Translations under genes and position numbers: made by a program | Notes under the pieces: generated by a model | Told to the model about the DNA's origin: nothing | What the model saw: the letters and a program-made list of their open reading frames with translations, nothing else | The model's database searches: none | Origin: a virus | Strand: one strand, 5' to 3' | Length of the DNA: 64,000 nucleotides | Virus record (IMG/VR): IMGVR_UViG_3300043411_000952 | Location: 1-64,000 of that record | Shown here: positions 1 through 64,000 of the stretch, one piece after another | Numbering within the stretch: the stretch's first letter is position 1 | Layout of the letters: each line of letters begins with the position of its first letter

Positions 1-1
1 T

Positions 2-946
2 TGCGTATCTCTTACAGAAGTGCCATTATTTGATACTTCAGCGATAACTAGTATGGCCAGTATGTTCAGTGGTTGCGTATCTCTTACAGAAGTGCCATTA
101 TTTGATACTTCAGCAGTAGTTACAACGAACAACATGTTCAGTGGATGTACTTCGCTACAGCGCATTCCTCTTTTCGTTACATCCCTTGTAACGGACGTGA
201 CCAGTATGTTCAGTGGATGTACTTCACTAACAATTGTCCCTGCACTAAATCTTTCTTCTGTAACTGCGTCTAATAATGCCGCTACTATTTTCTCAACATG
301 TTCATCGTTAAAATCTGCTCCACTTTCAGGGCATTCTGCAACTATAGCCTATGCATCGTGTAGCTTAAATAAAGCAGAATTAGAAAAGATATTTTTAAAT
401 ATTGGGGCGGGAGCTAGCAGAACTCTAGTCATATCGACAAATCCTGGAATATTACCCGCAGCAGTAAATAAAACATCTATAGCATCTACAGCCGGTTCTA
501 CTACGTTACCGATGGCCAACACGTCATCTATAGAGGTAGGTATGCAAGTAACTGGGACAGGAACCCCTATAACTACAGGGAGAGCAGTAACATTTACAGA
601 CGCAGGAGATTTAGTCAATTTGACTGCGCATGGCTTATCTGACGATGACGAGGTATCGTTTTCAGTCATTACAACCACTACAGGCATAGCTGTCAATATT
701 ATATACTATGTAATAAGCGCGGCCACTGACAATTTCCAATTATCTGATACTATTGGGGGCGCAGCAAAAGCATTAACGACAAACGGATCAGGGACCATAA
801 GATACAATACCACGGTTGTAACTATAAACACCAATACAAGCTTAATAATGTCGAGACCTATGGCGACTACAGTATCATCAACAAAAGCATTTAGACAACT
901 AGGCACATATAAGGCATTAATGAAGGGATGGGTAGTAACAGGATAA
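2..946 (+). CDS. BspA-like leucine-rich-repeat protein, 5'-truncated by the window edge
   Basis: The reading frame is open to the first bases of the window, so the real start lies upstream. The N-terminal third consists of repeats of about 24 residues with the core MFSGCxSLTxVPLFDTSxV, the signature of BspA/DUF285-type leucine-rich repeats found in surface adhesins and phage tail fibres. The rest is Thr/Ser/Ala-rich beta-like sequence with no motif I recognise. The DNA of positions 1-42 recurs almost exactly at 75-116, so the repeats duplicated recently. A host-recognition or tail-fibre role is inferred from repeat type and from the small downstream gene two bases away. No membrane segment or catalytic motif is visible. 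Confidence 0.75.
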   Translation, partial: CVSLTEVPLFDTSAITSMASMFSGCVSLTEVPLFDTSAVVTTNNMFSGCTSLQRIPLFVTSLVTDVTSMFSGCTSLTIVPALNLSSVTASNNAATIFSTCSSLKSAPLSGHSATIAYASCSLNKAELEKIFLNIGAGASRTLVISTNPGILPAAVNKTSIASTAGSTTLPMANTSSIEVGMQVTGTGTPITTGRAVTFTDAGDLVNLTAHGLSDDDEVSFSVITTTTGIAVNIIYYVISAATDNFQLSDTIGGAAKALTTNGSGTIRYNTTVVTINTNTSLIMSRPMATTVSSTKAFRQLGTYKALMKGWVVTG

Positions 947-947
947 T

Positions 948-1376
948 ATGAACACACAAGGATTCTATAAAAAAGATGGCACTCAAATTTTATTTGAGCC
1001 TGTATGTATAGCTGGCACGGGCTATTATTTAGATGCGGCTGAAAAAGATGCATATACTTACCCGGTTGACGGGTGGATATGGGCAGAGGATTTAGATGAT
1101 GCTATAAATCAATTCGCTGACACCAGCACAACATTTAGCGGTCATTTATTTCATGTTACTCCGGAAGATATCTATCTAGCTACGGCTAAATCAGATGAAA
1201 CCGAATTTAATAAGTTAGCTGCGCTTGTTCAATTAGGCATACAACAAGGCAAGTTGGCCTCCAGTACTGTTATAAAAATAACGGATTTCGACGGGCTGGC
1301 ACATACAATGACCATTGGGCGATTTCTAGATGTCATTGTAAACTACGGACTATTTTGCTACACGCTCAGGAATTAA
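948..1376 (+). CDS. Hypothetical protein downstream of the LRR protein
   Basis: A 142-residue soluble protein starting at an ATG one base after the stop of the LRR gene, which suggests co-transcription and perhaps a tail-fibre accessory or chaperone. I do not recognise the fold. The middle (WIWAEDLDDAINQF, then VTPEDIYLATAKSDETEFNKL) looks globular and acidic. Its last four bases overlap the stop end of the convergent minus-strand gene, so the two transcripts meet tail to tail. No Shine-Dalgarno sequence precedes the start. Confidence 0.65.
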   Translation: MNTQGFYKKDGTQILFEPVCIAGTGYYLDAAEKDAYTYPVDGWIWAEDLDDAINQFADTSTTFSGHLFHVTPEDIYLATAKSDETEFNKLAALVQLGIQQGKLASSTVIKITDFDGLAHTMTIGRFLDVIVNYGLFCYTLRN

Positions 1377-3841
1377 CGGCTTAATAATTTATCCGCGTCA
1401 AAGTATTCAGTAAGCGCAGGATTAGTGTGGTAGTAAGAGTTTAATGCTTCCAGCATACTCTCTGAGTCCACATCGACGGTATCTTCTGTGAACGACACAG
1501 ACTTAGATATTTGTTTCAATTCGTATTCAAAGCCTACCATATCGTCTATCTTATCAAATGCTTTTCTGCTGATCTGCATTTTATGGGCGTTTATATTTCT
1601 AATGAAATAATCTTTTACTTCATCTACCCTTATACGGCTGAGCATATTATCTAAATTCGCAAATGGTGTTTTACTGGACGGCCAAGACAGAAGCCCACAC
1701 GAATCTATGATGGCTTGCGCTCCCTCTTTCGAATACGCATTAGCCCGGGAAACGCTATGCTCTTGTTGAAAGTTCTCGGCCTGAGTTTGTAATGCCCATT
1801 CGGCTATCTTCTTCGTTACAAATTTTAATGTTGTTTGCGCCTTGTGTATGATATTCGAGGAAAAATTTTCGTTGATGACGGTACCTGTGTCACATAGAAT
1901 AAACGCAGATAAACTACTCTTATTGATTTGTGAAGAAGAATAACCTACCGCGTAAAATGGAAATCCTCGAAGACCTGGGATTTCTTCTCCTCTCATGTTC
2001 TGGTTTAATTGCAGTACTGTTGTCTGCCCAAGCGACGAAAAGATTTCTGTTAGCAAGCGACGCGCTTCTGAATTGTTATAAATAGGCAGAGGCTTAATTT
2101 GCATACCCAGGAACGTGCGCACAATAAATGCCGCTGCCTGGTTGAGTATGTTTACAATCACTTCAGGCAGATCATGATGCAGCGCGCACACATCCGATAT
2201 GTCAGTTGTAAAACTGGACAGTGTCGGAATAAGCGGATGTAAGTATTTTTTACCTGATCTAGATTCTTTACGGTCTGCAATGAAATAAGGAGCATAAAAA
2301 GAAGATCTGCGAGGCGACCACCCCAACATAGGAATACCTTCTGTCTTTGAAAGCTGCGCCACCTGCTCCCGGAGATAAGTAGTTAAATACTTAGCTCCAC
2401 TACGCTCCATGATGGTAGGTATATTAAGTTCTGAGCTAGCAGCACCCATGGTGGCACGTCGAGCTGCTTTTTCCAGCTCTGTAATCTTGTCTATCTCTTC
2501 CTGTTTTAAAATGAGCGGGTACTTATCATTATTAAACAGAAGATGCCCTGCATGGAAAATATCCGTGGATTCTGTGAATACTATGTTCTGCTCTAATTCA
2601 ATTGTAAAATTACTTATATTATTAGTGTATGCATCATTACTGTGCTTCTTCACTGAATACCCGTAGGGATTACTAAACAGTGTAACTTTATCGTCCTTAT
2701 ATACTGGTAACGTTTTAAAGAAGTTTCTGACTTCGTCAGCTTCCGCAAAATATCTATTGGCGTGTAGTCGCACAAGTAGTTCTTGTCGACTTTTATGATC
2801 GAGCTCAATTAGAGGAAGAATGTTACTGATAGGTATATTTTTCTTTAATTCTTTAACTAGACATTTAAGTATAAATTCATTAGCGGCTATTGCCTCGTAC
2901 TCCGCGCGTAAGCCTACTTTATTCTCAGAGACTGTCAGTTCTGGTATGTAACGTTGTAATGTACCTGCGACGCGTAAATCAGAGTGACTATCCCCGCAGG
3001 CAATATAAGTGGCGGAAGGAAGGACAAAGGATTCTCCAGCTTCCGTGGCATCTACCATCATATGCAGACATAGCATCTCCGGATTAAGGCGACTGTATTG
3101 CGTGTTTAACTTAGCCGCCTCTGCGTAAGTGTACGCTACCTTCGTTTTCTTACATCCTGGATGTCTTTGTAAAAGAGAAAAGAAAGATGTCCTAGAGGGC
3201 ATTATATTTATTTTCTCTGGTTTAGAGTCTGGCGTCTTTAGAGCCAGCAAATGGCTTATGGTATGATAATTTACAAAGTAAGGCAATACCACATAAGGTC
3301 CTGCCATGTTTATATTTTTATCAGGATATACATTCTTTATTAATTCTTTCAGCACTTCAGTTTCCTGCGCGCTAATAACAAAAACAGAATTACGTAATGC
3401 GTCCGGGTCTAAACCCTGTGCTCTCAATGCACTTCTGTATTGAATAATTTTAATGTTATTTTGTGAGCCGTTTAATGCATTCTTTAAAAAGAAATCGAAT
3501 ATTTTTCTTTTATTTTTTAATTGGCTGGTAATAAGTTTCTGATTCTTATATACAGTAGAATTCCTTAACTTATTATCTAGTATACTGTTAAGTGTTTCTA
3601 TGACACGGTCCCACCCGCAGACACCCTTAGCGACCAGGTAGTCAATACACGACCCTGCCCGGAAAGTGCATACGTTATTTTCACATACAAATTCTTTATC
3701 CAGAATGAACAATTTACTTTCGCATTTAGGACAATTTGTAGTATATTCACCACCTAGTCCTGTATGCAAGTCTCCGCCCAGCAAGTGTATTAACTCGACA
3801 GGGTTTATAATTTGATCCAAAGTTTGAACGCTCAATTCCAT
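1373..3841 (-). CDS. Large protein with DnaG-type zinc ribbon, divergent primase-like
   Basis: An 822-residue protein. Residues about 37-70 carry CPKC, then CENNVC followed by FRAGSCIDYL, the spacing of the CHC2/DnaG primase zinc-binding domain. Further on, the stretches PYVVLPYFVNYHTISHLLAL and ATYIACGDSHSDL sit where a TOPRIM-like fold would lie, but the acidic catalytic residues of a normal TOPRIM are not clear. The C-terminal half is unrecognised and helical. A nucleic-acid-binding, primase-related role is inferred. It could instead be a structural or regulatory derivative. It is on the minus strand, facing away from a divergent gene 92 bases off, and is not in the replication cluster, where a separate TOPRIM primase exists. 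Confidence 0.6.
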   Translation of the reverse strand: MELSVQTLDQIINPVELIHLLGGDLHTGLGGEYTTNCPKCESKLFILDKEFVCENNVCTFRAGSCIDYLVAKGVCGWDRVIETLNSILDNKLRNSTVYKNQKLITSQLKNKRKIFDFFLKNALNGSQNNIKIIQYRSALRAQGLDPDALRNSVFVISAQETEVLKELIKNVYPDKNINMAGPYVVLPYFVNYHTISHLLALKTPDSKPEKINIMPSRTSFFSLLQRHPGCKKTKVAYTYAEAAKLNTQYSRLNPEMLCLHMMVDATEAGESFVLPSATYIACGDSHSDLRVAGTLQRYIPELTVSENKVGLRAEYEAIAANEFILKCLVKELKKNIPISNILPLIELDHKSRQELLVRLHANRYFAEADEVRNFFKTLPVYKDDKVTLFSNPYGYSVKKHSNDAYTNNISNFTIELEQNIVFTESTDIFHAGHLLFNNDKYPLILKQEEIDKITELEKAARRATMGAASSELNIPTIMERSGAKYLTTYLREQVAQLSKTEGIPMLGWSPRRSSFYAPYFIADRKESRSGKKYLHPLIPTLSSFTTDISDVCALHHDLPEVIVNILNQAAAFIVRTFLGMQIKPLPIYNNSEARRLLTEIFSSLGQTTVLQLNQNMRGEEIPGLRGFPFYAVGYSSSQINKSSLSAFILCDTGTVINENFSSNIIHKAQTTLKFVTKKIAEWALQTQAENFQQEHSVSRANAYSKEGAQAIIDSCGLLSWPSSKTPFANLDNMLSRIRVDEVKDYFIRNINAHKMQISRKAFDKIDDMVGFEYELKQISKSVSFTEDTVDVDSESMLEALNSYYHTNPALTEYFDADKLLSR

Positions 3842-3933
3842 ACTTCAATTTTCAGTATAGCACAATCTAAAGCGTGCGCGACAAAGAATTTAGAATCACT
3901 TGACCTCATTTAAATTTACGACGATAATTACTT
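3842..3933. promoter_or_regulatory. Divergent intergenic region with possible promoters
   Basis: Ninety-two AT-rich bases separate two diverging genes, so promoters for both must lie here or inside the genes. At 3908-3923 the plus strand reads ATTTAAATTTACGACG, a partial match to the recurrent phage promoter core TATAAATTTGTACG seen elsewhere in the window. The match is imperfect and assignment is tentative. Confidence 0.3.
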
Positions 3934-4986
3934 ATGAATATGGACTTCACTAAAGACCAAAATCCCACCGCACTTTACGAAGTAGGCATTAAGGCTGGCG
4001 ACAGTCTGCCTGACTATGTCAAAGAAGCGTCTATTCTTCAAGAGGAAGATTTGGTATCTTTACATGCTTGCGCCTTTGCTGACACAGTAAATAGACTGCA
4101 CCCTATTCATACAAAATCGGCTACTTACATGAGCGCTGTGTACCTAGCTGGTGAAGGCAAGGAGGATACAAAGGAGTTCGCTGCTGTAAAAGAAGCGGCA
4201 GCCTTGTTCGATATCGAGGAAGACGTAGATGCCGCTGTAGCTCTGCTTTCTAAGTTGGAGAAATCCGCTCATGAACTGGCTACAGATAAATATGCGCTTA
4301 GTTTCGAAATAGAAGAGCAGGATACATGGAAAGCCTATGCTATTAATAGTGAAGTCGAAGTTACGAAAGCGGCCACAGATGCCGTTCGTGACTGGAACGA
4401 CGAGCATATCCCTACCGATTGGTTCTTCCATGCCGCGCGCAATATCGTTAAAAGAGCTAATGAATTAAGTATTCCACGTAATGCTATCCCTGAAAAAGTA
4501 TGGCGTTTTGGCGAGGAAAGACTGGTAGACTTTGATAATGTAGATTACGCGATTGGAGAGCGTGCTCGCGCAGGTGTTACTGACGTAACTGAATATACTC
4601 AAGCACTTAAACAAGCCTCTGCTGGTGAAATTACCGTCGATCAGGCGGTCGACACCTGGATGGGTTTAGATGCGGTACATAGCATTAGCCACAAACGCGT
4701 GACATCGCCGCAAGAGGCGTTCTATTCAGGCGCTAAAGTTGCTTACTTACAAGACTTAGCAGAAAAGAATATTTTCGTTTCTAACGTGATGGTACCTGCT
4801 AACGAGTTTAATAAATTAGCGGCTGACAGCTATAAGGCCGTCAGAATGGCCTTCCGTAAAGAAGCTGCAGATAACATTATTAACATTCTTTCTGAAAAGG
4901 ATGCAGCTAAGACTACGGCTAAAATTGCCAGCCTTGAAAGTAATCAACAGAAACAATTGTTGAGTTTACTTTTAAAGGTGGCATAA
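3934..4986 (+). CDS. Conserved-looking hypothetical protein
   Basis: A 350-residue, mostly helical acidic protein rich in Ala, Glu and Asp. The segment LHACAFADTVNRLHPIHTKSA resembles an Asn/His/Thr-rich motif I have seen in large-phage proteins without assigned function. No catalytic motif or membrane segment is visible. The ends are Lys/Ala flavoured (YVKEAS near residue 30, LLLKVA at the C terminus), as in several virion proteins later in the window. A virion or head-assembly role is possible because it lies beside the terminase, but this is inference. It starts at an ATG without Shine-Dalgarno after a divergent promoter region. Confidence 0.6.
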   Translation: MNMDFTKDQNPTALYEVGIKAGDSLPDYVKEASILQEEDLVSLHACAFADTVNRLHPIHTKSATYMSAVYLAGEGKEDTKEFAAVKEAAALFDIEEDVDAAVALLSKLEKSAHELATDKYALSFEIEEQDTWKAYAINSEVEVTKAATDAVRDWNDEHIPTDWFFHAARNIVKRANELSIPRNAIPEKVWRFGEERLVDFDNVDYAIGERARAGVTDVTEYTQALKQASAGEITVDQAVDTWMGLDAVHSISHKRVTSPQEAFYSGAKVAYLQDLAEKNIFVSNVMVPANEFNKLAADSYKAVRMAFRKEAADNIINILSEKDAAKTTAKIASLESNQQKQLLSLLLKVA

Positions 4987-4992
4987 TGCTGT

Positions 4993-5622
4993 ATGCTCGA
5001 TACATTTCCGTTCGATAAACGATTAGCTGCGGATCTCTTAGCCGATACTGAAACAACGGCTACAGTTCTGCATATGATCATATTGGCCGCTTACGGAGAT
5101 GAGGTATACGGCTCATTAGAACATAATATCGAGCCCGCTGACCCGGTTGAGTTGTGGCTGCGGATTAAAGAAGATTTCTCCGTAAATGTTCCAGAGTCTA
5201 ATGAGAACAAAGTGAATGCGCTCATGTTAGCCTTATCTACGGACGCTTTCTATGAGGATCCTTTGGCTTTCATAAGTATCGGTAATGCTCTGTATTCCGG
5301 GGATCTCGGTGACTTAGTTAACGGAGCTCTAGAGGACTTAACCATGGCCGAAATGCTTTGGAGTATTTACGAGGTAGAGCTTAACCGTGGAGATTCAGAA
5401 GGATTTGCTTTATCTATCGACCGGTTAATCGATGAGATCATTAAAAACGAAGCGGAAGATAGTGAGGAATTAGAGGAGGCTGAAGTGGTTCCTTACTATG
5501 AAAGGTTCGTGGCTGAAATGCGAGATGATATGCTGGTTCAAATGCGCCTACTAGGCGTAGACGAAATGGTTATTAAAAAGATTCTCAAAGAGGATCTTAC
5601 TCCTGCGCCGGAATTATCCTGA
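4993..5622 (+). CDS. Acidic hypothetical protein
   Basis: A 209-residue, strongly acidic protein (LDTFPFDKR near the start; EDSEELEEAEVV around residue 157) starting seven bases after the previous stop, so probably co-transcribed. No recognised domain. The last nine bases overlap the 3' end of the convergent terminase gene. Acidic head-assembly proteins often neighbour terminases, but no specific function can be supported. Confidence 0.6.
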   Translation: MLDTFPFDKRLAADLLADTETTATVLHMIILAAYGDEVYGSLEHNIEPADPVELWLRIKEDFSVNVPESNENKVNALMLALSTDAFYEDPLAFISIGNALYSGDLGDLVNGALEDLTMAEMLWSIYEVELNRGDSEGFALSIDRLIDEIIKNEAEDSEELEEAEVVPYYERFVAEMRDDMLVQMRLLGVDEMVIKKILKEDLTPAPELS

Positions 5623-7503
5623 GATAGCGCCGCCTAAATCAAAGCCGCTATGTGGGTTGAAGAACTGAGTCGGCTGCGAAGAGTTGAATGTTTCCCTGAA
5701 CAGATGACTTAGCGCCGGGTCCTCGAGGATAGGTTCATTCAGAATAATTCTAGCTAGACAGAAGGCGAAGTTGATAGCGTGTAGCGTATCGTCCGCTTTA
5801 GCCCCATGGCGTTGATACCTGAAGCTTGAGTTACCCCCCATTGTTTCTGTAGGTACACGATACAGGTTTAGTAATTCACTGAGCCTATCCTGCGCCAGAT
5901 CCCAAGAGTAACATCTAAATCTTCTACTTTTAATCGCCTGGTACAGACTAGTTATGGATTCGGTTCTATTAAGTGAATATTGATTGAACCACCCTGGGCC
6001 GCTGCTGGGTGCTTTGATGAGTGCCGACTGCGGCCCTACATAGCCAAAAATGAAATGCCTCTCCGGGCGAATAATAGGATTTTCCCGGAGCAGCATATTA
6101 TAGGCAGCACCAACACCAAAGTCAGAAGCTATACCTACACAATTGTATGCCTTGTGATCGTCACAAATTTGATTGGCAATACTTCTATAATCCATACCTG
6201 CGTATTGTCTGATATGAATAATCTCTATACTCCCATCCCAGCAAATACCTAAAATGGCGTGTACTGTGTAGGACACTTTAGTTCTGGTAGCTGGGTTATA
6301 ATCTGAACCACCCCAGTCACATCCTGATACTGTGTATTTATAACGGCCTAGTTCTGAACTGGTTAAACTTTTAAGTGTTTCTGGTGTTTCTGGAAGAACA
6401 CAAATATTCTTTAGATCCTGTGTTGTTATTTCCCGCATACCTTCTTCTGTGGGAATACCTAGAATTTCCTGCATGAATTTTTTAATGTCATAGCTTTGAA
6501 AGGCGTTCCAAATCTCCATCCACTTTTGGGGTGTATTAGCATAGTCTGGAATAATAATCTGAGGAATATGAAAGCCCAGATACCCTTGTTCAAAGTTAGT
6601 TTGAAATTGATGTACGAATCTACCATCAGTTACATCGATTACTTTACCTGTGGCGGGATTAGTGAGGCCTTGTGGTTGAATAGCTTTAAGGACATCATCT
6701 TTATCTGAGCAATTAAGCCAGCCATGCCCTGAGCTATTCGAATGATAACCTGGCGCTCTGAGTAACCACGCTGCTTGACTTGAATCTAGGAATTTTGTTT
6801 CCAACAAAGAATCAGTAGTAGTAGATGTACCTGCGTAAATGGTGGTTGCCATTCGCGATGCCTTTTGACACTGCTCGATGTCAGGGAGAAAGTCTGGATC
6901 CAATAACTGCGCTTCGTCAAAAAGAGCCTCATCGCAAGTTTTTGAACGGGCCTCCTGCGTATCCGTTAGACACTTAACCATCATAGTTACTGATCCGTTT
7001 GGATATTCTTTATACGTTAAATTCTGCCTAAAGTCTTTATGCACTTGATAGAATCTAAAAGCTCTTTCCATTTCACGTACACGATTAGCGTATGTGTCTA
7101 AGAAGGATTGATGCGGAACAATATACATACTACGCCTACTGCGCATTATGTGGGCGTATATTAACTGCCTAGCGCTAAAGCTCGTAGATTTTCCTATTTG
7201 TCTCCCCGCTCTTATACTAAGGAATCCGCCTATCTGCATATGAAACATAGCGAAGGAGTAAGGTCTAGCTGAGCAGGACAAGGGTTTATCATACGGGTAT
7301 TGAGGAAAAAAGTAGGGGACAAGTAAACCTGCATTGTATTTGCAAAGTCTGTAAATATCTATTACCCTACTAGCGATCTTGTCGTTGCCATGCGGGTCCC
7401 CGTCAGTTTCTTTTTCTAATCGTTTGATATCATCATTTAACGCTTTAAGCTTATACCTAAACTCCGCATTTGTTTTGACTTCCCAGTTTAAATCGATGTA
7501 CAT
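5614..7503 (-). CDS. terL: Terminase large subunit
   Basis: ATPase-nuclease that drives DNA into the prohead and cuts the concatemer. The 629 residues show the Walker A GRQIGKST at about 100-107, Walker B LFDEAQ at about 194-199 with the catalytic Glu, and a C-terminal RNase H-like nuclease with acidic residues in SGCDWGGSDYN, IASDFGVGAAYN and GAKADDTLHA. Length and order are typical of a complete TerL, with no intein despite many elsewhere. It is on the minus strand between convergent and divergent neighbours. Its start codon is only two bases from the start of the plus-strand gene, so promoters must overlap the opposing reading frames. Confidence 0.93.
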   Translation of the reverse strand: MYIDLNWEVKTNAEFRYKLKALNDDIKRLEKETDGDPHGNDKIASRVIDIYRLCKYNAGLLVPYFFPQYPYDKPLSCSARPYSFAMFHMQIGGFLSIRAGRQIGKSTSFSARQLIYAHIMRSRRSMYIVPHQSFLDTYANRVREMERAFRFYQVHKDFRQNLTYKEYPNGSVTMMVKCLTDTQEARSKTCDEALFDEAQLLDPDFLPDIEQCQKASRMATTIYAGTSTTTDSLLETKFLDSSQAAWLLRAPGYHSNSSGHGWLNCSDKDDVLKAIQPQGLTNPATGKVIDVTDGRFVHQFQTNFEQGYLGFHIPQIIIPDYANTPQKWMEIWNAFQSYDIKKFMQEILGIPTEEGMREITTQDLKNICVLPETPETLKSLTSSELGRYKYTVSGCDWGGSDYNPATRTKVSYTVHAILGICWDGSIEIIHIRQYAGMDYRSIANQICDDHKAYNCVGIASDFGVGAAYNMLLRENPIIRPERHFIFGYVGPQSALIKAPSSGPGWFNQYSLNRTESITSLYQAIKSRRFRCYSWDLAQDRLSELLNLYRVPTETMGGNSSFRYQRHGAKADDTLHAINFAFCLARIILNEPILEDPALSHLFRETFNSSQPTQFFNPHSGFDLGGAISG

Positions 7504-7505
7504 AT

Positions 7506-7742
7506 ATGGCTTTCTCCTACACAGCTAATTCTTTAAGACACATCCGTCCCAATCGGTTTTTAAAAGCTAGATTTAGAAATATTAGATGGAACAGAGATGA
7601 CACTATTGTTGTTGACAGCGCCCCTGTCAATGATAATAAATTCATACCCACTGATCCTGTGGTAGTAAATGAGCAGTTGATCAACACATTGAATAACACA
7701 GATGCGAAACTCGAAAGAATCAGAAACCGCTACAACGGATAA
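7506..7742 (+). CDS. Small hypothetical protein divergent from the terminase
   Basis: A 78-residue basic protein (residues about 8-30 contain many Arg/Lys). The ATG is two bases from the divergent terminase ATG, in the palindromic context CATATATG, so any promoter or ribosome signal lies inside the terminase gene. No Shine-Dalgarno is visible. It overlaps the next gene by 41 bases, typical of tight phage packing. Function unknown. Confidence 0.5.
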   Translation: MAFSYTANSLRHIRPNRFLKARFRNIRWNRDDTIVVDSAPVNDNKFIPTDPVVVNEQLINTLNNTDAKLERIRNRYNG

Positions 7743-8151
7743 AGACGAAACTAAATTGTTTGAGGATTTTCAGAAAGTTCTTGCAACGCTACAAGATATT
7801 GCTAAAAAACTTCCAGACACTGAAAAGGTATTTGACCCTGTCTCTTACTTGATTAAGTCTCTGAAAGAAAGCGACGTCTTAATTGAATACAGAATCGTAG
7901 CCCACAGTAAACATGGAGAAATATTCAATATTGAAGGTGTAAGTAACCTACCCAGATTGTTTGACGAGTCTATGTTACCAGAAGCACCTACTAATTTTGA
8001 GAACGCATTTAACTCCAGCATCATACGCCCTGCATTAAATGCATTCATGAAATATACCCGGGATAAGGTAGAGGAGTATAAGAAACCAGTTTCAGGTTCG
8101 CAGTCGTTAATGTTACCTAATACAGAACAGCAAGAATTCATATCAGCATAA
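7702..8151 (+). CDS. Hypothetical protein upstream of thyA
   Basis: A 149-residue protein, N-terminally charged and helical (ETATTDKDETKLFEDFQK), overlapping the previous gene by 41 bases and ending four bases before thyA. No recognised motif. The overlapping layout suggests a transcription unit with thyA, which is followed by the first clear terminator. Confidence 0.6.
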   Translation: MRNSKESETATTDKDETKLFEDFQKVLATLQDIAKKLPDTEKVFDPVSYLIKSLKESDVLIEYRIVAHSKHGEIFNIEGVSNLPRLFDESMLPEAPTNFENAFNSSIIRPALNAFMKYTRDKVEEYKKPVSGSQSLMLPNTEQQEFISA

Positions 8152-8155
8152 AGTT

Positions 8156-9754
8156 ATGATTGAGTATCAAAAGTTAATGAGGCATGTGTTGGAGAATGGT
8201 GTGTATAAGATGGATAGAACTGGCACTGGTGCTATTTCTGTATTCGGTACACAGAGTCGTTACAACCTAACTGAGGGCTTCCCTTTGGTGACGACAAAGA
8301 AGATGTTTACACGGGGGGTGGTTGGTGAGCTTCTGTGGTTCATAGAAGGCAATACCAACGCACGTTACCTTGAAGAGAAATACGGAATTAAATTCTGGAA
8401 AGACTGGGCAAATCCTGAAACCGGAGAGCTCGGACCTTTGTACGGTAAGCAGCTGCGAAATATTGAATATTCTTACTGGGTAGAGCCTAAACTTCGAACG
8501 CAGTCCGTAGAAGATATAGTTTTAAAAACTAGTTTTGATAAGAATATCATCGTGGATTATTTATCAGGAGAGTCGGTACATCTAGGTAAAACAATACAGA
8601 CCAAAGAATGTGGACCCTGTACAGTAGTTAAAGAGATTTCCGCGCCTTCTGGTAGAAGCCAATTCGATGTAAAATTCCATACTACTGGTTACACACGTCG
8701 TGTAGATTACTCGACCGTACAAACTACCACAATTAAGGATCCGTATCATCAGTCTGTATTCGGTGTAGGTTACTACGGGGAGTTTGAGGAAGACGAGCAT
8801 ACACCCATGCTGAAAACAACGTGGCGAGAAATGTTACGACGTTGCTATAATACTGAAAGTGACTCTTATAAAAGTTACGGAGCTAAAGGTATACATGTGC
8901 ATCCGTTATGGCTTTGCTTCGCTAATTTCAACAAAGACGCCAGAACTTTAACAAACTGGAGTTGTCGTTTAGAGTACGCGGCTGAATACGAGTTGGATAA
9001 AGATGTACGCTATGCCGCCAATTACTACAGTAAAGAAACCTGTATGTGGTCTTCTAAACTAGAGCAAGGGTATAACACGTCAACAAATAGACCATTTAAA
9101 TGTATAAATCCTGAGGGTAAGGAAATTTTCTTTAGGTCCGTGGGCGAGGCCCAAAGAAAACACGATCTTAACATTTCTGCCGTACATCGTTGTTTAAACG
9201 CAGAACTTCACACGCATCACGACTGGTCCAACTTTGAATATGTCGTAGAAGAAGGCAAGGTTTGTCGCACAAGGGTTATTGATCAGCTGAAAGAGGTTAT
9301 CGCGGAAATTAAACATAACCCAAATAGCCGTAGATTAATAATTAGTCTTTATAACCCGCATGAAGTAGATAAAATGAGTCTTCCTCCCTGTCATGGTAAC
9401 ATGATTCAATTTTTTGTTGATGATGAAAATAGATTGAGCCTACACATGTATCAGCGCAGCGGAGACCTATTTTTAGGGGTGCCTGTAAATATTGCCAGTT
9501 ACGCTCTATTGCTAATGCTGGTAGCGCAAGTTACTGGATACAAAGCACATGAATTTGTACATACCATTGGTGACGCGCATCTCTATGTAAATCATATTGA
9601 GCAAGCTAAGCTCCAGCTTTCCCGGGAACCTCTTGAACGCCCAACTATGATCATTAATCCAAACATCCAAAACATTGATGACTTTAGATATGAGGATTTT
9701 GAGCTGACTAATTATCAATGTTACCCAGCTATTAAAGCAGAAATCGCTGTTTAA
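8156..9754 (+). CDS. thyA: Thymidylate synthase with in-frame HNH endonuclease insertion
   Basis: Makes dTMP from dUMP for phage DNA synthesis. Residues 1-102 match the TS N-terminal part (DRTGTGAISVFGTQ, FPLVTTKK, LWFIEGNTN, GPLYGKQLRN). Residues from about 371 on match the rest: RRLIISLYNP, the active-site Cys in SLPPCHGN, QRSGDLFLGVPVNIASYALL, HTIGDAHLYVNH. Without the roughly 268-residue insert the protein would be about 264 residues, the size of E. coli ThyA. All key TS residues that I can see are intact. Both parts are in one uninterrupted frame. A hairpin terminator follows the gene. Confidence 0.92.
   Translation: MIEYQKLMRHVLENGVYKMDRTGTGAISVFGTQSRYNLTEGFPLVTTKKMFTRGVVGELLWFIEGNTNARYLEEKYGIKFWKDWANPETGELGPLYGKQLRNIEYSYWVEPKLRTQSVEDIVLKTSFDKNIIVDYLSGESVHLGKTIQTKECGPCTVVKEISAPSGRSQFDVKFHTTGYTRRVDYSTVQTTTIKDPYHQSVFGVGYYGEFEEDEHTPMLKTTWREMLRRCYNTESDSYKSYGAKGIHVHPLWLCFANFNKDARTLTNWSCRLEYAAEYELDKDVRYAANYYSKETCMWSSKLEQGYNTSTNRPFKCINPEGKEIFFRSVGEAQRKHDLNISAVHRCLNAELHTHHDWSNFEYVVEEGKVCRTRVIDQLKEVIAEIKHNPNSRRLIISLYNPHEVDKMSLPPCHGNMIQFFVDDENRLSLHMYQRSGDLFLGVPVNIASYALLLMLVAQVTGYKAHEFVHTIGDAHLYVNHIEQAKLQLSREPLERPTMIINPNIQNIDDFRYEDFELTNYQCYPAIKAEIAV
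8462..9265 (+). mobile_element. In-frame HNH-family homing endonuclease insertion in thyA
   Basis: This segment adds about 268 residues after YGKQLRN of thymidylate synthase. It holds a phage HNH family N-terminal domain (GKTIQTKECGPCTVV, FHTTGYTRRVDYS, IKDPYHQSVFGVGYYG), then WREMLRRCYNTESDSYKSYG, WLCFANFN, ELDKDV and KETCMW, and a C-terminal NUMOD-like DNA-binding part (GEKHD-type SVGEAQRKHDLNISAVHRC). No intein blocks are present: there is no Cys/Ser at the start and no His-Asn before Cys/Ser/Thr at the end. I saw no group I core in it. It therefore appears to be a protein-level insertion. Boundaries are good to within about five residues. Confidence 0.75.
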
Positions 9755-9776
9755 TTAACCTAACATATTTACCGAA

Positions 9777-9803
9777 GGGGTACTCGCAACAGAGTGCCCC
9801 TTT
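9777..9803 (+). terminator. Intrinsic terminator after thyA
   Basis: GGGGTACTC and GAGTGCCCC pair (one G-T wobble) around the loop GCAACA, followed by TTT. The tail runs straight into the next promoter motif, so the two signals abut. Confidence 0.7.
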
Positions 9804-9823
9804 GTGTTATATAAATTTGTACG
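9802..9823 (+). promoter_or_regulatory. Recurrent AT-rich phage promoter motif, copy 1
   Basis: The core TGTTATATAAATTTGTACG stands between a terminator and a small gene. Close copies occur at 10281, 12869, 41852, 43022, 60093, 60733 and 61352, each upstream of an isolated gene or ncRNA, which is why it is read as a promoter. It is not a plain sigma-70 site. The TATAAAT part recalls T4-type late promoters. Confidence 0.7.
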
Positions 9824-9869
9824 CCAGCAATGGCTTTTATATTAAAAAACAACAAAACAATATTATATT

Positions 9870-10202
9870 ATGAAAAGTATTAGATACATACCTACTTCGC
9901 TAGCAGAACCTGGCTTCGGGGACGGGGACATGGCACCAACTGCTGTGGAGGTTTTACTCATTGGAGAAACTAGCCGCATCGAGCTGTTTGAGCAGCTTGG
10001 TCAGCCTGGGTTTTATCGGGCTCGAGTTATTTCTGATCCACTGCAGGAATTGGAGGGGGCAGAGATTATTTGTGGCGAAGATCAAACTACTCTAGTGCGG
10101 TTTATGGCTACCGCTGGTACCGTCACGTTTAACGGATCCTACGGAATCCTCGTTCGTCTTGCAGATGGACGCGTGATGCTGCCGGAAAAAGAAGCAGAGT
10201 AA
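9870..10202 (+). CDS. Small hypothetical protein in its own cassette
   Basis: A 110-residue protein with alternating hydrophobic segments suggesting a small beta fold (VEVLLIGETSRIELF, YRARVISDPLQELEGAEIICGE, GTVTFNGSYGILVRLADGRVML). No family recognised. It has a promoter 50 bases upstream, an A/CAA-rich leader without Shine-Dalgarno, and its own terminator, so it is an independent accessory unit with more GC-rich codons than the replication genes. Confidence 0.7.
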   Translation: MKSIRYIPTSLAEPGFGDGDMAPTAVEVLLIGETSRIELFEQLGQPGFYRARVISDPLQELEGAEIICGEDQTTLVRFMATAGTVTFNGSYGILVRLADGRVMLPEKEAE

Positions 10203-10234
10203 ACCCAACAGGCGTCACCCGCCTAGGGGTACTG

Positions 10235-10256
10235 GGGATCTTCGGATCCCTTTTTT
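10235..10256 (+). terminator. Intrinsic terminator
   Basis: GGGATC and GATCCC close a TTCG tetraloop and are followed by six T. It ends the 110-residue gene. A second inverted repeat, GATATA/TATATC at 10265-10280, lies between it and the next promoter. Confidence 0.85.
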
Positions 10257-10280
10257 ATTTATCCGATATAACGCTATATC

Positions 10281-10302
10281 TTGTGTTATATAAATTTGTA
10301 CG
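10281..10302 (+). promoter_or_regulatory. Recurrent AT-rich phage promoter motif, copy 2
   Basis: TTGTGTTATATAAATTTGTA followed by CG, near-identical to copy 1, just after a terminator and 32 bases before a start codon. Ten bases after TTGTAC comes TATCTA, a downstream box shared in position with the copies at 60093, 12869 and 61352. Confidence 0.72.
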
Positions 10303-10333
10303 CACCGGAATTATCTAGGACGTACTTAAACAT

Positions 10334-12331
10334 ATGTTCTTACACATCAAGCAACAAGTACAGAAGCGCTTTAATGAGCTTCTGCAAAATGGTCCCGTAT
10401 TTTGCGTGGCCGTAGATAAGGAGAAGATCTGGGAAATGTACCTCGCTGCATTCCCGGAACAATATAAACAGGAAAACACCTGTAACTGCTGTAAATCTTT
10501 TATCCGTCAGTTCTCAGGACTGGTCGGTATTAAAGATAACAAGGTCCTCACTATGTGGGACTTTGAATGCACAGATCCAGAATACACTGACGCGGTTAAA
10601 GTCATGCGGGATTACATCCTCTCCTGCGAGATCGATTCAGTTTATGTCAATTCGTTCGCCAAGTTGGGGACGGATAAGACTCCTGATCCTAAGCGCTCCG
10701 TAGTTTGGGAACATTATTTTGTCGCCCTTCCAGGTAACATGGTTAAGCACGAAGCTGATATCGGACCGCACCAAGGTAATGCCAGGGATAATAAAAATGT
10801 TCTTAAGCGTTCTCTGGATGAGATCACTGATGACGCGGTTAATACTGTGCTCGAATTGATTTCGCAGAATTCTCTTTATCGTGGTTCTGAACATAAAGCT
10901 ACACTGACTGAATTCCTTAAACTTAAAGAGGAGTACAAGAAGGTACCTAATGCTCTGCGTGACAACTTCTGCTGGGTGCAGAGCGTTAAGACTCACGCGG
11001 CGGTTTGTCGCATCCGTAATACGTCCATCGGCACGCTGCTTGTGGACTTGTCTGAGGGGCGTGATCTGGATGGCGCTGTAGCTGCGTTTGAGCGCGTTGT
11101 GGCTCCTGCTAACTACAAGCGTCCTACTGCGCTGGTTACCCCAAGGATGATCGAACAGGCGCAGCAACGTCTGACTGAGTTGGGTATGCTAGGCTCGCTA
11201 GAGCGGCGCATTCTGGACAGCCGCGATCTCAATGTCAACAATACGTTGTTCGTGCATCGCCCATCTGGTAGTGGAGTTTCTGATGTCTTTGCCGACCTGA
11301 AGAAGGACACTGTCGTAAATCCCAAGAGTCTTAATAAAGTTGAGGAAATCAACATCCAGGATTTTGTGGATAAAGTTCTACCCCATGCCAAAGCTATTAA
11401 AGTTCTCGTGGAGAATATCCACATGCCAAACTTTGTGACTTTGGTTGGAGCCAAGAATCCGGCAGATCCTACCATGTTTAAATGGGGAAACAATTTCTCC
11501 TGGGCTTACACCGGGGATGTGACTGACTCCATCAAAGAGCGAGTGAAAGCCGCTGGCGGTAACGTCACTGGTGTCCTGCGCGTCAGCTTGTCCTGGCATA
11601 ACCATGATGACTTGGACCTGCATATCATTGAGCCGAATGGTTATCGTATTCATTTCGGTAACAAACGGCAATTGTCGCCTACTGGCGGCATGCTGGATGT
11701 CGATATGAACATGGGCGGTGGCAAAACCCGCACGCCTGTAGAAAATATCTGCTGGGCGCAAGCTCCAAAAACGGAAGGTAAATATTCCGTGATTGTAAAT
11801 AATTATTGCCGTCGTGATAATCAAGACGGTGGCTTCGAAGTTGAGATTGAGTATAACGGTGAAATTGAAACATTCACTTCTAACACCAACGCGGCGACAG
11901 GTAAAAATTTCCCTATTGGTGAGTTTAATTACACCAAAAAAGATGGTGTCCAGTTTATTAATTCTAGCGGTAAATCCAATATAGCTAAATATAACTCCAG
12001 AGAGAAGTGGGGCGTTAAGACTGGGCAGTTCGTCCCTGTTCGCGCTGTCACGCTCTCGCCAAACTTCTGGAATGCTGCCGCAGGAAACAAACACTATATG
12101 TTCCTGTTGGAAGGTTGTAAATCGGACGAAAAGACTCGGCCATTCTTCAATGAGTTCCTCACACCAGAGCTCGACGCGGACCGTAAGGTCTTCGAGGTTC
12201 TGGGCAGTAAGGTAAATGTAGACAAAGCAGAAGATGAGTTGTCCGGTATCGGTTTCTCCGACACCGCGCGCAATCATGTTTTTGTTGAAGTCGAGGGCGC
12301 ATTCAAACGCGTCGTCAAAGTTAATTTCTAA
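10334..12331 (+). CDS. Large conserved-type protein with C-terminal DUF2135-like beta-sandwich
   Basis: A 665-residue protein. The N-terminal half is helical and carries a Cys pair (NTCNCCKSF). Residues about 415-520 contain LRVSLSWHNHDDLDLHIIEP, GGMLDVDMNMGGG and EVEIEYNGEIETF, the pattern of the DUF2135/YfaP-type calcium-binding-like beta-sandwich. Function is unknown, but a role in the infected cell is likely because it has its own early-type promoter and is not among virion genes. Codon usage is GC-richer than in the replication genes. It shares a transcript with the next gene and a terminator after that. Confidence 0.7.
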   Translation: MFLHIKQQVQKRFNELLQNGPVFCVAVDKEKIWEMYLAAFPEQYKQENTCNCCKSFIRQFSGLVGIKDNKVLTMWDFECTDPEYTDAVKVMRDYILSCEIDSVYVNSFAKLGTDKTPDPKRSVVWEHYFVALPGNMVKHEADIGPHQGNARDNKNVLKRSLDEITDDAVNTVLELISQNSLYRGSEHKATLTEFLKLKEEYKKVPNALRDNFCWVQSVKTHAAVCRIRNTSIGTLLVDLSEGRDLDGAVAAFERVVAPANYKRPTALVTPRMIEQAQQRLTELGMLGSLERRILDSRDLNVNNTLFVHRPSGSGVSDVFADLKKDTVVNPKSLNKVEEINIQDFVDKVLPHAKAIKVLVENIHMPNFVTLVGAKNPADPTMFKWGNNFSWAYTGDVTDSIKERVKAAGGNVTGVLRVSLSWHNHDDLDLHIIEPNGYRIHFGNKRQLSPTGGMLDVDMNMGGGKTRTPVENICWAQAPKTEGKYSVIVNNYCRRDNQDGGFEVEIEYNGEIETFTSNTNAATGKNFPIGEFNYTKKDGVQFINSSGKSNIAKYNSREKWGVKTGQFVPVRAVTLSPNFWNAAAGNKHYMFLLEGCKSDEKTRPFFNEFLTPELDADRKVFEVLGSKVNVDKAEDELSGIGFSDTARNHVFVEVEGAFKRVVKVNF

Positions 12332-12356
12332 GCACAAACCCAAATCACACAACACA

Positions 12357-12755
12357 ATGTCAATCGAAGCAATCGTCATCAAAGCCGCGCGTAAGAAGTG
12401 GCGTTTCGCAACCACCAAAGGCCACCTCAGCTTTGAGGATCTTTGGGATCTCAGCCTGGAGGCGCTCGATAAGATCGCCGTCGCGCTGGATGAGAAAATC
12501 CAGAAGGGAGGACGTAAGTCCTTCATCACGAAGAAGACCGAGAGCATGACCGAAGAGCAGGGCATGTTCGACCTCGTCAGCTTTGTCATCGAAACCAAGA
12601 TGGCAGAGGCAGACGCCGCCAAAGATCGCGCCGCTAAGCGCGGTCAGCGTGAGTTCCTTGAGGAGCTCAAGAAGAAGAAGCAGATCGCCTCTCTCGAGGG
12701 TCTGTCCCTTGAGGATATCGATAAGCAGATCGCCGCACTCGGAGCAACCGAGTAA
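12357..12755 (+). CDS. Small charged helical protein
   Basis: A 132-residue, Lys/Glu/Ala-rich protein starting at the ATG after an ACAA-rich leader (CACACAACACAATG). Two helical regions end in a coiled-coil-like stretch (residues about 85-120: FLEELKKKKQIASLEGLSLE). The frame stays open upstream, but that part overlaps the preceding gene and is not expected to be translated. No family recognised. Second gene of the cassette begun by the promoter at 10281. Confidence 0.65.
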   Translation: MSIEAIVIKAARKKWRFATTKGHLSFEDLWDLSLEALDKIAVALDEKIQKGGRKSFITKKTESMTEEQGMFDLVSFVIETKMAEADAAKDRAAKRGQREFLEELKKKKQIASLEGLSLEDIDKQIAALGATE

Positions 12756-12767
12756 AACCAAAACCAC

Positions 12768-12801
12768 GCCGTCAGGAGTTAATTCTCCTGGCGGCTTTTT
12801 T
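12768..12801 (+). terminator. Strong intrinsic terminator
   Basis: An 11-bp stem, GCCGTCAGGAG with CTCCTGGCGGC, around TTAATT, followed by six T. Ends the two-gene cassette. Confidence 0.92.
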
Positions 12802-12867
12802 ATTACGCGCATCTCTCAGGTTTTTCCTAGAAAAAAGCCGAAAAATTCTTTTGCAACAAGTTACCTT

Positions 12868-12890
12868 AGTGTGTTATATAAATTTGTACG
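12868..12890 (+). promoter_or_regulatory. Recurrent AT-rich phage promoter motif, copy 3, ahead of ncRNA
   Basis: GTGTTATATAAATTTGTACG followed by GGTAGTAATATCTGT, a downstream box also found after the copies at 60093 and 61352. A second, sigma-70-like possibility overlaps it: TTGTAC at 12884 and TATAAT at 12908 with 18 bases between. Confidence 0.7.
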
Positions 12891-13340
12891 GGTAGTAATA
12901 TCTGTGCTATAATCCAACACAAGTTGGCGCAGATACGTAAAATAGTGTAATGCGTATTCAAGAAAATAAACTAACACTAGTTACTCCCTCCCGAGGTTCT
13001 AACCCTCGGGAGGTTAGATAATTGCTCTTAAAGCGCCCTGAATCTCCTCACGGGTTCAGACGGTTACAAGGCCGAATGCCCAGCCTGGGCCGACAGGCGA
13101 AGCTGCTCTGCCTCTTTGCAGAGAACGTTGAGTAAGAGCAATCTGGATCTGATATGACAGTCATACTTAGACTGAGCTAGTATATGGTCACTCTGCAATG
13201 ATCATAGTATTAGCCTTATCCAGGAAACAACCCCCATCCATTAAGACATCAACCGCGCGGCTCAGAGCTGATCTGACATGGACCAAGTTGTAGGGAGGCG
13301 CGAATATTTACAGAGATGTAAATTATTCGCGCCTTTCTTT
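12891..13340 (+). ncRNA. Structured non-coding RNA of about 450 nt, family unidentified
   Basis: No credible gene lies here, yet the stretch has a promoter, many perfect stems and a terminator. Stems seen: CCAAC/GTTGG at 12914-12927; ATACG/CGTAT at 12933-12958; CTAAC/GTTAG at 12971-13017 enclosing a perfect 10-bp stem CCTCCCGAGG/CCTCGGGAGG with loop TTCTAAC; a 9-bp closing stem TTGCTCTTA (13022)/TAAGAGCAA (13133) around a multibranched domain with CTCTGC/GCAGAG and CTGAA/TTCAG; CTGGAT/ATCCAG at 13143-13219. It is GC-richer than its surroundings. It is not tmRNA or RNase P by any motif I can see. Confidence 0.7.
13296..13340 (+). terminator. Intrinsic terminator of the ncRNA
   Basis: AGGCGCGAATA pairs with TATTCGCGCCT, with an inner TTTACA/TGTAAA stem, followed by TTCTTTT. 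It marks the 3' end of the structured RNA. Confidence 0.88.
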
Positions 13341-13460
13341 TACATATTATGTAATATAAGGGTCTACCAAATAAGGACGACCTTGAGGCGAGAACGTCCA
13401 GGCTCACACGCGAGCCGGGGCGGAAACCTCCGCTGAAACAACTGACTCTCTACCAAAAAA
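13341..13460 (+). promoter_or_regulatory. Structured 5' leader of the RMF/CrpP-like gene
   Basis: After an AT-rich stretch that may hold a promoter (TACATATTATGTAATATAAG), three consecutive hairpins are seen: GGACG/CGTCC at 13375-13399, GGCTC/GAGCC at 13401-13416, and GCGGA/TCCGC at 13420-13433. Then comes an A-rich run up to the start codon. It could be a cis-regulatory RNA for the next gene. I cannot match it to a known riboswitch class. Confidence 0.4.
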
Positions 13461-13715
13461 ATGAACTCTAATACTCCAGAAAGCCCGGCTCGTTGTGTGC
13501 AGCCTGCTTGTTCGGCCTTCTTGCGCACGATCAATGGCGATCTCTACACTAAGCCTGTCTTCACTGCCCTGGATGACTGCTATGAGCAGGGGCAAGCCGC
13601 AAGCTCACAGGGCTACCGCCGCGACCAAAATCCGTATCCCAAGGGCACCGCTCAGCGGGAATGGTGGGATGGCGGATACTGCAACGAAACCGACGAACTA
13701 ACTGGAGAAGCATGA
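13461..13715 (+). CDS. Small RMF/CrpP-like protein
   Basis: An 84-residue protein whose C-terminal half reads EQGQAASSQGYRRDQNPYP then GTAQREWWDGGYC. This is the G-x-A-x(4)-G-x(2)-R-x(2)-NPY-x(3)-T-x(5)-W-x-x-G pattern of the ribosome modulation factor/CrpP family. That family includes ribosome hibernation factors and small phage or plasmid proteins of uncertain activity, so ribosome binding is only a possibility here. It begins after a structured leader and overlaps the next gene by ATGA. Confidence 0.6.
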   Translation: MNSNTPESPARCVQPACSAFLRTINGDLYTKPVFTALDDCYEQGQAASSQGYRRDQNPYPKGTAQREWWDGGYCNETDELTGEA

Positions 13716-14023
13716 GCACGGGAGAAATCATCATCAATGCAGTAATTCGCGCTGCCGCTGTCGAATCTGCTGTAATCACTGAGGGCAGAACCGTCTTTGT
13801 GTGGGCGACAAATGCCGCAGAGCAGATTGAAGCCGCGATTGCAGAGGCAGGCTACGAACTGAGGCCGAACATGATGTTACCTTCGCCTTTGATGTCCCTT
13901 ATATTCACTGGTCCTTTAGTAGTTTGCATACCCGCAGTATTCGGTAAACCTCCTGCTCTGAAACTTCCAAAGCTTTTAGCCTCAGGTATAGAAACGCGTT
14001 CTGGGTTTAGTGTAGACTTTTGA
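13712..14023 (+). CDS. Hypothetical protein with C terminus running antisense into the next gene
   Basis: Starts at the ATGA overlap with the RMF-like gene. The first 55 or so residues (MSTGEIIINAVIRAAA to AEAGYELRPN) look like a normal small helical protein. From about 13870 on, the frame lies opposite the C-terminal coding part of the minus-strand gene and its composition turns hydrophobic and erratic. The 3' part is probably a read-through created where two segments were joined, so the original gene may have lost its stop. Confidence 0.45.
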   Translation: MSTGEIIINAVIRAAAVESAVITEGRTVFVWATNAAEQIEAAIAEAGYELRPNMMLPSPLMSLIFTGPLVVCIPAVFGKPPALKLPKLLASGIETRSGFSVDF

Positions 14024-14457
14024 AATCTCTGAACGAAATCTAGCCACTGTTTTTTATTACTGGAAGGTAGTGACAAGATTTCCTTCAATACATTAGGTTT
14101 AGGAGGTGCCGCGTTTAATCTTGGAATTGCATAGCCTCTCCCACCTCTGATCGTAGACAGAATCTCCGGGAAAATGGACGAGGAAGAGAATAAGTTCTTT
14201 ATGCTCTCTACTCTTTTTTCAGCTCTAGGTGATCCTTTTTGAGATATGAGCTTTAAGGCGGAAGGCCCGTGCTTTCCGGTAAAGCTTTCGTAAACTTTAC
14301 CTTCTCCGCCGCCGCCTAGTAGCTTTGGTTTGCCCTCTACATTTTTCAACAGCCTTGTTTTATTTGCCGGAAGACCTGCAGTTAATTTTTCTATACTTTT
14401 AGGAGACAGTCCTTTAGCCAAAGCGCGAACCCAAGCTGGTGTCGCTTGCTTATTCAT
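13852..14457 (-). CDS. Minimal protein-kinase-like protein
   Basis: The start is taken at the ATG giving MNKQATPAW; the frame is open for 31 further codons upstream. Residues about 47-56 read LLGGGGEGKVY, a glycine-rich loop, followed by SALKL with the expected Lys. Near the C terminus DIKGEGNIMF resembles the kinase catalytic loop D-x-K-x(3)-N. The protein is only 201 residues and no clear DFG motif follows, so it may be a degenerate or nucleotide-binding relative. Isolated minus-strand gene between plus-strand genes. Its end overlaps the preceding convergent gene by 172 bases, suggesting a recombination joint. Confidence 0.5.
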   Translation of the reverse strand: MNKQATPAWVRALAKGLSPKSIEKLTAGLPANKTRLLKNVEGKPKLLGGGGEGKVYESFTGKHGPSALKLISQKGSPRAEKRVESIKNLFSSSSIFPEILSTIRGGRGYAIPRLNAAPPKPNVLKEILSLPSSNKKQWLDFVQRFQKSTLNPERVSIPEAKSFGSFRAGGLPNTAGMQTTKGPVNIRDIKGEGNIMFGLSS

Positions 14458-14517
14458 ACCACTAATTAAAGTTAATGTCTCTAGATTCACATACATACAG
14501 TAAACCATTAAAACAAC

Positions 14518-14733
14518 ATGACAATTGTAAAAGCACGTATCACTGAACAACCTAAATCATTATTTGATCCTATGCCTGAGGTGTGGGTTACATACGACGA
14601 CGGAGAAGAAGAGAAACTCTTTTCTTACTACCCTGACGAGATTTCGTTTGATGCTGATGAATTTATAGGTTTAACAAGGGGCGGCGCGTTCAAGCTTTAC
14701 CACAAAAAAGACGTGGCGTATTTAAAGGCATAA
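14518..14733 (+). CDS. Small acidic hypothetical protein
   Basis: A 71-residue protein (VWVTYDDGEEEKLFSYYPDE, FIGLTRGGAFKLYHKKD), resembling small beta-rich phage regulators but not assigned. It ends one base before the SbcD gene and begins the long replication-recombination run. No Shine-Dalgarno; ACAACATG leads into the start. Confidence 0.6.
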   Translation: MTIVKARITEQPKSLFDPMPEVWVTYDDGEEEKLFSYYPDEISFDADEFIGLTRGGAFKLYHKKDVAYLKA

Positions 14734-14734
14734 T

Positions 14735-15877
14735 ATGATTAAAATAATTCACACAGCCGATTGGCATTTACGCGATATGCAGTTTGGAAAGACTGCGCGC
14801 GCTCAAGACTTTACTGATTCTGTTTTCCGTATCGTGGATATCGCAGTTCAGAATCAAGTTGATTATATTTTATGCGCTGGGGACATTCTGAACTCTAAAC
14901 GCCCTAGTAGCCGTAACATCGCGGATCTCATTCGTCTGAACCAAAAGCTTCTGACGAATAAAGTTAAGTTGTTCGTCATCACAGGCAACCACGATAAATG
15001 TCATCCTTCGTGGATTAAGGTACTACAGGAAGAAATGCAGGAGAATGGGCAGTGCGCTATTTACGATATTGATTTCCAACTCTTCAGTATGAAAGCTAGA
15101 GATGGAAAAGAATATACAATCTACGGCGTACCTGATATGGCCCCGGATGATTTCCGGGAAAAGAGCGTAGATTTTCCTGAAGCTGACTTCATGATGTTCC
15201 ATGCCTTAATTAAGGACTTCGCCGCCTTTGACGCTGGAGATAAAGTCTTGAAAGTTGAAGACTTACCTACAGATAAGTATAAAGCTATACTACTAGGTGA
15301 TATTCACACGCATAAATACATCGATCTGGAAACATGCGTCGTAGGCTATCCCGGCTCTACCGAGTTGTGTTCGCGTAATGAGAGTACAGACAAGTATGTA
15401 ACGCTATTCACACTACATGATAATGGTGAGCTACAAAGAGACTCTATTCCTCTTACATTAAATAAACCAATCATTGCTGAAGATATACGCACGGTTGATG
15501 AAGCCAACGACTTGCTTCTTAAAATTAATGAAGTTAAGGACGAGCATCCTACGATTCTTGTACGTAAAGATCCATCATTCACAGATCTCTATATACGCAT
15601 CGCGCGAATCGTAGATACTAGTAAGTGTATTATCAGGGTTACAAATTTACAGCAGGCTGGATTTAAACTTATTAATATTGTCAGTCGTAGAACTGATAAC
15701 CCTACAGGTAAACAACCTGTAGATTTTGTTTCGGACTATTTCCCTAATGGTTCTGATATATTTGAATTAGCCCAAGCCCTTTGTGATCCGCAGGCTGCTG
15801 CTCCTCACCTGATTGAAAGTTTCATAGATAAAAGACTATATGCGAATAAAAAAGCTACTGATAAAAAATTTGGGTAA
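14735..15877 (+). CDS. sbcD: SbcD/Mre11-like nuclease subunit (T4 gp47 type)
   Basis: Metallophosphoesterase subunit of the SbcCD (T4 gp46/47) complex that processes DNA ends for recombination. All motifs are visible: HTADWH at residues 6-11, CAGDIL at about 49-54, TGNHD at about 87-91, MMFHAL near 154-159 and LLGDIHTH near 189-196. Length (380 residues) fits. The next gene, SbcC-like, begins inside its last 38 bases, a coupling that matches formation of a complex. Confidence 0.93.
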   Translation: MIKIIHTADWHLRDMQFGKTARAQDFTDSVFRIVDIAVQNQVDYILCAGDILNSKRPSSRNIADLIRLNQKLLTNKVKLFVITGNHDKCHPSWIKVLQEEMQENGQCAIYDIDFQLFSMKARDGKEYTIYGVPDMAPDDFREKSVDFPEADFMMFHALIKDFAAFDAGDKVLKVEDLPTDKYKAILLGDIHTHKYIDLETCVVGYPGSTELCSRNESTDKYVTLFTLHDNGELQRDSIPLTLNKPIIAEDIRTVDEANDLLLKINEVKDEHPTILVRKDPSFTDLYIRIARIVDTSKCIIRVTNLQQAGFKLINIVSRRTDNPTGKQPVDFVSDYFPNGSDIFELAQALCDPQAAAPHLIESFIDKRLYANKKATDKKFG

Positions 15878-18377
15878 ACATAGACATTTAGAGGCAACTC
15901 TAGATGGATCTGTTGTAGGATTGATGGGACCTAATGGTTCAGGTAAATCCACTATTCTTAAATTAATTCATTTTCTTGTTACTGGCTGGACACCAGCTAA
16001 GGAAACACAAGAATCCTTTATTCGTAAGGTGGACCCGGAGATTGAGGCCGAGCCCGCCTGTGGTTCCGCTGAAATGGAATTCTACGCGCAAGGAAACACG
16101 TATAGAATTAGTCGAAAGATCGGATCTCCCTCCTCCAGAAAGCTCGTAAAGCTGGATGCTAAAGGAAAGGAAATCAAAGACGAAACATATACCAGCGCAG
16201 CAGAGATACAGGCTCTTTTAACTGAAATCCTTGGCGCTGACAAGTATGCTATTGATAACGCTGTGTTTCCTGAACAGGGTGCATTGGATAAAATATTATT
16301 TGGGTCCCAGGCGGAGCGTGAAGAGTTGCTGGTAAAGCTACTCCTGCTAGGGCATATGCAGAAGGTGGCGGATGTAGCGGCAGGTAAAATCAAAATACTG
16401 GCCTCTGAGATTCAGGACTTCTCGACTTTGCATGATGAGCTACAGGCGACCAGAAATAGCGCAGAAGTAGAGCTCGCTACCGCCGAGGAGCAGCTGGTGC
16501 GTACTCGCAGTTATGCAGCAGAAATTAAACTATATGAAGATTGGGAACGCGCAGTTAATGAGTTAACATCTAATTCATCTCATCTGCTGAGCGCCAAAAA
16601 TGCCGCCCGCATTAATGAAGATAAAGTAGCCGCTGTTCTGGAAGAGCAAACTACCAAGTTAGGGGTAGCTATAAACTCACCTGAGGAATTAGGTAATTGG
16701 GTTGATAAACTCAAAAATAAAATTAAGGGCGCGCATCAGACGGTAGCCGCGCTACAAGACACCAAAGGTAAGGCAGCCCAGTATAAAAGTATCGCTGAAC
16801 GTATAGTTAATTATAATAATGATCTGTTACTTCTTAAAGCGGATTGTCCTGCGCCTGTAGACCCTAACTTGATTTCTAGCCTGGATAAAAAAATCAGGGA
16901 TCAGAACCTCCGGGAGATGTACCGGTTGGAAGTTCAGGAGGCTACAGTTAAAGGAAAGGAAACTAGGGATAGAGTTGATAGACTTGTAGAGATAGTTAAG
17001 GAACTAACTGAAGATTTAAAACGTGTCGAGGACGAGGAACAAACACTATCTAACGAGAGAGCGCTGTTCAAAACTATCGTAGATACGTGTAAGCTAGCGT
17101 TGGATAATAACTGTACCGCTGACTGCCCGGTGTGCGGAGAGAGTGTTTCTCACGAAAAACTGAGATCCAGACTCGAGACATATAATGTCAAACTATTAGA
17201 AGCCTCTAAGAAGTTGCACGACATTAGTACTAGCCATGCGCAGACGAGTAAGCAGATGCGTGACATGCAGCATGACCTAACTCAACGGCAGACATTACTA
17301 TCTTTGTACATTAAAAAATACAAAGATAACAAAGCGCTACTTGATGCAGGCACAGATGAAGACGTACAAGTTTTTAGGGATCAGCTTACTAGTCTAAATC
17401 ACGCCACGGCTAAACGCGCGTCCGATATTAAAAGCATAAATAAAATTGAATTTGAGATTAAAACATTAGAGTTTTCTATTCAAGGTTACACTGAAGAAGA
17501 AGTTAAAAGTTTCCATGAGTTAGATATTACCGCTTTGGATAAAGAGGTAACCGAGCTCAAAGATAAGGTCGAGCACTGGAGCTCTAAGCTGGATGAGTTG
17601 TCTAAAACTTATATTAACATTCAACAACTTATCTCGGCCAGAGAAACGGAGATTAAACGCTCCAAGGAATTTGCTGCTGCATGTGAGGGCTTCGCTCTAA
17701 AAAGGGATGCAATCTTTGACTCTTTTCCTCCGCAACTAAAGAAATTAGTTGAGCAAGGGGGTGAGACAAAAGACACTCTCATAGAGAACAATAAATTATA
17801 TAATCAACTAGAAGCCAAAGCAGCGCAGCTTAAAGTCCAGGCCAACAGCATACGTAAACGGTTACGTGAAATTGAGGACAAAATTAAATTGGATGAAGAT
17901 AAACGCGCGGTGATACAGGAATTACAGCGCGTGGTGCATGCGTTCTCTAGACAGGGTATTCCCATGGCTTATGTACAACATAAGTTTGATAGCCTTGTCA
18001 GCATGACTCAGGATAACTTGGAAATTATGGATGCGAACTTCGCTATTATTCCGCATCCCTCTAAACCAGTTAGTCTGCAGTTCTACCGCGTAGACGAGCC
18101 GGGGCAAGTATTGTTCGACCACGACAAACTATCTGGCGGTCAGAAGGTAAGGTTATCCATCGCCTTCCTTTTAGCTGTTCAGCAATTAGTAATCCCGGAA
18201 TTAGGCTTCCTAGTTTTGGATGAACCTTCTACGCATTTGGATGAGGAGGCTAGAGAAAATTTGAAAGAGCTCTTGCTAAATCTAAATCAACAGCTAGAAA
18301 GTACAGACACTCAAATTCTCGTTTGCGACCACGCAAGAGAGCTTGAACCTGCTTTTGTAAATGTAATTCAATTATGA
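15840..18377 (+). CDS. sbcC: SbcC/Rad50-like SMC ATPase (T4 gp46 type)
   Basis: ATPase partner of the preceding nuclease. The Walker A GPNGSGKS is at residues 30-37, a long coiled coil fills about 180-700 with the zinc-hook CPVCGES near 429, and the C-terminal lobe has the ABC signature LSGGQKVRLS and Walker B LGFLVLDEPSTHLD. The 845-residue length is intermediate between T4 gp46 and bacterial SbcC. Start overlaps sbcD; stop overlaps the next start by ATGA, so the three genes form a tight operon. Confidence 0.95.
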   Translation: MRIKKLLIKNLGKHRHLEATLDGSVVGLMGPNGSGKSTILKLIHFLVTGWTPAKETQESFIRKVDPEIEAEPACGSAEMEFYAQGNTYRISRKIGSPSSRKLVKLDAKGKEIKDETYTSAAEIQALLTEILGADKYAIDNAVFPEQGALDKILFGSQAEREELLVKLLLLGHMQKVADVAAGKIKILASEIQDFSTLHDELQATRNSAEVELATAEEQLVRTRSYAAEIKLYEDWERAVNELTSNSSHLLSAKNAARINEDKVAAVLEEQTTKLGVAINSPEELGNWVDKLKNKIKGAHQTVAALQDTKGKAAQYKSIAERIVNYNNDLLLLKADCPAPVDPNLISSLDKKIRDQNLREMYRLEVQEATVKGKETRDRVDRLVEIVKELTEDLKRVEDEEQTLSNERALFKTIVDTCKLALDNNCTADCPVCGESVSHEKLRSRLETYNVKLLEASKKLHDISTSHAQTSKQMRDMQHDLTQRQTLLSLYIKKYKDNKALLDAGTDEDVQVFRDQLTSLNHATAKRASDIKSINKIEFEIKTLEFSIQGYTEEEVKSFHELDITALDKEVTELKDKVEHWSSKLDELSKTYINIQQLISARETEIKRSKEFAAACEGFALKRDAIFDSFPPQLKKLVEQGGETKDTLIENNKLYNQLEAKAAQLKVQANSIRKRLREIEDKIKLDEDKRAVIQELQRVVHAFSRQGIPMAYVQHKFDSLVSMTQDNLEIMDANFAIIPHPSKPVSLQFYRVDEPGQVLFDHDKLSGGQKVRLSIAFLLAVQQLVIPELGFLVLDEPSTHLDEEARENLKELLLNLNQQLESTDTQILVCDHARELEPAFVNVIQL

Positions 18378-18856
18378 GCGATGTAGCTACTCTGTATAAT
18401 GTGAAGATCAAATTGACTTCTTCCTGGCTGGGCAACCAAAGAACTCGGGAGAACGTTCGTCGTTTTCGTCGGGATCGGGAGGGTAAGCTTGCTGTCGATA
18501 TGGCTCAGTGGAGCTGGACTTTTCAGCAAGCTGCCGAAGCCCTGCATATGGTAGATATCGATACGGATACTATTCGTCCTCAGATGAATATCGATCCTCC
18601 GTCTTTAGTTTTATACAGACGTAACTACACTCATAAGAATAAACAGCAATGTGAAATGTTTGAAGCTATTCGCGAAAACTGTGTTTTGACAATACAGGTC
18701 TTAGTAACAGCTACAGACAAGCAGGATAAGTTTGCTCCAGATCTGGCTAGGCTCAGAGACATATTCAGATTTACAGGTATGTTTCTGGGTCTAAGCCCGT
18801 GGGGCGGGCAATATGGTTATGGTCGTTTTGATGTAGAGGAAATCACTCCTCTTTAA
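18374..18856 (+). CDS. Hypothetical protein of the recombination operon
   Basis: A 160-residue protein overlapping the SbcC-like gene by ATGA. It begins with a beta-like strand (NVKIKLTSSWLGN), then a basic stretch ENVRRFRRDREGKL, and ends with FTGMFLGLSPWGGQYGYGRF. This fits a compact nucleic-acid-related protein, but I recognise no family. Confidence 0.65.
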   Translation: MSDVATLYNVKIKLTSSWLGNQRTRENVRRFRRDREGKLAVDMAQWSWTFQQAAEALHMVDIDTDTIRPQMNIDPPSLVLYRRNYTHKNKQQCEMFEAIRENCVLTIQVLVTATDKQDKFAPDLARLRDIFRFTGMFLGLSPWGGQYGYGRFDVEEITPL

Positions 18857-18896
18857 TTTAGTTATCAGAAATAAACAATTTGTATGAGACAGTCAA

Positions 18897-18962
18897 ATGA
18901 CACGAAAAGAAAAACGCATCAAGTTAGCCGCCTACGAGGCAGCAAATAAAGTAAAACCTTAA
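18897..18962 (+). CDS. Possible 21-residue basic micropeptide
   Basis: A tiny frame, MTRKEKRIKLAAYEAANKVK plus one residue, ends one base before the next ATG, the usual spacing in this genome, and has a helical, Lys/Ala composition unlike random sequence. It could also be simple leader. Weakly supported. Confidence 0.3.
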   Translation: MTRKEKRIKLAAYEAANKVKP

Positions 18963-18963
18963 T

Positions 18964-19158
18964 ATGAATAAAAAAGTAAATAAAAGTAAAGACGGCAGGC
19001 CCGCTCACGTGCCTATTTTGTCTTTGCGCTGTGCTGAGTGCGGTACCATAGTTACGAATCCTGAGAAGTTAGCGTCACCAGGCGCAGTGAAACTGGGTTT
19101 TGTTCTGTGTTCGTTTAAATGCGCGCAGAGCTGGACCGCCGCTACCGGGATGGTGTAG
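18964..19158 (+). CDS. Small zinc-finger protein
   Basis: A 64-residue protein with a basic N terminus and paired cysteines, LRCAECG at residues 22-28 and LCSFKCAQSW at 48-57, a CxxC...CxxxC treble-clef-like zinc site. DNA or RNA binding is inferred. It is placed between recombination genes and the SF2 helicase. Confidence 0.65.
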   Translation: MNKKVNKSKDGRPAHVPILSLRCAECGTIVTNPEKLASPGAVKLGFVLCSFKCAQSWTAATGMV

Positions 19159-19195
19159 ATAGTTAAGTGTGTTCAAAATTTTTAGAGATTTATAA

Positions 19196-20638
19196 ATGAG
19201 TAAAGAAGTTCACCTCATGTGGGATGATTCTGTACTGACTATTGCCCCTTCCAGTCCTGCATTGGAAAAGTTTCTGACTTATAGGGAAAAGAAGTTGGCT
19301 CAGGATCCGAATTGCCCATGGAAAAAAGTTACTAAGGTAACTGTAAATCCTTTATACAAAGTCATAAATCAGCAGAATGGATACAATGTTATCCAGACGA
19401 TGCAGGGTATGTGGTTGAAAGTAAAAACATTTTTAGAGGATAAAGGCTACGACGTAAAGTTCTACGACATGCGTTTAGCTTTCCCTAAACCTCGCTTAGA
19501 CCTGATGTGCGGATTTAGATTTAAACAAGAAGAACTCCTTACTTCCTTTTTAAGTACAAATTGTAGCGGACTATTAGGTGCGCCCACTCGGTATGGGAAG
19601 ACGGTCCTAATCAAAAATACTATACGTGCGTATCCAAATGTACACACAGTAGTCACTGCTCCCGGTGCAGATTTGGTAAAACAACTGTATGAAGACATTA
19701 AAGAAGCGTTACCTCATAGGGAGGTAAAACTAATAGGCGCAGGTTCTACTAAGAGTCCATGCGATGACATTAATGTCGTAAGCATGGATAGCTTGCATAA
19801 GTGCGATGCCGCCGCTTGTAGATTATTATTAGTTGATGAGCCACATGCGTGTGTCACAGACAGTCGTTTACCTGAGCTAGCCAAATTCGATAAGGCACGT
19901 CGTATTGGGTTCGGTGCTACTCTTAAAGGTAGATTTGATCAGCGCGATATTCTTATTGAAGCGCTGCTTGGTCCGGTTATTGCAGAGCGCACATTCCAAG
20001 AAGCTGTAGCTGAAGGTGCTGTGTGCCCTCTTATTGTGTACATGGTCGTGATGCCTTTAGCAGGTAATTCGGATGACCGTGATCGCGCATACAAGACGCA
20101 TCTATTTAAAGGTGAGCGCGTAGCTAAGGCTGTGCGCTGGATTTGTCATGAGCTTCTCCCTCAAGACTGGCAGACCTTGCTCTTTATTAAAAATGAAGAC
20201 CAGGCTGAATACTTTCTAGATTGGGTTGGGCAGGACGGTACTATCGCCATGGCCAAACGCATGACCAAGAAGGAGCGAGAGGAGTTAATGGAAAGAATGC
20301 GTGGCGCTGAAATCAAACGCTGCCTGGCTAGTGAAATATATGCACAGGGTGTGACCTTCAACCATGTGCGCGCTCTTATTAATTTAAGTGGCGGAGGCGC
20401 TAACACATCCACAATTCAAAAACCTGGCAGGCTTGCGGAAGTACGGCCAGATAAGAAGTGTGGTGTTGTGTTTGATTTCTTCTTCACTCCGGGAACAGGT
20501 AGGGGGAACGGGATTCAAGCTTTATATCGCGAGTCCCTGGCTCGAGTTAAAGCATACACAGAAAAAGGTTACGAAATTATTTTCGTAGACGGGTATAATG
20601 AACTCGAGTCCTCGTTTAAATCCAAAGCCATATCTTGA
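19196..20638 (+). CDS. SF2 DNA helicase (UvsW-like)
   Basis: Residues about 128-136 give the Walker A variant GAPTRYGKT, followed by VVTAPGADLVKQL (motif Ia), LLLVDEPHAC (DExH-type box, here DEPH), GFGATLKGR (motif III-like) and a C-terminal lobe with CLASEIYAQGV and a final Arg-rich motif GRLAEVRP. This is the order in phage T4 UvsW and related branch-migration helicases that remodel recombination and R-loop intermediates. Its 480 residues are a normal length. A 38-base gap separates it from the zinc-finger gene. Confidence 0.85.
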   Translation: MSKEVHLMWDDSVLTIAPSSPALEKFLTYREKKLAQDPNCPWKKVTKVTVNPLYKVINQQNGYNVIQTMQGMWLKVKTFLEDKGYDVKFYDMRLAFPKPRLDLMCGFRFKQEELLTSFLSTNCSGLLGAPTRYGKTVLIKNTIRAYPNVHTVVTAPGADLVKQLYEDIKEALPHREVKLIGAGSTKSPCDDINVVSMDSLHKCDAAACRLLLVDEPHACVTDSRLPELAKFDKARRIGFGATLKGRFDQRDILIEALLGPVIAERTFQEAVAEGAVCPLIVYMVVMPLAGNSDDRDRAYKTHLFKGERVAKAVRWICHELLPQDWQTLLFIKNEDQAEYFLDWVGQDGTIAMAKRMTKKEREELMERMRGAEIKRCLASEIYAQGVTFNHVRALINLSGGGANTSTIQKPGRLAEVRPDKKCGVVFDFFFTPGTGRGNGIQALYRESLARVKAYTEKGYEIIFVDGYNELESSFKSKAIS

Positions 20639-20695
20639 CTAAAGCCTTACTACGTGGAAAATAAGTGTTTCACTACAAACTGAGGAAATATTTAA

Positions 20696-20932
20696 ATGGG
20701 ACGTAACTCTAAAAAATTACTGGAAGAAAAACCTAGATGGTTAATGACCACCGAGGAACTGGATCATGCGGATGGTTGGTTCATTTATCGCAGGTTTAGA
20801 ACAAAGATGGATATGGCTGTCTTCGTAAATGATCCTGGTAATATTGTAGAGTTGGATATGCGCTACCCCATAACCGATTATAGACGCAAGTTAGATATAG
20901 ATAATAAATATATTGCTATGTTGAGACGCTAA
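20696..20932 (+). CDS. Small hypothetical protein
   Basis: A 78-residue protein with a GAGG sequence 12 bases ahead of the ATG, one of few Shine-Dalgarno-like sites in the window. Aromatic and basic (DGWFIYRRFRTKMDMAVFVN). Its stop overlaps the next start by one base. Function unknown. Confidence 0.6.
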   Translation: MGRNSKKLLEEKPRWLMTTEELDHADGWFIYRRFRTKMDMAVFVNDPGNIVELDMRYPITDYRRKLDIDNKYIAMLRR

Positions 20933-21570
20933 TGAATGACGATCGCCTAGACGCTGTAGCTAGAGAAATTCGCAATCATTACATAGAGAGAAAACGCCCA
21001 CTATACAATAATACCTATAAACTTGGTGCTGTTGATTTTACTCATTGGCAAAAAGCGGCTAGATTATGTGAGGAGCTGAACGCTTCTCCGGAGGTATTTG
21101 TAGATGCTGCTTTCTCGCAGTGTAAGAGTTCGCTTGGTCCGTTCCCGAACGCCATGTATGGGCCTGCTTGCCGTAACTGGTACAGAGCATACACAGACAC
21201 ACGGACGGCTTATAGGCAAGCTAAAGACGCAGCAGAATTAGCAGGAAGAGACCCTATGTTTGATGCTGAATCCGATAGTAATGTTGTTGATTTAAAATAT
21301 GAGATTGATTTTGTTGAAAGATCCTTACTCCGGTTAACCGGTACTAAAAAGATTAATGCTGTTACAATTGAATATGTGAACAGTTTAACCACCAGCTACC
21401 CGGCACATGTGCGTGTCTTATTGGGTTACGGTAATGATAAGGTGAAGCTATTCTTCGGTGAGGCCGCCTTAGAGATATACAACACACGTCCGCAAATGTA
21501 TCGCGCGGCTCAAACCCTTGGTTACCCAATCAAAGAAATTTTGCTATGGCTAAATGCCCGAAACAATTAG
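20932..21570 (+). CDS. Hypothetical protein upstream of the replicative helicase
   Basis: A 212-residue protein. It has an N-terminal helical part (LDAVAREIRNHYIERKRPLY, HWQKAARLCEELNASPE) and a conserved-looking FSQCKSSLGPFPNAMYGP. It overlaps the helicase gene by 25 bases. A helicase-loader role would fit the position, but there is no AAA+ motif, so this is only a guess. Confidence 0.6.
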   Translation: MNDDRLDAVAREIRNHYIERKRPLYNNTYKLGAVDFTHWQKAARLCEELNASPEVFVDAAFSQCKSSLGPFPNAMYGPACRNWYRAYTDTRTAYRQAKDAAELAGRDPMFDAESDSNVVDLKYEIDFVERSLLRLTGTKKINAVTIEYVNSLTTSYPAHVRVLLGYGNDKVKLFFGEAALEIYNTRPQMYRAAQTLGYPIKEILLWLNARNN

Positions 21571-23060
21571 AAATTTACATAGACAAAAATTACAAATGGT
21601 TTGAACAAGCCATTGTAGCTGTGTGCAGGTCTGATCTTAACAGTTTCAAAAAGTTTAGCCCTGTGCTTTGCCTGAAGTCTGGGTCAAAAGATAAACACTC
21701 AGACGACTTTGAGGAGCATAACAATAATATACTGTATGACGCTATACGCGGTTATAACAGTTTATTCGAGGGAGCCAGCGAAAGAATATTTAGACCTATA
21801 GGTACTACGCAATTACTGTCGATGCTTAATGAGCGCGCTGGTAAGGGTGAAATGGTGAGCTTCTCTGAAATTCCTGAAATCGTTAAATACTTTGAGGAGG
21901 TGATTTTACCTTTCACCGTCGGTGAAGACACCGAGTATTTAGTTAACACAGGTATACCTTATTATCTTAAAAGTATACGCGCTAAGAAGATCATCAACAG
22001 TGCTTCTTTACTCGGTATAAATCTAGATGACCTAGCGTTAATATGCGAGACGGATGTAGAGTTAATTAATAAGCTAGACGACGGAGGCAAGCTCCTGCAG
22101 AATGTCCCGGATAGAATCGAGCTATCAGATATAGATGAGTTCGATGATCCTAATAAAGTTCTAGTTGAAACCCTAGACTGCGATATTCCTAAACTGAATG
22201 AAACTATTTCCTCTTTCAGAAAAGGACATGCCTATTTATTCATAGGCGGTACTGGCTCAGGTAAGACAATCGTAGCGTGCCAACTGGCCTGCGCGTTCTC
22301 TTACATCAATGGTGCGTCCGGGCTGTATATTTCTACGGAGCAGAAGCACGATGAACTATATCGTCGTATTATTTCTAATAAGTGTAGTATCCCGCATAGA
22401 ACGATTAACCAAGGGATATTTAAGGACAAACTTACTCCGAATGAACGACAACGTTATTTGGAATTTAGAAACAAAGCATTTAGTTTAAATTCTGGAGATG
22501 CGCAGTTTATTAACTGGGGCAACTTTCAAAAACAGAATGATATAAATATAATTAAGAAAATCGAGGATGAGATCGATACATACGAGAAGGAGAGCGGCAA
22601 GAAAATCGATTATGTCATCCTGGACTGGATTGGTGGTGCGTTAGGATCAATGGCGGAAGCTGGGGATAAGACGCGGCACATTTACCAGGCAGCGGCAGAT
22701 GCACTAGAAGAGCTTTGTCGTAAAAGAAACTTCGTGGCTATAGCTTTTGCCCAGGCCGTACCCGCTGCTGTGAATAAAGTTAAAATAGACTCTCAAGATC
22801 TTTCTGAGTGTAAAACCATGGGCAGAAACTATTCTGCCATTATCGGTATATCTAGCTTGTACTCAGAAGAGTATGCTAAGCAGGTAGATCAGGAAAAGAA
22901 TAAGAAACGCAAAGACTATAGAATAGGTTCAGAATTGGATGAGGCCGCTACGTACTCTATCAAGCAATTCTTTTTTATTTCAAAGTCTAGGTTTGGTGAT
23001 CCAAAAGCGGTACCGTTTAAAAGAGAATACGAATATCAGCGTGTTGCTCCTTGGGTGTGA
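21546..23060 (+). CDS. DnaB-like replicative helicase
   Basis: RecA-fold helicase that unwinds the phage replication fork. Residues about 233-240 give the Walker A GGTGSGKT. Then come GLYISTEQKHDELYRRI (H1a-like), VILDWIGG as Walker B, and VAIAFAQAVPA (motif H3-like). The N-terminal 220 residues are helical, as in DnaB. Start overlaps the previous gene; next to the TOPRIM primase and DNA polymerase genes. Confidence 0.85.
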   Translation: MAKCPKQLEIYIDKNYKWFEQAIVAVCRSDLNSFKKFSPVLCLKSGSKDKHSDDFEEHNNNILYDAIRGYNSLFEGASERIFRPIGTTQLLSMLNERAGKGEMVSFSEIPEIVKYFEEVILPFTVGEDTEYLVNTGIPYYLKSIRAKKIINSASLLGINLDDLALICETDVELINKLDDGGKLLQNVPDRIELSDIDEFDDPNKVLVETLDCDIPKLNETISSFRKGHAYLFIGGTGSGKTIVACQLACAFSYINGASGLYISTEQKHDELYRRIISNKCSIPHRTINQGIFKDKLTPNERQRYLEFRNKAFSLNSGDAQFINWGNFQKQNDINIIKKIEDEIDTYEKESGKKIDYVILDWIGGALGSMAEAGDKTRHIYQAAADALEELCRKRNFVAIAFAQAVPAAVNKVKIDSQDLSECKTMGRNYSAIIGISSLYSEEYAKQVDQEKNKKRKDYRIGSELDEAATYSIKQFFFISKSRFGDPKAVPFKREYEYQRVAPWV

Positions 23061-24586
23061 AAAAAACTCACATTTGTGTTGCGCGTGCCTTGCGCCTTGC
23101 TAGCATCGCGACTCTTATGCTTTGGAAACCTTGCGCCTTCGTTAAAACGGAAGAAAGACCTCGCCGTCCTATTGCTCACAACACGTTGAGTATACCTGAA
23201 CATATGGTGATAGCTGGCGAGAGCGACATCCCTGTTTTGGCTGTCAAACTTAACTTCAAGTCTATTGAGGATAAAACTAAAGGCGAGGTGTTAGCCTTGA
23301 TCGAGCATATGAATAAGCTCGGTAAGTTTGTTTCTAAAGAGTGGGTATTTACGCGTCTTAATTTTAAAGCACGTAAAGCCGACGACATCTTCACCGAGCT
23401 CAAGAGGGAAGGTAAAATTGAAGATTTCTTAGCCGTGCGCGGTATACGCCAGCACGGAACGTATTGGCGTATTGCCGGTAAGAAGGCTCAAAGAGAGATG
23501 CAGTTAGCGCATGCTTCGATGCGTCGCGCGCTCCGCGCTTCTTTTTTGGAGAGTATTAACTCTCCTGAAGGTTCTCTGAAAACCAGAGAGGAAGACCAAA
23601 CAATTTCTGCTTCCGGGAATGATGCAGAAAAAGAATTTGAACCTGTAGAAAAAATATCATTGCGTCATCAAGCTGTTTCCCGGAACCATGAAGATGGTAG
23701 TCCGGGAAATGGCTTGGAAGGTACGCATTACACGGAGGCAGGATGTTTTGACCGTCTGTCAAACCCGGAAAATAACCCGGTTGAGTATGCGCTCATGGAG
23801 CGTCTAGCGGAGGTATCTGATGACAAAATGCTTACCCCGGCAGCAGCTAGAAGCGCAGCTAGAAGGCTGGATTCCGGTGTCATAAATAAAATTACAGTAG
23901 CTAAGATTTGTAAGATTATTGAATCTAAACAGTTGGCTTTCAGCTTGTTAGATCTTATTCGTAATTTTGATGAGATTCTCAAAGAGCATTGCGAAACCAT
24001 CAGACCCGGCGAGATTGATTACATAAAGGACCAGATTGAAGAGATGTCTTCAGGAACCTCGGAGAGTTATGTTTTCAAGGAAATCTCGCTAGCTTCCAAG
24101 ACGCTTAGAGAACTTGATTCTAATGTTGAAAAACTAACTTACACTGATTACTATAATTTTGTTAAATCTAATGCAATTCCTGTTTATGCTAAACTTGTAG
24201 TCCTTAGTATGTCTAAATATTATAAACCAAGTATACTTAAGTTGTTAGCTGTTGAGTTTGAACAAACTTTATTTGCGGAAATTACTGCTAACTTGGCTGT
24301 ACATGATTTTTTACTTAACTTTAAAAAGTTTAACTTTATTAACTGGGCAGCATTTGCCGCCCATCGTCGCGATGCTGTAGATAACTTGAGATGTACATTG
24401 TTCATAAATAAAATACGTAACAGGAAGCTGGATATGTTCGCGCATCAATTGCATTTCTTTGACCACCTTTATGACGCACACGGAAGTGAATACAACGCAG
24501 GGGTTACCAACGAGTACTATTCCGAGAGAAGTCCTGCTACTTGCGGAAGCGCTGAGTCGCCTTCACGGGCCTGCGTTAATTCGTAA
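23051..24586 (+). CDS. Hypothetical protein with winged-helix-like segment
   Basis: About 510 residues. The start is uncertain: a TTG at 23051, a GTG at 23057 or an internal ATG at 23117 or 23204 are possible. Residues about 75-135 (LALIEHMNKLGKFVSKEWVF, ADDIFTELKREGKIEDFLAV, GTYWRI) look like a winged helix. The middle is low-complexity and charged; the C-terminal third is helical. Lying between helicase and primase it may be a replication accessory or loader. The last 116 bases are shared with the next gene in another frame. Confidence 0.6.
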   Translation: MGVKKTHICVARALRLASIATLMLWKPCAFVKTEERPRRPIAHNTLSIPEHMVIAGESDIPVLAVKLNFKSIEDKTKGEVLALIEHMNKLGKFVSKEWVFTRLNFKARKADDIFTELKREGKIEDFLAVRGIRQHGTYWRIAGKKAQREMQLAHASMRRALRASFLESINSPEGSLKTREEDQTISASGNDAEKEFEPVEKISLRHQAVSRNHEDGSPGNGLEGTHYTEAGCFDRLSNPENNPVEYALMERLAEVSDDKMLTPAAARSAARRLDSGVINKITVAKICKIIESKQLAFSLLDLIRNFDEILKEHCETIRPGEIDYIKDQIEEMSSGTSESYVFKEISLASKTLRELDSNVEKLTYTDYYNFVKSNAIPVYAKLVVLSMSKYYKPSILKLLAVEFEQTLFAEITANLAVHDFLLNFKKFNFINWAAFAAHRRDAVDNLRCTLFINKIRNRKLDMFAHQLHFFDHLYDAHGSEYNAGVTNEYYSERSPATCGSAESPSRACVNS

Positions 24587-25739
24587 TGAATCTAACGGCT
24601 TCCATATTTATTTACCTTCTCCTGAATGTTTAAAAACAGATGGACGCAAGGAAATACAAAGTAAGCATTTAACTGTAAATGCTTCTAGATATAAGCAGAC
24701 AGATGACTGGGTTAGCCATCGCGGACATATAGTAGATGAACTAGTTAGAGACTACAGTGCTGTATGTCACAAAACTAATACCAAGTATAAGGTATCTGAT
24801 TTACTAAACGAGAGAAAGTACCCCACGCTGGAAAAGAGGGGTTTACAGAATATTTCATCTAAAATCATTCAGGCGGCGACGCTGAAATCTGCGAGTTTAG
24901 TTGATGACGGTAAAGGAAACCTAGTTCCCATGGACCCGGGAGTAGTCACTCCAATTACTGGTCTACCTCCATTTCATCCTGCTGTAGAATATTTAAAAAA
25001 CAGAGGTTATGATTTGGATCTTCTGTATAAACAATTCAAGTGCTCGTATTGTCTTCAAGAAAATCCCGAGAATGCAGAAAAGGGTATTTTCTATAAAAGA
25101 CTGCCGCTTGATTTCAAAGATACTCCACAAGGGAGAATAGTATTCTATTCTTTTATTAATGGGGTTCAAGTAGGCTGGCAGGCGCGTATTATTGAAAAGG
25201 TTGAGAACGGTTTGAAATACTATTTTCACCCTTACAAAAATAACTGGGTAGCTGCTGAGCAGAAGAATACTACAACAGGTAAATGGGAACCTCTACCTGG
25301 GATAGAGATTAAATTAGAGGGTTACGCTATTGAGTGGAAGCCTTCAAAATATAAGACTGCATTTGGTATGGCGCGTAATGATACCCTTATGGGTATAGAC
25401 GCTGCGGTTGAGTTTAATCAAAAACTTAATTTACGTAAACCTACCGTATGTGTTGTAGAAGGTCCTTTAGACGCCGCGCGTATAGGTCCTGGAGCCGTAG
25501 CGCTTCTTGGTAAATATATGAGCGAGCGTCATGCGGACTTACTAGTTAGAAAATTTAAAAAGATAATAGTCGTTGCCGATAATGACAAGGCAGGACAAGA
25601 AATGGCTAAAAGAATTAAAGAGTTAATGAGTGAGAGAGGTATGGAAGTAGTTTTCATTGATATACCTGAACAATACAAGGATGTCGGTGATATGCCTTAC
25701 GAGGCAGCGATAGAATTAATATTTAAACACCTACACTAA
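24471..25739 (+). CDS. TOPRIM-domain DNA primase-like protein
   Basis: Start taken at the ATG 24471; a TTG four codons upstream is in frame. The C-terminal 110 residues hold a TOPRIM domain: VCVVEGPLDAARIG with the catalytic Glu, then IIVVADNDKAGQEMA with the DxD. The segment HPAVEYLKNRGYDLDLLYKQ and CLQENPENAEKGIF before it match phage primase linker regions. No zinc ribbon is present here, whereas a separate DnaG-type zinc-ribbon protein is encoded at 1373-3841. It makes primers for the adjacent helicase and polymerase, by inference. Confidence 0.82.
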   Translation: MTHTEVNTTQGLPTSTIPREVLLLAEALSRLHGPALIRNESNGFHIYLPSPECLKTDGRKEIQSKHLTVNASRYKQTDDWVSHRGHIVDELVRDYSAVCHKTNTKYKVSDLLNERKYPTLEKRGLQNISSKIIQAATLKSASLVDDGKGNLVPMDPGVVTPITGLPPFHPAVEYLKNRGYDLDLLYKQFKCSYCLQENPENAEKGIFYKRLPLDFKDTPQGRIVFYSFINGVQVGWQARIIEKVENGLKYYFHPYKNNWVAAEQKNTTTGKWEPLPGIEIKLEGYAIEWKPSKYKTAFGMARNDTLMGIDAAVEFNQKLNLRKPTVCVVEGPLDAARIGPGAVALLGKYMSERHADLLVRKFKKIIVVADNDKAGQEMAKRIKELMSERGMEVVFIDIPEQYKDVGDMPYEAAIELIFKHLH

Positions 25740-25745
25740 ACTGGA

Positions 25746-27011
25746 ATGAGCACACAAAACACACACACCACATATACTATTGGACAAATTAATCACCGCG
25801 TTCGCAGCGGCGGCATTTATTGGAAACAGTGCCTGATCGTAGCAGACAGTGCGTGGTATTTAGTATCCGAGGCTAAACTAGGCGACGCCCTACATCCTAA
25901 GTGGTTAATTTCTAATACTAATTTAGCTAAGCTTCTTCGCGTTAGCGCAAATAATTTGGCTAGTTACTATCAAGCTGTGATGTCTGTACCGTCGCATGCT
26001 ATTTATCATGATGACGCTCCTGTGCATTTCGTTCTTGATGACGGCAAACCTATTAGACGCACGCGTCAGTTGATGTGGACTCTATCGGGTGTGAAGTTTA
26101 TTATCAACTTATCCGGTATACGCATCGATGCTGCAATTAAATCTAGTATTCGCGCCTGGATTTTGGCGCAATCTTCTGTTTACGGTGTTGAGTTGTCGCC
26201 TTCCTTCGCGACGCGCGCAGACCCCGTTACTGTTACTAAAGTTAAAGATTTAAGTATTACATGTGTAGCGGATGCGGTGCAAAATATCACAGCGTCTGTC
26301 CGTTACGTCGCGGGTATTGTAGACCAGCTTTGTCTGGAGGTTAATAGACGCAAAGAACTGGAGGAGGAGATGGCGACTCTACGTAAACAGGTTATGGCGT
26401 TAACCGGTAATTTACCTGGGCTACCAAGCAAGTTACCAAATAAAATTGATGCCGCACGAAAAGCGGACAAACCTGCTGTGCAGTTCACACAAGCCCCCAA
26501 GGCTGATAGAGGTAAGGCTATGGTATTCGCTATTGGTAACAATGGAAGTGAAAATGAAAGCCTGCACCAGTATATTGCTAGAAGAGGAAATAAGCATCAT
26601 AGAGCAGAAAATCTTACTCGTATAGGTTTGCTGAACAGTGATCAACTGTATTCTCTGTTTGCGGACTCATGGATTGACCCTGCTACTAATAAACTTATCA
26701 AAAAAGATAAGTTCCAGGAGCTGCTTCGTCGTACGTTCCATGTGGCGCATTCCAGCCACCGTACACCAATACTCAAGTCTGAAATGATTAGAGCTAATAT
26801 GGCTGTTGTGTGTCAGGTGCTTTGCAAGAAGAAGCCTAATCCTACAGACGATAATGGAAACCAACTTGAGCTCGATAATCCGGCTTATGTTTCCAGCGCA
26901 GAGCCTTGTGTTCGATTCCAGACGCGTTATACAGCGAAAGCTATTGACTACTTGAAGGACAAATGGCATATGATCCTGGGACAATCCAGTGGACAAAAAA
27001 TTAAATCTTAA
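25746..27011 (+). CDS. Hypothetical protein, possible antirepressor-like architecture
   Basis: A 421-residue protein, ATG seven bases after the primase stop. An N-terminal globular part with MWTLSGVKFIINLSGIRI is followed by a short coiled coil near residues 198-220 (RRKELEEEMATLRKQVMAL), a Lys/Ala/Pro linker, and a C-terminal part (HQYIARRGNKHHRAEN, LLRRTFHVAHSSHR). The N-domain/coil/C-domain layout recalls Bro/KilA-type phage regulators, but no diagnostic motif is seen. Sits between primase and polymerase. Confidence 0.6.
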   Translation: MSTQNTHTTYTIGQINHRVRSGGIYWKQCLIVADSAWYLVSEAKLGDALHPKWLISNTNLAKLLRVSANNLASYYQAVMSVPSHAIYHDDAPVHFVLDDGKPIRRTRQLMWTLSGVKFIINLSGIRIDAAIKSSIRAWILAQSSVYGVELSPSFATRADPVTVTKVKDLSITCVADAVQNITASVRYVAGIVDQLCLEVNRRKELEEEMATLRKQVMALTGNLPGLPSKLPNKIDAARKADKPAVQFTQAPKADRGKAMVFAIGNNGSENESLHQYIARRGNKHHRAENLTRIGLLNSDQLYSLFADSWIDPATNKLIKKDKFQELLRRTFHVAHSSHRTPILKSEMIRANMAVVCQVLCKKKPNPTDDNGNQLELDNPAYVSSAEPCVRFQTRYTAKAIDYLKDKWHMILGQSSGQKIKS

Positions 27012-27210
27012 GCTTACAACCAGGCTGGCTCATCTTGAGAAATTAAAAGATGAGCCAGTCATGGAAGATTTTGATGCTGGGCTTCGCGCCGCGCGTTACG
27101 ACGAGTATGTATTTATAAAAGAGGTATTGAAAGTATATGGAGAATCAAACGAAGGACAAGGTAGTACCTGTTCCAGACTACACTCTCCCGCCGTTACAGT
27201 ATCTCGATAA
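26989..27210 (+). CDS. Small overlapping hypothetical protein
   Basis: A 73-residue frame starting at GTG (DKKLNLKLTTRLAHLEKLK) within the end of the previous gene and ending 74 bases inside the polymerase gene. The first 55 residues have a helical, charged composition typical of a real small protein. The tail overlapping the polymerase is less convincing. The 125 bases between the two big genes would otherwise be empty. Confidence 0.45.
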   Translation: MDKKLNLKLTTRLAHLEKLKDEPVMEDFDAGLRAARYDEYVFIKEVLKVYGESNEGQGSTCSRLHSPAVTVSR

Positions 27211-30200
27211 GACAGGGACTGTTCGCGGGCATAATGGTGTTACATTTGTTTCTGGGGAAGGCATAAAGCCAGCCGATATAATGTTTATTACTTCCTGCGT
27301 ATCCCCGCAGGAGGCTAGTAAATTTCTTAAAGGCAGAGACGGAGGGCAGGGCGTCCGGGTGCAGCCTCGTTATCTGAGGTCAGACGCCGGTGTTATGTTC
27401 TCTGATATTTTTAATCAGGAGGGTATCGATCTTTATAAGTGCTACTACACAGCGCTGGTCAAATGGTTGCTGCCCAAGAATGAACGCATTAAGATACCGA
27501 AAGATGTAGTGGCTTGGGCGCTTCCCTCACTAGAAGAAGAGATAGCTCTCGTAAGCCCTAAGATCATTGTATGTATCGGCAAACCTGTCTTTGATCTTCT
27601 AGCAAATATAAAGCTGTCTTTGAGTGACGCCAAAAGCGGTTGGTTTTATAGCGAGAAGTACAACGCTAAAATATATCTCCTCGATGATACATATAAGCTT
27701 GTCTCTAACCCGGAGTACATTGGAAAGTTCCAGGTAGAAGCTAGAGAAATTAATAGGATGTATAAGGAGATATGTAATGTATCCACCGGACGCATTCCTT
27801 TAGAGTATGAGACAATTACTAATTCCTCTGATCTTAAAAGAGTAGTTAGCAATTGGAAACAGAATAATTTTGATGTAATTAGTGTGGACTGTGAGTGGTC
27901 TGGTAACAACCATATAGACGGTAAATTACGCAGCACGCAATTTTGCTGGGCCCCCGGTAAGGCATGTTATGTCCGCTGGATGGATGACAAGGGTAATTAC
28001 ACCTTTGATATTTCGTATAAAGAAGCAGGCGCTATACTTTCAGAGTGGTTAGATTTAGAAGATGTAAAATACATCGGGCATCACTTTGCTGCTGACGCCC
28101 CATGGTTGCATCATGTACTAGGACTTAATTGGTATGAGAAGTGTATTTTCGATACCGAGTTTGCGCAACAAACTGCTAATGAGGCCGAGGACCTTTCCTT
28201 AGAGCGAATAGCCCTGAAGTACACGGATTTAGGAAGGTATGACCTAGATCTTGTGTTGTGGGTTAAACAGAACAAGGCATTAATGGTGGATGGTGGCTAC
28301 GGCGCTATTCCGGATGAGATTCTTATACCTTATGCGTGTTTACGCCAAGAAAGTTTAGTACAGCTAGGCGATGGATCTTGGTGTAAAATTAAAGATCTAG
28401 TTAACAGTAAATATGCAGGAGAAGTTAAGGCTGTATTAAATGGTAAAGTACAGAATTGCAAAGTTACTAACTGGTACAAAGTCAATACCAGACAAAAAGT
28501 GTGGAAGAGGTTAGTAACTAAATATGCACAGAGAGGAAAGCATGGTTACTTAGGTCCGGTATTAACCCCTGATCATAAGGTAATAACGCAGAGAGGTAAG
28601 GTAGCAGTGCAGGATATTATACCTGGAAAGGATAGTATTTGTACGTCTTACAATACTTTTACGTCTACACAATTATCTGTATTTTTAGGTTGTCTACTAG
28701 GCGATGGCGGCATCGCGAGGAGAAACAAAGCGCACGCTGGTTTAGTTATGAGCCAGTGTGAAAAACGCGCTGATTATTTGAAGTGGAAAGTTAATGTACT
28801 TTTTGGTGACCCTGAAAATGTAGAATCAAAAGGTTCTTTATGCGCTTATAGATCCAAGTACACTCCATACATTGCCGCGTTATCGGATACATGGGAGAGA
28901 AAAGAGGCCTTGGCGCATAGTAAAAGAAAATTATTAATTACTGAAAATTTACTAGACCATCTTCAAGCGCCGGGAATAGCTGTCTGGTATCAAGATGATG
29001 GTAACCTAACTTGCGGTAACGAGGTACGTATTACTATTTACCATTTACAAGAGCAGGAGCTTGCCGCCTTACGTTCTTGGTTTAGAAGCAATATGGGTGT
29101 GTATGTTAAATATAGAAAAAATCAGAATCATATATGCTTTTCAGTTAAAGATTCTGTTGTTTTTTTAAATTATATTAAAGATTATATACATAATGATTGC
29201 GGATATAAAACCAATGTTCCGTATAATTTGAAGGTCAACGCGCATATACCAGGTCCTTTGTACTTTGAACCTATTGTTGGTATTAGTGACGTACCGGTCA
29301 AACCTTGTAGCGGTGATGGTATTCGTTACTGCTTAGCTGTAGATAAAGCGGAGAACTTCTTAACTAAGTCTGGTTTTGTTTCTAACTGCAAAGACGTAGA
29401 TACTGTCTTTAGAGCATGGCCAATTATTCAGCGGAGTCTGCAGGCTCAAGATCTTCTAGACTATTATAATAATATATTTCATCCGTTTGTTACGGATGTA
29501 TTTGTGAGTTTCGCCTTGGTTGGCCTTCCTATGGATGTAGCCATGATGGACGAGCTTAGAGTTTTATACACGTTTGCTAGAGACAAAATGGAAGTTATCC
29601 TGCGTGAGGAGATTCATGTAGAGGCTAAGAACTTTGTTTTAATGGCATTTGCAACTAGGTTACCTCCTGAGCTTGCTACTGAAAAATATTTAGAGTTCAT
29701 TTCTTTAATAGCTAATTCAGAGCATATGGAGGCCTGGGCGGTGCTTAAAGGATCCGCTAAAAAGCCTGATGATGTACCTAAACTTAAACATATATTCGAC
29801 CACTTTATTGACAGCGCGCATTTCAATATTAGATCTTCAACACAGTTAAAACGCTGGTTATTTAATGTTAAGTGTTACGAGCCTGTAAAGTCGACTGGTA
29901 ATAAGGAGAAAGGGCTACCTGCAACATCATGGGAAAAGATTAAGTCCATGCCGCCAGAGGCCCAGAAGAATTATAATCCTGCTGTTGATAAACAAACGCT
30001 GCAGATTTTATCTGAACAGAATAATGACGCGCTGCTTCGTAGGTTATTACAATTGAACGCTGTAGGTAATATATGTAAAGCTTTCCTTAAAGAGGCCGAC
30101 ATAGATGCTGACGGTAACGTTGTAAAAGAGAACGGGCTACATTTTTACCTATGCAGCGATAATCGTGTGCATGGGCAAATGAGTACCACAGAAACCGGAA

Positions 30201-33200
30201 GACCCCGGTGCGTCCACGGTGACACTTTAATACGTTGTTTTGATGGTTTTAAACGTATAAGAGATATTAAAATTGGTGACCTTGTCTGGACACATTTAAA
30301 CAGATGGAGAAAAGTAGAGGATACATATATTAAGCCAGCGGCCCCCATGTATAAGGTAAGTTTTGAAAATGGGGAAGTACTGTTATGTACTGAGGAACAT
30401 TTACTATTGACCGAAGCTGGAAAGTGGATATCTGTTAGAGATGTCTGTTTGCAAAAAGCATTTAAACAATCCGGAACTGAGGAAGAAAGTTGTTTCTCTT
30501 TACCGAGAGTCCTTGAGCACCGCCGAGCAAGTAGCGGAGATTTTGAATATAACTCCGCATACTACTTATCGAATACTTCGTCTAGAGTTAGGCGAGGAAG
30601 AATTCAAAAAGCTCAAAGCGATAAAATACTCGAGCTCAAAGCTGGGAGAGAAGAATCCTTGGAAAGGGAAGAGGGGGGAAGAGGCCGCGACCTGGAAGGG
30701 GGATTGCGACGATGGTTACGGTTATTTAACACGCCTAATAGATGGCCAACGTTACTTCGTACATCGTATAGTCATGGCAGAGGCGCTGGGTATACATCCC
30801 TCGCAGTTGCCGGATCATCTAGCTGTGCATCATATAGATCAGGATCGGAAAAACAACGCACTAGACAACTTAGCGCTCTGCACCACATCCGGGCACAGAG
30901 GTATCCACGAAAGATACAAACATACCGATCAGGAATTAAAATTAAAGGGGTTGTCCCTTGCGGAAGCTATCCAGTATATGACATCTCCGTAGAGGAGGAT
31001 CATTCCTACGAGGCGTCCGGTTGTTTTTCGCACAATTCTTGGAAACCAAACTCGTTGAATTGGCCTAGCTATGTTAACTCCATGATTTCTAATGGTATAG
31101 CTGGTCTTTTTGGTAAACTAAAAGAACGCGGAGAATTACCAGAAGAGTTTGAGAAGTTTATTATTAAAAATGATAAGGGGGAATACAAGAGTGAGGTACC
31201 TTCTATACGCAGTTGCGTTAAAGCTCCTGAAGGTTGGTGCTTTGTAGAGTCCGATTATCAGACTGCGGAAATTAGAGGACTAGCCTTTGTATCAGGGGAT
31301 AAAAACCTAATTGATATTGTTTGTAACCCCGATTTAAATTTTGCGGTTACTAAAGATGATAAAAAAGTTCGGCTGGCTTTTCCTCCTGAAGTGTTTCCTC
31401 CTTCCACACAGGAAGAGTATAAACACCTCCTTATTTCCCCGGATGATCCATCCTTAATAAGAAAAGATGACGGTTCTTTGAAACATCCTAAACAGGACCT
31501 ACATTGGTCTTTGGCTGAGATGGTTCATATTAAACCTAGAGAAGTACTTGACGAAAAGAAAGACCGTGGTGCTGCTAAGGTAGGTAACTTCAGCTGCGTT
31601 AATAAATATACAAAAATACGTACAGAAAAAGGTGTTCTAAGCATAGAAGACGCGATAATTTATGGTTGTACTTATGTATGGGATGGTTTAGATATGGTGT
31701 CTTATGATTCCATACAATACCAAGGAAATAGATTCACAATTAATTACCAAGGACTGTCCGCAACCCCAGACCATGTTGTCTGGCTCTCAAGTGGAGAAAA
31801 GTGTTGTTTCGGAGAAGCTGCCTTGCGAGGTCTCAGTATTAAATCGTATAGCGGCTTTGAATTGGATACGGCTGGTAGCAGACACAAGAACAATAGAACG
31901 CGCAAGAAAAGGCATCATATTTATGGTGCGGTGTCAAAGGTGTCAGAAAACAACGCGCAGGTGGTTACACAACGTGGAGGCGGGCAAAGGTCTAAAATGT
32001 CGATGCCTGTCTCCTTTGCGATACAACGACCCACGCGCGCGCACACTAGGCGCAAGGTATCAAGCTATGCGTCAAAGGTGTTTTCTAGACAGCCATGTCA
32101 GCAGCTACAATTACAAGGGGCGAGGCATAAAACTAATATTCAAAAGTCGCAGAGAATTTATTTTATGGGCGCTTCAAAGATGGCCGGATACAGACTTCAA
32201 AGGTTTGGATTTCGACAGAATAAACAACGATGGCCACTACTCGAAGGGCAACCTACGTTTGGTCACAAGGCAAGAAAATTTAAGAAATACGAGAGCTTCT
32301 CGCTGGTCCTACCGCGTACGCGCCGAGAAGTTATTAAAAGACAACCCAGGTGTGAGTGTCTCTATGAAAACGTTATGGGGCATGCTGCAAATGGGGTATT
32401 CGGAAGAAGAAATACTTCTAAGGATAAAGTCTGGAGAAATAAAGAGCCGGAAGGCAATATTAGCAAATGCGAAAGTATTGCAAGCCAGGAATTTAATAAG
32501 ATTAAATCCGGGCTTGGTTGTAGGAGAGAAACATATAATGAGTCTATATCGGAAAGGATTAACCGATCAGGATATAATAGAACATGTGGCGAAGCACGAA
32601 GAGTTAACTTTGCGTATTCGTCAGGCGAAGCAGCGCAGAGAAAACTCTTTGCAGCGATCGGCTCGTATAGGTATAGGCTTCGCGGCCAGTACTACAAGAA
32701 AGATGATACGAGAAGGTCTATCCGACGAGCAATTGCTGGCGGCGTGGGAAAAATCGTATGTAAAGTCAGAATCAATCAGGCAGAAGATAGAGAGGCTTGG
32801 CTTGAAGCTCAGCGTATCTACTACGCACAGGTTGATGAAGCAGGGCATGTCGGACGCGCAGTTAGAAGAATATTCGAAGAAAAGGGTTTTAAGCTCACAA
32901 AAGAGCCAGTATACGATATAATAAACGCAGGACCAAGGCATAGATTTGTTGCCAGTGGCTTGCTTATATCTAATTCGGCATACGGCGCGTCCGCCTCAAC
33001 CCTGGAACGCAAAATTGAACAGGATACAGGTAAGAAGCCAGAAGAAGGTACAGGTCAGCGGTTATTGAAGGCGCTTGAAAAACGTCAGCCAGTAGCACAA
33101 GACTTTTTAATTAAAATGGAACGTGTACCAGAGAAGCCCGGATATTACCGCGCAGCATCTGGAAGAATTCGTCATTTCGCTTCCCATGATCCAAAATACC

Positions 33201-33580
33201 TGGATGACATTGACGAGCATTTGACTATGGGCTTGTTTAAGTCTATGGGTAGAGAAGCTCGCAATTTCCCGATGCAGGAGAGTGTAGCTGCCACCGCTGC
33301 GCGAGCAGGTAAATGGCTGCTAGATGCTTACATCAAGTTAAATATGCAGGCTAGACCATTGATTATTTTATATGATTCCGTTGTTACTCTTTGTCCACTT
33401 GAAGAACGATTTAAGGTTGCGCAATTGCACCAGCTCTTTATGACGGATGAGAACACATGGGAGTACCATGGAAGAAAAATGTCGTACCCTATCGACAGCG
33501 ACTTCGTATATCGTTGGTCGGCTAAACCTGATAAAGATGATAAAAAATTGCTAGAAGATAAAACTTACAAAACCAACTGA
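27137..33580 (+). CDS. UDG-like/3'-5' exonuclease/family A DNA polymerase with three inteins
   Basis: Replicative DNA polymerase, 2147 residues in one frame and 1061 after removal of three inteins. Residues about 45-215 resemble a uracil-DNA glycosylase fold (YKCYYTALVKWLLP, KIIVCIGKPVFDLL). The exonuclease follows with SVDCEW, HHFAADAPWL and YA/CKDVD. The polymerase has TGRPR/SWKPNSLNWP, motif A SDYQTAEIRGLA, motif B RGAAKVGNFS/SAYG and motif C LYDSVVTLCP, where the usual HDE reads YDS. Slashes mark intein sites. Catalytic Asp residues and the motif B Arg/Lys are kept. The next gene starts one base after the stop. Confidence 0.93.
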   Translation: MENQTKDKVVPVPDYTLPPLQYLDKTGTVRGHNGVTFVSGEGIKPADIMFITSCVSPQEASKFLKGRDGGQGVRVQPRYLRSDAGVMFSDIFNQEGIDLYKCYYTALVKWLLPKNERIKIPKDVVAWALPSLEEEIALVSPKIIVCIGKPVFDLLANIKLSLSDAKSGWFYSEKYNAKIYLLDDTYKLVSNPEYIGKFQVEAREINRMYKEICNVSTGRIPLEYETITNSSDLKRVVSNWKQNNFDVISVDCEWSGNNHIDGKLRSTQFCWAPGKACYVRWMDDKGNYTFDISYKEAGAILSEWLDLEDVKYIGHHFAADAPWLHHVLGLNWYEKCIFDTEFAQQTANEAEDLSLERIALKYTDLGRYDLDLVLWVKQNKALMVDGGYGAIPDEILIPYACLRQESLVQLGDGSWCKIKDLVNSKYAGEVKAVLNGKVQNCKVTNWYKVNTRQKVWKRLVTKYAQRGKHGYLGPVLTPDHKVITQRGKVAVQDIIPGKDSICTSYNTFTSTQLSVFLGCLLGDGGIARRNKAHAGLVMSQCEKRADYLKWKVNVLFGDPENVESKGSLCAYRSKYTPYIAALSDTWERKEALAHSKRKLLITENLLDHLQAPGIAVWYQDDGNLTCGNEVRITIYHLQEQELAALRSWFRSNMGVYVKYRKNQNHICFSVKDSVVFLNYIKDYIHNDCGYKTNVPYNLKVNAHIPGPLYFEPIVGISDVPVKPCSGDGIRYCLAVDKAENFLTKSGFVSNCKDVDTVFRAWPIIQRSLQAQDLLDYYNNIFHPFVTDVFVSFALVGLPMDVAMMDELRVLYTFARDKMEVILREEIHVEAKNFVLMAFATRLPPELATEKYLEFISLIANSEHMEAWAVLKGSAKKPDDVPKLKHIFDHFIDSAHFNIRSSTQLKRWLFNVKCYEPVKSTGNKEKGLPATSWEKIKSMPPEAQKNYNPAVDKQTLQILSEQNNDALLRRLLQLNAVGNICKAFLKEADIDADGNVVKENGLHFYLCSDNRVHGQMSTTETGRPRCVHGDTLIRCFDGFKRIRDIKIGDLVWTHLNRWRKVEDTYIKPAAPMYKVSFENGEVLLCTEEHLLLTEAGKWISVRDVCLQKAFKQSGTEEESCFSLPRVLEHRRASSGDFEYNSAYYLSNTSSRVRRGRIQKAQSDKILELKAGREESLEREEGGRGRDLEGGLRRWLRLFNTPNRWPTLLRTSYSHGRGAGYTSLAVAGSSSCASYRSGSEKQRTRQLSALHHIRAQRYPRKIQTYRSGIKIKGVVPCGSYPVYDISVEEDHSYEASGCFSHNSWKPNSLNWPSYVNSMISNGIAGLFGKLKERGELPEEFEKFIIKNDKGEYKSEVPSIRSCVKAPEGWCFVESDYQTAEIRGLAFVSGDKNLIDIVCNPDLNFAVTKDDKKVRLAFPPEVFPPSTQEEYKHLLISPDDPSLIRKDDGSLKHPKQDLHWSLAEMVHIKPREVLDEKKDRGAAKVGNFSCVNKYTKIRTEKGVLSIEDAIIYGCTYVWDGLDMVSYDSIQYQGNRFTINYQGLSATPDHVVWLSSGEKCCFGEAALRGLSIKSYSGFELDTAGSRHKNNRTRKKRHHIYGAVSKVSENNAQVVTQRGGGQRSKMSMPVSFAIQRPTRAHTRRKVSSYASKVFSRQPCQQLQLQGARHKTNIQKSQRIYFMGASKMAGYRLQRFGFRQNKQRWPLLEGQPTFGHKARKFKKYESFSLVLPRTRREVIKRQPRCECLYENVMGHAANGVFGRRNTSKDKVWRNKEPEGNISKCESIASQEFNKIKSGLGCRRETYNESISERINRSGYNRTCGEARRVNFAYSSGEAAQRKLFAAIGSYRYRLRGQYYKKDDTRRSIRRAIAGGVGKIVCKVRINQAEDREAWLEAQRIYYAQVDEAGHVGRAVRRIFEEKGFKLTKEPVYDIINAGPRHRFVASGLLISNSAYGASASTLERKIEQDTGKKPEEGTGQRLLKALEKRQPVAQDFLIKMERVPEKPGYYRAASGRIRHFASHDPKYLDDIDEHLTMGLFKSMGREARNFPMQESVAATAARAGKWLLDAYIKLNMQARPLIILYDSVVTLCPLEERFKVAQLHQLFMTDENTWEYHGRKMSYPIDSDFVYRWSAKPDKDDKKLLEDKTYKTN
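28337..29386 (+). mobile_element. Polymerase intein 1 with in-frame LAGLIDADG endonuclease
   Basis: 350 residues from Cys (CLRQESLVQLGDGSW) to VSN, followed by extein Cys. Block B is LTPDHKVI. The endonuclease motifs FLGCLLGDGGIA and IAVWYQDDGNL are in frame. Penultimate residue is Ser rather than His, a known variation at this position. It interrupts exonuclease motif III (YA before, CKDVD after). Confidence 0.92.
30209..31036 (+). mobile_element. Polymerase intein 2, linker dual-coded with an out-of-frame HNH gene
   Basis: 276 residues from Cys (CVHGDTLIRCFDGFKRI, block A) through CTEEHLLLTEAGKW (block B) to VYDISVEEDHSYEASGCFSHN in overlapping blocks F/G, with Ser as +1 residue. The roughly 180 residues between are Arg/Ser/Gly-rich, without any intein endonuclease motif, because this DNA encodes an HNH protein in the +1 frame (30441-30992). 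Insertion is in TGRPR/SWKPNS of the polymerase. Confidence 0.9.
30441..30992 (+). CDS. HNH homing endonuclease nested out of frame in intein 2
   Basis: A 183-residue protein in the +1 frame relative to the polymerase-intein frame, contained between the splicing blocks. It has an N-terminal helix-turn-helix-like part (STAEQVAEILNITPHTTYRI), the WKGDCDDGYGYLTRLIDG and YFVHRIVMAEALG signatures of phage HNH_3 endonucleases, and the core LAVHHIDQDRKNNALDNLAL with TTSGHRGIH. ATG at 30441 follows GTTAGAG, a weak ribosome signal. The protein-like motifs are in this frame and not in the intein frame, so this is a real gene and the intein linker is the overprinted partner. Confidence 0.88.
   Translation: MSVCKKHLNNPELRKKVVSLYRESLSTAEQVAEILNITPHTTYRILRLELGEEEFKKLKAIKYSSSKLGEKNPWKGKRGEEAATWKGDCDDGYGYLTRLIDGQRYFVHRIVMAEALGIHPSQLPDHLAVHHIDQDRKNNALDNLALCTTSGHRGIHERYKHTDQELKLKGLSLAEAIQYMTSP
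31595..32974 (+). mobile_element. Polymerase intein 3, linker dual-coded with an out-of-frame HNH gene
   Basis: 460 residues from Cys (CVNKYTKIRTEKGVLSIEDA) through LSATPDHVVWLSSGE (block B) to EPVYDIINAGPRHRFVASGL and ISN, with Ser as +1 residue. It splits motif B of the polymerase (RGAAKVGNFS/SAYGAS), restoring the R-x3-K-x7-YG spacing on splicing. Its central 330 or so residues are strongly basic and motif-less; the same DNA encodes an HNH protein in the +1 frame. Confidence 0.9.
31704..32921 (+). CDS. HNH-type homing endonuclease nested out of frame in intein 3
   Basis: Open for 405 codons in the +1 frame. The first 70 codons overlap intein block B and look non-native, so the likely start is ATG 31923 (MVRCQRCQKTTRRWL), giving 332 residues. 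It has a zinc-binding CQRC...CRC, then TLGARYQAMRQRCF, YKGRGIKL, FILWAL and GLDFDRINNDGHYSKGNLRL with TRQENLRNTR, the H-N-H-type nuclease core with Asp in place of the first His. The tail holds three repeated helix-turn-helix-like units (GYSEEEIL, GLTDQDII, GLSDEQLL, GMSDAQLE), probably DNA-recognition modules. The stop lies in the block F DNA. Confidence 0.85.
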   Translation: MIPYNTKEIDSQLITKDCPQPQTMLSGSQVEKSVVSEKLPCEVSVLNRIAALNWIRLVADTRTIERARKGIIFMVRCQRCQKTTRRWLHNVEAGKGLKCRCLSPLRYNDPRARTLGARYQAMRQRCFLDSHVSSYNYKGRGIKLIFKSRREFILWALQRWPDTDFKGLDFDRINNDGHYSKGNLRLVTRQENLRNTRASRWSYRVRAEKLLKDNPGVSVSMKTLWGMLQMGYSEEEILLRIKSGEIKSRKAILANAKVLQARNLIRLNPGLVVGEKHIMSLYRKGLTDQDIIEHVAKHEELTLRIRQAKQRRENSLQRSARIGIGFAASTTRKMIREGLSDEQLLAAWEKSYVKSESIRQKIERLGLKLSVSTTHRLMKQGMSDAQLEEYSKKRVLSSQKSQYTI

Positions 33581-33581
33581 C

Positions 33582-35162
33582 ATGTCATTCGTTCCTACTG
33601 ATTATTCTGAAATTCAAAGACAACTGAAAGCTGAAAAAGAAAACAGCTACTGGGGTGGTTATTACAAGCCAGGTATTTATGGCGGCACACCCACACAAAA
33701 GAAAATGTTCTCCGGTAGAATTTTACCGGCGTTTAATTATGCCTTATCCCAGGCTGACGCGGATTTCCAGTCTTCCTGGATGCCGTATCGTAATGCAGAT
33801 AATATCGACGCGGAAACTAATCAGCCGGTACTCAGCGCTTTCTTCGCTGTTGTGGCTGCTTACTCCTGGTTCGGTAATAAACAAGTATCGTTCCTGAGCC
33901 CTTCAACATTGCGATTCACTCACAGTATTTCGCGCGGCCCTGAGCTCATCGATCCTGTGCAGGATATTCGTAACTTCGCCAAGAAGCATGACGATCCAGC
34001 TATACGCGCTTTAACTGAACGCCCTGAAAATAAGAAAGACGCTAAAATTGTCATTCCTTATCCTCAGCGTCGTTATGTGTTTAACTTCTTTGGTACTGCA
34101 GGTACAGACCGTAATGTTAGAAATTATTTAGTCGATGTATCTCAGAAGGCCTTCGAAGACCTAGCCGGTAAGCTGTCCGAGTGGCGTCCCGCGCATGAGC
34201 AGACTATTGATCCTAACTGGCCTCATTATTTATATGGTGATATTACTGATCCGCAAAGCGGTGTTATGGTTGAGACTACCCCCATTCCCTCGACCCCACA
34301 GCCTTTCAACGGCTTTGTGTTTACATCTGGATCTCATAAGTCGCTAAAAGGTGTGCGTCAGTATCCCGTCCCTCCAGAAGCTATGACTGGACGTTATCAC
34401 CTTTATGGTGACAGCTCCGCCTTTAAAGTTATGGGCGCGCAGGAAATTATTGAGTTCCTCGTAGAGGACGGCGCAATTCCTTATCATTTGATCGAGGAGG
34501 TGTGTAGTAACTACGCACATATTCCGCCAAGCCCAAGTAGAGCCAAGGTATTTCCTGGTTCCAATTCGGAAGAAGACTTAGATTCATTCCGCCCTCCAGT
34601 GGCCAATCCGTTTGCGCAGAAACCCGCAGCCGTGCAGCAGGCCGCTCCTTATAGGCCCCCTGCACCTCCAGTGCCTGTCCAACAAGAGACCCCTCCATGG
34701 GAAACTCCAGCAACCCTTTCGCCTCCGCCGCCAGCCATGGTAGCGCCTGAAGAAAGGTTCTGGGTGTCCATGAATGGTAATACTGAAGATGAGCCTATCA
34801 CTCGGGCAGAGGTGCAAAGCCTCATCAGTACGCATACGACTAGTACGTTTATGATCTGCGGTACAGGCACAAAAAGTGTTTGGCAGACTCCTGCCGAGGC
34901 TGGATTCGTGGTACAGGCTAACAAGCCTAAACCTCCAGCCCTACCGCAGCCAGCCCCCGCTCCTTCATCACTACCTAGCATAACCGCCACACCGCCCCCA
35001 GCGGTAGTCGTGCCAGTTGCTCCGCCTTCTACCTCCATTCTCACGGATGAGGAGAAAGTGGCGTATGATGAATTAAAAGCTAAGTTTGACGCGGGCACAC
35101 TCCCAACTTCAGAGTTGATGAAGTTTGTGCAGTTCGTCAACCGTATCGAGAAGAAGGCTTAA
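33582..35162 (+). CDS. Single-stranded DNA-binding-like protein with GYF_2-like C-terminal domain
   Basis: 526 residues, starting one base after the polymerase stop. The N-terminal NSYWGGYYKPGIYGG and SGRILP with later YPQRRYVFNFFG resemble large-phage gp32-type SSB proteins. A Pro/Ala-rich linker (residues about 330-385) leads to RFWVSMNGNTEDEPITRAEV, STFMICG and SVWQTPAEAGF, a GYF_2-like small domain, then another Pro-rich stretch. Coating of ssDNA at the fork is inferred from the motif and from the position between polymerase and recombinase. The Pro-rich tail could recruit partners. Terminator follows. Confidence 0.6.
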   Translation: MSFVPTDYSEIQRQLKAEKENSYWGGYYKPGIYGGTPTQKKMFSGRILPAFNYALSQADADFQSSWMPYRNADNIDAETNQPVLSAFFAVVAAYSWFGNKQVSFLSPSTLRFTHSISRGPELIDPVQDIRNFAKKHDDPAIRALTERPENKKDAKIVIPYPQRRYVFNFFGTAGTDRNVRNYLVDVSQKAFEDLAGKLSEWRPAHEQTIDPNWPHYLYGDITDPQSGVMVETTPIPSTPQPFNGFVFTSGSHKSLKGVRQYPVPPEAMTGRYHLYGDSSAFKVMGAQEIIEFLVEDGAIPYHLIEEVCSNYAHIPPSPSRAKVFPGSNSEEDLDSFRPPVANPFAQKPAAVQQAAPYRPPAPPVPVQQETPPWETPATLSPPPPAMVAPEERFWVSMNGNTEDEPITRAEVQSLISTHTTSTFMICGTGTKSVWQTPAEAGFVVQANKPKPPALPQPAPAPSSLPSITATPPPAVVVPVAPPSTSILTDEEKVAYDELKAKFDAGTLPTSELMKFVQFVNRIEKKA

Positions 35163-35173
35163 TTAAATAATAC

Positions 35174-35212
35174 GCGTGCTGCATGGAAACGTGCAGCACG
35201 CTTTAATTTTAA
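35174..35212 (+). terminator. Intrinsic terminator
   Basis: Perfect 10-bp stem GCGTGCTGCA/TGCAGCACGC around TGGAAACG, followed by TTTAATTTT. It separates the SSB-like gene from the recombinase gene, which starts 13 bases further on. Confidence 0.88.
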
Positions 35213-35224
35213 CTTTAATTATTT

Positions 35225-36844
35225 ATGTCCACAGAACTTCCAATTAAGCGCAGAGGTCGCCCACCGGGCTCCGCCAAAAAAAATACAGCGGTACATACTG
35301 CTGTCGAATCTTTAGTAGACAACGATGTTATAGAATCCCCTCCAGCCCAATTGCCTGGGGTTAACATAGATTACGGTTTTCATTTTCTAGATAGCGAAGA
35401 AGACTACGGCGACAAATTTAAAGTCGCATTAGACGGCGCAGTTTCTTCTAGAAAGAATCAGAGTGTAAGCTTTAAGAAAATGTCTGAGATACAGGAAGGC
35501 TTCGCTTTCCCTTTTCGGCATTTCTTATTGCAGTATGCCGTAGGGCAGTATGGCGTACCCTCTCAGAAAATTATAGATATTATTGGTGCAGAAGGCATTG
35601 GTAAATCTACCCTGGTAATGGATATGCTAGGGAGTGCCATGGATGTTGGTTGTCCTGCGTTATACATAGAGTGCGAGTCTAAACAGATTCCAGCGCCTAG
35701 AGTAATGCGTGCGCTACATCCAAGTATTACTCGAGCGTATAAAATGCTTAATCGTCTACGTGTTGAGCCAGTTAATTCTCTGGATCATATGTGGCAGGCG
35801 ATGAAAGATTTTGTGTATATCGCCAGAGGCACTAAGGGCACAAAGGACACGCCCCGTGTTCCTATGCATGTACCTATTGTTATTGCTGTAGACCCCTGGT
35901 CTAAGTTACTAAATCCCGACGAGGCCGCAGGGTTTTACAACTATGGCGACAACATGTCTGATGCTAAGAAGAAAAAATTCAAAGAGATTAGTGAGGGTTC
36001 TAATCTAGGCCACGCTAAATGGGCACACAAGTGGTGCCGACTTCTTCCTGCATTCCTGAAACAGTTCAATGTTGTACTTATTATTGTACACCATCAAAAC
36101 GATAAAATTGACATGGGCGGTGGCGGCGCGTCGTTTATGACGCCGGAAGCTAGTGCGCTGTACAATAAGACTCGCATCGGAGGCAAGGCGCTACACCAAA
36201 ATACTGCGCTGACATTAATCCTGTCGCGTAGAGGGTTGGCGAAGAATGGTTCAGGGGACATTACCGGGAACCTGATTAGTTGTCGTGTAGCAAAGAACTC
36301 TCTTGGTCACGATAATATCAAATTCTTCTATGAGCTACGCACCGGTTTCTATAATGATACTTTGACGTATATGGATTCAGCAATCAATTTCAATATTGGA
36401 TTCGCTACTATGTGCGCGGAACAGAAATGGATGAGCACGTCCGTTAAAGGTTCCAAATTCTCTAGCCCGGTGCTAGGAGTTACTGAAGTATCTGCTGATG
36501 AGTTTTACGAAGCATTTAATGCTAACCAGGAAGTTAAGTCTAATCTTGGTAAGCTACTAGGTATCAACGGTTATGTTGATGTTGTTGATAATATTAAAAC
36601 TAACATAGAAAAGAATTATCATGCTGAGCATGACGATTCTATTGAATCTGAAGTTGAGTTAGGTACTCAGCTGGACAGGGAAGCGCTTGAAGCTTTGCGG
36701 CAGAAGATGGAGCAGAACTTTCCAGTTTGCGCTGACGTTGCTGATCATCCTGAGCAAGATGCGCATCTGCTGTCTGTTATTGAAGATATAGATATGAATC
36801 AAGAAGAAAATTCTAATGAGGACATCCCATCCCAAAACGAATGA
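35225..36844 (+). CDS. RecA/UvsX-like recombinase with N-terminal AT-hook
   Basis: ATP-dependent strand-exchange protein. Residues about 120-128 give the Walker A GAEGIGKST, followed by ALYIECESKQ, VIAVDPWSKLL as Walker B and VVLIIVHHQND with the sensor-like Gln. ISCRVAKNSLG may belong to the RecA C-core. The N terminus carries KRRGRPPGSAKK (residues 8-19), an AT-hook-like minor-groove binder not usual in RecA. The C-terminal 100 residues are acidic. At 539 residues it is longer than UvsX. Next gene overlaps by 29 bases. Confidence 0.82.
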   Translation: MSTELPIKRRGRPPGSAKKNTAVHTAVESLVDNDVIESPPAQLPGVNIDYGFHFLDSEEDYGDKFKVALDGAVSSRKNQSVSFKKMSEIQEGFAFPFRHFLLQYAVGQYGVPSQKIIDIIGAEGIGKSTLVMDMLGSAMDVGCPALYIECESKQIPAPRVMRALHPSITRAYKMLNRLRVEPVNSLDHMWQAMKDFVYIARGTKGTKDTPRVPMHVPIVIAVDPWSKLLNPDEAAGFYNYGDNMSDAKKKKFKEISEGSNLGHAKWAHKWCRLLPAFLKQFNVVLIIVHHQNDKIDMGGGGASFMTPEASALYNKTRIGGKALHQNTALTLILSRRGLAKNGSGDITGNLISCRVAKNSLGHDNIKFFYELRTGFYNDTLTYMDSAINFNIGFATMCAEQKWMSTSVKGSKFSSPVLGVTEVSADEFYEAFNANQEVKSNLGKLLGINGYVDVVDNIKTNIEKNYHAEHDDSIESEVELGTQLDREALEALRQKMEQNFPVCADVADHPEQDAHLLSVIEDIDMNQEENSNEDIPSQNE

Positions 36845-37247
36845 TCATAGGTTGATTTCTCACATAGCTAAACATTTTAAACTAGATCCGACAGACTATG
36901 AAATTCTGTCGGATCTGTTTTCTGCGGTAGATGCGATGTGCGCTAATTTGCCCTTGAGATTTCGTGATTTATTGTGCGTCTACGAGACGTTCCCTGCATT
37001 CGGTGAATTTATGTTCCCTAAGAATAGAAGTCATTTGTGGCAGCTTGTTGAGTCTACCGATTCTCCTTTGTTGCTGACTGACTCTCTTGTTTCTGGTAAA
37101 GAGGGCCTGTTTATTTGTCAGGCTATTGATACCGCAACAATGCCTGCGGCGGCGGAAAGAATTCTCGAAAAATTGTCTAAACCTACGATGTGTATTAATC
37201 ATCGTAACGACGTGTCAGCCTTGCTTTATCCTTTAATTTCTATATAG
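36816..37247 (+). CDS. Hypothetical protein
   Basis: 143 residues overlapping the recombinase gene by 29 bases. Mixed alpha/beta composition (DPTDYEILSDLFSAVDAMC, LFICQAIDTATMPAAAERIL, PTMCINHRNDVSALLYPL). No motif recognised. Part of the recombinase-helicase gene row. Confidence 0.6.
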   Translation: MRTSHPKTNDHRLISHIAKHFKLDPTDYEILSDLFSAVDAMCANLPLRFRDLLCVYETFPAFGEFMFPKNRSHLWQLVESTDSPLLLTDSLVSGKEGLFICQAIDTATMPAAAERILEKLSKPTMCINHRNDVSALLYPLISI

Positions 37248-37255
37248 TGAGTAAT

Positions 37256-37705
37256 ATGTCTTCGAATACGGAGTGTATCAATGGGTGGATCGAATTATTA
37301 CATTTTAAAACCGATCCTAAGAAAATACATATGGCTAAGCCTTTACTGAAAGGTACTGACTCTTTGGAAAATTTCAAAGAAGATCACTATCAGATGGTGG
37401 GCAGTCATATTCCCCTTTGTGAATACTACTCCGCAATTGAAGTGTACAAACAATTTGTTGTACCGATAGATAAAGAATTTAACATCCCAAGACCTTTAGG
37501 AGATTTTGATGCAATGAATTTGTGCATGCATGATCCTAAATTTGGGCGTAAATTTTTAACATTTGTATTCTATCCTAAAGGGGCGCATCACTCTGTTAAA
37601 TTTAGGGAGCAGCGCGTTCAATATCATCCTGATTATCCGCATGTTCTTTTGATCAGAAAAGAGCCGTTTAGATCGTTCATGCGCACACCTGAAAATCCTT
37701 CCTAA
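37256..37705 (+). CDS. Hypothetical protein
   Basis: Start taken at ATG 37256 (MSSNTECINGW) rather than the GTG three codons earlier. 149 residues with a segment YHPDYPHVLLIRKEPFRSF near the end. Overlaps the next gene by one base (TAATG). Function unknown. Confidence 0.6.
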   Translation: MSSNTECINGWIELLHFKTDPKKIHMAKPLLKGTDSLENFKEDHYQMVGSHIPLCEYYSAIEVYKQFVVPIDKEFNIPRPLGDFDAMNLCMHDPKFGRKFLTFVFYPKGAHHSVKFREQRVQYHPDYPHVLLIRKEPFRSFMRTPENPS

Positions 37706-38250
37706 TGTTTGATCAAAACTTCTCCATCATCGCTTTCCTAAAAGAAACCGGTGATGGAGTTTCTTTTCCATTTCTTCCAGAACAAATCTGGGATGACTCA
37801 TACGATATTTATTGTATAAACTGTACCACGTCTAGCCCTACGGCGAGCACGTGTACTAGTGCTTGCGATGAAACTATTCATATACCTTCTTACGAAGTTG
37901 CTAAGCAAGGCGGCGTCGAAAATATTATTGCATCTCTAATTCATTCCGAAGGCAGAGGTACAAGTCGTATATTTACCGTACATCCTAATAATGTTTTACT
38001 GCCCATTTACAGATGGTATTTACTTAAGCACGGAGCGTCTATATCAAATGTAGATGAGTATGTACAGCGCCTCTCCAGAGTTACTGTAGATATATGTGAG
38101 GCTTTTCATAAGCCGACCATATTGACACTTGACCGAAGGCAGAATTTTAATTATAGAACCATAGTTAGATGGCTAGAGCTTAACCCAGAAGGCGTGTCTA
38201 AAACAGAGCAGTGCCTTAGCACTTTAAAACATATATGTCAGAAGTTGTAA
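37705..38250 (+). CDS. Hypothetical protein
   Basis: 181 residues, overlapping its neighbours by one and 16 bases. A Cys/Thr/Ser cluster (YCINCTTSSPTASTCTSAC, residues about 33-51) may bind metal. The rest is helical (IIASLIHSEGRGTSRIFTVH, YRTIVRWLELNPEG). No family recognised. Confidence 0.6.
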   Translation: MFDQNFSIIAFLKETGDGVSFPFLPEQIWDDSYDIYCINCTTSSPTASTCTSACDETIHIPSYEVAKQGGVENIIASLIHSEGRGTSRIFTVHPNNVLLPIYRWYLLKHGASISNVDEYVQRLSRVTVDICEAFHKPTILTLDRRQNFNYRTIVRWLELNPEGVSKTEQCLSTLKHICQKL

Positions 38251-40835
38251 CTCCTACGAGAGAGTCCAAGATTAACATGGACGTTCTGAAACGAGGGTAT
38301 TCTCAATTACCTAATGCCTTAAGTGTAATGGGGTTTTCTCAGTTACGCCCAGGGCAAGAGCCGGTAATCGTAAATATTATGGCGCAGAGAGATACTCTAT
38401 GTATTCTCCCGACGTCAACAGGAAAGACTGCCTGCTTTGTAATTCCGACTTTATGTCTTGGTTGGCGGTCTATTATATTTTCGCCTCTGGTCGCGCTTAT
38501 GCGGGATCAAGTCCAAAGCTTAACAGCTAAAGGGATTAAGGCGCAAGCTATATCCTCCATGCAGACAGAAGCGGAGAACCAAGCAGCCATGAAACGCTGG
38601 GCGGAAGGAGAGCTTCAATTTATTTATGTAGCGCCTGAAAGGCTGCACAATGAAACCTTTAAAGAAGCCATGACTCGCGTACCTCCGGACGCGGTGATAA
38701 TGGACGAGTGTTTTACGCCTGATGTAGAAATTTTAACTGAAAATGGTTTTGTTCGTTTCGATTCTTTGGAAGAAGGAGTAGAAGTAGCACAATTTAGCAC
38801 GGTTAACAATAGTATAAGTTTTGCAAAGCCTGTTGAATATATTTGCAGAGAGCATTCAGGTCGTATGATTCGTTTACATTCAGATCGCCTTTGCGATTTG
38901 GATATGACTCCAAATCATGAGCTTGTAGCTAGATACGTAGGCGGATTTAAGAAAGAATCTGTAGATAATATAAGTCTAAATTCTTATAAAAGTTTACCAG
39001 CTTCTGGTATTTCGTCTTTTGAGGGTCTAGATGATCTGACACCTGAAGAGCGATTAATGATCGCTTTTCAGGCTGATGGTAGTTTTCATGCAGAGAAAAA
39101 GTCAGGTTTGCATACTTTATCTTTTTCTTTTAAGAAGAAACGTAAAATCGATAGATTCTTGCAATTAATGCAAGATGGTGCATTTAAATGGTCAGAAGTA
39201 AAAACTAAAAATAACTATAGAAGATTCTTAGTTTTTGATATTGCTAATGCTTCTAAATATCTTAAAGATAATTTTTCCGTAAACAAATTTAGTTATAAAA
39301 AGGCTGTAAGGTTTATAGAAGAAGTAGTTGCGTGGGATGGCTCTAAATTGACATATAATACGCATTATTATTCTTCTAAGGTTAAAGATAATACTGATTT
39401 TGTACAAAGTATTTGTATATTAGCTAATTATAAGTCTAATAATATTGTACAGGAAGATAAAAGGAAAAAGACTTTTTCCACCATGTACAGATTATTTATA
39501 TCTATGTATGTATCTGATATTGGCGCGCAACAATTGAATAAAACTGAATTTAATTATACTGGTAAAGTATATTGTGTGCGCGTACCCACTGGCAATATTA
39601 TTGTGCGGCGTAAAGGCAAGCCTTTGGTTGTAGGTAATTGCCACTGCCTTTCTCAGTGGTCTGATAATTTTAGATCTAGTTATTGCCTTGTGGGTGATTT
39701 CATCCGAGAAAAGAACCCCAAGGTTGTAGCCGCATTTACAGCCACCTGCCCGGATGAAGTCGAGGCTGATATTCGGCGCGTTCTACATTTGGAGAATGCG
39801 CAGAAACTCGCGTACTACGCGCGCAGATCTAACCTTCACCTGAAGAGTGAGAATATGCTGAGCGAGACACAAATTGCGGATTTTGTATCTGGTGTGGACG
39901 GGCCTGTTATTGTTTACTGCGCTACTATAAATAAAGTAGAGCATACAGCTAAGCAATTAATGTCTGCACTACGGGAAGATGTAATTATTTTCCATGGAGA
40001 GCTGGCACCTACGGATAAACGCGTTAATCAAGACATGTTCATGAATGATAAGATTCGTGTTATGGTTGCGACTAATGCTTTTGGTATGGGAGTGGACAAG
40101 GGTAATATACGTGGTGTAGTCCACAGGGATATTCCCGGGTCACTAGAAGCGTTAGCACAAGAAGTTGGACGCGCAGGGCGTGATGAGAAGGATTCTGTTT
40201 GTAAGACTTTCTATTCTCCAGATAGTTACAATACACAGAAATTCTTTATAGAGTGCAGTTATCCTTCCAGGTCTGAGATTAATTCTGTTCTGCGCGTACT
40301 TAACCTCGCGGCTGATAGTAATGGTATATCACAACTCACCATTAGCGATATCGCGAAGAAGACTAATTTATTTAGTCGTAAAGTACCTGCCATTCTAGAA
40401 GTTCTTAAGTCTAATAAAATTGTAGAACGAGAAAAGAACGGCGAGAAAATCGCTAAGATCAGACTAGACGAGAATACACCGGAAGATGACTCTAGATTTG
40501 ATTTATGGTGGAATACTATTCTAGAGTATGGTATGGAAGAAGATGGATTTTTCCATATTGATTTGAATTGGTTCTCAGACCACATAGGGTTAGGTTATCA
40601 AACTGTAACTAACCATTTTAAGAAATGGGACGAGCAATCTGTAATTAGATTTGTTCCTCCGTATCGCGGCTCGGCTACAAAGATTATAGGGTCTATAGAT
40701 CAAATTGACTTTGATCGGCTTTCTATTAAAGCAGCAAGAGCACACGAAAAGCTTGACCAGGTGTTGGGATATATTAAAACACCTGATAATGACAAGCACA
40801 GTTATTTAGAAACATACTTTCAAGTTATTAATTAA
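38235..40835 (+). CDS. recQ: RecQ-like DNA helicase with intein
   Basis: 866 residues, 556 after splicing. Motifs: LRPGQEPVI (motif 0), Walker A LPTSTGKTA at about 58-66, SPLVALMRDQV (Ia), DE/CHCLSQW with the intein at the slash (motif II and the RecQ aromatic loop), AAFTATCP (III), VATNAFGMGVDKGNIRGVVH (V) and QEVGRAGRDE (VI). A winged-helix-like C-terminal part follows. DECH replaces the usual DEAH. Likely works with the RecA-like and SbcCD proteins in recombination-dependent replication. Confidence 0.92.
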   Translation: MSEVVTPTRESKINMDVLKRGYSQLPNALSVMGFSQLRPGQEPVIVNIMAQRDTLCILPTSTGKTACFVIPTLCLGWRSIIFSPLVALMRDQVQSLTAKGIKAQAISSMQTEAENQAAMKRWAEGELQFIYVAPERLHNETFKEAMTRVPPDAVIMDECFTPDVEILTENGFVRFDSLEEGVEVAQFSTVNNSISFAKPVEYICREHSGRMIRLHSDRLCDLDMTPNHELVARYVGGFKKESVDNISLNSYKSLPASGISSFEGLDDLTPEERLMIAFQADGSFHAEKKSGLHTLSFSFKKKRKIDRFLQLMQDGAFKWSEVKTKNNYRRFLVFDIANASKYLKDNFSVNKFSYKKAVRFIEEVVAWDGSKLTYNTHYYSSKVKDNTDFVQSICILANYKSNNIVQEDKRKKTFSTMYRLFISMYVSDIGAQQLNKTEFNYTGKVYCVRVPTGNIIVRRKGKPLVVGNCHCLSQWSDNFRSSYCLVGDFIREKNPKVVAAFTATCPDEVEADIRRVLHLENAQKLAYYARRSNLHLKSENMLSETQIADFVSGVDGPVIVYCATINKVEHTAKQLMSALREDVIIFHGELAPTDKRVNQDMFMNDKIRVMVATNAFGMGVDKGNIRGVVHRDIPGSLEALAQEVGRAGRDEKDSVCKTFYSPDSYNTQKFFIECSYPSRSEINSVLRVLNLAADSNGISQLTISDIAKKTNLFSRKVPAILEVLKSNKIVEREKNGEKIAKIRLDENTPEDDSRFDLWWNTILEYGMEEDGFFHIDLNWFSDHIGLGYQTVTNHFKKWDEQSVIRFVPPYRGSATKIIGSIDQIDFDRLSIKAARAHEKLDQVLGYIKTPDNDKHSYLETYFQVIN
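38709..39638 (+). mobile_element. RecQ intein with LAGLIDADG endonuclease
   Basis: 310 residues from Cys (CFTPDVEILTENGFVRFD) to LVVGN, followed by extein Cys. Block B is MTPNHELVARYV. The endonuclease has LMIAFQADGSFH; the second motif is weak, so it may be decaying. It separates the two acidic residues of the Walker B motif from the Cys-His that follow, so the helicase cannot be active before splicing. AT-rich compared with the flanks. Confidence 0.9.
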
Positions 40836-40837
40836 AT

Positions 40838-41248
40838 ATGAATCAGGAACTACCTGCAGTAGCACAACAGGCATTTAGGTTATTGAGTAGCCTACCTCCT
40901 CCCACTGAAGTTATAACTTCTATCACGCATTCACCTTGTGTAGCGTGTGGCAGGCAAAAGCATCTGACCGATTTTAAAATTTATGATTCTGGTGTCGTCA
41001 CTAATGTGATGGAGCCGCTTTGTAAGCTTTGCATTGGTACATATAAAGAGTGCTCTAAGATAGTATGTTGTAAGTGCAGGATGGTTATGGGCTGGCTAGA
41101 TCCGCACCATGATAACGATGGTTTTACTTTTGAAAAAAATCATTCTTATCATATTCAAGCTTGCCCTAACTGTACTCCTGGTTTATTGAAAGCTGACTTG
41201 ATAGAAAAAATTATTTACCTTCAAAGAAAACAAAAAGGACTTATATGA
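40838..41248 (+). CDS. Zinc-binding protein
   Basis: 136 residues with three Cys-pair sites: PCVACGRQ, LCKLCIG and the CCKCRMVMG...CPNC pair, indicating at least one structural zinc ribbon. It starts two bases after the RecQ stop and overlaps the next gene by ATGAG. Nucleic-acid binding is inferred. Confidence 0.65.
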   Translation: MNQELPAVAQQAFRLLSSLPPPTEVITSITHSPCVACGRQKHLTDFKIYDSGVVTNVMEPLCKLCIGTYKECSKIVCCKCRMVMGWLDPHHDNDGFTFEKNHSYHIQACPNCTPGLLKADLIEKIIYLQRKQKGLI

Positions 41249-41832
41249 GCACACGCGTATCCAGTATACAATCTCCAGGCGCATTGATTAAACCAAAGCG
41301 CGAGAACATTAAGAAAACCGAAGCATTCAGCATGAAGCCGCCTCTTGTAGAGGCCGATCCTGAAGGCGGAGACAATCATAAATATTTATGTAAATTTGTT
41401 TCAAACAACTACCGTGAGGTAAAACAAGTTTGTACTTTTGATGTATGGAAAAGATGTGAAGGCCGACAGACTCCCGGTAGAGTACGGGACGGACTTGATT
41501 CTAGATTGCATAATGACTTTGTAATCATTCAGGACAAGGATGGTAAAGTCATCGACATTGATGTTATTCCTAAAACTTATTATGCCAGTAAGGCAGTACT
41601 TCCTGATCACTTACAAGGTAAGGAAGATATAGTTCTAAAGGTAAATTCCAAGACTGGCGGTGTTGAGGTTACTCAATGTCCTGCTGGTGTTAATAAGGCT
41701 AATATATTGAAATTAATTAACTCCATTGATGCTGTTGATTCTGTTTCTACTGGTGACTCCCTCCCAGGCGGGTTCGAGGTTTTGAACGTGTCTGGTAACC
41801 AGGTTTCTGTTGTTTCTACCGCCCGCAATTAA
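41245..41832 (+). CDS. Hypothetical protein ending the replication run
   Basis: 195 residues, ATG overlapping the previous stop. The central part (VCTFDVWKRCEGRQTPGRV, DFVIIQDKDGKVIDIDVIP) is beta-rich; the C-terminal segment is Val/Ser/Gly-rich. No family recognised. The next promoter lies 20 bases beyond its stop. Confidence 0.6.
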   Translation: MSTRVSSIQSPGALIKPKRENIKKTEAFSMKPPLVEADPEGGDNHKYLCKFVSNNYREVKQVCTFDVWKRCEGRQTPGRVRDGLDSRLHNDFVIIQDKDGKVIDIDVIPKTYYASKAVLPDHLQGKEDIVLKVNSKTGGVEVTQCPAGVNKANILKLINSIDAVDSVSTGDSLPGGFEVLNVSGNQVSVVSTARN

Positions 41833-41851
41833 TTTGTAATACGACGTCATG

Positions 41852-41872
41852 TTGTGTTATAAATAATTGTGG
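41852..41872 (+). promoter_or_regulatory. Recurrent AT-rich phage promoter motif, copy 4
   Basis: TTGTGTTATAAATAATTGTGG, a shorter-spaced variant of the motif containing TATAAATA, directly upstream of a small-gene cassette. Confidence 0.6.
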
Positions 41873-42099
41873 ACCGCTCACATATTATCACCACTTCCAC
41901 GGGTGCAGTTACTCTTGCAGTAGCTGCACCCGTCTTCATTTCTTTTATCGGCCTAGTTTCTACGCTATGGCCGATAATACCAATTTTAACCGTGGGCTCC
42001 ATCTGGTTCGCGGTTAACAACAAAGGCCATGACAACAACAACAACAACAAGGGCGGGCAATCCCCCGCAGAAAAACAAGGTAGAGGAGACCGTGCTTAG
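41869..42099 (+). CDS. Small two-helix membrane protein, start uncertain
   Basis: 76 residues. AVTLAVAAPVFISFIG and LWPIIPILTVGSIWFAV are two hydrophobic segments, followed by an Asn run and a charged tail. The GTG start falls at the edge of the promoter motif, so translation would be leaderless or begin later. The DNA also contains two strong hairpins (ACGGGTGCAG/CTGCACCCGT at 41898-41932 and TATCGGCC/GGCCGATA near 41947-41977), which could be RNA control elements. A real membrane protein is plausible, as in the 43116 cassette. Confidence 0.45.
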   Translation: MDRSHIITTSTGAVTLAVAAPVFISFIGLVSTLWPIIPILTVGSIWFAVNNKGHDNNNNNKGGQSPAEKQGRGDRA

Positions 42100-42946
42100 C
42101 CACGCTCCTTTGCAGAGGCAGGGGAAGGCACAGCAGGAATGCTGGGCTAACTTCGGTCTGTCGTTCCAAGCGCAGGGAGGTAAGGCCTTCCTGCAGCCAG
42201 GTCAGTTCTTGCCAGTGTGGAGTCGCACTGGTTCTCAGTGGCGTTGTAAAACGCCGTGCCGTCTGGATGTTGTGTCTGCCTTCGTCATAGAGGGTCGATA
42301 CATGATCCGTGGTGGAGATAGTAAGTTGTCGTCCCACCCTGAAATTCAGGACTGGGGAGATGACACGCCTCCCGTAAGGGGGCAGGCGTCGGAACTTCGC
42401 TTTCCGGGCGGCGTCAGGAGAGTTAATCCCAGTAATCTACCCATGCTTGCGTCAAACGCGGGCAACTACGAAGGCCGCGCCATAACGGCAAAAGCCTTCC
42501 ACGATGGGTTTAACTCCGCAACCCTGTATACGGGCTGCCCGATCGAGCTAGTTTGTCGCTTTGACCAAGTGCCAAACAACCTACCTCTTACTGCGCGCAC
42601 CATCATCGATGTTGTACGCGGCGATACGGCTTGTGGGTGGTCATTACCCATACCCATGGTGCTGTCCAACGAAGAGGAAGTAGTCCTAAAAGACTACCCT
42701 CAAAACTGGACAAAGGCGCTGGAGGTTATGCTGTCTTACTTTGGCGTTGCTGAGGTGGGTATCATGTACACAGCATCGGGCGAGGAATTGGTAGAGGACA
42801 TCAGCCACGACAGACCGAACGAGGTCTATCGTAATGCCCTCATCAAAGGAGACTTGGGGTTCAGCACGCTGGATCCTAGCCTGTATGAGCGGATGCTGCC
42901 GTTCTCTACGGGCAACTTCGACGCTTCACTCATCTCAGGAGTCTAG
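42029..42946 (+). CDS. Hypothetical protein of a promoter-terminator cassette
   Basis: 305 residues from ATG 42029; the first codons are six ACA repeats, which look like a CAA-type leader, so a GTG at 42092 with AGGAG just ahead is an alternative start. Mostly beta-like (LDVVSAFVIEGRYMI, PIELVCRFDQVPNN, MLSYFGVAEVGIMYTASGEE). GC-rich codons compared with the surrounding phage genes suggest separate origin. No family recognised. A terminator follows. Confidence 0.6.
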   Translation: MTTTTTTRAGNPPQKNKVEETVLSHAPLQRQGKAQQECWANFGLSFQAQGGKAFLQPGQFLPVWSRTGSQWRCKTPCRLDVVSAFVIEGRYMIRGGDSKLSSHPEIQDWGDDTPPVRGQASELRFPGGVRRVNPSNLPMLASNAGNYEGRAITAKAFHDGFNSATLYTGCPIELVCRFDQVPNNLPLTARTIIDVVRGDTACGWSLPIPMVLSNEEEVVLKDYPQNWTKALEVMLSYFGVAEVGIMYTASGEELVEDISHDRPNEVYRNALIKGDLGFSTLDPSLYERMLPFSTGNFDASLISGV

Positions 42947-42956
42947 CGTTATTAAA

Positions 42957-42988
42957 GAGCTCGCGGATAACCACCGCGCCTCTTTTTT
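42957..42988 (+). terminator. Intrinsic terminator
   Basis: GAG(C)TCGCGG pairs with CCGCG(C)CTC around a short loop, then TTTTTT and ACCTAT. The TTTTTTACCTAT tail recurs after the terminators at 43342 and 60666. Confidence 0.75.
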
Positions 42989-43021
42989 ACCTATTAGCCC
43001 TGCAGGCGATAGCTATACTTA

Positions 43022-43042
43022 TTGTGCTATATATAATTGTAA
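43022..43042 (+). promoter_or_regulatory. Recurrent AT-rich phage promoter motif, copy 5
   Basis: TTGTGCTATATATAATTGTAA, matching the variant at 60093, between a terminator and a small gene. Confidence 0.7.
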
Positions 43043-43079
43043 CCCCCTATTTACATACAATGTGATTCGGGGATTTTCA

Positions 43080-43106
43080 CAACAACAACAACAACAACAA
43101 CAACAC
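43080..43106 (+). repeat. (CAA)8 leader repeat
   Basis: Eight CAA trinucleotides just ahead of the start of the small membrane protein, with no Shine-Dalgarno. Such unstructured CAA leaders resemble translational enhancers. Shorter CAA-rich leaders precede the genes at 9870, 12357 and 60431. Confidence 0.85.
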
Positions 43107-43115
43107 ATTAGTATT

Positions 43116-43328
43116 ATGAAATTCGTAGTAACATTTGTAGTATTGGTCGGCGTCGTCTACGCCATCGCGTACAGGAATGCTCTGGCCGTGGGCATAACCC
43201 ACGAACAAGCCGTGGCCTTCTGGAAGCTTCAGGTCATGTGGGTCATGGGCATCGCCGCCACTTTTATTGTAGGCGCGACAGTCTACGCCAAAATAAAAAG
43301 CAGATCCAGCAGATCAAAGGCAAAGTAA
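43116..43328 (+). CDS. Small two-helix membrane protein
   Basis: 70 residues: VVTFVVLVGVVYAIAY and VMWVMGIAATFIVGATVYA are two membrane helices, and the C terminus is Lys/Ser/Arg-rich. Preceded by promoter and CAA leader, followed by a terminator. It could be a holin-like, superinfection-exclusion or signalling membrane protein. Size and topology (short N terminus, basic tail) fit several of these and do not decide. Confidence 0.72.
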   Translation: MKFVVTFVVLVGVVYAIAYRNALAVGITHEQAVAFWKLQVMWVMGIAATFIVGATVYAKIKSRSSRSKAK

Positions 43329-43341
43329 AAGCCTCTACGAG

Positions 43342-43363
43342 GAGACCTTCGGGTCTCTTTTTT
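43342..43363 (+). terminator. Intrinsic terminator
   Basis: GAGACC/GGTCTC with TTCG loop, then six T and ACCTATC. Confidence 0.9.
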
Positions 43364-43415
43364 ACCTATCAGTTTTTGCTTTTTTTTAGATATCAAGTAA
43401 ATTATCTTTCACTAT

Positions 43416-45104
43416 ATGCAGCAAAATATTGAGCCAGAAGAAGAGTTACCAAAAGGAGTTATCCTGCGCGACTTTGACGACTTCACCACACTACGCAATC
43501 AAATTTTTGATGGCGTAAAGAATTCCATGATTAAATCATTTCCTGTTAATTATGGAAGTGTCAGAATGGAATTACACGATGTGGACTATGATGATAGAGA
43601 TGACGTGCCTGTGTCCGAGCAAAAGAAAAACTTACTTGAGAACAAATACATAACTAAAAAATTGAGAGGCACATTAAAGTTATTTGATAATACTAATGAT
43701 CAGATGTTAGAAGAGAAGCGTATTTCATTAATGAAGGTACCGTACCTTACTAATAGAGGTACATTTATTCACGGAGGTAATGAGTACGCATCGATCATGC
43801 AGTCTCGCCTTCTTCCCGGTGTGTATACGCGCAGGCAGGAGAATGGAGAGCTTGAGACGCAGTTCAATGTTAAGCCAGGCACCGGTATAGGTTTTCGTGT
43901 TGGATTTGAACCTGAGACTACTCAGTATAGAGTAAAGATTTCTCAAGCTAATCTGCACTTATACAGTCTATTAAAAGATCTCGGTACAGATGACAAAGAG
44001 TTAGAGAAAGCTTGGGGGCCTGAAATTTTACGTGCGAATCAAATGAAATACGACACACGCGTATTTGATAAAGCTTATGATCGCCTTGTTTCTGCGCGTC
44101 AAAAGAAGGTAGATAAGACGCGCGAAGAAAAAGTTAATTCTTTAAAGAATGCTTTTGAAGCTGCGCAGATTCATGCCCGCGTAGCGCAAAAGAATCTACC
44201 TAATATGTTTGATCCTAAGGTGGCAGCAGAATGGGAAGCTAGATGGTATGGTAAACAAGCGGCGGAAAAAGTTGTTGATGAAATACCTTTTGCGCCTGAC
44301 TTAGAACCTGAACAGGTTTATGAGAATTATTTTGATGAGGATACTGGTGTTAAATCAGCGGCAGACATGCACGCATTAATGCAGGCGAGAAGACATAGCT
44401 CGCAGGCTAAAGAAGAATATAAAAAGAAGACGGCTATTATGGCAGCAGCTTTAGCTAGGTATCCAGATGAGTTCATTGTGGATCAGAACGGGCGTATGTC
44501 CGGTATTACTCATTTACCTACAGGCTTTAGAATTCATGTACCTAGAGAAGTAATTCCTCAAGGTGTTAGAAGAGTTTTCCAGGAGGATGAAGAAGATGAC
44601 GATCCTGAAGTAGGCAAGATAGCTACCGCATTAGCGGAGGCTGGGGCATCTGTGCCTGTTAAGGAGAAATTAAAGGATGCTTATATAATTAAAGGTAATC
44701 CTGAAGTCATGGGTAAAGACATAGGTAAGTATGATGAATTTTACAATGCTGTAGCCAATGTTTTACAGCAGAAAGGACTGTCTGTAGGTTTTGATGCTGG
44801 CTTACCGCACACGTTACCGCCCGGAGGTAAGTATTGGATTGGCCACAGTAGAGGTATAGGGCGTTTGCGGTTCGCGCCAGAAGGAGTTAAAACTTTAAGG
44901 CTAGATGACTTCGAACCAGAGGAGACGCGCCTGGCTAACGAGGCGGCAGCAGCCGCCATAATGAAAGAATTAGGCGTCAGTAGCTTTGCGGATGTACCGG
45001 TAGAAAAGCGTAGAGCCCCTGGTCCTGAACATTATACATTAAATGACGAAGCCATAGCGGCATTACAGGCCTTAGTAGACCAGGAGGATGAAGAAGATGA
45101 ATAA
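43416..45104 (+). CDS. Phage RNA polymerase beta subunit, N-terminal piece
   Basis: 562 residues. The segment KVPYLTNRGTFIHGGNEY then MQSRLLPGVYTRRQENG corresponds to the beta protrusion of multisubunit RNA polymerases (E. coli: PLMTDNGTFVINGTERV ... LHRSPGV), in the form used by jumbo phages with split beta subunits. The later part (HLPTGFRIHVPREVIP) is phage-specific, and the C terminus is acidic. The following beta region lies in a separate gene (46960-49785), two genes away. The assembled enzyme would read phage promoters, in the virion or in the cell. Confidence 0.85.
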   Translation: MQQNIEPEEELPKGVILRDFDDFTTLRNQIFDGVKNSMIKSFPVNYGSVRMELHDVDYDDRDDVPVSEQKKNLLENKYITKKLRGTLKLFDNTNDQMLEEKRISLMKVPYLTNRGTFIHGGNEYASIMQSRLLPGVYTRRQENGELETQFNVKPGTGIGFRVGFEPETTQYRVKISQANLHLYSLLKDLGTDDKELEKAWGPEILRANQMKYDTRVFDKAYDRLVSARQKKVDKTREEKVNSLKNAFEAAQIHARVAQKNLPNMFDPKVAAEWEARWYGKQAAEKVVDEIPFAPDLEPEQVYENYFDEDTGVKSAADMHALMQARRHSSQAKEEYKKKTAIMAAALARYPDEFIVDQNGRMSGITHLPTGFRIHVPREVIPQGVRRVFQEDEEDDDPEVGKIATALAEAGASVPVKEKLKDAYIIKGNPEVMGKDIGKYDEFYNAVANVLQQKGLSVGFDAGLPHTLPPGGKYWIGHSRGIGRLRFAPEGVKTLRLDDFEPEETRLANEAAAAAIMKELGVSSFADVPVEKRRAPGPEHYTLNDEAIAALQALVDQEDEEDE

Positions 45105-45828
45105 AAAAAAGTATTATCACGGCTCTCCAAATAAAGGTATAGAAGTTTTAAGAGAGGGATCCTACATTACTCCAGATATGTCCATTGCTAGGTTGATGGG
45201 GCTATACCATATGGACACCGGCAAAACCTGGGATGATTCAGATTTAGAAGAGGCGCACTTTTTAGGTACTGAACCAAAATGGAAGAAAGAACCAAAAGGT
45301 GAACCTGATATTTATGAATTGGAATTAGACGAGGAAGATATAGATACTTTGGATAATCCTTACGAGCACAAATTAAAAAAAGAAAAGCGTGTGACTAAAC
45401 ATAAAAAAGAAGCGTCCACAGCAGATTTCATACCAGACTATAAACCTGAAGATATCCAGGATTCATACAACGCCATATACGGGCACTACGGTCCCAGGCT
45501 AGCATCCATGGATAAATGGCCAGACGAGTGGATTAATAAAGATGTCGACAGTATGGGCTGGCTCCAATGGTACGAGCAGTACAAAGCTGGTCGTAGAACA
45601 GAAGATGACGACAGACAGATTAAAAGATGGAAATCATTTAAAGCCAGGCATGGTTCCCAATTTAAAAAGAATCCAACTCCTCGTCGGGCTTTCGCGTTAC
45701 GTAACTGGGCTATAGACCCTCTTAAGTTGATTGATGACGAGGAAGTACGTGGACAACTAGCTAAAGCTATGGAAACTTATAAGCAGACAGCCTGGGATAA
45801 GTACAATAGTAATAATTATATCACATGA
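45097..45828 (+). CDS. Possible ADP-ribosyltransferase-like N-terminal fused to a phage C-terminal domain
   Basis: Start set at ATG 45097, nine bases after GGAGG, a rare good Shine-Dalgarno here; an ATG three codons upstream touches that signal. Residues 4-60 (KKYYHGSPNKGIEVL, YITPDMSIARL, YELELDEEDI) recall the YHGS start of ART-fold proteins. The C-terminal 110 residues (MGWLQWYEQYKAGRRTEDDD, QIKRWKSFKARHG) form a domain found in other phage proteins. Together these suggest a virion-associated effector near the RNA polymerase genes, but the ART catalytic Glu is not clear. Overlaps both neighbours. Confidence 0.45.
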   Translation: MNKKKYYHGSPNKGIEVLREGSYITPDMSIARLMGLYHMDTGKTWDDSDLEEAHFLGTEPKWKKEPKGEPDIYELELDEEDIDTLDNPYEHKLKKEKRVTKHKKEASTADFIPDYKPEDIQDSYNAIYGHYGPRLASMDKWPDEWINKDVDSMGWLQWYEQYKAGRRTEDDDRQIKRWKSFKARHGSQFKKNPTPRRAFALRNWAIDPLKLIDDEEVRGQLAKAMETYKQTAWDKYNSNNYIT

Positions 45829-46958
45829 TCACGACAGCATTATCATTAATGGGAGGCCCTCCTGCTATATCTGATGCCGGGATTATGCCACCTTTATTAG
45901 GAGCTGCTGGTTTATTTACTATGGCTCCTGCGCTGACTGCCCAACCGTTACAACATTACGGACAAGGACAGGAGATTAAAAGTTTTGATGCTTTCAAGCG
46001 GCTGATGCGCCCTGGTGATATTTTAATATCTGGAGATAAAAAAATTCTTCCTATACCCACTGGAGTTAATTTGGTCACTGGTAATCCTAACGGTCAACAT
46101 GTTAGCGTTGTACATAACGCGCGAAAAAACTGGGATATAGACTCACACCCTTATTACGGATTTAATAGTACAAGCGGAAATATACATAAGGATCATAATC
46201 TGCAAATATTGAGATTTAATGATGCGGCGACTAAGAATAATGTTCTTAGGGGTATGCGTAGAATGGAGCGCTCGGTAAATATTTTTGAAGAGGAAGTTAA
46301 AAAAATGTTAATAAATAAAGGTTGGCCTAGCGCTGCGGCTACAATTCAGGCCCAGTCCGCAGCGTCCGCTTTATACGACACACCCGCAGGGATAAAGGCG
46401 GGGTTAAAGGATTTGTTCCTTCCTAATCTTTCGTCCGCTGCTTCTATTAAAAATTTAAATAATGAAAATTTCTCTGGGACTAGAAATTTCATGCAGAACG
46501 CAAAATCGTATGCTCATGCTATGGCTGATCTAATCGATACAGACCCGTCAGGTAATAAATTAAGCATAGCGGATTTTAGAAAGGTTTTACCTAAATATTC
46601 TGGCGGTGTTTGTTCCTCTATGCCCGCTATTTTAGGTAAGGCCGACATAACACCAGGCACGGCTGCCCGAGATATACTTACGTCTGATTATTTAAAATCG
46701 GATGCCTTGACACCTATAGCTAGATATATGGGGGGTAAGCCGGAAGGTTTTTTAAATAATGCGTATTTCGCTATGATGGCCAGAGCGCCTAAAACTCTCC
46801 GCGCTTTGCCTGGACTAGGTTTACTAGGAACTGGTTTAGGCTTAGCATTTGCCAACCGAAACCGTAGACTAGAAACCGATATCTTAAATAATAATAATCT
46901 CAAGAACACGGCTGCGCTTACCGCTCTTCTAGATAACATTAGGAATGCTAAATCTTAA
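45825..46958 (+). CDS. Permuted papain-like (YiiX/NlpC-P60-type) protein with hydrophobic ends
   Basis: 377 residues. LMRPGDILISGDKK at about 60-73 with HVSVVHN at 92-98 and GGVCSSM with Cys263 match the His-first, Cys-last order of circularly permuted NlpC/P60 cysteine hydrolases (GDIL ... HV ... C). Hydrophobic segments lie at residues 10-40 and 335-355. Peptide, lipid or amide cleavage in the infected cell envelope is possible. Overlaps both neighbours, so part of the virion/RNA polymerase transcript. Confidence 0.5.
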   Translation: MITTALSLMGGPPAISDAGIMPPLLGAAGLFTMAPALTAQPLQHYGQGQEIKSFDAFKRLMRPGDILISGDKKILPIPTGVNLVTGNPNGQHVSVVHNARKNWDIDSHPYYGFNSTSGNIHKDHNLQILRFNDAATKNNVLRGMRRMERSVNIFEEEVKKMLINKGWPSAAATIQAQSAASALYDTPAGIKAGLKDLFLPNLSSAASIKNLNNENFSGTRNFMQNAKSYAHAMADLIDTDPSGNKLSIADFRKVLPKYSGGVCSSMPAILGKADITPGTAARDILTSDYLKSDALTPIARYMGGKPEGFLNNAYFAMMARAPKTLRALPGLGLLGTGLGLAFANRNRRLETDILNNNNLKNTAALTALLDNIRNAKS

Positions 46959-46959
46959 C

Positions 46960-49785
46960 ATGAAAAGATCTCAAGTAGACGAAATACTTTCCAAAGTTAA
47001 AAAGCAAGCTTCAGCAGTTGCTAAGGTTCGTTCTATCTTACCTAATCGTAAGGTAGACGCTAATAATAATGGTATTCCTGACGACGAGGAAGAGTATGTG
47101 CCTGTAGGAGTTAAAGGACTGCTTTCAGCATCTCAGAAATTGCTGGCTATTAATAGGGGGCTAGACGCACCAGACGAACGTGATAGTTTACTATTCAAAA
47201 GAATACTAACTACAGATCGGCTGTTATCTGAACGTGTTCGTTTAGATAGTGATAGGGTGCGCGGATCAATGCTTCCGCTCATTGCCCGGCATAAGAATCT
47301 TAAGGCAGTAGGTCCGTTTGCCTTTGATTCCTATATGGAGAAGTTCCTTATTGGGAATCCTTTGTCCTCTCCTTTGGAAGAAATTAATCCTCTACATCTA
47401 TTAGAGCAGTCACGTAGAGCTACGCAGATGGGACCTGGCGGTATTGGTACTGACAATGCTATAACAGAAGGTATGCAGTGTCATGACGCTGATACGGAAG
47501 TCTTCACGCGCGCTGGTTGGAAAAGATGGAATGAGGTTAGCCTAGAAGACGAATTGGCTTGCAAGCTAGATGAGCGGCTGGAATTTCATAAGCCTTCCTC
47601 TTTACATAAATCTTTTTATAAAGGCTTGATGTATGGGGTTGATTCTAATACAGTAAATTTTTTAGTAACTCCTAATCATAGAATATGGACCGCTCCTTCG
47701 GTACGCACAAAAAAATGGGCATTCGAGAGCGCGGAAGAGCACTACGGTAAATTTAGAGTTTACTCTGCTGCTCACATAGCATACGCGGGCAGTGATTCTT
47801 CTGACTATTTTGAATTAGCCCCTGCGCCGCGCGCGTCTACTGGGGATAGACCACGTATTATCCCTCCTATTGACATGGGTGATTGGTGTGAATTTTTGGG
47901 TTGGTATATGGCGGAGGGTTCTTGTTACAACACAAAGAAGCATCATTACACAGTTACCATCACTCAATGCCCTATAGCAAATCCTGAGAAATGTAAAAAA
48001 ATAACCGATTTACTATCTAAACTACCTTTTAAGTTTAAACAGTATGGCAGAAATTTTGTAACAGGCTGTAAATCTTTATATTTATATTTAAGTGTATTTG
48101 GTTATTGCGGAGATAAATATATTCCGGATTTTTTATTTGAGGTTAAATCTGAGTATAGACGCAGATTCCTAGACGCTTTTTGTTTAGGCGACGGCAATAA
48201 AAACAGAGCAGGTGCGAATATTTTCTCCACATCAAGCCATAGATTAGCAGGCGGGTTAGCCAGGCTTTTAACTTTGGCTGGCGCTTCTGTATCGTTAGGT
48301 AATAATTGGACCGGTAAAAATAGAAAAGGCGAGGTGAGTTGTACTATGCATCGCGTTAATGAGCTGACCGTTAGAATCAAAGAAGTTAAACCCCATAATC
48401 ATTGCAAGGTCGAATACGAGGGTTACGTATACTGCGCCTCAGTTCCTGGCGGTCTACTTCTGACTAGGAGGAAGGGTAAGCAGTTTTGGTCAGGTAACTC
48501 AATTAGGACAGACCAGTTTGGGTTTATATCAAGTTTGGAAGGACCAGAATGTATAGGTAAAGGTACTAGGGTTTATACCTATACTGGTTGGCAATTGTGG
48601 GAGAATGTAAATTCTGATACTGAGTTTGCTTGTAATATAGATGGTAAGTTAGAATTTCATAAAGCTTCGGCTATACAAAAGTACCATTTTAAGGGTGACT
48701 TGATTAGAGCGGAGCATAAGAATATTCTGATGCGCGTTACACCACAACATAGAGTTTACTACTCTGCAAAACCAGTTGATAATTGGCAGCAATACAAAGT
48801 TGCTTTTGCGGATAATCTATACGGTAAGACTATACGCGTACCCTGCTGGCACCTGCCTTATGAAGGCATTATGAAAGACAAAAGTCATTTTGATATGCCT
48901 GGTGTGGGCGTTGTTCCAATAGAATCATTTGCGGCTTTCATGGGTTGGTTTCTATCTGAAGGTAATATCACGGCGGAAGAATCTATTAATTCGCATGTGT
49001 GTATTTCACAGTCTTCGCTGGCTAATCCTGACTGTTTTCAAGAAATTGAAGAATTGTTAAATTCTATGTGTATTAAGTTTACGTATAGAAAATATGGACC
49101 CTCTGCTGGAGAAGAAAAGTCAGGTGTAAAAAATGGTTTTTTAATTTACAATCCGCAGTTGTATAATTTTCTGCTTTCTTATGTACCTGCCGGAAGGTTG
49201 TGTCATGAAAAAGGATTTCCTGCAGAGCTTTTGGAATTTCCAGTCCACGCGCGCGAAGCGCTACTATACGCCTTAATGCAAGGTGATGGGCGTATTAATA
49301 AGACGCATAATGCATATTGTACAACATCTCCGTTACTGGCTGAAGGAGTAGAGAAGCTAATGATTTCTCTGGGACACCCGTGTCGTATCAGACTAGAGCC
49401 TGATAAGCGCCCACATGTAAAAACGATGAATTATGCGGTGAGCCAGTTTAAAGTTAAAGAAAAATCTATTTGGGGTAAAAGTTACAAACACAAAAACTAT
49501 CCAGGTAAGGAGTACGGAAGTCACTGGTCTAAAGAGCCATATGATGATTTGGTTTATTGCGCTACTGTCCCGGGCAGTAAATTGTTTATACGCGGATCTA
49601 TGGAGACACAGCCATTCTGGTCTGGTAACAGTGAAAAGATAGGAATCGACAGTAGAATGGCCTGGGGGTCTAAAATAGGTTCAGACGGTAAACCGTATCA
49701 AAGATTCTATAATCGCAAAACCAAAAAGGTCCAGTGGATGAGCCCGGAAGACCTGGATGGGTTAACTGTTAAATTACCAGATTAA
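46960..49785 (+). CDS. Phage RNA polymerase beta subunit, fork-region piece, with two inteins
   Basis: Start taken at ATG 46960 (MKRSQVDEIL) just after the previous stop; an ATG five codons earlier is in frame. After removal of inteins of 340 and 360 residues the protein is about 241 residues. Exteins join as RRATQMGPGGIGTDNAITEG, MQ/SIRTDQFGFISSLEGPE/SEKIGIDSRMAWG (slashes are intein sites), matching E. coli beta 535-580 (LGPGGL ... HYGRVCPIETPEGPNIGLI). This is the fork/rifampicin-pocket area. The rest of beta must be encoded outside this window. Confidence 0.88.
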   Translation: MKRSQVDEILSKVKKQASAVAKVRSILPNRKVDANNNGIPDDEEEYVPVGVKGLLSASQKLLAINRGLDAPDERDSLLFKRILTTDRLLSERVRLDSDRVRGSMLPLIARHKNLKAVGPFAFDSYMEKFLIGNPLSSPLEEINPLHLLEQSRRATQMGPGGIGTDNAITEGMQCHDADTEVFTRAGWKRWNEVSLEDELACKLDERLEFHKPSSLHKSFYKGLMYGVDSNTVNFLVTPNHRIWTAPSVRTKKWAFESAEEHYGKFRVYSAAHIAYAGSDSSDYFELAPAPRASTGDRPRIIPPIDMGDWCEFLGWYMAEGSCYNTKKHHYTVTITQCPIANPEKCKKITDLLSKLPFKFKQYGRNFVTGCKSLYLYLSVFGYCGDKYIPDFLFEVKSEYRRRFLDAFCLGDGNKNRAGANIFSTSSHRLAGGLARLLTLAGASVSLGNNWTGKNRKGEVSCTMHRVNELTVRIKEVKPHNHCKVEYEGYVYCASVPGGLLLTRRKGKQFWSGNSIRTDQFGFISSLEGPECIGKGTRVYTYTGWQLWENVNSDTEFACNIDGKLEFHKASAIQKYHFKGDLIRAEHKNILMRVTPQHRVYYSAKPVDNWQQYKVAFADNLYGKTIRVPCWHLPYEGIMKDKSHFDMPGVGVVPIESFAAFMGWFLSEGNITAEESINSHVCISQSSLANPDCFQEIEELLNSMCIKFTYRKYGPSAGEEKSGVKNGFLIYNPQLYNFLLSYVPAGRLCHEKGFPAELLEFPVHAREALLYALMQGDGRINKTHNAYCTTSPLLAEGVEKLMISLGHPCRIRLEPDKRPHVKTMNYAVSQFKVKEKSIWGKSYKHKNYPGKEYGSHWSKEPYDDLVYCATVPGSKLFIRGSMETQPFWSGNSEKIGIDSRMAWGSKIGSDGKPYQRFYNRKTKKVQWMSPEDLDGLTVKLPD
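47479..48498 (+). mobile_element. RNA polymerase beta intein 1 with LAGLIDADG endonuclease
   Basis: 340 residues from Cys (CHDADTEVFTRAGWKRWNEV) to FWSGN with Ser +1. Block B VTPNHRIW; LAGLIDADG motifs FLGWYMAEGSC and FLDAFCLGDGN. Clearly paralogous to the second intein in this gene (same WKRW/HKxS and FWSGN patterns). Confidence 0.92.
48550..49629 (+). mobile_element. RNA polymerase beta intein 2 with LAGLIDADG endonuclease
   Basis: 360 residues from Cys (CIGKGTRVYTYTGWQLWENV) to FWSGN with Ser +1. Block B VTPQHRVYY; motifs FMGWFLSEGNI and LLYALMQGDGRI. Only 17 extein residues separate it from intein 1. Confidence 0.92.
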
Positions 49786-49786
49786 T

Positions 49787-50470
49787 ATGAATAGTTTAGA
49801 TAAGTTATTCCTTAGCTCTTTTATAATTAAGAAATCATACACCGCTAATACAGCGCCAGTACCTACATCGGGTATACTTGGACCAGCTGTTTCTTTACTA
49901 GACTCAGAAGTGCCGAAGGCTATACCTGTTGCTGCTCCTAAGGTCACACATAAACCAGCTCCTGTATCTTATGCATCTCACTATCAGCCTATACTAGATG
50001 TAATAAGAAAGGGAGAGGCTAATGTTGCTGGGTATGACACTATGGTAGGGAGTAATAAACCATTTGGCTTAACTAAAAAAACTTTGCAACAAGTATTAGA
50101 TTTACAGAGTCAGCGGCTTAAAACTCATGGCGGTACGGCTGCAGGTGGTTATCAAATATTAAATAAAAATTTAATGGATTTAGCTAAGCAGCATAAACAC
50201 GATCTAAATAAAACTGTGTTTGATCAGAATACACAGGATACGTACGCTAAAAGTTTGATTGATAGAAGAGGATTTAAAGACTATTTATCTGGTAAAATTA
50301 ATGCGGAGCAGATGCGGATTAATTTAGCTAAGGAGTGGGCAGCGCTCCCGGCTAAAGGAGAGCAGTCATACTACCATGGTACAGGTAATAACGCTGCTAG
50401 AGTTTCATCCTCAGAAATAAATACAGCCATACAGAAAGCTTTAGAGCTTCATAGAAAAGCTGCAAGATAA
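49787..50470 (+). CDS. Lambda-R-type lysozyme (GH104-like transglycosylase)
   Basis: Peptidoglycan lyase. Residues about 66-200 follow the lambda gpR fold: ILDVIRKGEANVAGYDTMVG with the likely catalytic Glu77, SQRLKTHGGTAAGGYQIL, DQNTQDTYAKSLIDRRG and KEWAALPAKGEQSYYHG. The N-terminal 60 residues are a short LDKLFLSSFIIKKS helix plus a Pro/Val-rich linker. The same helix starts other proteins nearby, which suggests a virion-bound enzyme used at entry rather than a free endolysin. Confidence 0.85.
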   Translation: MNSLDKLFLSSFIIKKSYTANTAPVPTSGILGPAVSLLDSEVPKAIPVAAPKVTHKPAPVSYASHYQPILDVIRKGEANVAGYDTMVGSNKPFGLTKKTLQQVLDLQSQRLKTHGGTAAGGYQILNKNLMDLAKQHKHDLNKTVFDQNTQDTYAKSLIDRRGFKDYLSGKINAEQMRINLAKEWAALPAKGEQSYYHGTGNNAARVSSSEINTAIQKALELHRKAAR

Positions 50471-50514
50471 GTTGACTTAAGACTCGCAATGCCTTTTATT
50501 AGCGTACGAAATTT

Positions 50515-51540
50515 ATGAACTTTTTCGAAAAACTTTTTCTGTCTGCCTATTTAATCAAAACTGCGGGGATTCCGGGAGGACTCTTAGCTAGAGGAGTAAG
50601 AGGAGCTGCGCGAAATACCGGCAGTAAAATAAAATATAAGCCTAAGCCTAAGCCTAAGCCTAAGCCTAAGCCAATATTGTCGCCAGGCGAGCAGGCTGTT
50701 GCAAACGCGCGCAGCAATCTTTCCCCAATGGAAAACGCAGCTCGTACGCAACATGTCGTAAACAAGCACGTTAAAGGGCTTGCGCCGCAAACACCATCCG
50801 TGGCACCTACACGTAAACCCATATTAACTAATGTGCCTGATGGTGTGCCGACTATTCCAGCCGCTAGCGCCATGGCATCCGCTCCCATTGCTGCTGTAGC
50901 GCCAGCCGTCGCAGCCGCTATGCCGACAGGTTTAGGCTTGGCGCGACAAGGTCTTGGGCAAGTAGCTACCGGGGCAAGACAGGCCTTAAGTAGCGGTGCC
51001 GCCGCAGCGCGCGGTGGTTTAATATCAGCAGCTAGAAATCCTTTAGCGCAGGCTGGAGGCGTTGGTCTTTTAGGTGGTGCTGTAGGTGCTTATGGAATGA
51101 ACAGATTAATGGGGGGCAGCGCTGCCGCGCAGCCAGCCACGCCTCAGTCATCAGGCGCAACTACCCCCAGCATGGCTGTTACGCCAGCACCAGCGGCTAT
51201 CCCCGCGCCAGCTCCAGATTACGCAGCTATGGATGCAGAAGGTATGGAAGATATGCAGGCCCCCAGCATGGCTGTTACGCCAGCACCAGCGGCTATCCCC
51301 GCGCCAGCTCCAGATTACGCAGCTATGGATGCAGAAGGTATGGAAGATATGCAGGCCCTGGGCGCGGAAACTCCTATCGATTACAATGCCGCTTTTCATA
51401 AATACATGGGGAGCAACTACAATAATAATTCCGCGCTAGATCAAGCCAAGATGCAGTATCTGAAATCTTTAAGTACACAGAATAGAGAACTTAACGCCGC
51501 CAACATCTATAATCCTGCGTACGGATACGGTAAGTGGTAA
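50515..51540 (+). CDS. Ala/Pro-rich virion-type protein with tandem repeats
   Basis: 341 residues. N-terminal FFEKLFLSAYLIKTAG matches the lysozyme N terminus. A (KP)n run from the DNA CCTAAG repeat at 50641-50670 follows, then Ala/Gly-rich hydrophobic stretches (residues about 125-205) and two identical 32-residue repeats of the type PSMAVTPAPAAIPAPAPDYA. Composition suggests a flexible virion or ejection protein that may enter membranes. No enzyme motif. Confidence 0.6.
   Translation: MNFFEKLFLSAYLIKTAGIPGGLLARGVRGAARNTGSKIKYKPKPKPKPKPKPILSPGEQAVANARSNLSPMENAARTQHVVNKHVKGLAPQTPSVAPTRKPILTNVPDGVPTIPAASAMASAPIAAVAPAVAAAMPTGLGLARQGLGQVATGARQALSSGAAAARGGLISAARNPLAQAGGVGLLGGAVGAYGMNRLMGGSAAAQPATPQSSGATTPSMAVTPAPAAIPAPAPDYAAMDAEGMEDMQAPSMAVTPAPAAIPAPAPDYAAMDAEGMEDMQALGAETPIDYNAAFHKYMGSNYNNNSALDQAKMQYLKSLSTQNRELNAANIYNPAYGYGKW
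51165..51356 (+). repeat. Perfect 96-bp tandem duplication
   Basis: Two identical, adjacent 96-bp units (51165-51260 and 51261-51356) in frame in the Ala/Pro-rich gene, encoding 32 residues each. Exact identity indicates recent duplication. Confidence 0.95.
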
Positions 51541-51549
51541 AACTATTTC

Positions 51550-51577
51550 TTGATTAACTAATAAAATTCGCTACAAT
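51550..51577 (+). promoter_or_regulatory. Possible sigma-70-like promoter
   Basis: TTGATT, 16 bases, TACAAT, then ATG 10 bases later. This would serve the 62-residue gene, which has its own terminator. It differs from the recurrent AT-rich motif. Confidence 0.45.
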
Positions 51578-51587
51578 CTGATACACT

Positions 51588-51776
51588 ATGCCAAACGAAA
51601 TCACTCCTGAATTAGTCCGTCAAGCTAAGTATGAAGGCTTTATCCGCCATACTTCAGCTATCCACGACGACAAAGCCACCTCGCAAAAATTTGCTGATTA
51701 TGTTGAAAAAGACAAAGCCAGAGAGAATAAATTTGTAGAACTTCGCGGTAATATCCTGGAAGGATTAAAGCAATAA
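51588..51776 (+). CDS. Small charged hypothetical protein
   Basis: 62 residues, helical and charged (ITPELVRQAKYEGFIRHTSA, FADYVEKDKARENKFVEL). It has its own possible promoter and a terminator directly downstream, so it is a separate short unit inside the virion gene row. Function unknown. Confidence 0.65.
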   Translation: MPNEITPELVRQAKYEGFIRHTSAIHDDKATSQKFADYVEKDKARENKFVELRGNILEGLKQ

Positions 51777-51793
51777 TCTGGTGCATTTTCTAG

Positions 51794-51831
51794 CCTCCAT
51801 GGTAGCGTATGTCTACCGTGGAGGTTTTTTT
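51794..51831 (+). terminator. Intrinsic terminator abutting the next start codon
   Basis: CCTCCATGGTAG pairs with CTACCGTGGAGG (one G-T), followed by seven T. The next ATG begins at the base after the last T. Confidence 0.9.
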
Positions 51832-52221
51832 ATGCCCAAGCCCAAATCTAATTCAAAGCGCCCTGTATGCCGTAGGAATAAACTCAGGATTACAGAGAGT
51901 AAGTTAGGTAGGCAGCAGGCCCTGGGTTTGTGGGAGAAGGTGAATGATAAAACATCACTGATCACTGTGGATGAGAGGCTGAGAGGATTTCAGCGGTTAA
52001 TGATTGTGGTGCATGAGTCACTACATGAGACATGCCGGGACTGGACTGAGGAGAAAGTTGTAGCTGTGAGCGAATTTTTAGCTCGCGTTCTTTGGGAATG
52101 TGATTATAGACATGTTGATCATCATGGGGAGGCTAAGCCTAGCTACAAGACTCCTATAAAAAGGAAGAAATCGTCTACTGTCAAAACAAAGGAAATATGG
52201 GATACAAAAAACCAAAGCTAG
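51832..52221 (+). CDS. Possible small zinc metallopeptidase-like protein
   Basis: Start set at ATG 51832; a longer frame upstream runs through the terminator and is unlikely. 129 residues with basic N terminus. HESLH at residues 61-65 inside GFQRLMIVVHESLHETC gives the HExxH zinc motif, followed by helical SEFLARVLWECDY. Catalysis is unproven; a similar motif occurs in small phage proteins of unknown role. Stop overlaps the next start by 25 bases. Confidence 0.55.
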   Translation: MPKPKSNSKRPVCRRNKLRITESKLGRQQALGLWEKVNDKTSLITVDERLRGFQRLMIVVHESLHETCRDWTEEKVVAVSEFLARVLWECDYRHVDHHGEAKPSYKTPIKRKKSSTVKTKEIWDTKNQS

Positions 52222-52898
52222 GAACGTTCGCGACCCCGGCACAGACTCAACGTTGGATTAAATGTCTGAATAGTTGGGCTAAAGCTAACGATAAGACGCA
52301 TACGGACATTTCAAATATGTTGGGCTACTCCAGTAGATCAGGGTGGTACCGTTTATTGCAGGGTGTTAATAGAAGAGCGAGGTTAGCTTTGATTCGTTCT
52401 TCTACACAGCAACTTGGATTGGATTCCAATTTTATTAATGGTGTGTTTGATTTCAAAGCTAAGTTTTCTGAAGCGAGGAATATATTCACTGATTTCAAAG
52501 AATCGTACGCTCAGTGTTTAGGTCAAGGCAATCAGTACCAGGCTTCTCAGATTGTGCGCAAGGCGGCTATGTTTCTTTATGAAACACTTGTACCTAAAGA
52601 TATGATTTTGGGGTTGGAGCTTACTAATAGAAAAAACGAGTATGAGTCTGCAAAGATTTATTGTAGTATTGATGAAATAAATATGTATTACATAACTATA
52701 TTTGGAGGTCCTATATGTGTTATGTTTTCGTTATGTAAAAAGATAAATGGTATGACTGTTCCTATTATGGAGGGTGATTTAGATATACATGCTGTCAGCG
52801 CAATTAAACATCAAGTGTCTACCGGAAAGAAAAAGCATTATAAATCACAGAAGAGTATTGCTAAATTTGAAGATAATGCTAAGCAGTTTACTTTATAA
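52197..52898 (+). CDS. Putative HTH-containing hypothetical protein
   Basis: 233 residues. N-terminal WIKCLNSWAKANDKTHTDIS, MLGYSSRSGWYRLLQGVN resembles a helix-turn-helix of XRE/lambda-repressor type. The remainder is unrecognised. Could regulate late or accessory genes; no operator is seen. Follows the HExxH protein with overlap. Confidence 0.5.
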   Translation: MGYKKPKLGTFATPAQTQRWIKCLNSWAKANDKTHTDISNMLGYSSRSGWYRLLQGVNRRARLALIRSSTQQLGLDSNFINGVFDFKAKFSEARNIFTDFKESYAQCLGQGNQYQASQIVRKAAMFLYETLVPKDMILGLELTNRKNEYESAKIYCSIDEINMYYITIFGGPICVMFSLCKKINGMTVPIMEGDLDIHAVSAIKHQVSTGKKKHYKSQKSIAKFEDNAKQFTL

Positions 52899-52900
52899 TT

Positions 52901-53497
52901 ATGTCTCAAAGCATTGATACTGGCGTTGAAAGAACACCTCCTACTGTGTCGGCCATGAGGAGTTTCAAAGAAAAGCTTTTACAAGGGCACAAGGTTAAGG
53001 CTTCTCAATTCGGCATTGAACTACCTGTTATGAAAATACAAGACGATGTCGCTTATGGGCCTGATGATGAATCGGATTCTACGGATAACTCGGAAGAAGA
53101 TACAGGCGTTACAGATGTGTACCAAGATCCTGATGAGATAGGACCTACGGAAGACACAACCTCCTACACAACGCCTTATATAGGTAAAGCTGCTATGAAG
53201 AGAGATCCAGTACAGATGTTGGCTGACTATTTAGAACAAACACCTGCTAAAGAGGAAGTCAGGATTGTAGGTCCGTTTGGTAGGCTGGGTTTTAAGGCTT
53301 TAAACGTTAGCATTACAGAATTTGGAGTAGCCTTCATTATTAAAAGGGATGCTATACAATTCGAGCCGAACATAAATACAGAATTGACTATACAATATCG
53401 AGGTCAGGACTATTCTGTAATTTATGCAGGAGGGTTCTTTACTTTCCCCAAAATACCTTTTACATTTGTATCCTTTCTGCGAATTCAAACTGAATAA
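52901..53497 (+). CDS. Hypothetical virion-region protein
   Basis: 198 residues. N-terminal helical part, acidic linker (DDESDSTDNSEEDTGVTD, residues about 53-70), C-terminal beta-rich domain (VRIVGPFGRLGFKAL, DYSVIYAGGFFTF). May be an assembly or decoration protein by its place before the portal gene; no family recognised. Confidence 0.6.
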   Translation: MSQSIDTGVERTPPTVSAMRSFKEKLLQGHKVKASQFGIELPVMKIQDDVAYGPDDESDSTDNSEEDTGVTDVYQDPDEIGPTEDTTSYTTPYIGKAAMKRDPVQMLADYLEQTPAKEEVRIVGPFGRLGFKALNVSITEFGVAFIIKRDAIQFEPNINTELTIQYRGQDYSVIYAGGFFTFPKIPFTFVSFLRIQTE

Positions 53498-53499
53498 TT

Positions 53500-53664
53500 A
53501 TGATTAAAGAAGGCGTTGTTAAATCAGACAAAACACCTTGCCCTGTTACAGGTAAAGTGTGTAATTGCTCGCACCCAGAGAACGAGTGCGAACTTACAAT
53601 AGGTAAAGTTGCCTCAGCAGTGGAACTGGGCAGTATGCTTGACGGGAAAGACATTAACGAATAA
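53500..53664 (+). CDS. Small Cys-rich protein (54 aa)
   Basis: ATG two bases after the previous stop, stop nine bases before the portal gene. TPCPVTGKVCNCSHPENEC has four Cys plus a His in 19 residues, a plausible single zinc site. The C-terminal part is helical. Its placement and conserved-looking cysteines support a real gene. Confidence 0.6.
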   Translation: MIKEGVVKSDKTPCPVTGKVCNCSHPENECELTIGKVASAVELGSMLDGKDINE

Positions 53665-53673
53665 ATAATACTT

Positions 53674-55488
53674 ATGGTCAATTATCCCGGCGACAATGAC
53701 GCGTTTGCAATTTGGACAGGTAAGAACCGCACCTTTGCAGACCCCTTCCTACTTCCCAGTAGCACAGCTATCCCGACTGAATTACAGTCTGCTCTAGATT
53801 TCTGTCTATTTCTTTATTACTTAAACCCTCTTTATCGCCGCGCATCTACGCGAGTAATTAGTCATTTTGTTACTGATATTGATTTTACTGGTAAGGATGG
53901 CGATCAAGATGAACGTGATGAATTTAAAAGTTTCTTGATTAATGACCTGGATATTTTTGGAGCGTTACTTGAAGTGGGGCAGGAGTGGAGTGCCTACGGT
54001 AATGCGTTCCTTCGTCTACACCTTCCATTTGATCGTGTACTTGTGGATCATAGAGATGGTAAGTATAAAGAATACGCACTTCCTATGTTCGGGGCGGATG
54101 TAAAGTATGATTATAAGGCCATGAAATATGATGTGCCGGATCCTACTACATTTGATAAGCCCAAGGAAAAAAGATCTAGAATTAAGCTAGATTTCATCGA
54201 CCGCCCTTCCCGGGATAAGTCACGGATTAGATTACGTAAAATCGATCCACGTCAGGTTGTTCTGCAGCATTCATTCATGAGTGGTAAGCAGCAAATGATT
54301 TATAGGTTTGAACCTGAGTGGGTTACCATGATTAAAAATAGTATCATGTACCAGGTTAATGAGACGCCAATGAGTATGCTCAAGGCTATTGCTCTAGAAC
54401 AGGATTTTCTATTCAATGAAGGACAGGTTTTCCACTTCAAAGCACCCACTATTTCAGGTGTTTCTAATTACGGTTGGGGTTTACCTGAAACTATTGCTAA
54501 CTTCCGTCATATTCATCAGCTACAGGTTCTTCGTAAGATTGATGAATCGGTTGGGTTAGATTATATGCTACCTTTCCGTATGTTCCATCCTGTGCCGTCC
54601 TCGCAGGCTAGTGATCCTATGAATTATATGTTACTGAATCGTTGGGGTTCAGAAATTAAAGAAGTGATAAAGCGTCGCCGCCTAGACCCGTTTGCTATCC
54701 ATGCTCTTCCTTTTCCAGTAACGTATCAAGAGTTCGGAGCTCAAGGTAAAAGCCTGGCTCCTAAAGAACTTGTAGAGTATCATAATAACGTGCTCCTTGA
54801 TTCCATGGGATACCCGGCAGAGTTGTTTAAAGGTTCATTACAAGTTCAGCAGATTCCTACTGCAGTGCGTCTGTTTGAGAATTCATTCCACTTCATTCAC
54901 CAGGGCTTTGATAGAATTGTTAAATGGGTGTCTGGTAGAATTTGCGACTATGTAGGTCAGCAACGTCTTGAGGCCTCCCTGCAGCTTCCTCGCCTTGCAG
55001 ATGACCTAGAGCGTCAGCGCGTATACATGCAGTTGGCCGCAGGCGCAGAAATTCCTCGCTCCATCGCTTATGGTCCGTTTGGTATCAAAGATCCTGTTGA
55101 AGCGGCTAAACAGCGCGCACAAGAAGATATTGAAATTCAGAAGGAGCAGATGAAGCTGCAGTCTGACTTCCAAAGACAACAGGAAATAGGGTCTATGGAC
55201 AACGTTCTGGCGCAGCAAGCGCAGCAAGGTGGCGCAGCAGGAAGCTCTCCTGCTGGTATGGAAGGCGGTATGGCTGGAGGCGAAATGAATCCGCTTGACA
55301 TCCAGAACAAAGCTGCTGAAATGGCGCAGCAATGGTTGCAGTTGCCTGTCGGTGAACGACAGAAGCAAATGGCAGCTGTTCGCACATCAAATCCGAACCT
55401 CCACGCAATGGCCAAGCAAAAGATGGAAGAAATGAGATCGCAAGCTGAAAGCCAGGGCAGAGATTCCTTATCACAACCACCGCAATAA
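53674..55488 (+). CDS. Portal protein
   Basis: 604 residues. The portal-like core is visible: LYYLNPLYRRASTRVISHFV near the start, VGQEWSAYGNAFLRLHLPFD, RKIDPRQVVLQH, FNEGQVFHFKAPT, and a long C-terminal part with LLDSMGYPAELFKGS and coiled coil (EIQKEQMKLQSDFQRQQE) ending in a Gln/Ala/Gly-rich tail. It forms the ring at the DNA-entry vertex and works with the terminase encoded at 5.6-7.5 kb. No Shine-Dalgarno. Confidence 0.85.
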   Translation: MVNYPGDNDAFAIWTGKNRTFADPFLLPSSTAIPTELQSALDFCLFLYYLNPLYRRASTRVISHFVTDIDFTGKDGDQDERDEFKSFLINDLDIFGALLEVGQEWSAYGNAFLRLHLPFDRVLVDHRDGKYKEYALPMFGADVKYDYKAMKYDVPDPTTFDKPKEKRSRIKLDFIDRPSRDKSRIRLRKIDPRQVVLQHSFMSGKQQMIYRFEPEWVTMIKNSIMYQVNETPMSMLKAIALEQDFLFNEGQVFHFKAPTISGVSNYGWGLPETIANFRHIHQLQVLRKIDESVGLDYMLPFRMFHPVPSSQASDPMNYMLLNRWGSEIKEVIKRRRLDPFAIHALPFPVTYQEFGAQGKSLAPKELVEYHNNVLLDSMGYPAELFKGSLQVQQIPTAVRLFENSFHFIHQGFDRIVKWVSGRICDYVGQQRLEASLQLPRLADDLERQRVYMQLAAGAEIPRSIAYGPFGIKDPVEAAKQRAQEDIEIQKEQMKLQSDFQRQQEIGSMDNVLAQQAQQGGAAGSSPAGMEGGMAGGEMNPLDIQNKAAEMAQQWLQLPVGERQKQMAAVRTSNPNLHAMAKQKMEEMRSQAESQGRDSLSQPPQ

Positions 55489-55497
55489 ATAAATTAA

Positions 55498-55842
55498 ATG
55501 GAAGTAGAAACTAAGATTGATTGGGTAGCAGCTATGAACGATGTCGCATCTGATATTTATCAGAATGCGGCTAATAAAGGGTTTTGGGACAAGGAGCGCA
55601 ATGACGGCGAAGCTATTGCGCTTATGCACTCAGAACTATCCGAAGCACTGGAGGCGTTAAGACACGGTAATCCTCCTGATGATAAAGTACCAGAATATAC
55701 AGGTGTAGAGGCGGAGTTAGCTGATGTCGTTATTCGTATATGTGATTTAGCAGCCGGAAGAGGTTGGCGCGTGTTCGAGGCTATGGCGGCTAAGATGCAG
55801 TACAATACTACTCGGGAGAGACTGCACGGTAAAGAATTCTAG
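55498..55842 (+). CDS. MazG-like nucleotide pyrophosphohydrolase
   Basis: 114 residues. KGFWDKERNDGEAIALMHSE, LSEALEALRHG and VEAELADVVIRICDLAAGRG give the all-alpha NTP pyrophosphatase pattern with ExxE (SELSEALE) and ExxD (ELADVV) metal ligands. Phage MazG-like enzymes alter nucleotide or (p)ppGpp pools during infection. Followed by an inverted repeat. Confidence 0.85.
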   Translation: MEVETKIDWVAAMNDVASDIYQNAANKGFWDKERNDGEAIALMHSELSEALEALRHGNPPDDKVPEYTGVEAELADVVIRICDLAAGRGWRVFEAMAAKMQYNTTRERLHGKEF

Positions 55843-55860
55843 TATATTTGCGTTTGTCTT

Positions 55861-55898
55861 AACGTCCATGATATGTTAAACTGTATCATGGACGTTTT
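55861..55898 (+). terminator. 13-bp perfect inverted repeat, terminator-like, overlapping the next start
   Basis: AACGTCCATGATA and TATCATGGACGTT flank a 10-base loop and end in TTTT(G). The ATG of the next gene (55888) lies inside the right arm, so this hairpin could end the MazG transcript or hide the next start. The T-run is short. Confidence 0.6.
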
Positions 55899-56157
55899 GA
55901 CTAAATTAGCTGCTAGCTTATATCTGCTTAAAAGGGCAGAGCAAAGTCGCATTGACAACGGACAACCCGCCAATGTCAAAAAATGGGATACTATAAAAGG
56001 CATTCCAGGCTCTGATGGTAATCAAAACTATACCGATCCTTTGTGTCCTAATCCTGATGATATGCCAACGGATCTTGGTATTAATAATAAGCAGCTGGTT
56101 ACAGGTACTGGCGGCGGCGCATTAATCTACGGACGTTACCGTAACGGAGACAGATAA
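55888..56157 (+). CDS. Small virion-region protein
   Basis: Start set at ATG 55888 (MDVLTKLAASLYLLKRAE), because this N terminus matches the short helix beginning the lysozyme and Ala/Pro-rich proteins; an upstream ATG at 55873 lies in the hairpin loop arm. 89 residues ending in a Gly/Tyr/Arg segment (GTGGGALIYGRYRNGDR). Function unknown. Next ATG follows after one base. Confidence 0.6.
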   Translation: MDVLTKLAASLYLLKRAEQSRIDNGQPANVKKWDTIKGIPGSDGNQNYTDPLCPNPDDMPTDLGINNKQLVTGTGGGALIYGRYRNGDR

Positions 56158-56158
56158 G

Positions 56159-57148
56159 ATGACTCAAGATCCATCATTAACTCAGCTTTATAAGGCGATG
56201 GATCCTGCCGTAAAGGGTAAGATCAAGCATAAGATTCATGATCTTGCTACTTCTGACGGGCAGACAATAACAATGCCTGACCCTCTTTCTCCTTATAAGC
56301 AGGACACTATGGAGATGAGTCCACTACAATGGATGTCTACTTATGACGATAAGTTTAAAAGTCAGAATCCAGAGTATGCAGCATTAAACGCATACTATCA
56401 TCCGCATCAAAGTAATCGGTCCTTTGGGTATGCTATGGGGGATAAGCTTAACCGTTTGTATAAAGGTTATGGTCCTGCTATTGGTGAAATATTAAACAAA
56501 GGACCACTCGCCGGGGGACTATTATCTATGGCTCCCGGGATGCTATTGGGAGCGGTAGGATCCGGGGCATTAAATATGCTTACAGGTAAAGCTATGACCT
56601 CCGATATGCTAAGGAACGCCTTAATAGGCGGCTTAGCCACCGGCTCGTTAGGAGCGTACAGTGGGTACCTACGCAAATACAAACCCCAATGGGACGCGCC
56701 TGAGGCAGAGCCAGAAAAATGGGCTCCAGATGAACTTAAAAATTTTAATACCAATGCCAAGGCTAGAGTTCTAGCCGCTCTCAGCAAGCAAGGTGCTCAG
56801 ACCAAATCAGCGGCTATGGGTTCTGCGGAAGCTCAAGCTAGAGTAGTGCAGTTAATTCAAGCAGCCCCTGGTATGTCTTTTACAGAAAAAAGCCAGCTCA
56901 TAGCAGGCGTATCCCAACTATCCAGCGGTGAAGTTTCGCAATTATCTAATTCACTAATAGGTATGGGCGGTGCTGCTGTAGGTGCTGTCGTAGCTAGATT
57001 TTTAATGAATAAAGGTTTGATTGGTACTGTATTAGGCGCTATTTTTGGTGGTACTGTTGCCAGGTCTTTATTCGGCTCAGCTGTTCCACGGAACGATCTA
57101 GGTCAACCATCTTTTCAAGGAAGAACTCTATTAGGACAATATCTTTAA
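56159..57148 (+). CDS. Glycine-zipper membrane-active virion protein candidate
   Basis: 329 residues with two hydrophobic Gly-rich regions: residues about 115-165 (GGLLSMAPGMLLGAVGSGAL, NALIGGLATGSLGAYSGYL) and 270-312 (MGGAAVGAVVARFLMN, GLIGTVLGAIFGGTVARSLF). Such glycine zippers occur in ejection or membrane-penetrating virion proteins. N-terminal part is soluble and charged. No enzyme motif. Row of similar genes follows. Confidence 0.55.
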   Translation: MTQDPSLTQLYKAMDPAVKGKIKHKIHDLATSDGQTITMPDPLSPYKQDTMEMSPLQWMSTYDDKFKSQNPEYAALNAYYHPHQSNRSFGYAMGDKLNRLYKGYGPAIGEILNKGPLAGGLLSMAPGMLLGAVGSGALNMLTGKAMTSDMLRNALIGGLATGSLGAYSGYLRKYKPQWDAPEAEPEKWAPDELKNFNTNAKARVLAALSKQGAQTKSAAMGSAEAQARVVQLIQAAPGMSFTEKSQLIAGVSQLSSGEVSQLSNSLIGMGGAAVGAVVARFLMNKGLIGTVLGAIFGGTVARSLFGSAVPRNDLGQPSFQGRTLLGQYL

Positions 57149-57149
57149 C

Positions 57150-57797
57150 ATGAATGATTCATCATTTTTTAATTTAGGCGCTAAGCTAGCTTCCGCCGCA
57201 TTAGGTCGGGATCCGCAAAGTCTTGTAACTATATCTGGATTAGTTTCTACTATCGATAATCCTAAGGAGGCAAACTATGGTTTTGCGCAGAAGTTTGTAT
57301 GCAAAGTTGCAGCAGATGCTTTTGCAGAAGCAGGACGTAAATCTGAACTAGAGTTTCATATTTTTGAAAAGCTTGCGCATACGCCAGTTTGGTATGCAGA
57401 GTTTGACGCATACTCTGATGCTGCGCTGATGGCGATAGGCAAAATAGCAGCCGAGAATGAGCAGCAAATCAAAGAGGCTTCTTCCGAGGAAATAGTTAAA
57501 CAGGCGAATAACCTTTTGCCGAATTTGGTTTCCATGGCAGGCAAATCTACACCAGATATCGTTAAGAGTATTGCTACAGCGGGTGCTGTTGGTGGCGGTA
57601 TTACTGGCGGATTATACTGGCTTCTTAATAGGCACTCGCAGGAAGACGAAGATGAGGCCGAAGTTGTTAAAGCCAAAATCGATTATTATAATAAGATTTC
57701 AGACGAAATTAAAAGACAGCTTGGTACTAAAAAGCTTGCGCCTTCCCAGATTGCGGCTCAAGTACAAGAGATAGCAGCTAGAGAAAACCTATTTTAA
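57150..57797 (+). CDS. Virion-region protein with one membrane segment
   Basis: 215 residues. N-terminal FFNLGAKLASAALG resembles the short helix seen in neighbours. One hydrophobic Gly-rich segment (SIATAGAVGGGITGGLYWLL, about 145-164) followed by an acidic/Lys helix. Probably a virion or ejection component by context only. Confidence 0.55.
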   Translation: MNDSSFFNLGAKLASAALGRDPQSLVTISGLVSTIDNPKEANYGFAQKFVCKVAADAFAEAGRKSELEFHIFEKLAHTPVWYAEFDAYSDAALMAIGKIAAENEQQIKEASSEEIVKQANNLLPNLVSMAGKSTPDIVKSIATAGAVGGGITGGLYWLLNRHSQEDEDEAEVVKAKIDYYNKISDEIKRQLGTKKLAPSQIAAQVQEIAARENLF

Positions 57798-57803
57798 TTT
57801 CTT

Positions 57804-58238
57804 ATGATAAGTGCAGATGAGTTACAATCCATGATGGATCCAGGAGCGGCGGTTAGCGTGGATGCTAGCAAAATCTTGCCTATGTTCGCCTCCCCGGAAA
57901 CACAAACAGCAGACGGGAATGACACAGCCGCTGATTCTGGATTTGAAGAAAATAAGGATCCTAAAGGAAAGTCAATTTGGATAAATACTCCTACCTTTGA
58001 AGATCAGTATAAACGCTTTCCTGAGACTACAAGAATGGTAGGTCCCGTCGTAGCTGTGTACGATGCAGCCAACACAGAACAACTTAAAGAATTAAATGCT
58101 CTACTCGCGAAGCAACAACCAGAAGATGCTCCTTCTATTCTTATCGCCAGCCGAAAAGAAAATTTCCATGAAGGAAAATGGTTGATGCTTTTGGAATATT
58201 TTAGAGTAGAATACAAGCAACTTATTACCACTTCTTAA
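57804..58238 (+). CDS. Hypothetical virion-region protein
   Basis: 144 residues. It has an acidic, Ala/Asp-rich N-terminal third and a globular C-terminal part (FEDQYKRFPETTRMVGPVVA, LLALLAKQQPEDAPSI-like helices, WLMLLEYFRVEYKQL). No family recognised. Starts six bases after and ends one base before its neighbours. Confidence 0.6.
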   Translation: MISADELQSMMDPGAAVSVDASKILPMFASPETQTADGNDTAADSGFEENKDPKGKSIWINTPTFEDQYKRFPETTRMVGPVVAVYDAANTEQLKELNALLAKQQPEDAPSILIASRKENFHEGKWLMLLEYFRVEYKQLITTS

Positions 58239-58239
58239 A

Positions 58240-59616
58240 ATGGAAAAGATAGCCTTAACTCCTCGTAGTAAAGAATTAATTAAAAATTACCTCATTGGCG
58301 GTGCTGCTATTGGTGGCTCTGGTGCTTTACTGACTTCATTGGTTAATTATATTAATACACTGAAACAACAAGTACCTGCTGATGCTGAAAAAGAAGATGA
58401 TGACACTCTTTATTTAAATGTAGGTAAGACTGCTAATGAGAGTTCAGGCGCTATGGATTTCACTGCTGGTGGTCTGGCCTTGACTGGTGGTTTATTGTCT
58501 ACCCTTGGTACTTATGCTTTAGTAAGAAAGCTTTATCAGAACGTTAAGCGTAAACAACTACAGGAGCAGTTGGATCACGCGCAGCAGTCGTTTATTGAAA
58601 ATGCTAATATGGAAGCGCAAGCTAAGAATGCTGCCGCTGCTCCCGGCGAGCCTATGGGTTTAACAGAGCTCGGCTGGTCTGCGCCTGTTGCCTTTGCGTT
58701 ACTCAGCGCTATAGCCGCTGGCGCTTTAACTAACAAGGCTTTAGATAAGACCTTTCCAAGTATTAAGAAACCTAAAGATACAGCACCTAAACGTATTGTT
58801 GTGCGTAAGACTCCTGAAAAGGAACCAGCTGCGGAAGAAGAGAAGCTGGCCTACGATAAGGTAGCAGCATCAGAGCAAGCAGATGACGCTTTAGAATTCT
58901 TGGTCCACCTTTGCATGGGCAGTAAATCCGCTTCTCAATCTGAGTTAGTTGATATTGTGCATGCGGTTGCAGAAGGTAGAGGTCCTGACTTAACTACACA
59001 TATCCTTGAGTATGGTTTTGAATCTGCTATGGACACTATTAAAGGTGCTTCAGATTCCAGCCTTACACCAGTGCAGAAACAGTGCGCTATTGGTTATTGT
59101 GTCAAAAGCGCAGCATTAAACCCTATTGTGTCTTTGCTGGCAGCAGCGGAGTACATGGATATGGCTCCTAAATTCACCAAGATAGCTAGCTTACAGACTG
59201 AAGAGTGCGTGGATACACTCCTTAAAATTGCTGGCACCATTGGTGCTTTGAATAGGAGTGAGACAGCCGGTGGACTTACGAATGGTTTAGAGACCAGTGA
59301 TACTGCTAATGAATTGTCCCTGGAAGATATACTGGCTTTGATCAATAAGATTAAAGGACAAGGGCTAGCGGATGGAGAACAAGTGGATGGCGAGCATCTG
59401 TCTGAAAATGATGACATTGAGCAAAATGAGGATTTTAATACGGAAGACAGTATTGACTCTGGTGAGGAGAAACATACTAATGACCGTAAACCTCTTGCTA
59501 CCGGAGCTGCCACGCCAGATGTGATTGACGAATTATCTGAAGATGATGACTTGATTGATCAGGCAATGTCTGCTCCTGTTACTCCTGCCAAAGCAGTAGC
59601 GGCAGAAAACAAATGA
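58240..59616 (+). CDS. Virion-region protein with two or three membrane-like segments
   Basis: 458 residues. Hydrophobic segments near residues 15-32 (YLIGGAAIGGSGALLTSLV), 68-90 (FTAGGLALTGGLLSTLGTYA) and 145-165 (GWSAPVAFALLSAIAAGAL). A helical middle and a long acidic C terminus (DIEQNEDFNTEDSIDSGEE) follow. Fits a membrane-interacting ejection protein, by inference. Overlaps the next gene by ATGA. Confidence 0.55.
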   Translation: MEKIALTPRSKELIKNYLIGGAAIGGSGALLTSLVNYINTLKQQVPADAEKEDDDTLYLNVGKTANESSGAMDFTAGGLALTGGLLSTLGTYALVRKLYQNVKRKQLQEQLDHAQQSFIENANMEAQAKNAAAAPGEPMGLTELGWSAPVAFALLSAIAAGALTNKALDKTFPSIKKPKDTAPKRIVVRKTPEKEPAAEEEKLAYDKVAASEQADDALEFLVHLCMGSKSASQSELVDIVHAVAEGRGPDLTTHILEYGFESAMDTIKGASDSSLTPVQKQCAIGYCVKSAALNPIVSLLAAAEYMDMAPKFTKIASLQTEECVDTLLKIAGTIGALNRSETAGGLTNGLETSDTANELSLEDILALINKIKGQGLADGEQVDGEHLSENDDIEQNEDFNTEDSIDSGEEKHTNDRKPLATGAATPDVIDELSEDDDLIDQAMSAPVTPAKAVAAENK

Positions 59617-60083
59617 GTGTACCTCGAAATAAAACATCAGCGTCCAAGCTTATAGCGTTAATAAATAAGAGCGCAAAGGTTGGGCGTTATAAGGTATCCC
59701 CTAAAGAAGCCAGGACTTACAACGGTATTGTCTTTGATTCTAAATGGGAGGCTGAGACATATAAGTTACTACTTACTTTATTACCTGAAGGTGTAAAGAT
59801 TCATAAGCAGGTTAATTTCCTTTTACAGGAAAAGTTCAAGGACTCTAATGGTAAGGCTGTACGGGAGATTAATTACCTAGCCGATTTTGTAATTACCCGG
59901 GAGGAGGAGTTACAGGCTAATGTAATTCCTGAGGATGCCTTTGTTATTGATTCCAAAGGACACCTTACTGATATATTTAAAATAAAGAATAAGCTGTTCA
60001 TGTATAAATACAGAGCCCTTATTCATCAGGTTAAATCTGCTAAAGATGTAGCAGTTGTTGTTGATTTATATAAGGCGCAATAG
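59613..60083 (+). CDS. DUF1064-like PD-(D/E)XK nuclease
   Basis: 156 residues. YNGIVFDSKWEAETYKLL, HKQVNFLLQEKF, REINYLADFVI and FVIDSKGHLTDIFKIKNK give the DUF1064/T7 endonuclease I-like fold with Glu...Asp...DxK catalytic residues. A role in resolving branched DNA before packaging is likely. It ends the virion row; a promoter follows 10 bases later. Confidence 0.8.
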   Translation: MSVPRNKTSASKLIALINKSAKVGRYKVSPKEARTYNGIVFDSKWEAETYKLLLTLLPEGVKIHKQVNFLLQEKFKDSNGKAVREINYLADFVITREEELQANVIPEDAFVIDSKGHLTDIFKIKNKLFMYKYRALIHQVKSAKDVAVVVDLYKAQ

Positions 60084-60092
60084 GGTATCCCC

Positions 60093-60113
60093 TTGTGCTA
60101 TATATAATTGTAG
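60093..60113 (+). promoter_or_regulatory. Recurrent AT-rich phage promoter motif, copy 6, ahead of ncRNA
   Basis: TTGTGCTATATATAATTGTAG followed by CGGATAGCAGTATCTAA, a downstream box shared with the copies at 12869 and 61352. Confidence 0.72.
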
Positions 60114-60425
60114 CGGATAGCAGTATCTAATACATTTAGTTAAAATTTATACCACACATGGGACCAGATCAGGTCCAGGTGAAATTCCTTGAAATACGTG
60201 CATACCCTAGTTGCCCTGGTCCAGGCAAGCAAGTATGTAAATAAGTTCAAGATGAAAACGCGTGGGTGTAAGTCCCACCACCTGGTAAGCGAGATAAAAA
60301 AATTGGAGCAATCCAAGCCCATAAGAGGGCCGCGAAGTCAACATCTAACGAGATGCTCTGCAACCAATTCAGCCGAAAGGCAAACACGATAGGGTAGTTG
60401 AAAACAACAAAACCAAACAAAATAA
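60114..60425 (+). ncRNA. Second structured non-coding RNA, possibly group II domain I-like
   Basis: About 310 bases without a credible gene, with nested perfect stems. CCAGGTG (60175)/CACCTGG (60288) closes a domain holding CTTGAA/TTCAAG, CATAC/GTATG, TTGCC/GGCAA and GTGGG/CCCAC hairpins. A second domain is closed by AATTGG/CCAATT with GCCC/GGGC and CATCT/AGATG inside, followed by GCC-GAAA-GGC. The elements GGTGAAATTCCTTGAA and GTGGGTGTAAGTCCCAC recall group II intron domain I, but no reverse transcriptase or domain V is seen. An A/CAA-rich run follows, leading to a small gene. Confidence 0.65.
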
Positions 60426-60430
60426 AGTAT

Positions 60431-60658
60431 ATGAGTACTAAAGTCGGAACCATACACACGCCCAACACAAAAAAAGGCGGATACCCGTATTACGGGAATC
60501 CTGTAAACCTTTACCTTGGGGAAGGTGACCCAGCGGGCATGTGTCACGCTTGTGAAGAACCAGCTGAATTAGGGTTGCCAGAAAGCCACCCGACAATCCG
60601 CCGCCCAGATCTGGGCGGCGGATTCTACATGGCGGCTCTTTTCCCAATCCCCGCATAA
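60431..60658 (+). CDS. Small protein downstream of the ncRNA
   Basis: 75 residues from ATG 60431; a TTG 11 codons upstream lies in the leader. Contains GMCHACEEPAELG, a CxxC pair, and a C-terminal GGGFYMAALFPIPA. Gly/Pro-rich. The gene DNA holds a 30-base perfect palindrome. Leader is A/CAA-rich without Shine-Dalgarno, and a terminator follows. Function unknown. Confidence 0.55.
   Translation: MSTKVGTIHTPNTKKGGYPYYGNPVNLYLGEGDPAGMCHACEEPAELGLPESHPTIRRPDLGGGFYMAALFPIPA
60595..60624. repeat. Perfect 30-bp palindrome inside the small gene
   Basis: Left half AATCCGCCGCCCAGA is followed directly by its exact reverse complement with no spacer. It is GC-rich in an AT-rich genome. It could be a dimeric-protein binding site or an RNA hairpin. 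Confidence 0.9.
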
Positions 60659-60665
60659 GAAAGAA

Positions 60666-60698
60666 AGGGGGTGTGGCTTTGCTGCATCTCCCTTTTTT
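60666..60698 (+). terminator. Intrinsic terminator with TTTTTTACCTATCA tail
   Basis: GGGGGTG pairs with CATCTCCC (one bulge, one G-T), then six T and ACCTATCA, the tail seen at two other terminators. Confidence 0.7.
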
Positions 60699-60732
60699 AC
60701 CTATCATTTACACAGGCAATAGGTATAGCCCA

Positions 60733-60752
60733 CGGGTTATATATAATTGTAA
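60733..60752 (+). promoter_or_regulatory. Recurrent AT-rich phage promoter motif, copy 7
   Basis: CGGGTTATATATAATTGTAA between a terminator and the 159-residue gene. Confidence 0.65.
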
Positions 60753-60794
60753 GCCCCCACTATAGCTGTTGGGGTAAAAAATAAATACAAAATC

Positions 60795-61274
60795 ATGAAG
60801 ACAATATATGCGTCGTTTACTCGCTTGTTGGCCGATCTTCGGCACGGCAATGTTACACTGCAAGAACTGGAAGGAGCTGATGCTTTCTTCGCCTTCGGAT
60901 GCTCATATGGGCATGCACACCATCCAGAGGTCCCCATCGGAATAAACAATGACATCCTCAGTAATGAGGTGTCGTGGATGTGGCCTAGTGGTGTCCGCAA
61001 CATCGCCTCGCCAGAGGGCTTCAAAGCACACACGCGCCTAATGGAGATCGTTGACCAGGCGGACGAAGAGTCCCGAGTTTTCTGGTTTATGGATGAGCGC
61101 CTAGAAGGTGTCCCAACTCGTCTCAACATGTGCGGCCCCGCATTCCGCGAGAAGCTGCAACAGTTCATGGGCTGCGAGATTCCGGTTGAGCTGGAGGCAT
61201 GGCAAAGTGGCGCTCCAAGTCTCGGAGAGCTGATAACAAAGGCCTGCTTGGATCTTAAGGTTCATGGTGCTTAG
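60795..61274 (+). CDS. Hypothetical protein in its own cassette
   Basis: 159 residues, balanced composition, GC-rich codons. FFAFGCSYGHAHHPEVPIG has Cys and three His, a possible metal site. The rest is helical (FKAHTRLMEIVDQADEESR, FREKLQQFMGCEIPVELEAW). No family recognised. Bounded by promoter and terminator. Confidence 0.65.
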   Translation: MKTIYASFTRLLADLRHGNVTLQELEGADAFFAFGCSYGHAHHPEVPIGINNDILSNEVSWMWPSGVRNIASPEGFKAHTRLMEIVDQADEESRVFWFMDERLEGVPTRLNMCGPAFREKLQQFMGCEIPVELEAWQSGAPSLGELITKACLDLKVHGA

Positions 61275-61284
61275 TGGTAATCAG

Positions 61285-61320
61285 AAAAATATGTGCTACC
61301 AATAGTGGCGCATATTTTTT
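61285..61320 (+). terminator. Intrinsic terminator
   Basis: AAATATGTGC pairs with GCGCATATTT around TACCAATAGTG, then a T-run. Confidence 0.8.
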
Positions 61321-61351
61321 ATATATCCTTATGCATGTAATACGCGTAGTA

Positions 61352-61373
61352 TGTGTGTTATATAAATTTGTAC
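61352..61373 (+). promoter_or_regulatory. Recurrent AT-rich phage promoter motif, copy 8
   Basis: GTGTGTTATATAAATTTGTA then CGGATAGCAATATCTGTTA, with the same downstream box as at the two ncRNAs. Confidence 0.72.
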
Positions 61374-61417
61374 GGATAGCAATATCTGTTAACAAACCAA
61401 GAGAAATAATACATCCT

Positions 61418-61687
61418 ATGAATAAAAACAAAGACATGAAGACATTCCTCTTGCGGCGAGCAAAAGGTTTAGACACTGGCTGGGTCACTGGCCTGCATGA
61501 ACAACTGCGGTTGAGGTTACAGGAGAGATGCGCGCCGCCGCGTGACTTCTGTAGCGCTGCGTTTAGTTACAGCAGCGCCTTCGCGTCGCCAGGTTGGGTA
61601 TCCAGGGAAGCAGTTGCCCGAGCAGCGGCTAAGGCTGCTAAGCCGAGAAACGTGTTGGGGAAAGAACTCCCCAGCCTCTGCTGCTAA
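61418..61687 (+). CDS. Small basic hypothetical protein
   Basis: 89 residues from ATG 61418 (MNKNKDMKTFLLRRAKGLD); the frame is open upstream through the promoter, so the longer form is unlikely. Arg/Ala-rich with several Cys and Ser. No family recognised. A terminator follows 52 bases later. Confidence 0.5.
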   Translation: MNKNKDMKTFLLRRAKGLDTGWVTGLHEQLRLRLQERCAPPRDFCSAAFSYSSAFASPGWVSREAVARAAAKAAKPRNVLGKELPSLCC

Positions 61688-61739
61688 CGCAGTAAACAAA
61701 CACAGGTGGCACATGTGTTGTTGTTTGGTTCATGGCCTA

Positions 61740-61783
61740 GACCCGCGTCGTAGCCACCACGGCGCGGGTCACTTTCCTTTTTA
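61740..61783 (+). terminator. Intrinsic terminator
   Basis: GACCCGCG pairs with CGCGGGTC, then ACTTTCCTTTTTA. It lies at the 3' ends of the plus-strand small gene and the converging minus-strand HNH gene. Confidence 0.75.
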
Positions 61784-62137
61784 TTTATTGAAAACTTGTT
61801 TGTATGCCTGGTTGTGCGTTAATTTGTTTTTGGTAATGAGATCGCACATTTGAGCAATATTTTTCAATGAGAGTTCTGGATTATGAATTTCTCCATGGCA
61901 GTTGTGGCATACCAAAGCGCACTTGCTAAGCTCTTCTTCAGCGCCACGCAGAGACAATGTAATCAGATAAGTTCCTGACAGCCTTGTAACTTTATCTCTT
62001 ATGTGGTGAAAAGCTAAACTCGAAATATTCTTTTTGTATCCGCATATCACGCACTTACCTCCTGCCTTTTTTATGAGACCGTACTTCCTTGTTAGTCTCA
62101 TTACTCTATTTCTTTTTGAAGATGAGGGACTAGGCAT
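61781..62137 (-). CDS. HNH endonuclease beside the tRNA cluster
   Basis: Start set at the ATG giving MPSPSSSKRN; 30 more codons are open upstream. 118 residues with KCVICGYKKN, LAFHHIRDK and KCALVCHNCHGEIHNP, a zinc-stabilised HNH nuclease core. It is related to the HNH protein inside the tRNA intron (shared CGYKKN...FHH...CHxEIH pattern). Minus strand, directed away from the tRNA genes. Probably a free-standing homing endonuclease. Confidence 0.8.
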   Translation of the reverse strand: MPSPSSSKRNRVMRLTRKYGLIKKAGGKCVICGYKKNISSLAFHHIRDKVTRLSGTYLITLSLRGAEEELSKCALVCHNCHGEIHNPELSLKNIAQMCDLITKNKLTHNQAYKQVFNK

Positions 62138-62284
62138 GATGTAATATACGGTAAGTGGCGTAGGCGGCAAGCCATCTTCAGAGCGTATCGTTTGCGTTCT
62201 TTGACCTCGAGTGAGGTTGACATGCATTTATCAAATAAACTCTTGCGCTAAGAGGGATATTGGTTAATGCATGGAATTCTCTTT

Positions 62285-62359
62285 ACCCGGTTCGTTCAAA
62301 GGATAGGACAGAGCTCTTCTAAAGCTTTAATAGGGGTTCGATTCCCTTACCGGGTACCA
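62285..62359 (+). tRNA. tRNA-Arg (TCT)
   Basis: Acceptor ACCCGGT/ACCGGGT, D-arm GTTC/GGAC, anticodon arm GAGCT-CTTCTAA-AGCTT with anticodon TCT, T-arm AGGGG-TTCGATT-CCCTT, discriminator A and encoded CCA. It reads AGA/AGG codons, common in AT-rich phages. Confidence 0.93.
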
Positions 62360-62383
62360 GTTCTTTGACATTATTTAATTTTC

Positions 62384-62458
62384 AGGGGTATAGCTCAGCG
62401 GTAGAGCGGCATCTTGATAAGGTGCATGTCGTAGGTTCAAATCCTACTATCCCTACCA
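62384..62458 (+). tRNA. tRNA-Ile (GAT)
   Basis: Acceptor AGGGGTA/TATCCCT, D-arm GCTC/GAGC, anticodon arm GCATC-TTGATAA-GGTGC with anticodon GAT, T-arm GTAGG-TTCAAAT-CCTAC, encoded CCA. Confidence 0.95.
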
Positions 62459-62481
62459 ATTTTCGGCTCGTAGCTCAATGG

Positions 62482-63045
62482 TTAGAGCAGGGAACTTAAA
62501 GCGTCAGTATCTAAGTTCATGTAAGGGTAGTGTTTCTCGGCGTGACAGTTAGCACATAATAACTCGCATTTCTCCATTTCTTCTTCCAGCCTTTTTAAAC
62601 TGGTGTTGGATAGCGCTCTGGAGTCTATCGAGAATTTTTTTGTTTTACTATCTTGGTGGTGAAAGTGTAACGCAGCTAAATTTTTTTTGTAGCCGCAGCA
62701 ATAGCACGCACCGCCTAGTAGTTTTATAAAAGCTAATTTTCTCGTTAACGCGCGCCCTTGTTGGTATGCATAATTGTTTGTTTCTGTTGCGCCAGTGCAA
62801 GATTTGGATTTGGATTTGCATGTTTTTGAACAGAATTTCACGGCGTTACCTTTCAAGTAGGCAGTACATATTTCGCATTTCGCGTTATTGTGTTCTTTAC
62901 TTTTGGGTGCGTGTAGTTTTATTCTGTTGCCTTCTCCAAATGGGCTGCAGGTTAGGCAGTATTTTCTATTGCCGAAATTCCTGCACTTTCCATTTATATG
63001 CACTTGAGTTTTAAATTCGGTTCCGCAGAGATTACATTTTTTCAT
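62482..63045 (-). CDS. Antisense HNH endonuclease within the tRNA intron
   Basis: 187 residues. Several zinc pairs (MKKCNLCGTEF, KYCLTCSPF, AKCEICTAY, VKFCSKTCKS) precede the nuclease core CYCCGYKKNLAALHFHHQDSK and KCELLCANCHAEKHYP. It is encoded opposite to the tRNA and intron. Its last codons run through the intron 5' end and about 15 bases of the tRNA 5' exon. Probable intron homing endonuclease, expressed from the other strand. Confidence 0.85.
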   Translation of the reverse strand: MKKCNLCGTEFKTQVHINGKCRNFGNRKYCLTCSPFGEGNRIKLHAPKSKEHNNAKCEICTAYLKGNAVKFCSKTCKSKSKSCTGATETNNYAYQQGRALTRKLAFIKLLGGACYCCGYKKNLAALHFHHQDSKTKKFSIDSRALSNTSLKRLEEEMEKCELLCANCHAEKHYPYMNLDTDALSSLL

Positions 63046-63320
63046 ACCTTATAATATACATGAATATGATATTAGCGCAAGGGTCACTTATGAAGTAATT
63101 CATACTTGCATGTCGTCAAATTCGGTGGAGGCTTCTTTAATAAGATGTTAATACCGAGCCAAGCTTTTTAACGTCTTGTATGTTAAAAAGAAGGTGTAGA
63201 GACTTGATGGCGACTTCCCCACTTCAATTTAATGAAAGGGAAAAGGTAAAGTCCAAGACTCAAACTGAAAAGTGTTGAAAAACAATACTTACGTAAAGTG
63301 TTGATAATCAACGAGTTAAG
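62497..63320 (+). ncRNA. Group I self-splicing intron
   Basis: 824 bases after U33 of the tRNA; the last base is G. Core at 63105-63320 shows P3 GTCGTC/GGCGAC, P4 TTCGGT/ACCGAG with the typical CCGAGCCAAGC, P6 TTTTTAAC/GTTAAAAA, P7 GACTT/AAGTC inside GTGTAGAGACTTGATGG and GGTAAAGTCC, and P8 TTCCC/GGGAA. A P1-like GAACTT/AAGTTC pairs the 5' splice region at 62492-62518, though the splice-site U faces A rather than the usual G. The 5' half contains the antisense HNH gene. Confidence 0.9.
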
Positions 63321-63389
63321 CATAATTCCTTGGTTGGGGGTTCGAATCCCTCCGGGCCGACTACTTTCGTTAGATAAACAAAACACAGA

Positions 63390-63809
63390 ATGAATGTAAC
63401 AAAATTAGTTGATCCCAATTGTGTCAGTCGTATGAACGTGAGTGACCTCACGGGTGCGTTAATTTACTGTCACTCTCCTTATAATGATCTAGAGGTTGAA
63501 GGTTCATATTCTGAAGATCCTGAAACAATGTTTTATGTAGGACTTGAGACTGATGACAATTGTCTAGCTGATCATCTCAGTATAAACGATTGGCTCTCCT
63601 CCATACCTGAATTTTCTAACAGTTCAAAGTATGAATTTGATTTTGGCGTGGCAGAATGTCTACATACTGTCAGAGTTAGAGTAGGCCCCAGTCTGGCGAC
63701 TGCTGCTGAAATTGAAGTCGCTTTAAATTTCATTAAGGATGTGCTGACTAAGTATACTAATTCTCTTGGTATTCCTTTGTCCTACTCTATTGATGATTCT
63801 TTACTTTAA
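63390..63809 (+). CDS. Hypothetical protein after the tRNA cluster
   Basis: 139 residues, acidic, compact alpha/beta (VKLVDPNCV-like start, GALIYCHSPYNDLEVEGSYS, AECLHTVRVRVGPSLATAAE, VALNFIKDVLTKYTNSL). ATG 30 bases after the tRNA. No family recognised. Confidence 0.65.
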   Translation: MNVTKLVDPNCVSRMNVSDLTGALIYCHSPYNDLEVEGSYSEDPETMFYVGLETDDNCLADHLSINDWLSSIPEFSNSSKYEFDFGVAECLHTVRVRVGPSLATAAEIEVALNFIKDVLTKYTNSLGIPLSYSIDDSLL

Positions 63810-63830
63810 CAATTTGTCTTACGTGTATGA

Positions 63831-64000
63831 GGTAAGTCCTAAACACGAAAGCTGGTGAGGAACGGGTTAATATACGTCAGCCTCAGCCTAGCCAAGACAG
63901 CTAATTTGCCTATCGTGCCTGTGCTGGCCGATACCGATACCATGACGAGCGTAGTCCTCTGGACCGACATGCGGTAGAAGTGTAATAGAGCACAAACCCG
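63831..64000 (+). ncRNA. Start of a further structured RNA, cut by the window end
   Basis: No credible gene. The stretch is GC-richer than the coding DNA and full of short inverted repeats. GAGGTAAGTCC near its start and AGTGTAATAGAGCACAAACC at its end resemble the RNase P RNA elements GAGGAAAGTCC and AGTGCAACAGAGAGCAAACC, but the spacing between them is about twice normal and there is little room upstream for P1-P3. It could be a divergent RNase P-like RNA or another large phage ncRNA. Confidence 0.4.

Follow-up and report, generated by a model that had tools for sequence, protein, structure and literature searches.

The DNA analysed here (the window) covers 64,000 bases of the 74,193-base virus record IMGVR_UViG_3300043411_000952. 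A long open reading frame within it encodes a DNA polymerase precursor of family A, whose N-terminal part has UDG-like and exonuclease regions and which contains three inteins (Table 1). The fusion of a uracil-DNA-glycosylase-like domain to the N-terminal side of a family A polymerase is shared by some relatives (L010 and L011). A tblastn search of phage records with the last segment of the polymerase gave no match and, therefore, no named phage is closely related to this one in that segment.

Table 1. Features of the polymerase gene and its inteins, and of two split relatives. Positions are those of the window, except in the last row.
Feature	Position	Strand	Evidence
Family A DNA polymerase precursor ORF, 2147 aa	27137..33580	+	Pfam DNA_pol_A, DNA_pol_A_exo1, UDG; PHROG DNA polymerase
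Intein 1, canonical, in-frame LAGLIDADG endonuclease; internal control	28337..29386	+	LAGLIDADG_2, E 5e-13, in the polymerase frame
Intein 2, polymerase frame, 276 aa, C1 ... H275-N276, +1 Ser	30209..31036	+	Intein profile and fold matches at both ends
Intein 2 N-terminal splicing part, residues 1-86, C1, block B CTEEH	30209..30466	+	pLDDT about 90; matches gp41-1, Mtu RecA and Ssp DnaB inteins
HTH-HNH homing endonuclease ORF (intein 2), 183 aa, +1 frame	30441..30992	+	Pfam HNH_3, E 4e-10; several PHROG HNH families
Intein 2 linker (HNH region read in the intein frame), residues 87-241, stop-free, disordered	30467..30931	+	pLDDT < 50, no secondary structure
HNH catalytic domain (VHRIV..HHID..NN..DNL..GH..IH)	30753..30896	+	HNH_3 match, residues 105-152
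Intein 2 C-terminal splicing part, residues 242-276, VYDISVEEDHSY ... SHN	30932..31036	+	Profile search, AlphaFold2, Foldseek
Bases shared at the edge by block F of the intein (VYDIS) and the C-terminal end of the HNH (YMTSP)	30932..30989	+	VYDI and MTS both kept in L002
Intein 3, polymerase frame, 460 aa, C1 ... SN, +1 Ser, site NFS^SAYGAS	31595..32974	+	C1/VWDG/TPDH and YDIINAGPRHRF blocks
Intein 3 HNH ORF, 405 aa, +1 frame, start codon uncertain	31704..32921	+	PHROG HNH endonuclease, E 1e-18
Split forms: IntN ending at a stop, nuclease ORF, IntC	L158:3501-4680, L168:3501-4701

Canonical endonuclease-bearing inteins carry a LAGLIDADG or HNH endonuclease in frame between splicing blocks B and F. 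Intein 1 of the polymerase is of this kind, and its other two frames contain 26 and 41 stops. Intein 2 is like the canonical inteins in its splicing blocks, its HINT fold, its insertion at a conserved polymerase motif and the location of an endonuclease between blocks B and F, but this endonuclease is encoded in an overlapping frame and lies outside the intein polypeptide.

The splicing blocks of intein 2 (C1, CTEEH, H275-N276 and the +1 Ser) are in frame with the host protein, as an intein requires, and the polymerase ORF stays open throughout its 276 codons, the middle of which has no recognisable content in this frame. When nine sequences of the intein 2 type were modelled with AlphaFold2, residues 1-86 and 242-276 were predicted with confidence and residues 87-241 as disordered. 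A Foldseek search with the intein 2 model returned the gp41-1 and DnaB mini-inteins as the best PDB matches (probability 1.00), as expected for a HINT fold, and in a profile comparison with solved inteins both ends matched and the linker did not. Residues C1, H64, H275 and N276 were invariant in the nine sequences. The insertion site reads TGRPR^SWKPNSLNW, and relatives at the equivalent site read TGR..^[SC]..PNLQN. An earlier note on this DNA had assigned the intein to the right coordinates and its blocks to the right frame.

The HNH ORF which that note had read in the +1 frame was likewise confirmed by its Pfam and PHROG matches. The encoded protein is 36-47% identical to eight relatives, and residues H130, H131, N139, N143, H152 and H156 were invariant across the nine sequences. 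The ORF has the catalytic motif and the DNA-binding region required of an HNH homing endonuclease; it does not have the location in the frame of the splicing domain that is asked of an intein endonuclease. The nearest folds to the model of the protein (pLDDT 80) were I-HmuI and I-PpoI, with a weak match (E 0.05, probability 0.90).

Intein 3, which was not listed in the earlier finding on intein 2, has the same out-of-frame HNH arrangement. Its HNH protein is 29-30% identical to HNH proteins of Gardnerella and Streptococcus phages, which are likewise encoded in the +1 frame of a polymerase intein; Gardnerella phage AB1 and Streptococcus phages Javan113 and PhiSdyV1524 carry inteins of this type and are annotated there only as DNA polymerase. 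The intein 3 HNH is longer than those of its relatives (405 versus about 259 aa), and its extra C-terminal segments look repeated. A search of solved structures with the intein 3 HNH and the mini-intein alignment as queries gave no useful relative.

The open polymerase frame was evaluated against a codon null in which the HNH protein is fixed and synonymous codons are drawn according to each phage's own usage, under the assumption of independent synonymous choice. Over the HNH of intein 2, 17.2 stops were expected and none was observed (P(open) = 8e-11), and over that of intein 3 the expectation was 36.5, again with none observed (P = 1.3e-21). The same null gave P(open) of about 3e-8 to 9e-13 for four relatives (L002, L005, L006 and L007), L002 having the intein 2 arrangement at the identical polymerase site with 48% HNH identity. 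In the +1 register, a polymerase-frame stop requires a T at the third position of an HNH codon before AA, AG or GA, and therefore each such stop can be removed by a silent change. At these stop-creating positions T was present in 0/39 cases in intein 2, versus 44/100 elsewhere, and in 0/89 cases in intein 3, versus 76/217 elsewhere. A frame open by chance is ruled out by the codon null and by the relatives chosen by their splicing domain.

Relatives were collected either by the HNH or by the splicing (HINT) domain. The set chosen by HNH similarity alone (107 loci) was bimodal: in 55 of the 107 the host ORF was free of stops and had the HNH in its +1 frame; almost all other loci had several to dozens of stops. 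The hosts in this set include family A polymerases, with several insertion sites, and DEAD-type helicases. Similarity to the splicing domain of intein 3 alone yielded 63 loci, corresponding to 40 non-redundant inteins, with the HNH in +1 in 21 and in +2 in five; eight were mini-inteins or remnants, two were cut by contig ends, and in four no IntC was found by pattern. Among these last four, L158 and L168 are split, and the host ORFs of L156 and L170 are of normal length, the absence of IntC in the latter two being probably a miss of the pattern. Stops within the HNH match were present in 7 of the 26 out-of-frame loci, which may be decaying. For the intein 2 type, the splicing domain recovered 17 full-length loci of 276-283 aa (some of them identical contigs), all with the HNH in +1, and one mini form of 155 aa; all of them are at the polymerase motif TGR..^[SC]..PNLQN (motif A site), and more distant matches in other genes were inteins without an HNH of the intein 2 family. 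An in-frame HNH was found in none of the 40 non-redundant intein 3-type relatives or of the 17 full-length intein 2-type ones. The window and dozens of relatives thus support the inference of the earlier note, made there for a single intein, of an out-of-frame HNH in a mini-intein with both frames kept open.

In a tree of the HINT domains, the +2 group formed one clade (96/81) and the HNH-less forms were scattered, as repeated losses would give, if a tree of such low resolution is followed. In the +2 clade (L162, L171, L172, L177 and L181), which is made up of polymerase inteins, the host frame also remains open, although these open frames are less improbable than those of the +1 inteins (3e-5 to 2e-2). 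The idea that +1 is the only workable register is wrong in view of this clade; for the +1 proteins tested, the +2 register would be impossible, as an unavoidable Met followed by A creates a TGA.

Selection on the two frames was analysed in 15 copies of the intein 3 type, found in Gram-positive (pro)phages and genomes and all exactly 309 aa long. Nine diverse copies showed the periodicity of the polymerase frame in codons 1-60 and 301-309 and that of the HNH frame from about codon 76 to 285. Codons 286-300, in which the same bases encode block F and the HNH C-terminus, showed low variability at all codon positions. Mean identity over 45 pairs was 70% for the HNH and 39% for the linker, and third-position changes predominated in the HNH frame of the relatives. 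Four-fold HNH sites unable to create a stop diverged by 0.67, compared to 0.66 at the four-fold sites of the extein, whereas the stop-capable ones diverged by 0.45 and had T in 0/247 cases, versus 148/449. Because of this neutral four-fold divergence and the absence of T at the sites at risk, the linker is, on the evidence of these alignments, selected for its stop-free state only, its residues not being otherwise conserved. Constraint in both frames is limited to short stretches at the two edges. A functional linker protein was considered and rejected, as its residues drift at the rate of extein four-fold sites and the AlphaFold2 model is disordered. Consequently, the 'dual-coded linker' of the earlier note holds as far as the lack of stops is concerned, but not for the residues.

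As to the translation of the HNH, in relatives that use Shine-Dalgarno (SD) sequences its ATG is found about 8 nt after a AAGGAGGT-like sequence, which is composed of the conserved intein codons for [KR]-E-V. The overlapping Glu codon was GAG in 20/24 of these relatives against 10.4 expected (P = 2e-5). An SD of at least 5 nt preceded 21/22 intein 3-type HNH starts but only 53/842 background ATGs; as the start codons were picked partly for having an SD, the GAG test is the cleaner one. No SD was found at the HNH start of the window (30441), in a phage whose genes generally lack it (an SD of at least 5 nt precedes 4/32 of them, a proportion close to the random rate). Initiation at this start is unproven, and its position is only inferred from homology (MSV-KK). 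The separately translated nuclease of the earlier note is consequently backed by the SD-using relatives and lacks such backing in the SD-poor window phage.

Several relatives have lost the HNH without losing the intein. In L108 a stop lies inside the HNH and the intein frame is open; in L112, L113 and L114 (inteins of 168, 135 and 155 aa) deletions in the HNH leave the frame of the intein intact, and broken or deleted HNHs with an intact polymerase frame were also found in L121, L143 and L151. An insertion site conserved between members and intein-free homologs, as expected of an intein, is present: all members at the motif A site have TGR..^[SC]..PNLQN, and the intein-free L118 reads ELA^CGYGG, although an exact intein-free copy is available only for the intein 3-type site. 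Most of the intein was present in 7/93 phage records similar to the polymerase stretch. In L168 and L158, which belong to the intein 3-type HINT family, the intein frame is interrupted by stops, followed by a separate nuclease ORF (HNH-type in L168, GIY-YIG in L158) and by an IntC with its own ATG (M[KR].YDI.NAGP) that overlaps the end of the nuclease ORF. Linkers with stops, which the earlier note had named as a refutation, do exist in these homologs, but in genes that are split and have a separate IntC ORF.

Fractured genes, attributed to Dassa et al. 2009, are reportedly split inteins with a free-standing endonuclease gene between their halves. The unfused endonuclease gene between splicing halves is common to them and to the window inteins, and L168 and L158 have that very layout. 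The intein frame of the window is uninterrupted, with no IntC on an ORF of its own, so intein 2 is not a split intein and splicing would occur in cis.

Out-of-frame HNH genes have been described in phage DNA methylases, as the ShiLan domain and the Pacc40 insertion (Arsenault, Gosselin, Gogarten 2025, PMC11855218). In the ShiLan insert the authors found no splicing domain of either intein or intron type, and the insert is thought to stay in the methylase (PMC11855218). In both systems an insertion with an open host frame carries an HNH homing gene in a different frame, and the distribution is sporadic. In ShiLan, however, the HNH is in the third frame and without a splicing domain, whereas the window inteins have a full HINT domain, with the HNH mostly in +1 in relatives at several genes and sites; intein 2 has in common with ShiLan the out-of-frame HNH in an open insertion, but not the absence of a splicing domain. 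In a literature search for out-of-frame HNHs, only ShiLan and the Applejack announcement (PMC12613952) were found, and no description of one inside an intein. A preprint on non-canonical phage inteins (10.1101/2025.01.02.630785), known here only through its citation by PMC11855218 on overlapping reading frames in actinobacteriophages, has contents not covered by that search and may hold priority. The out-of-frame HNH as such is, accordingly, known from ShiLan (PMC11855218), and its presence inside an intein with a splicing domain is apparently new, being strongly supported by the sequences, with activity inferred.

The reading that we favour, with a probability of about 0.87, is that a mini-intein was invaded by an HNH gene that remained unfused and out of frame, both frames being kept open. 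The HNH homing-endonuclease gene would have entered the middle of the mini-intein at the DNA level and never fused to it. Translation of the polymerase frame would give a precursor, in which the two splicing parts fold around the disordered filler and the intein is removed in cis, and the HNH would be made separately from the common mRNA, by internal initiation at or near 30441. Polymerase genes without the intein would be nicked or cut by the free HNH close to the insertion site, and the whole intein would be copied during repair. Selection would hold the linker open by silent changes at little cost to the nuclease, because every stop in the +1 register can be removed in this way. The sequences themselves show the architecture, the homology, the avoidance of stops and both the selection on the HNH protein and the dispensability of the HNH; splicing, internal initiation in the window phage, DNA cleavage and homing are inferred, in the absence of splicing, nuclease or expression data.

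HNHs of the same HNH-plus-helix family (about 29-35% identity) are also found in group I introns near an identical polymerase motif, among them L003, L004 and, reportedly, I-PfoP3I from the intron of a phage DNA polymerase gene (PMC3428280). The HNH region could then be a group I intron nested in the intein or polymerase gene and be removed by RNA splicing, the open frame being incidental. This is very improbable: no Rfam group I or II match was found in 27000-34000 or in the intein relatives, and the positive controls L003 and L004 scored for RF00028. Introns act at the RNA level in host frames full of stops, with 22 polymerase-frame stops in L003 and 20 in L004, whereas the intein copies have none and the polymerase frame is retained in the HNH-deleted forms. 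That sequencing or assembly frameshifts displaced an in-frame HNH has only the metagenomic origin of the contig in its favour and can be practically discounted, as each of the two inteins would need two compensating errors, and so would dozens of relatives from independent contigs, from phage isolates and from bacterial genomes, all with the same register. It would also leave the stop avoidance and the SD conservation unexplained; this refuter, put forward in the earlier note, is excluded by the many independent relatives.

Programmed frameshifting from the intein frame, giving a polymerase-IntN-HNH fusion without internal initiation, would fit the lack of an SD in the window and is used by phages elsewhere. 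We regard it as unlikely in view of the SD and ATG at a constant position and the GAG enrichment in relatives, with the reservation that slippery sites were not systematically searched. Decayed copies (L108, L112-L114 and the HINT-census loci with stops in the HNH match) would suit an HNH that is a dead relic in an intein that alone matters. In the window, however, the ORF is intact with all the catalytic residues conserved across the nine sequences, and the predominance of third-position changes in relatives and an HNH identity far above that of the linker also make this unlikely.

Beyond the invaded mini-intein itself, unfused out-of-frame endonucleases could be a second widespread route of intein mobility, with a HINT lineage of phage polymerases and helicases that carries its HNH only out of frame and holds the register by silent stop avoidance. 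This would be a natural intermediate towards mini-inteins, by deletion of the HNH in the intein frame, and towards split inteins, by closure of the frame and restart of IntC at the end of the endonuclease gene. We put the chances of this broader reading at about even. The arrangement suggests a stepwise and testable route to split inteins. It is also a clean case, found in nature, of two genes on the same DNA where selection on one frame asks only for the absence of stops and leaves a signature that can be measured. Inteins with long featureless inserts are read as endonuclease-free or degenerate, and many would hide a nuclease in another frame, which searches of the intein frame alone would miss, as in the Streptococcus and Gardnerella phage copies mentioned above.

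The arrangement also suggests a link between group I intron and intein endonucleases at one polymerase motif. Intron and intein may plausibly have exchanged endonucleases at one target, an inference drawn from the resemblance between the HNHs of the intein 2 type and those encoded by group I introns near the same motif. HNH relatives no more than a few codons from the intein 2 site were observed in the polymerase genes of L003 (2983-3519) and L004 (2866-3396), both group I introns, and in L095 (near 5001-5444), an intron-like insert without an Rfam match.

Two further observations concern mini-inteins. A single polymerase ORF in L127 contains two tandem members of the intein 3-type HINT family, the first of which is a mini-intein. 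In the Ruminococcus phage mini-inteins L116 and L117 (140 aa), the first 50-odd residues differ and the remainder is identical, as if recombination had occurred within the intein.
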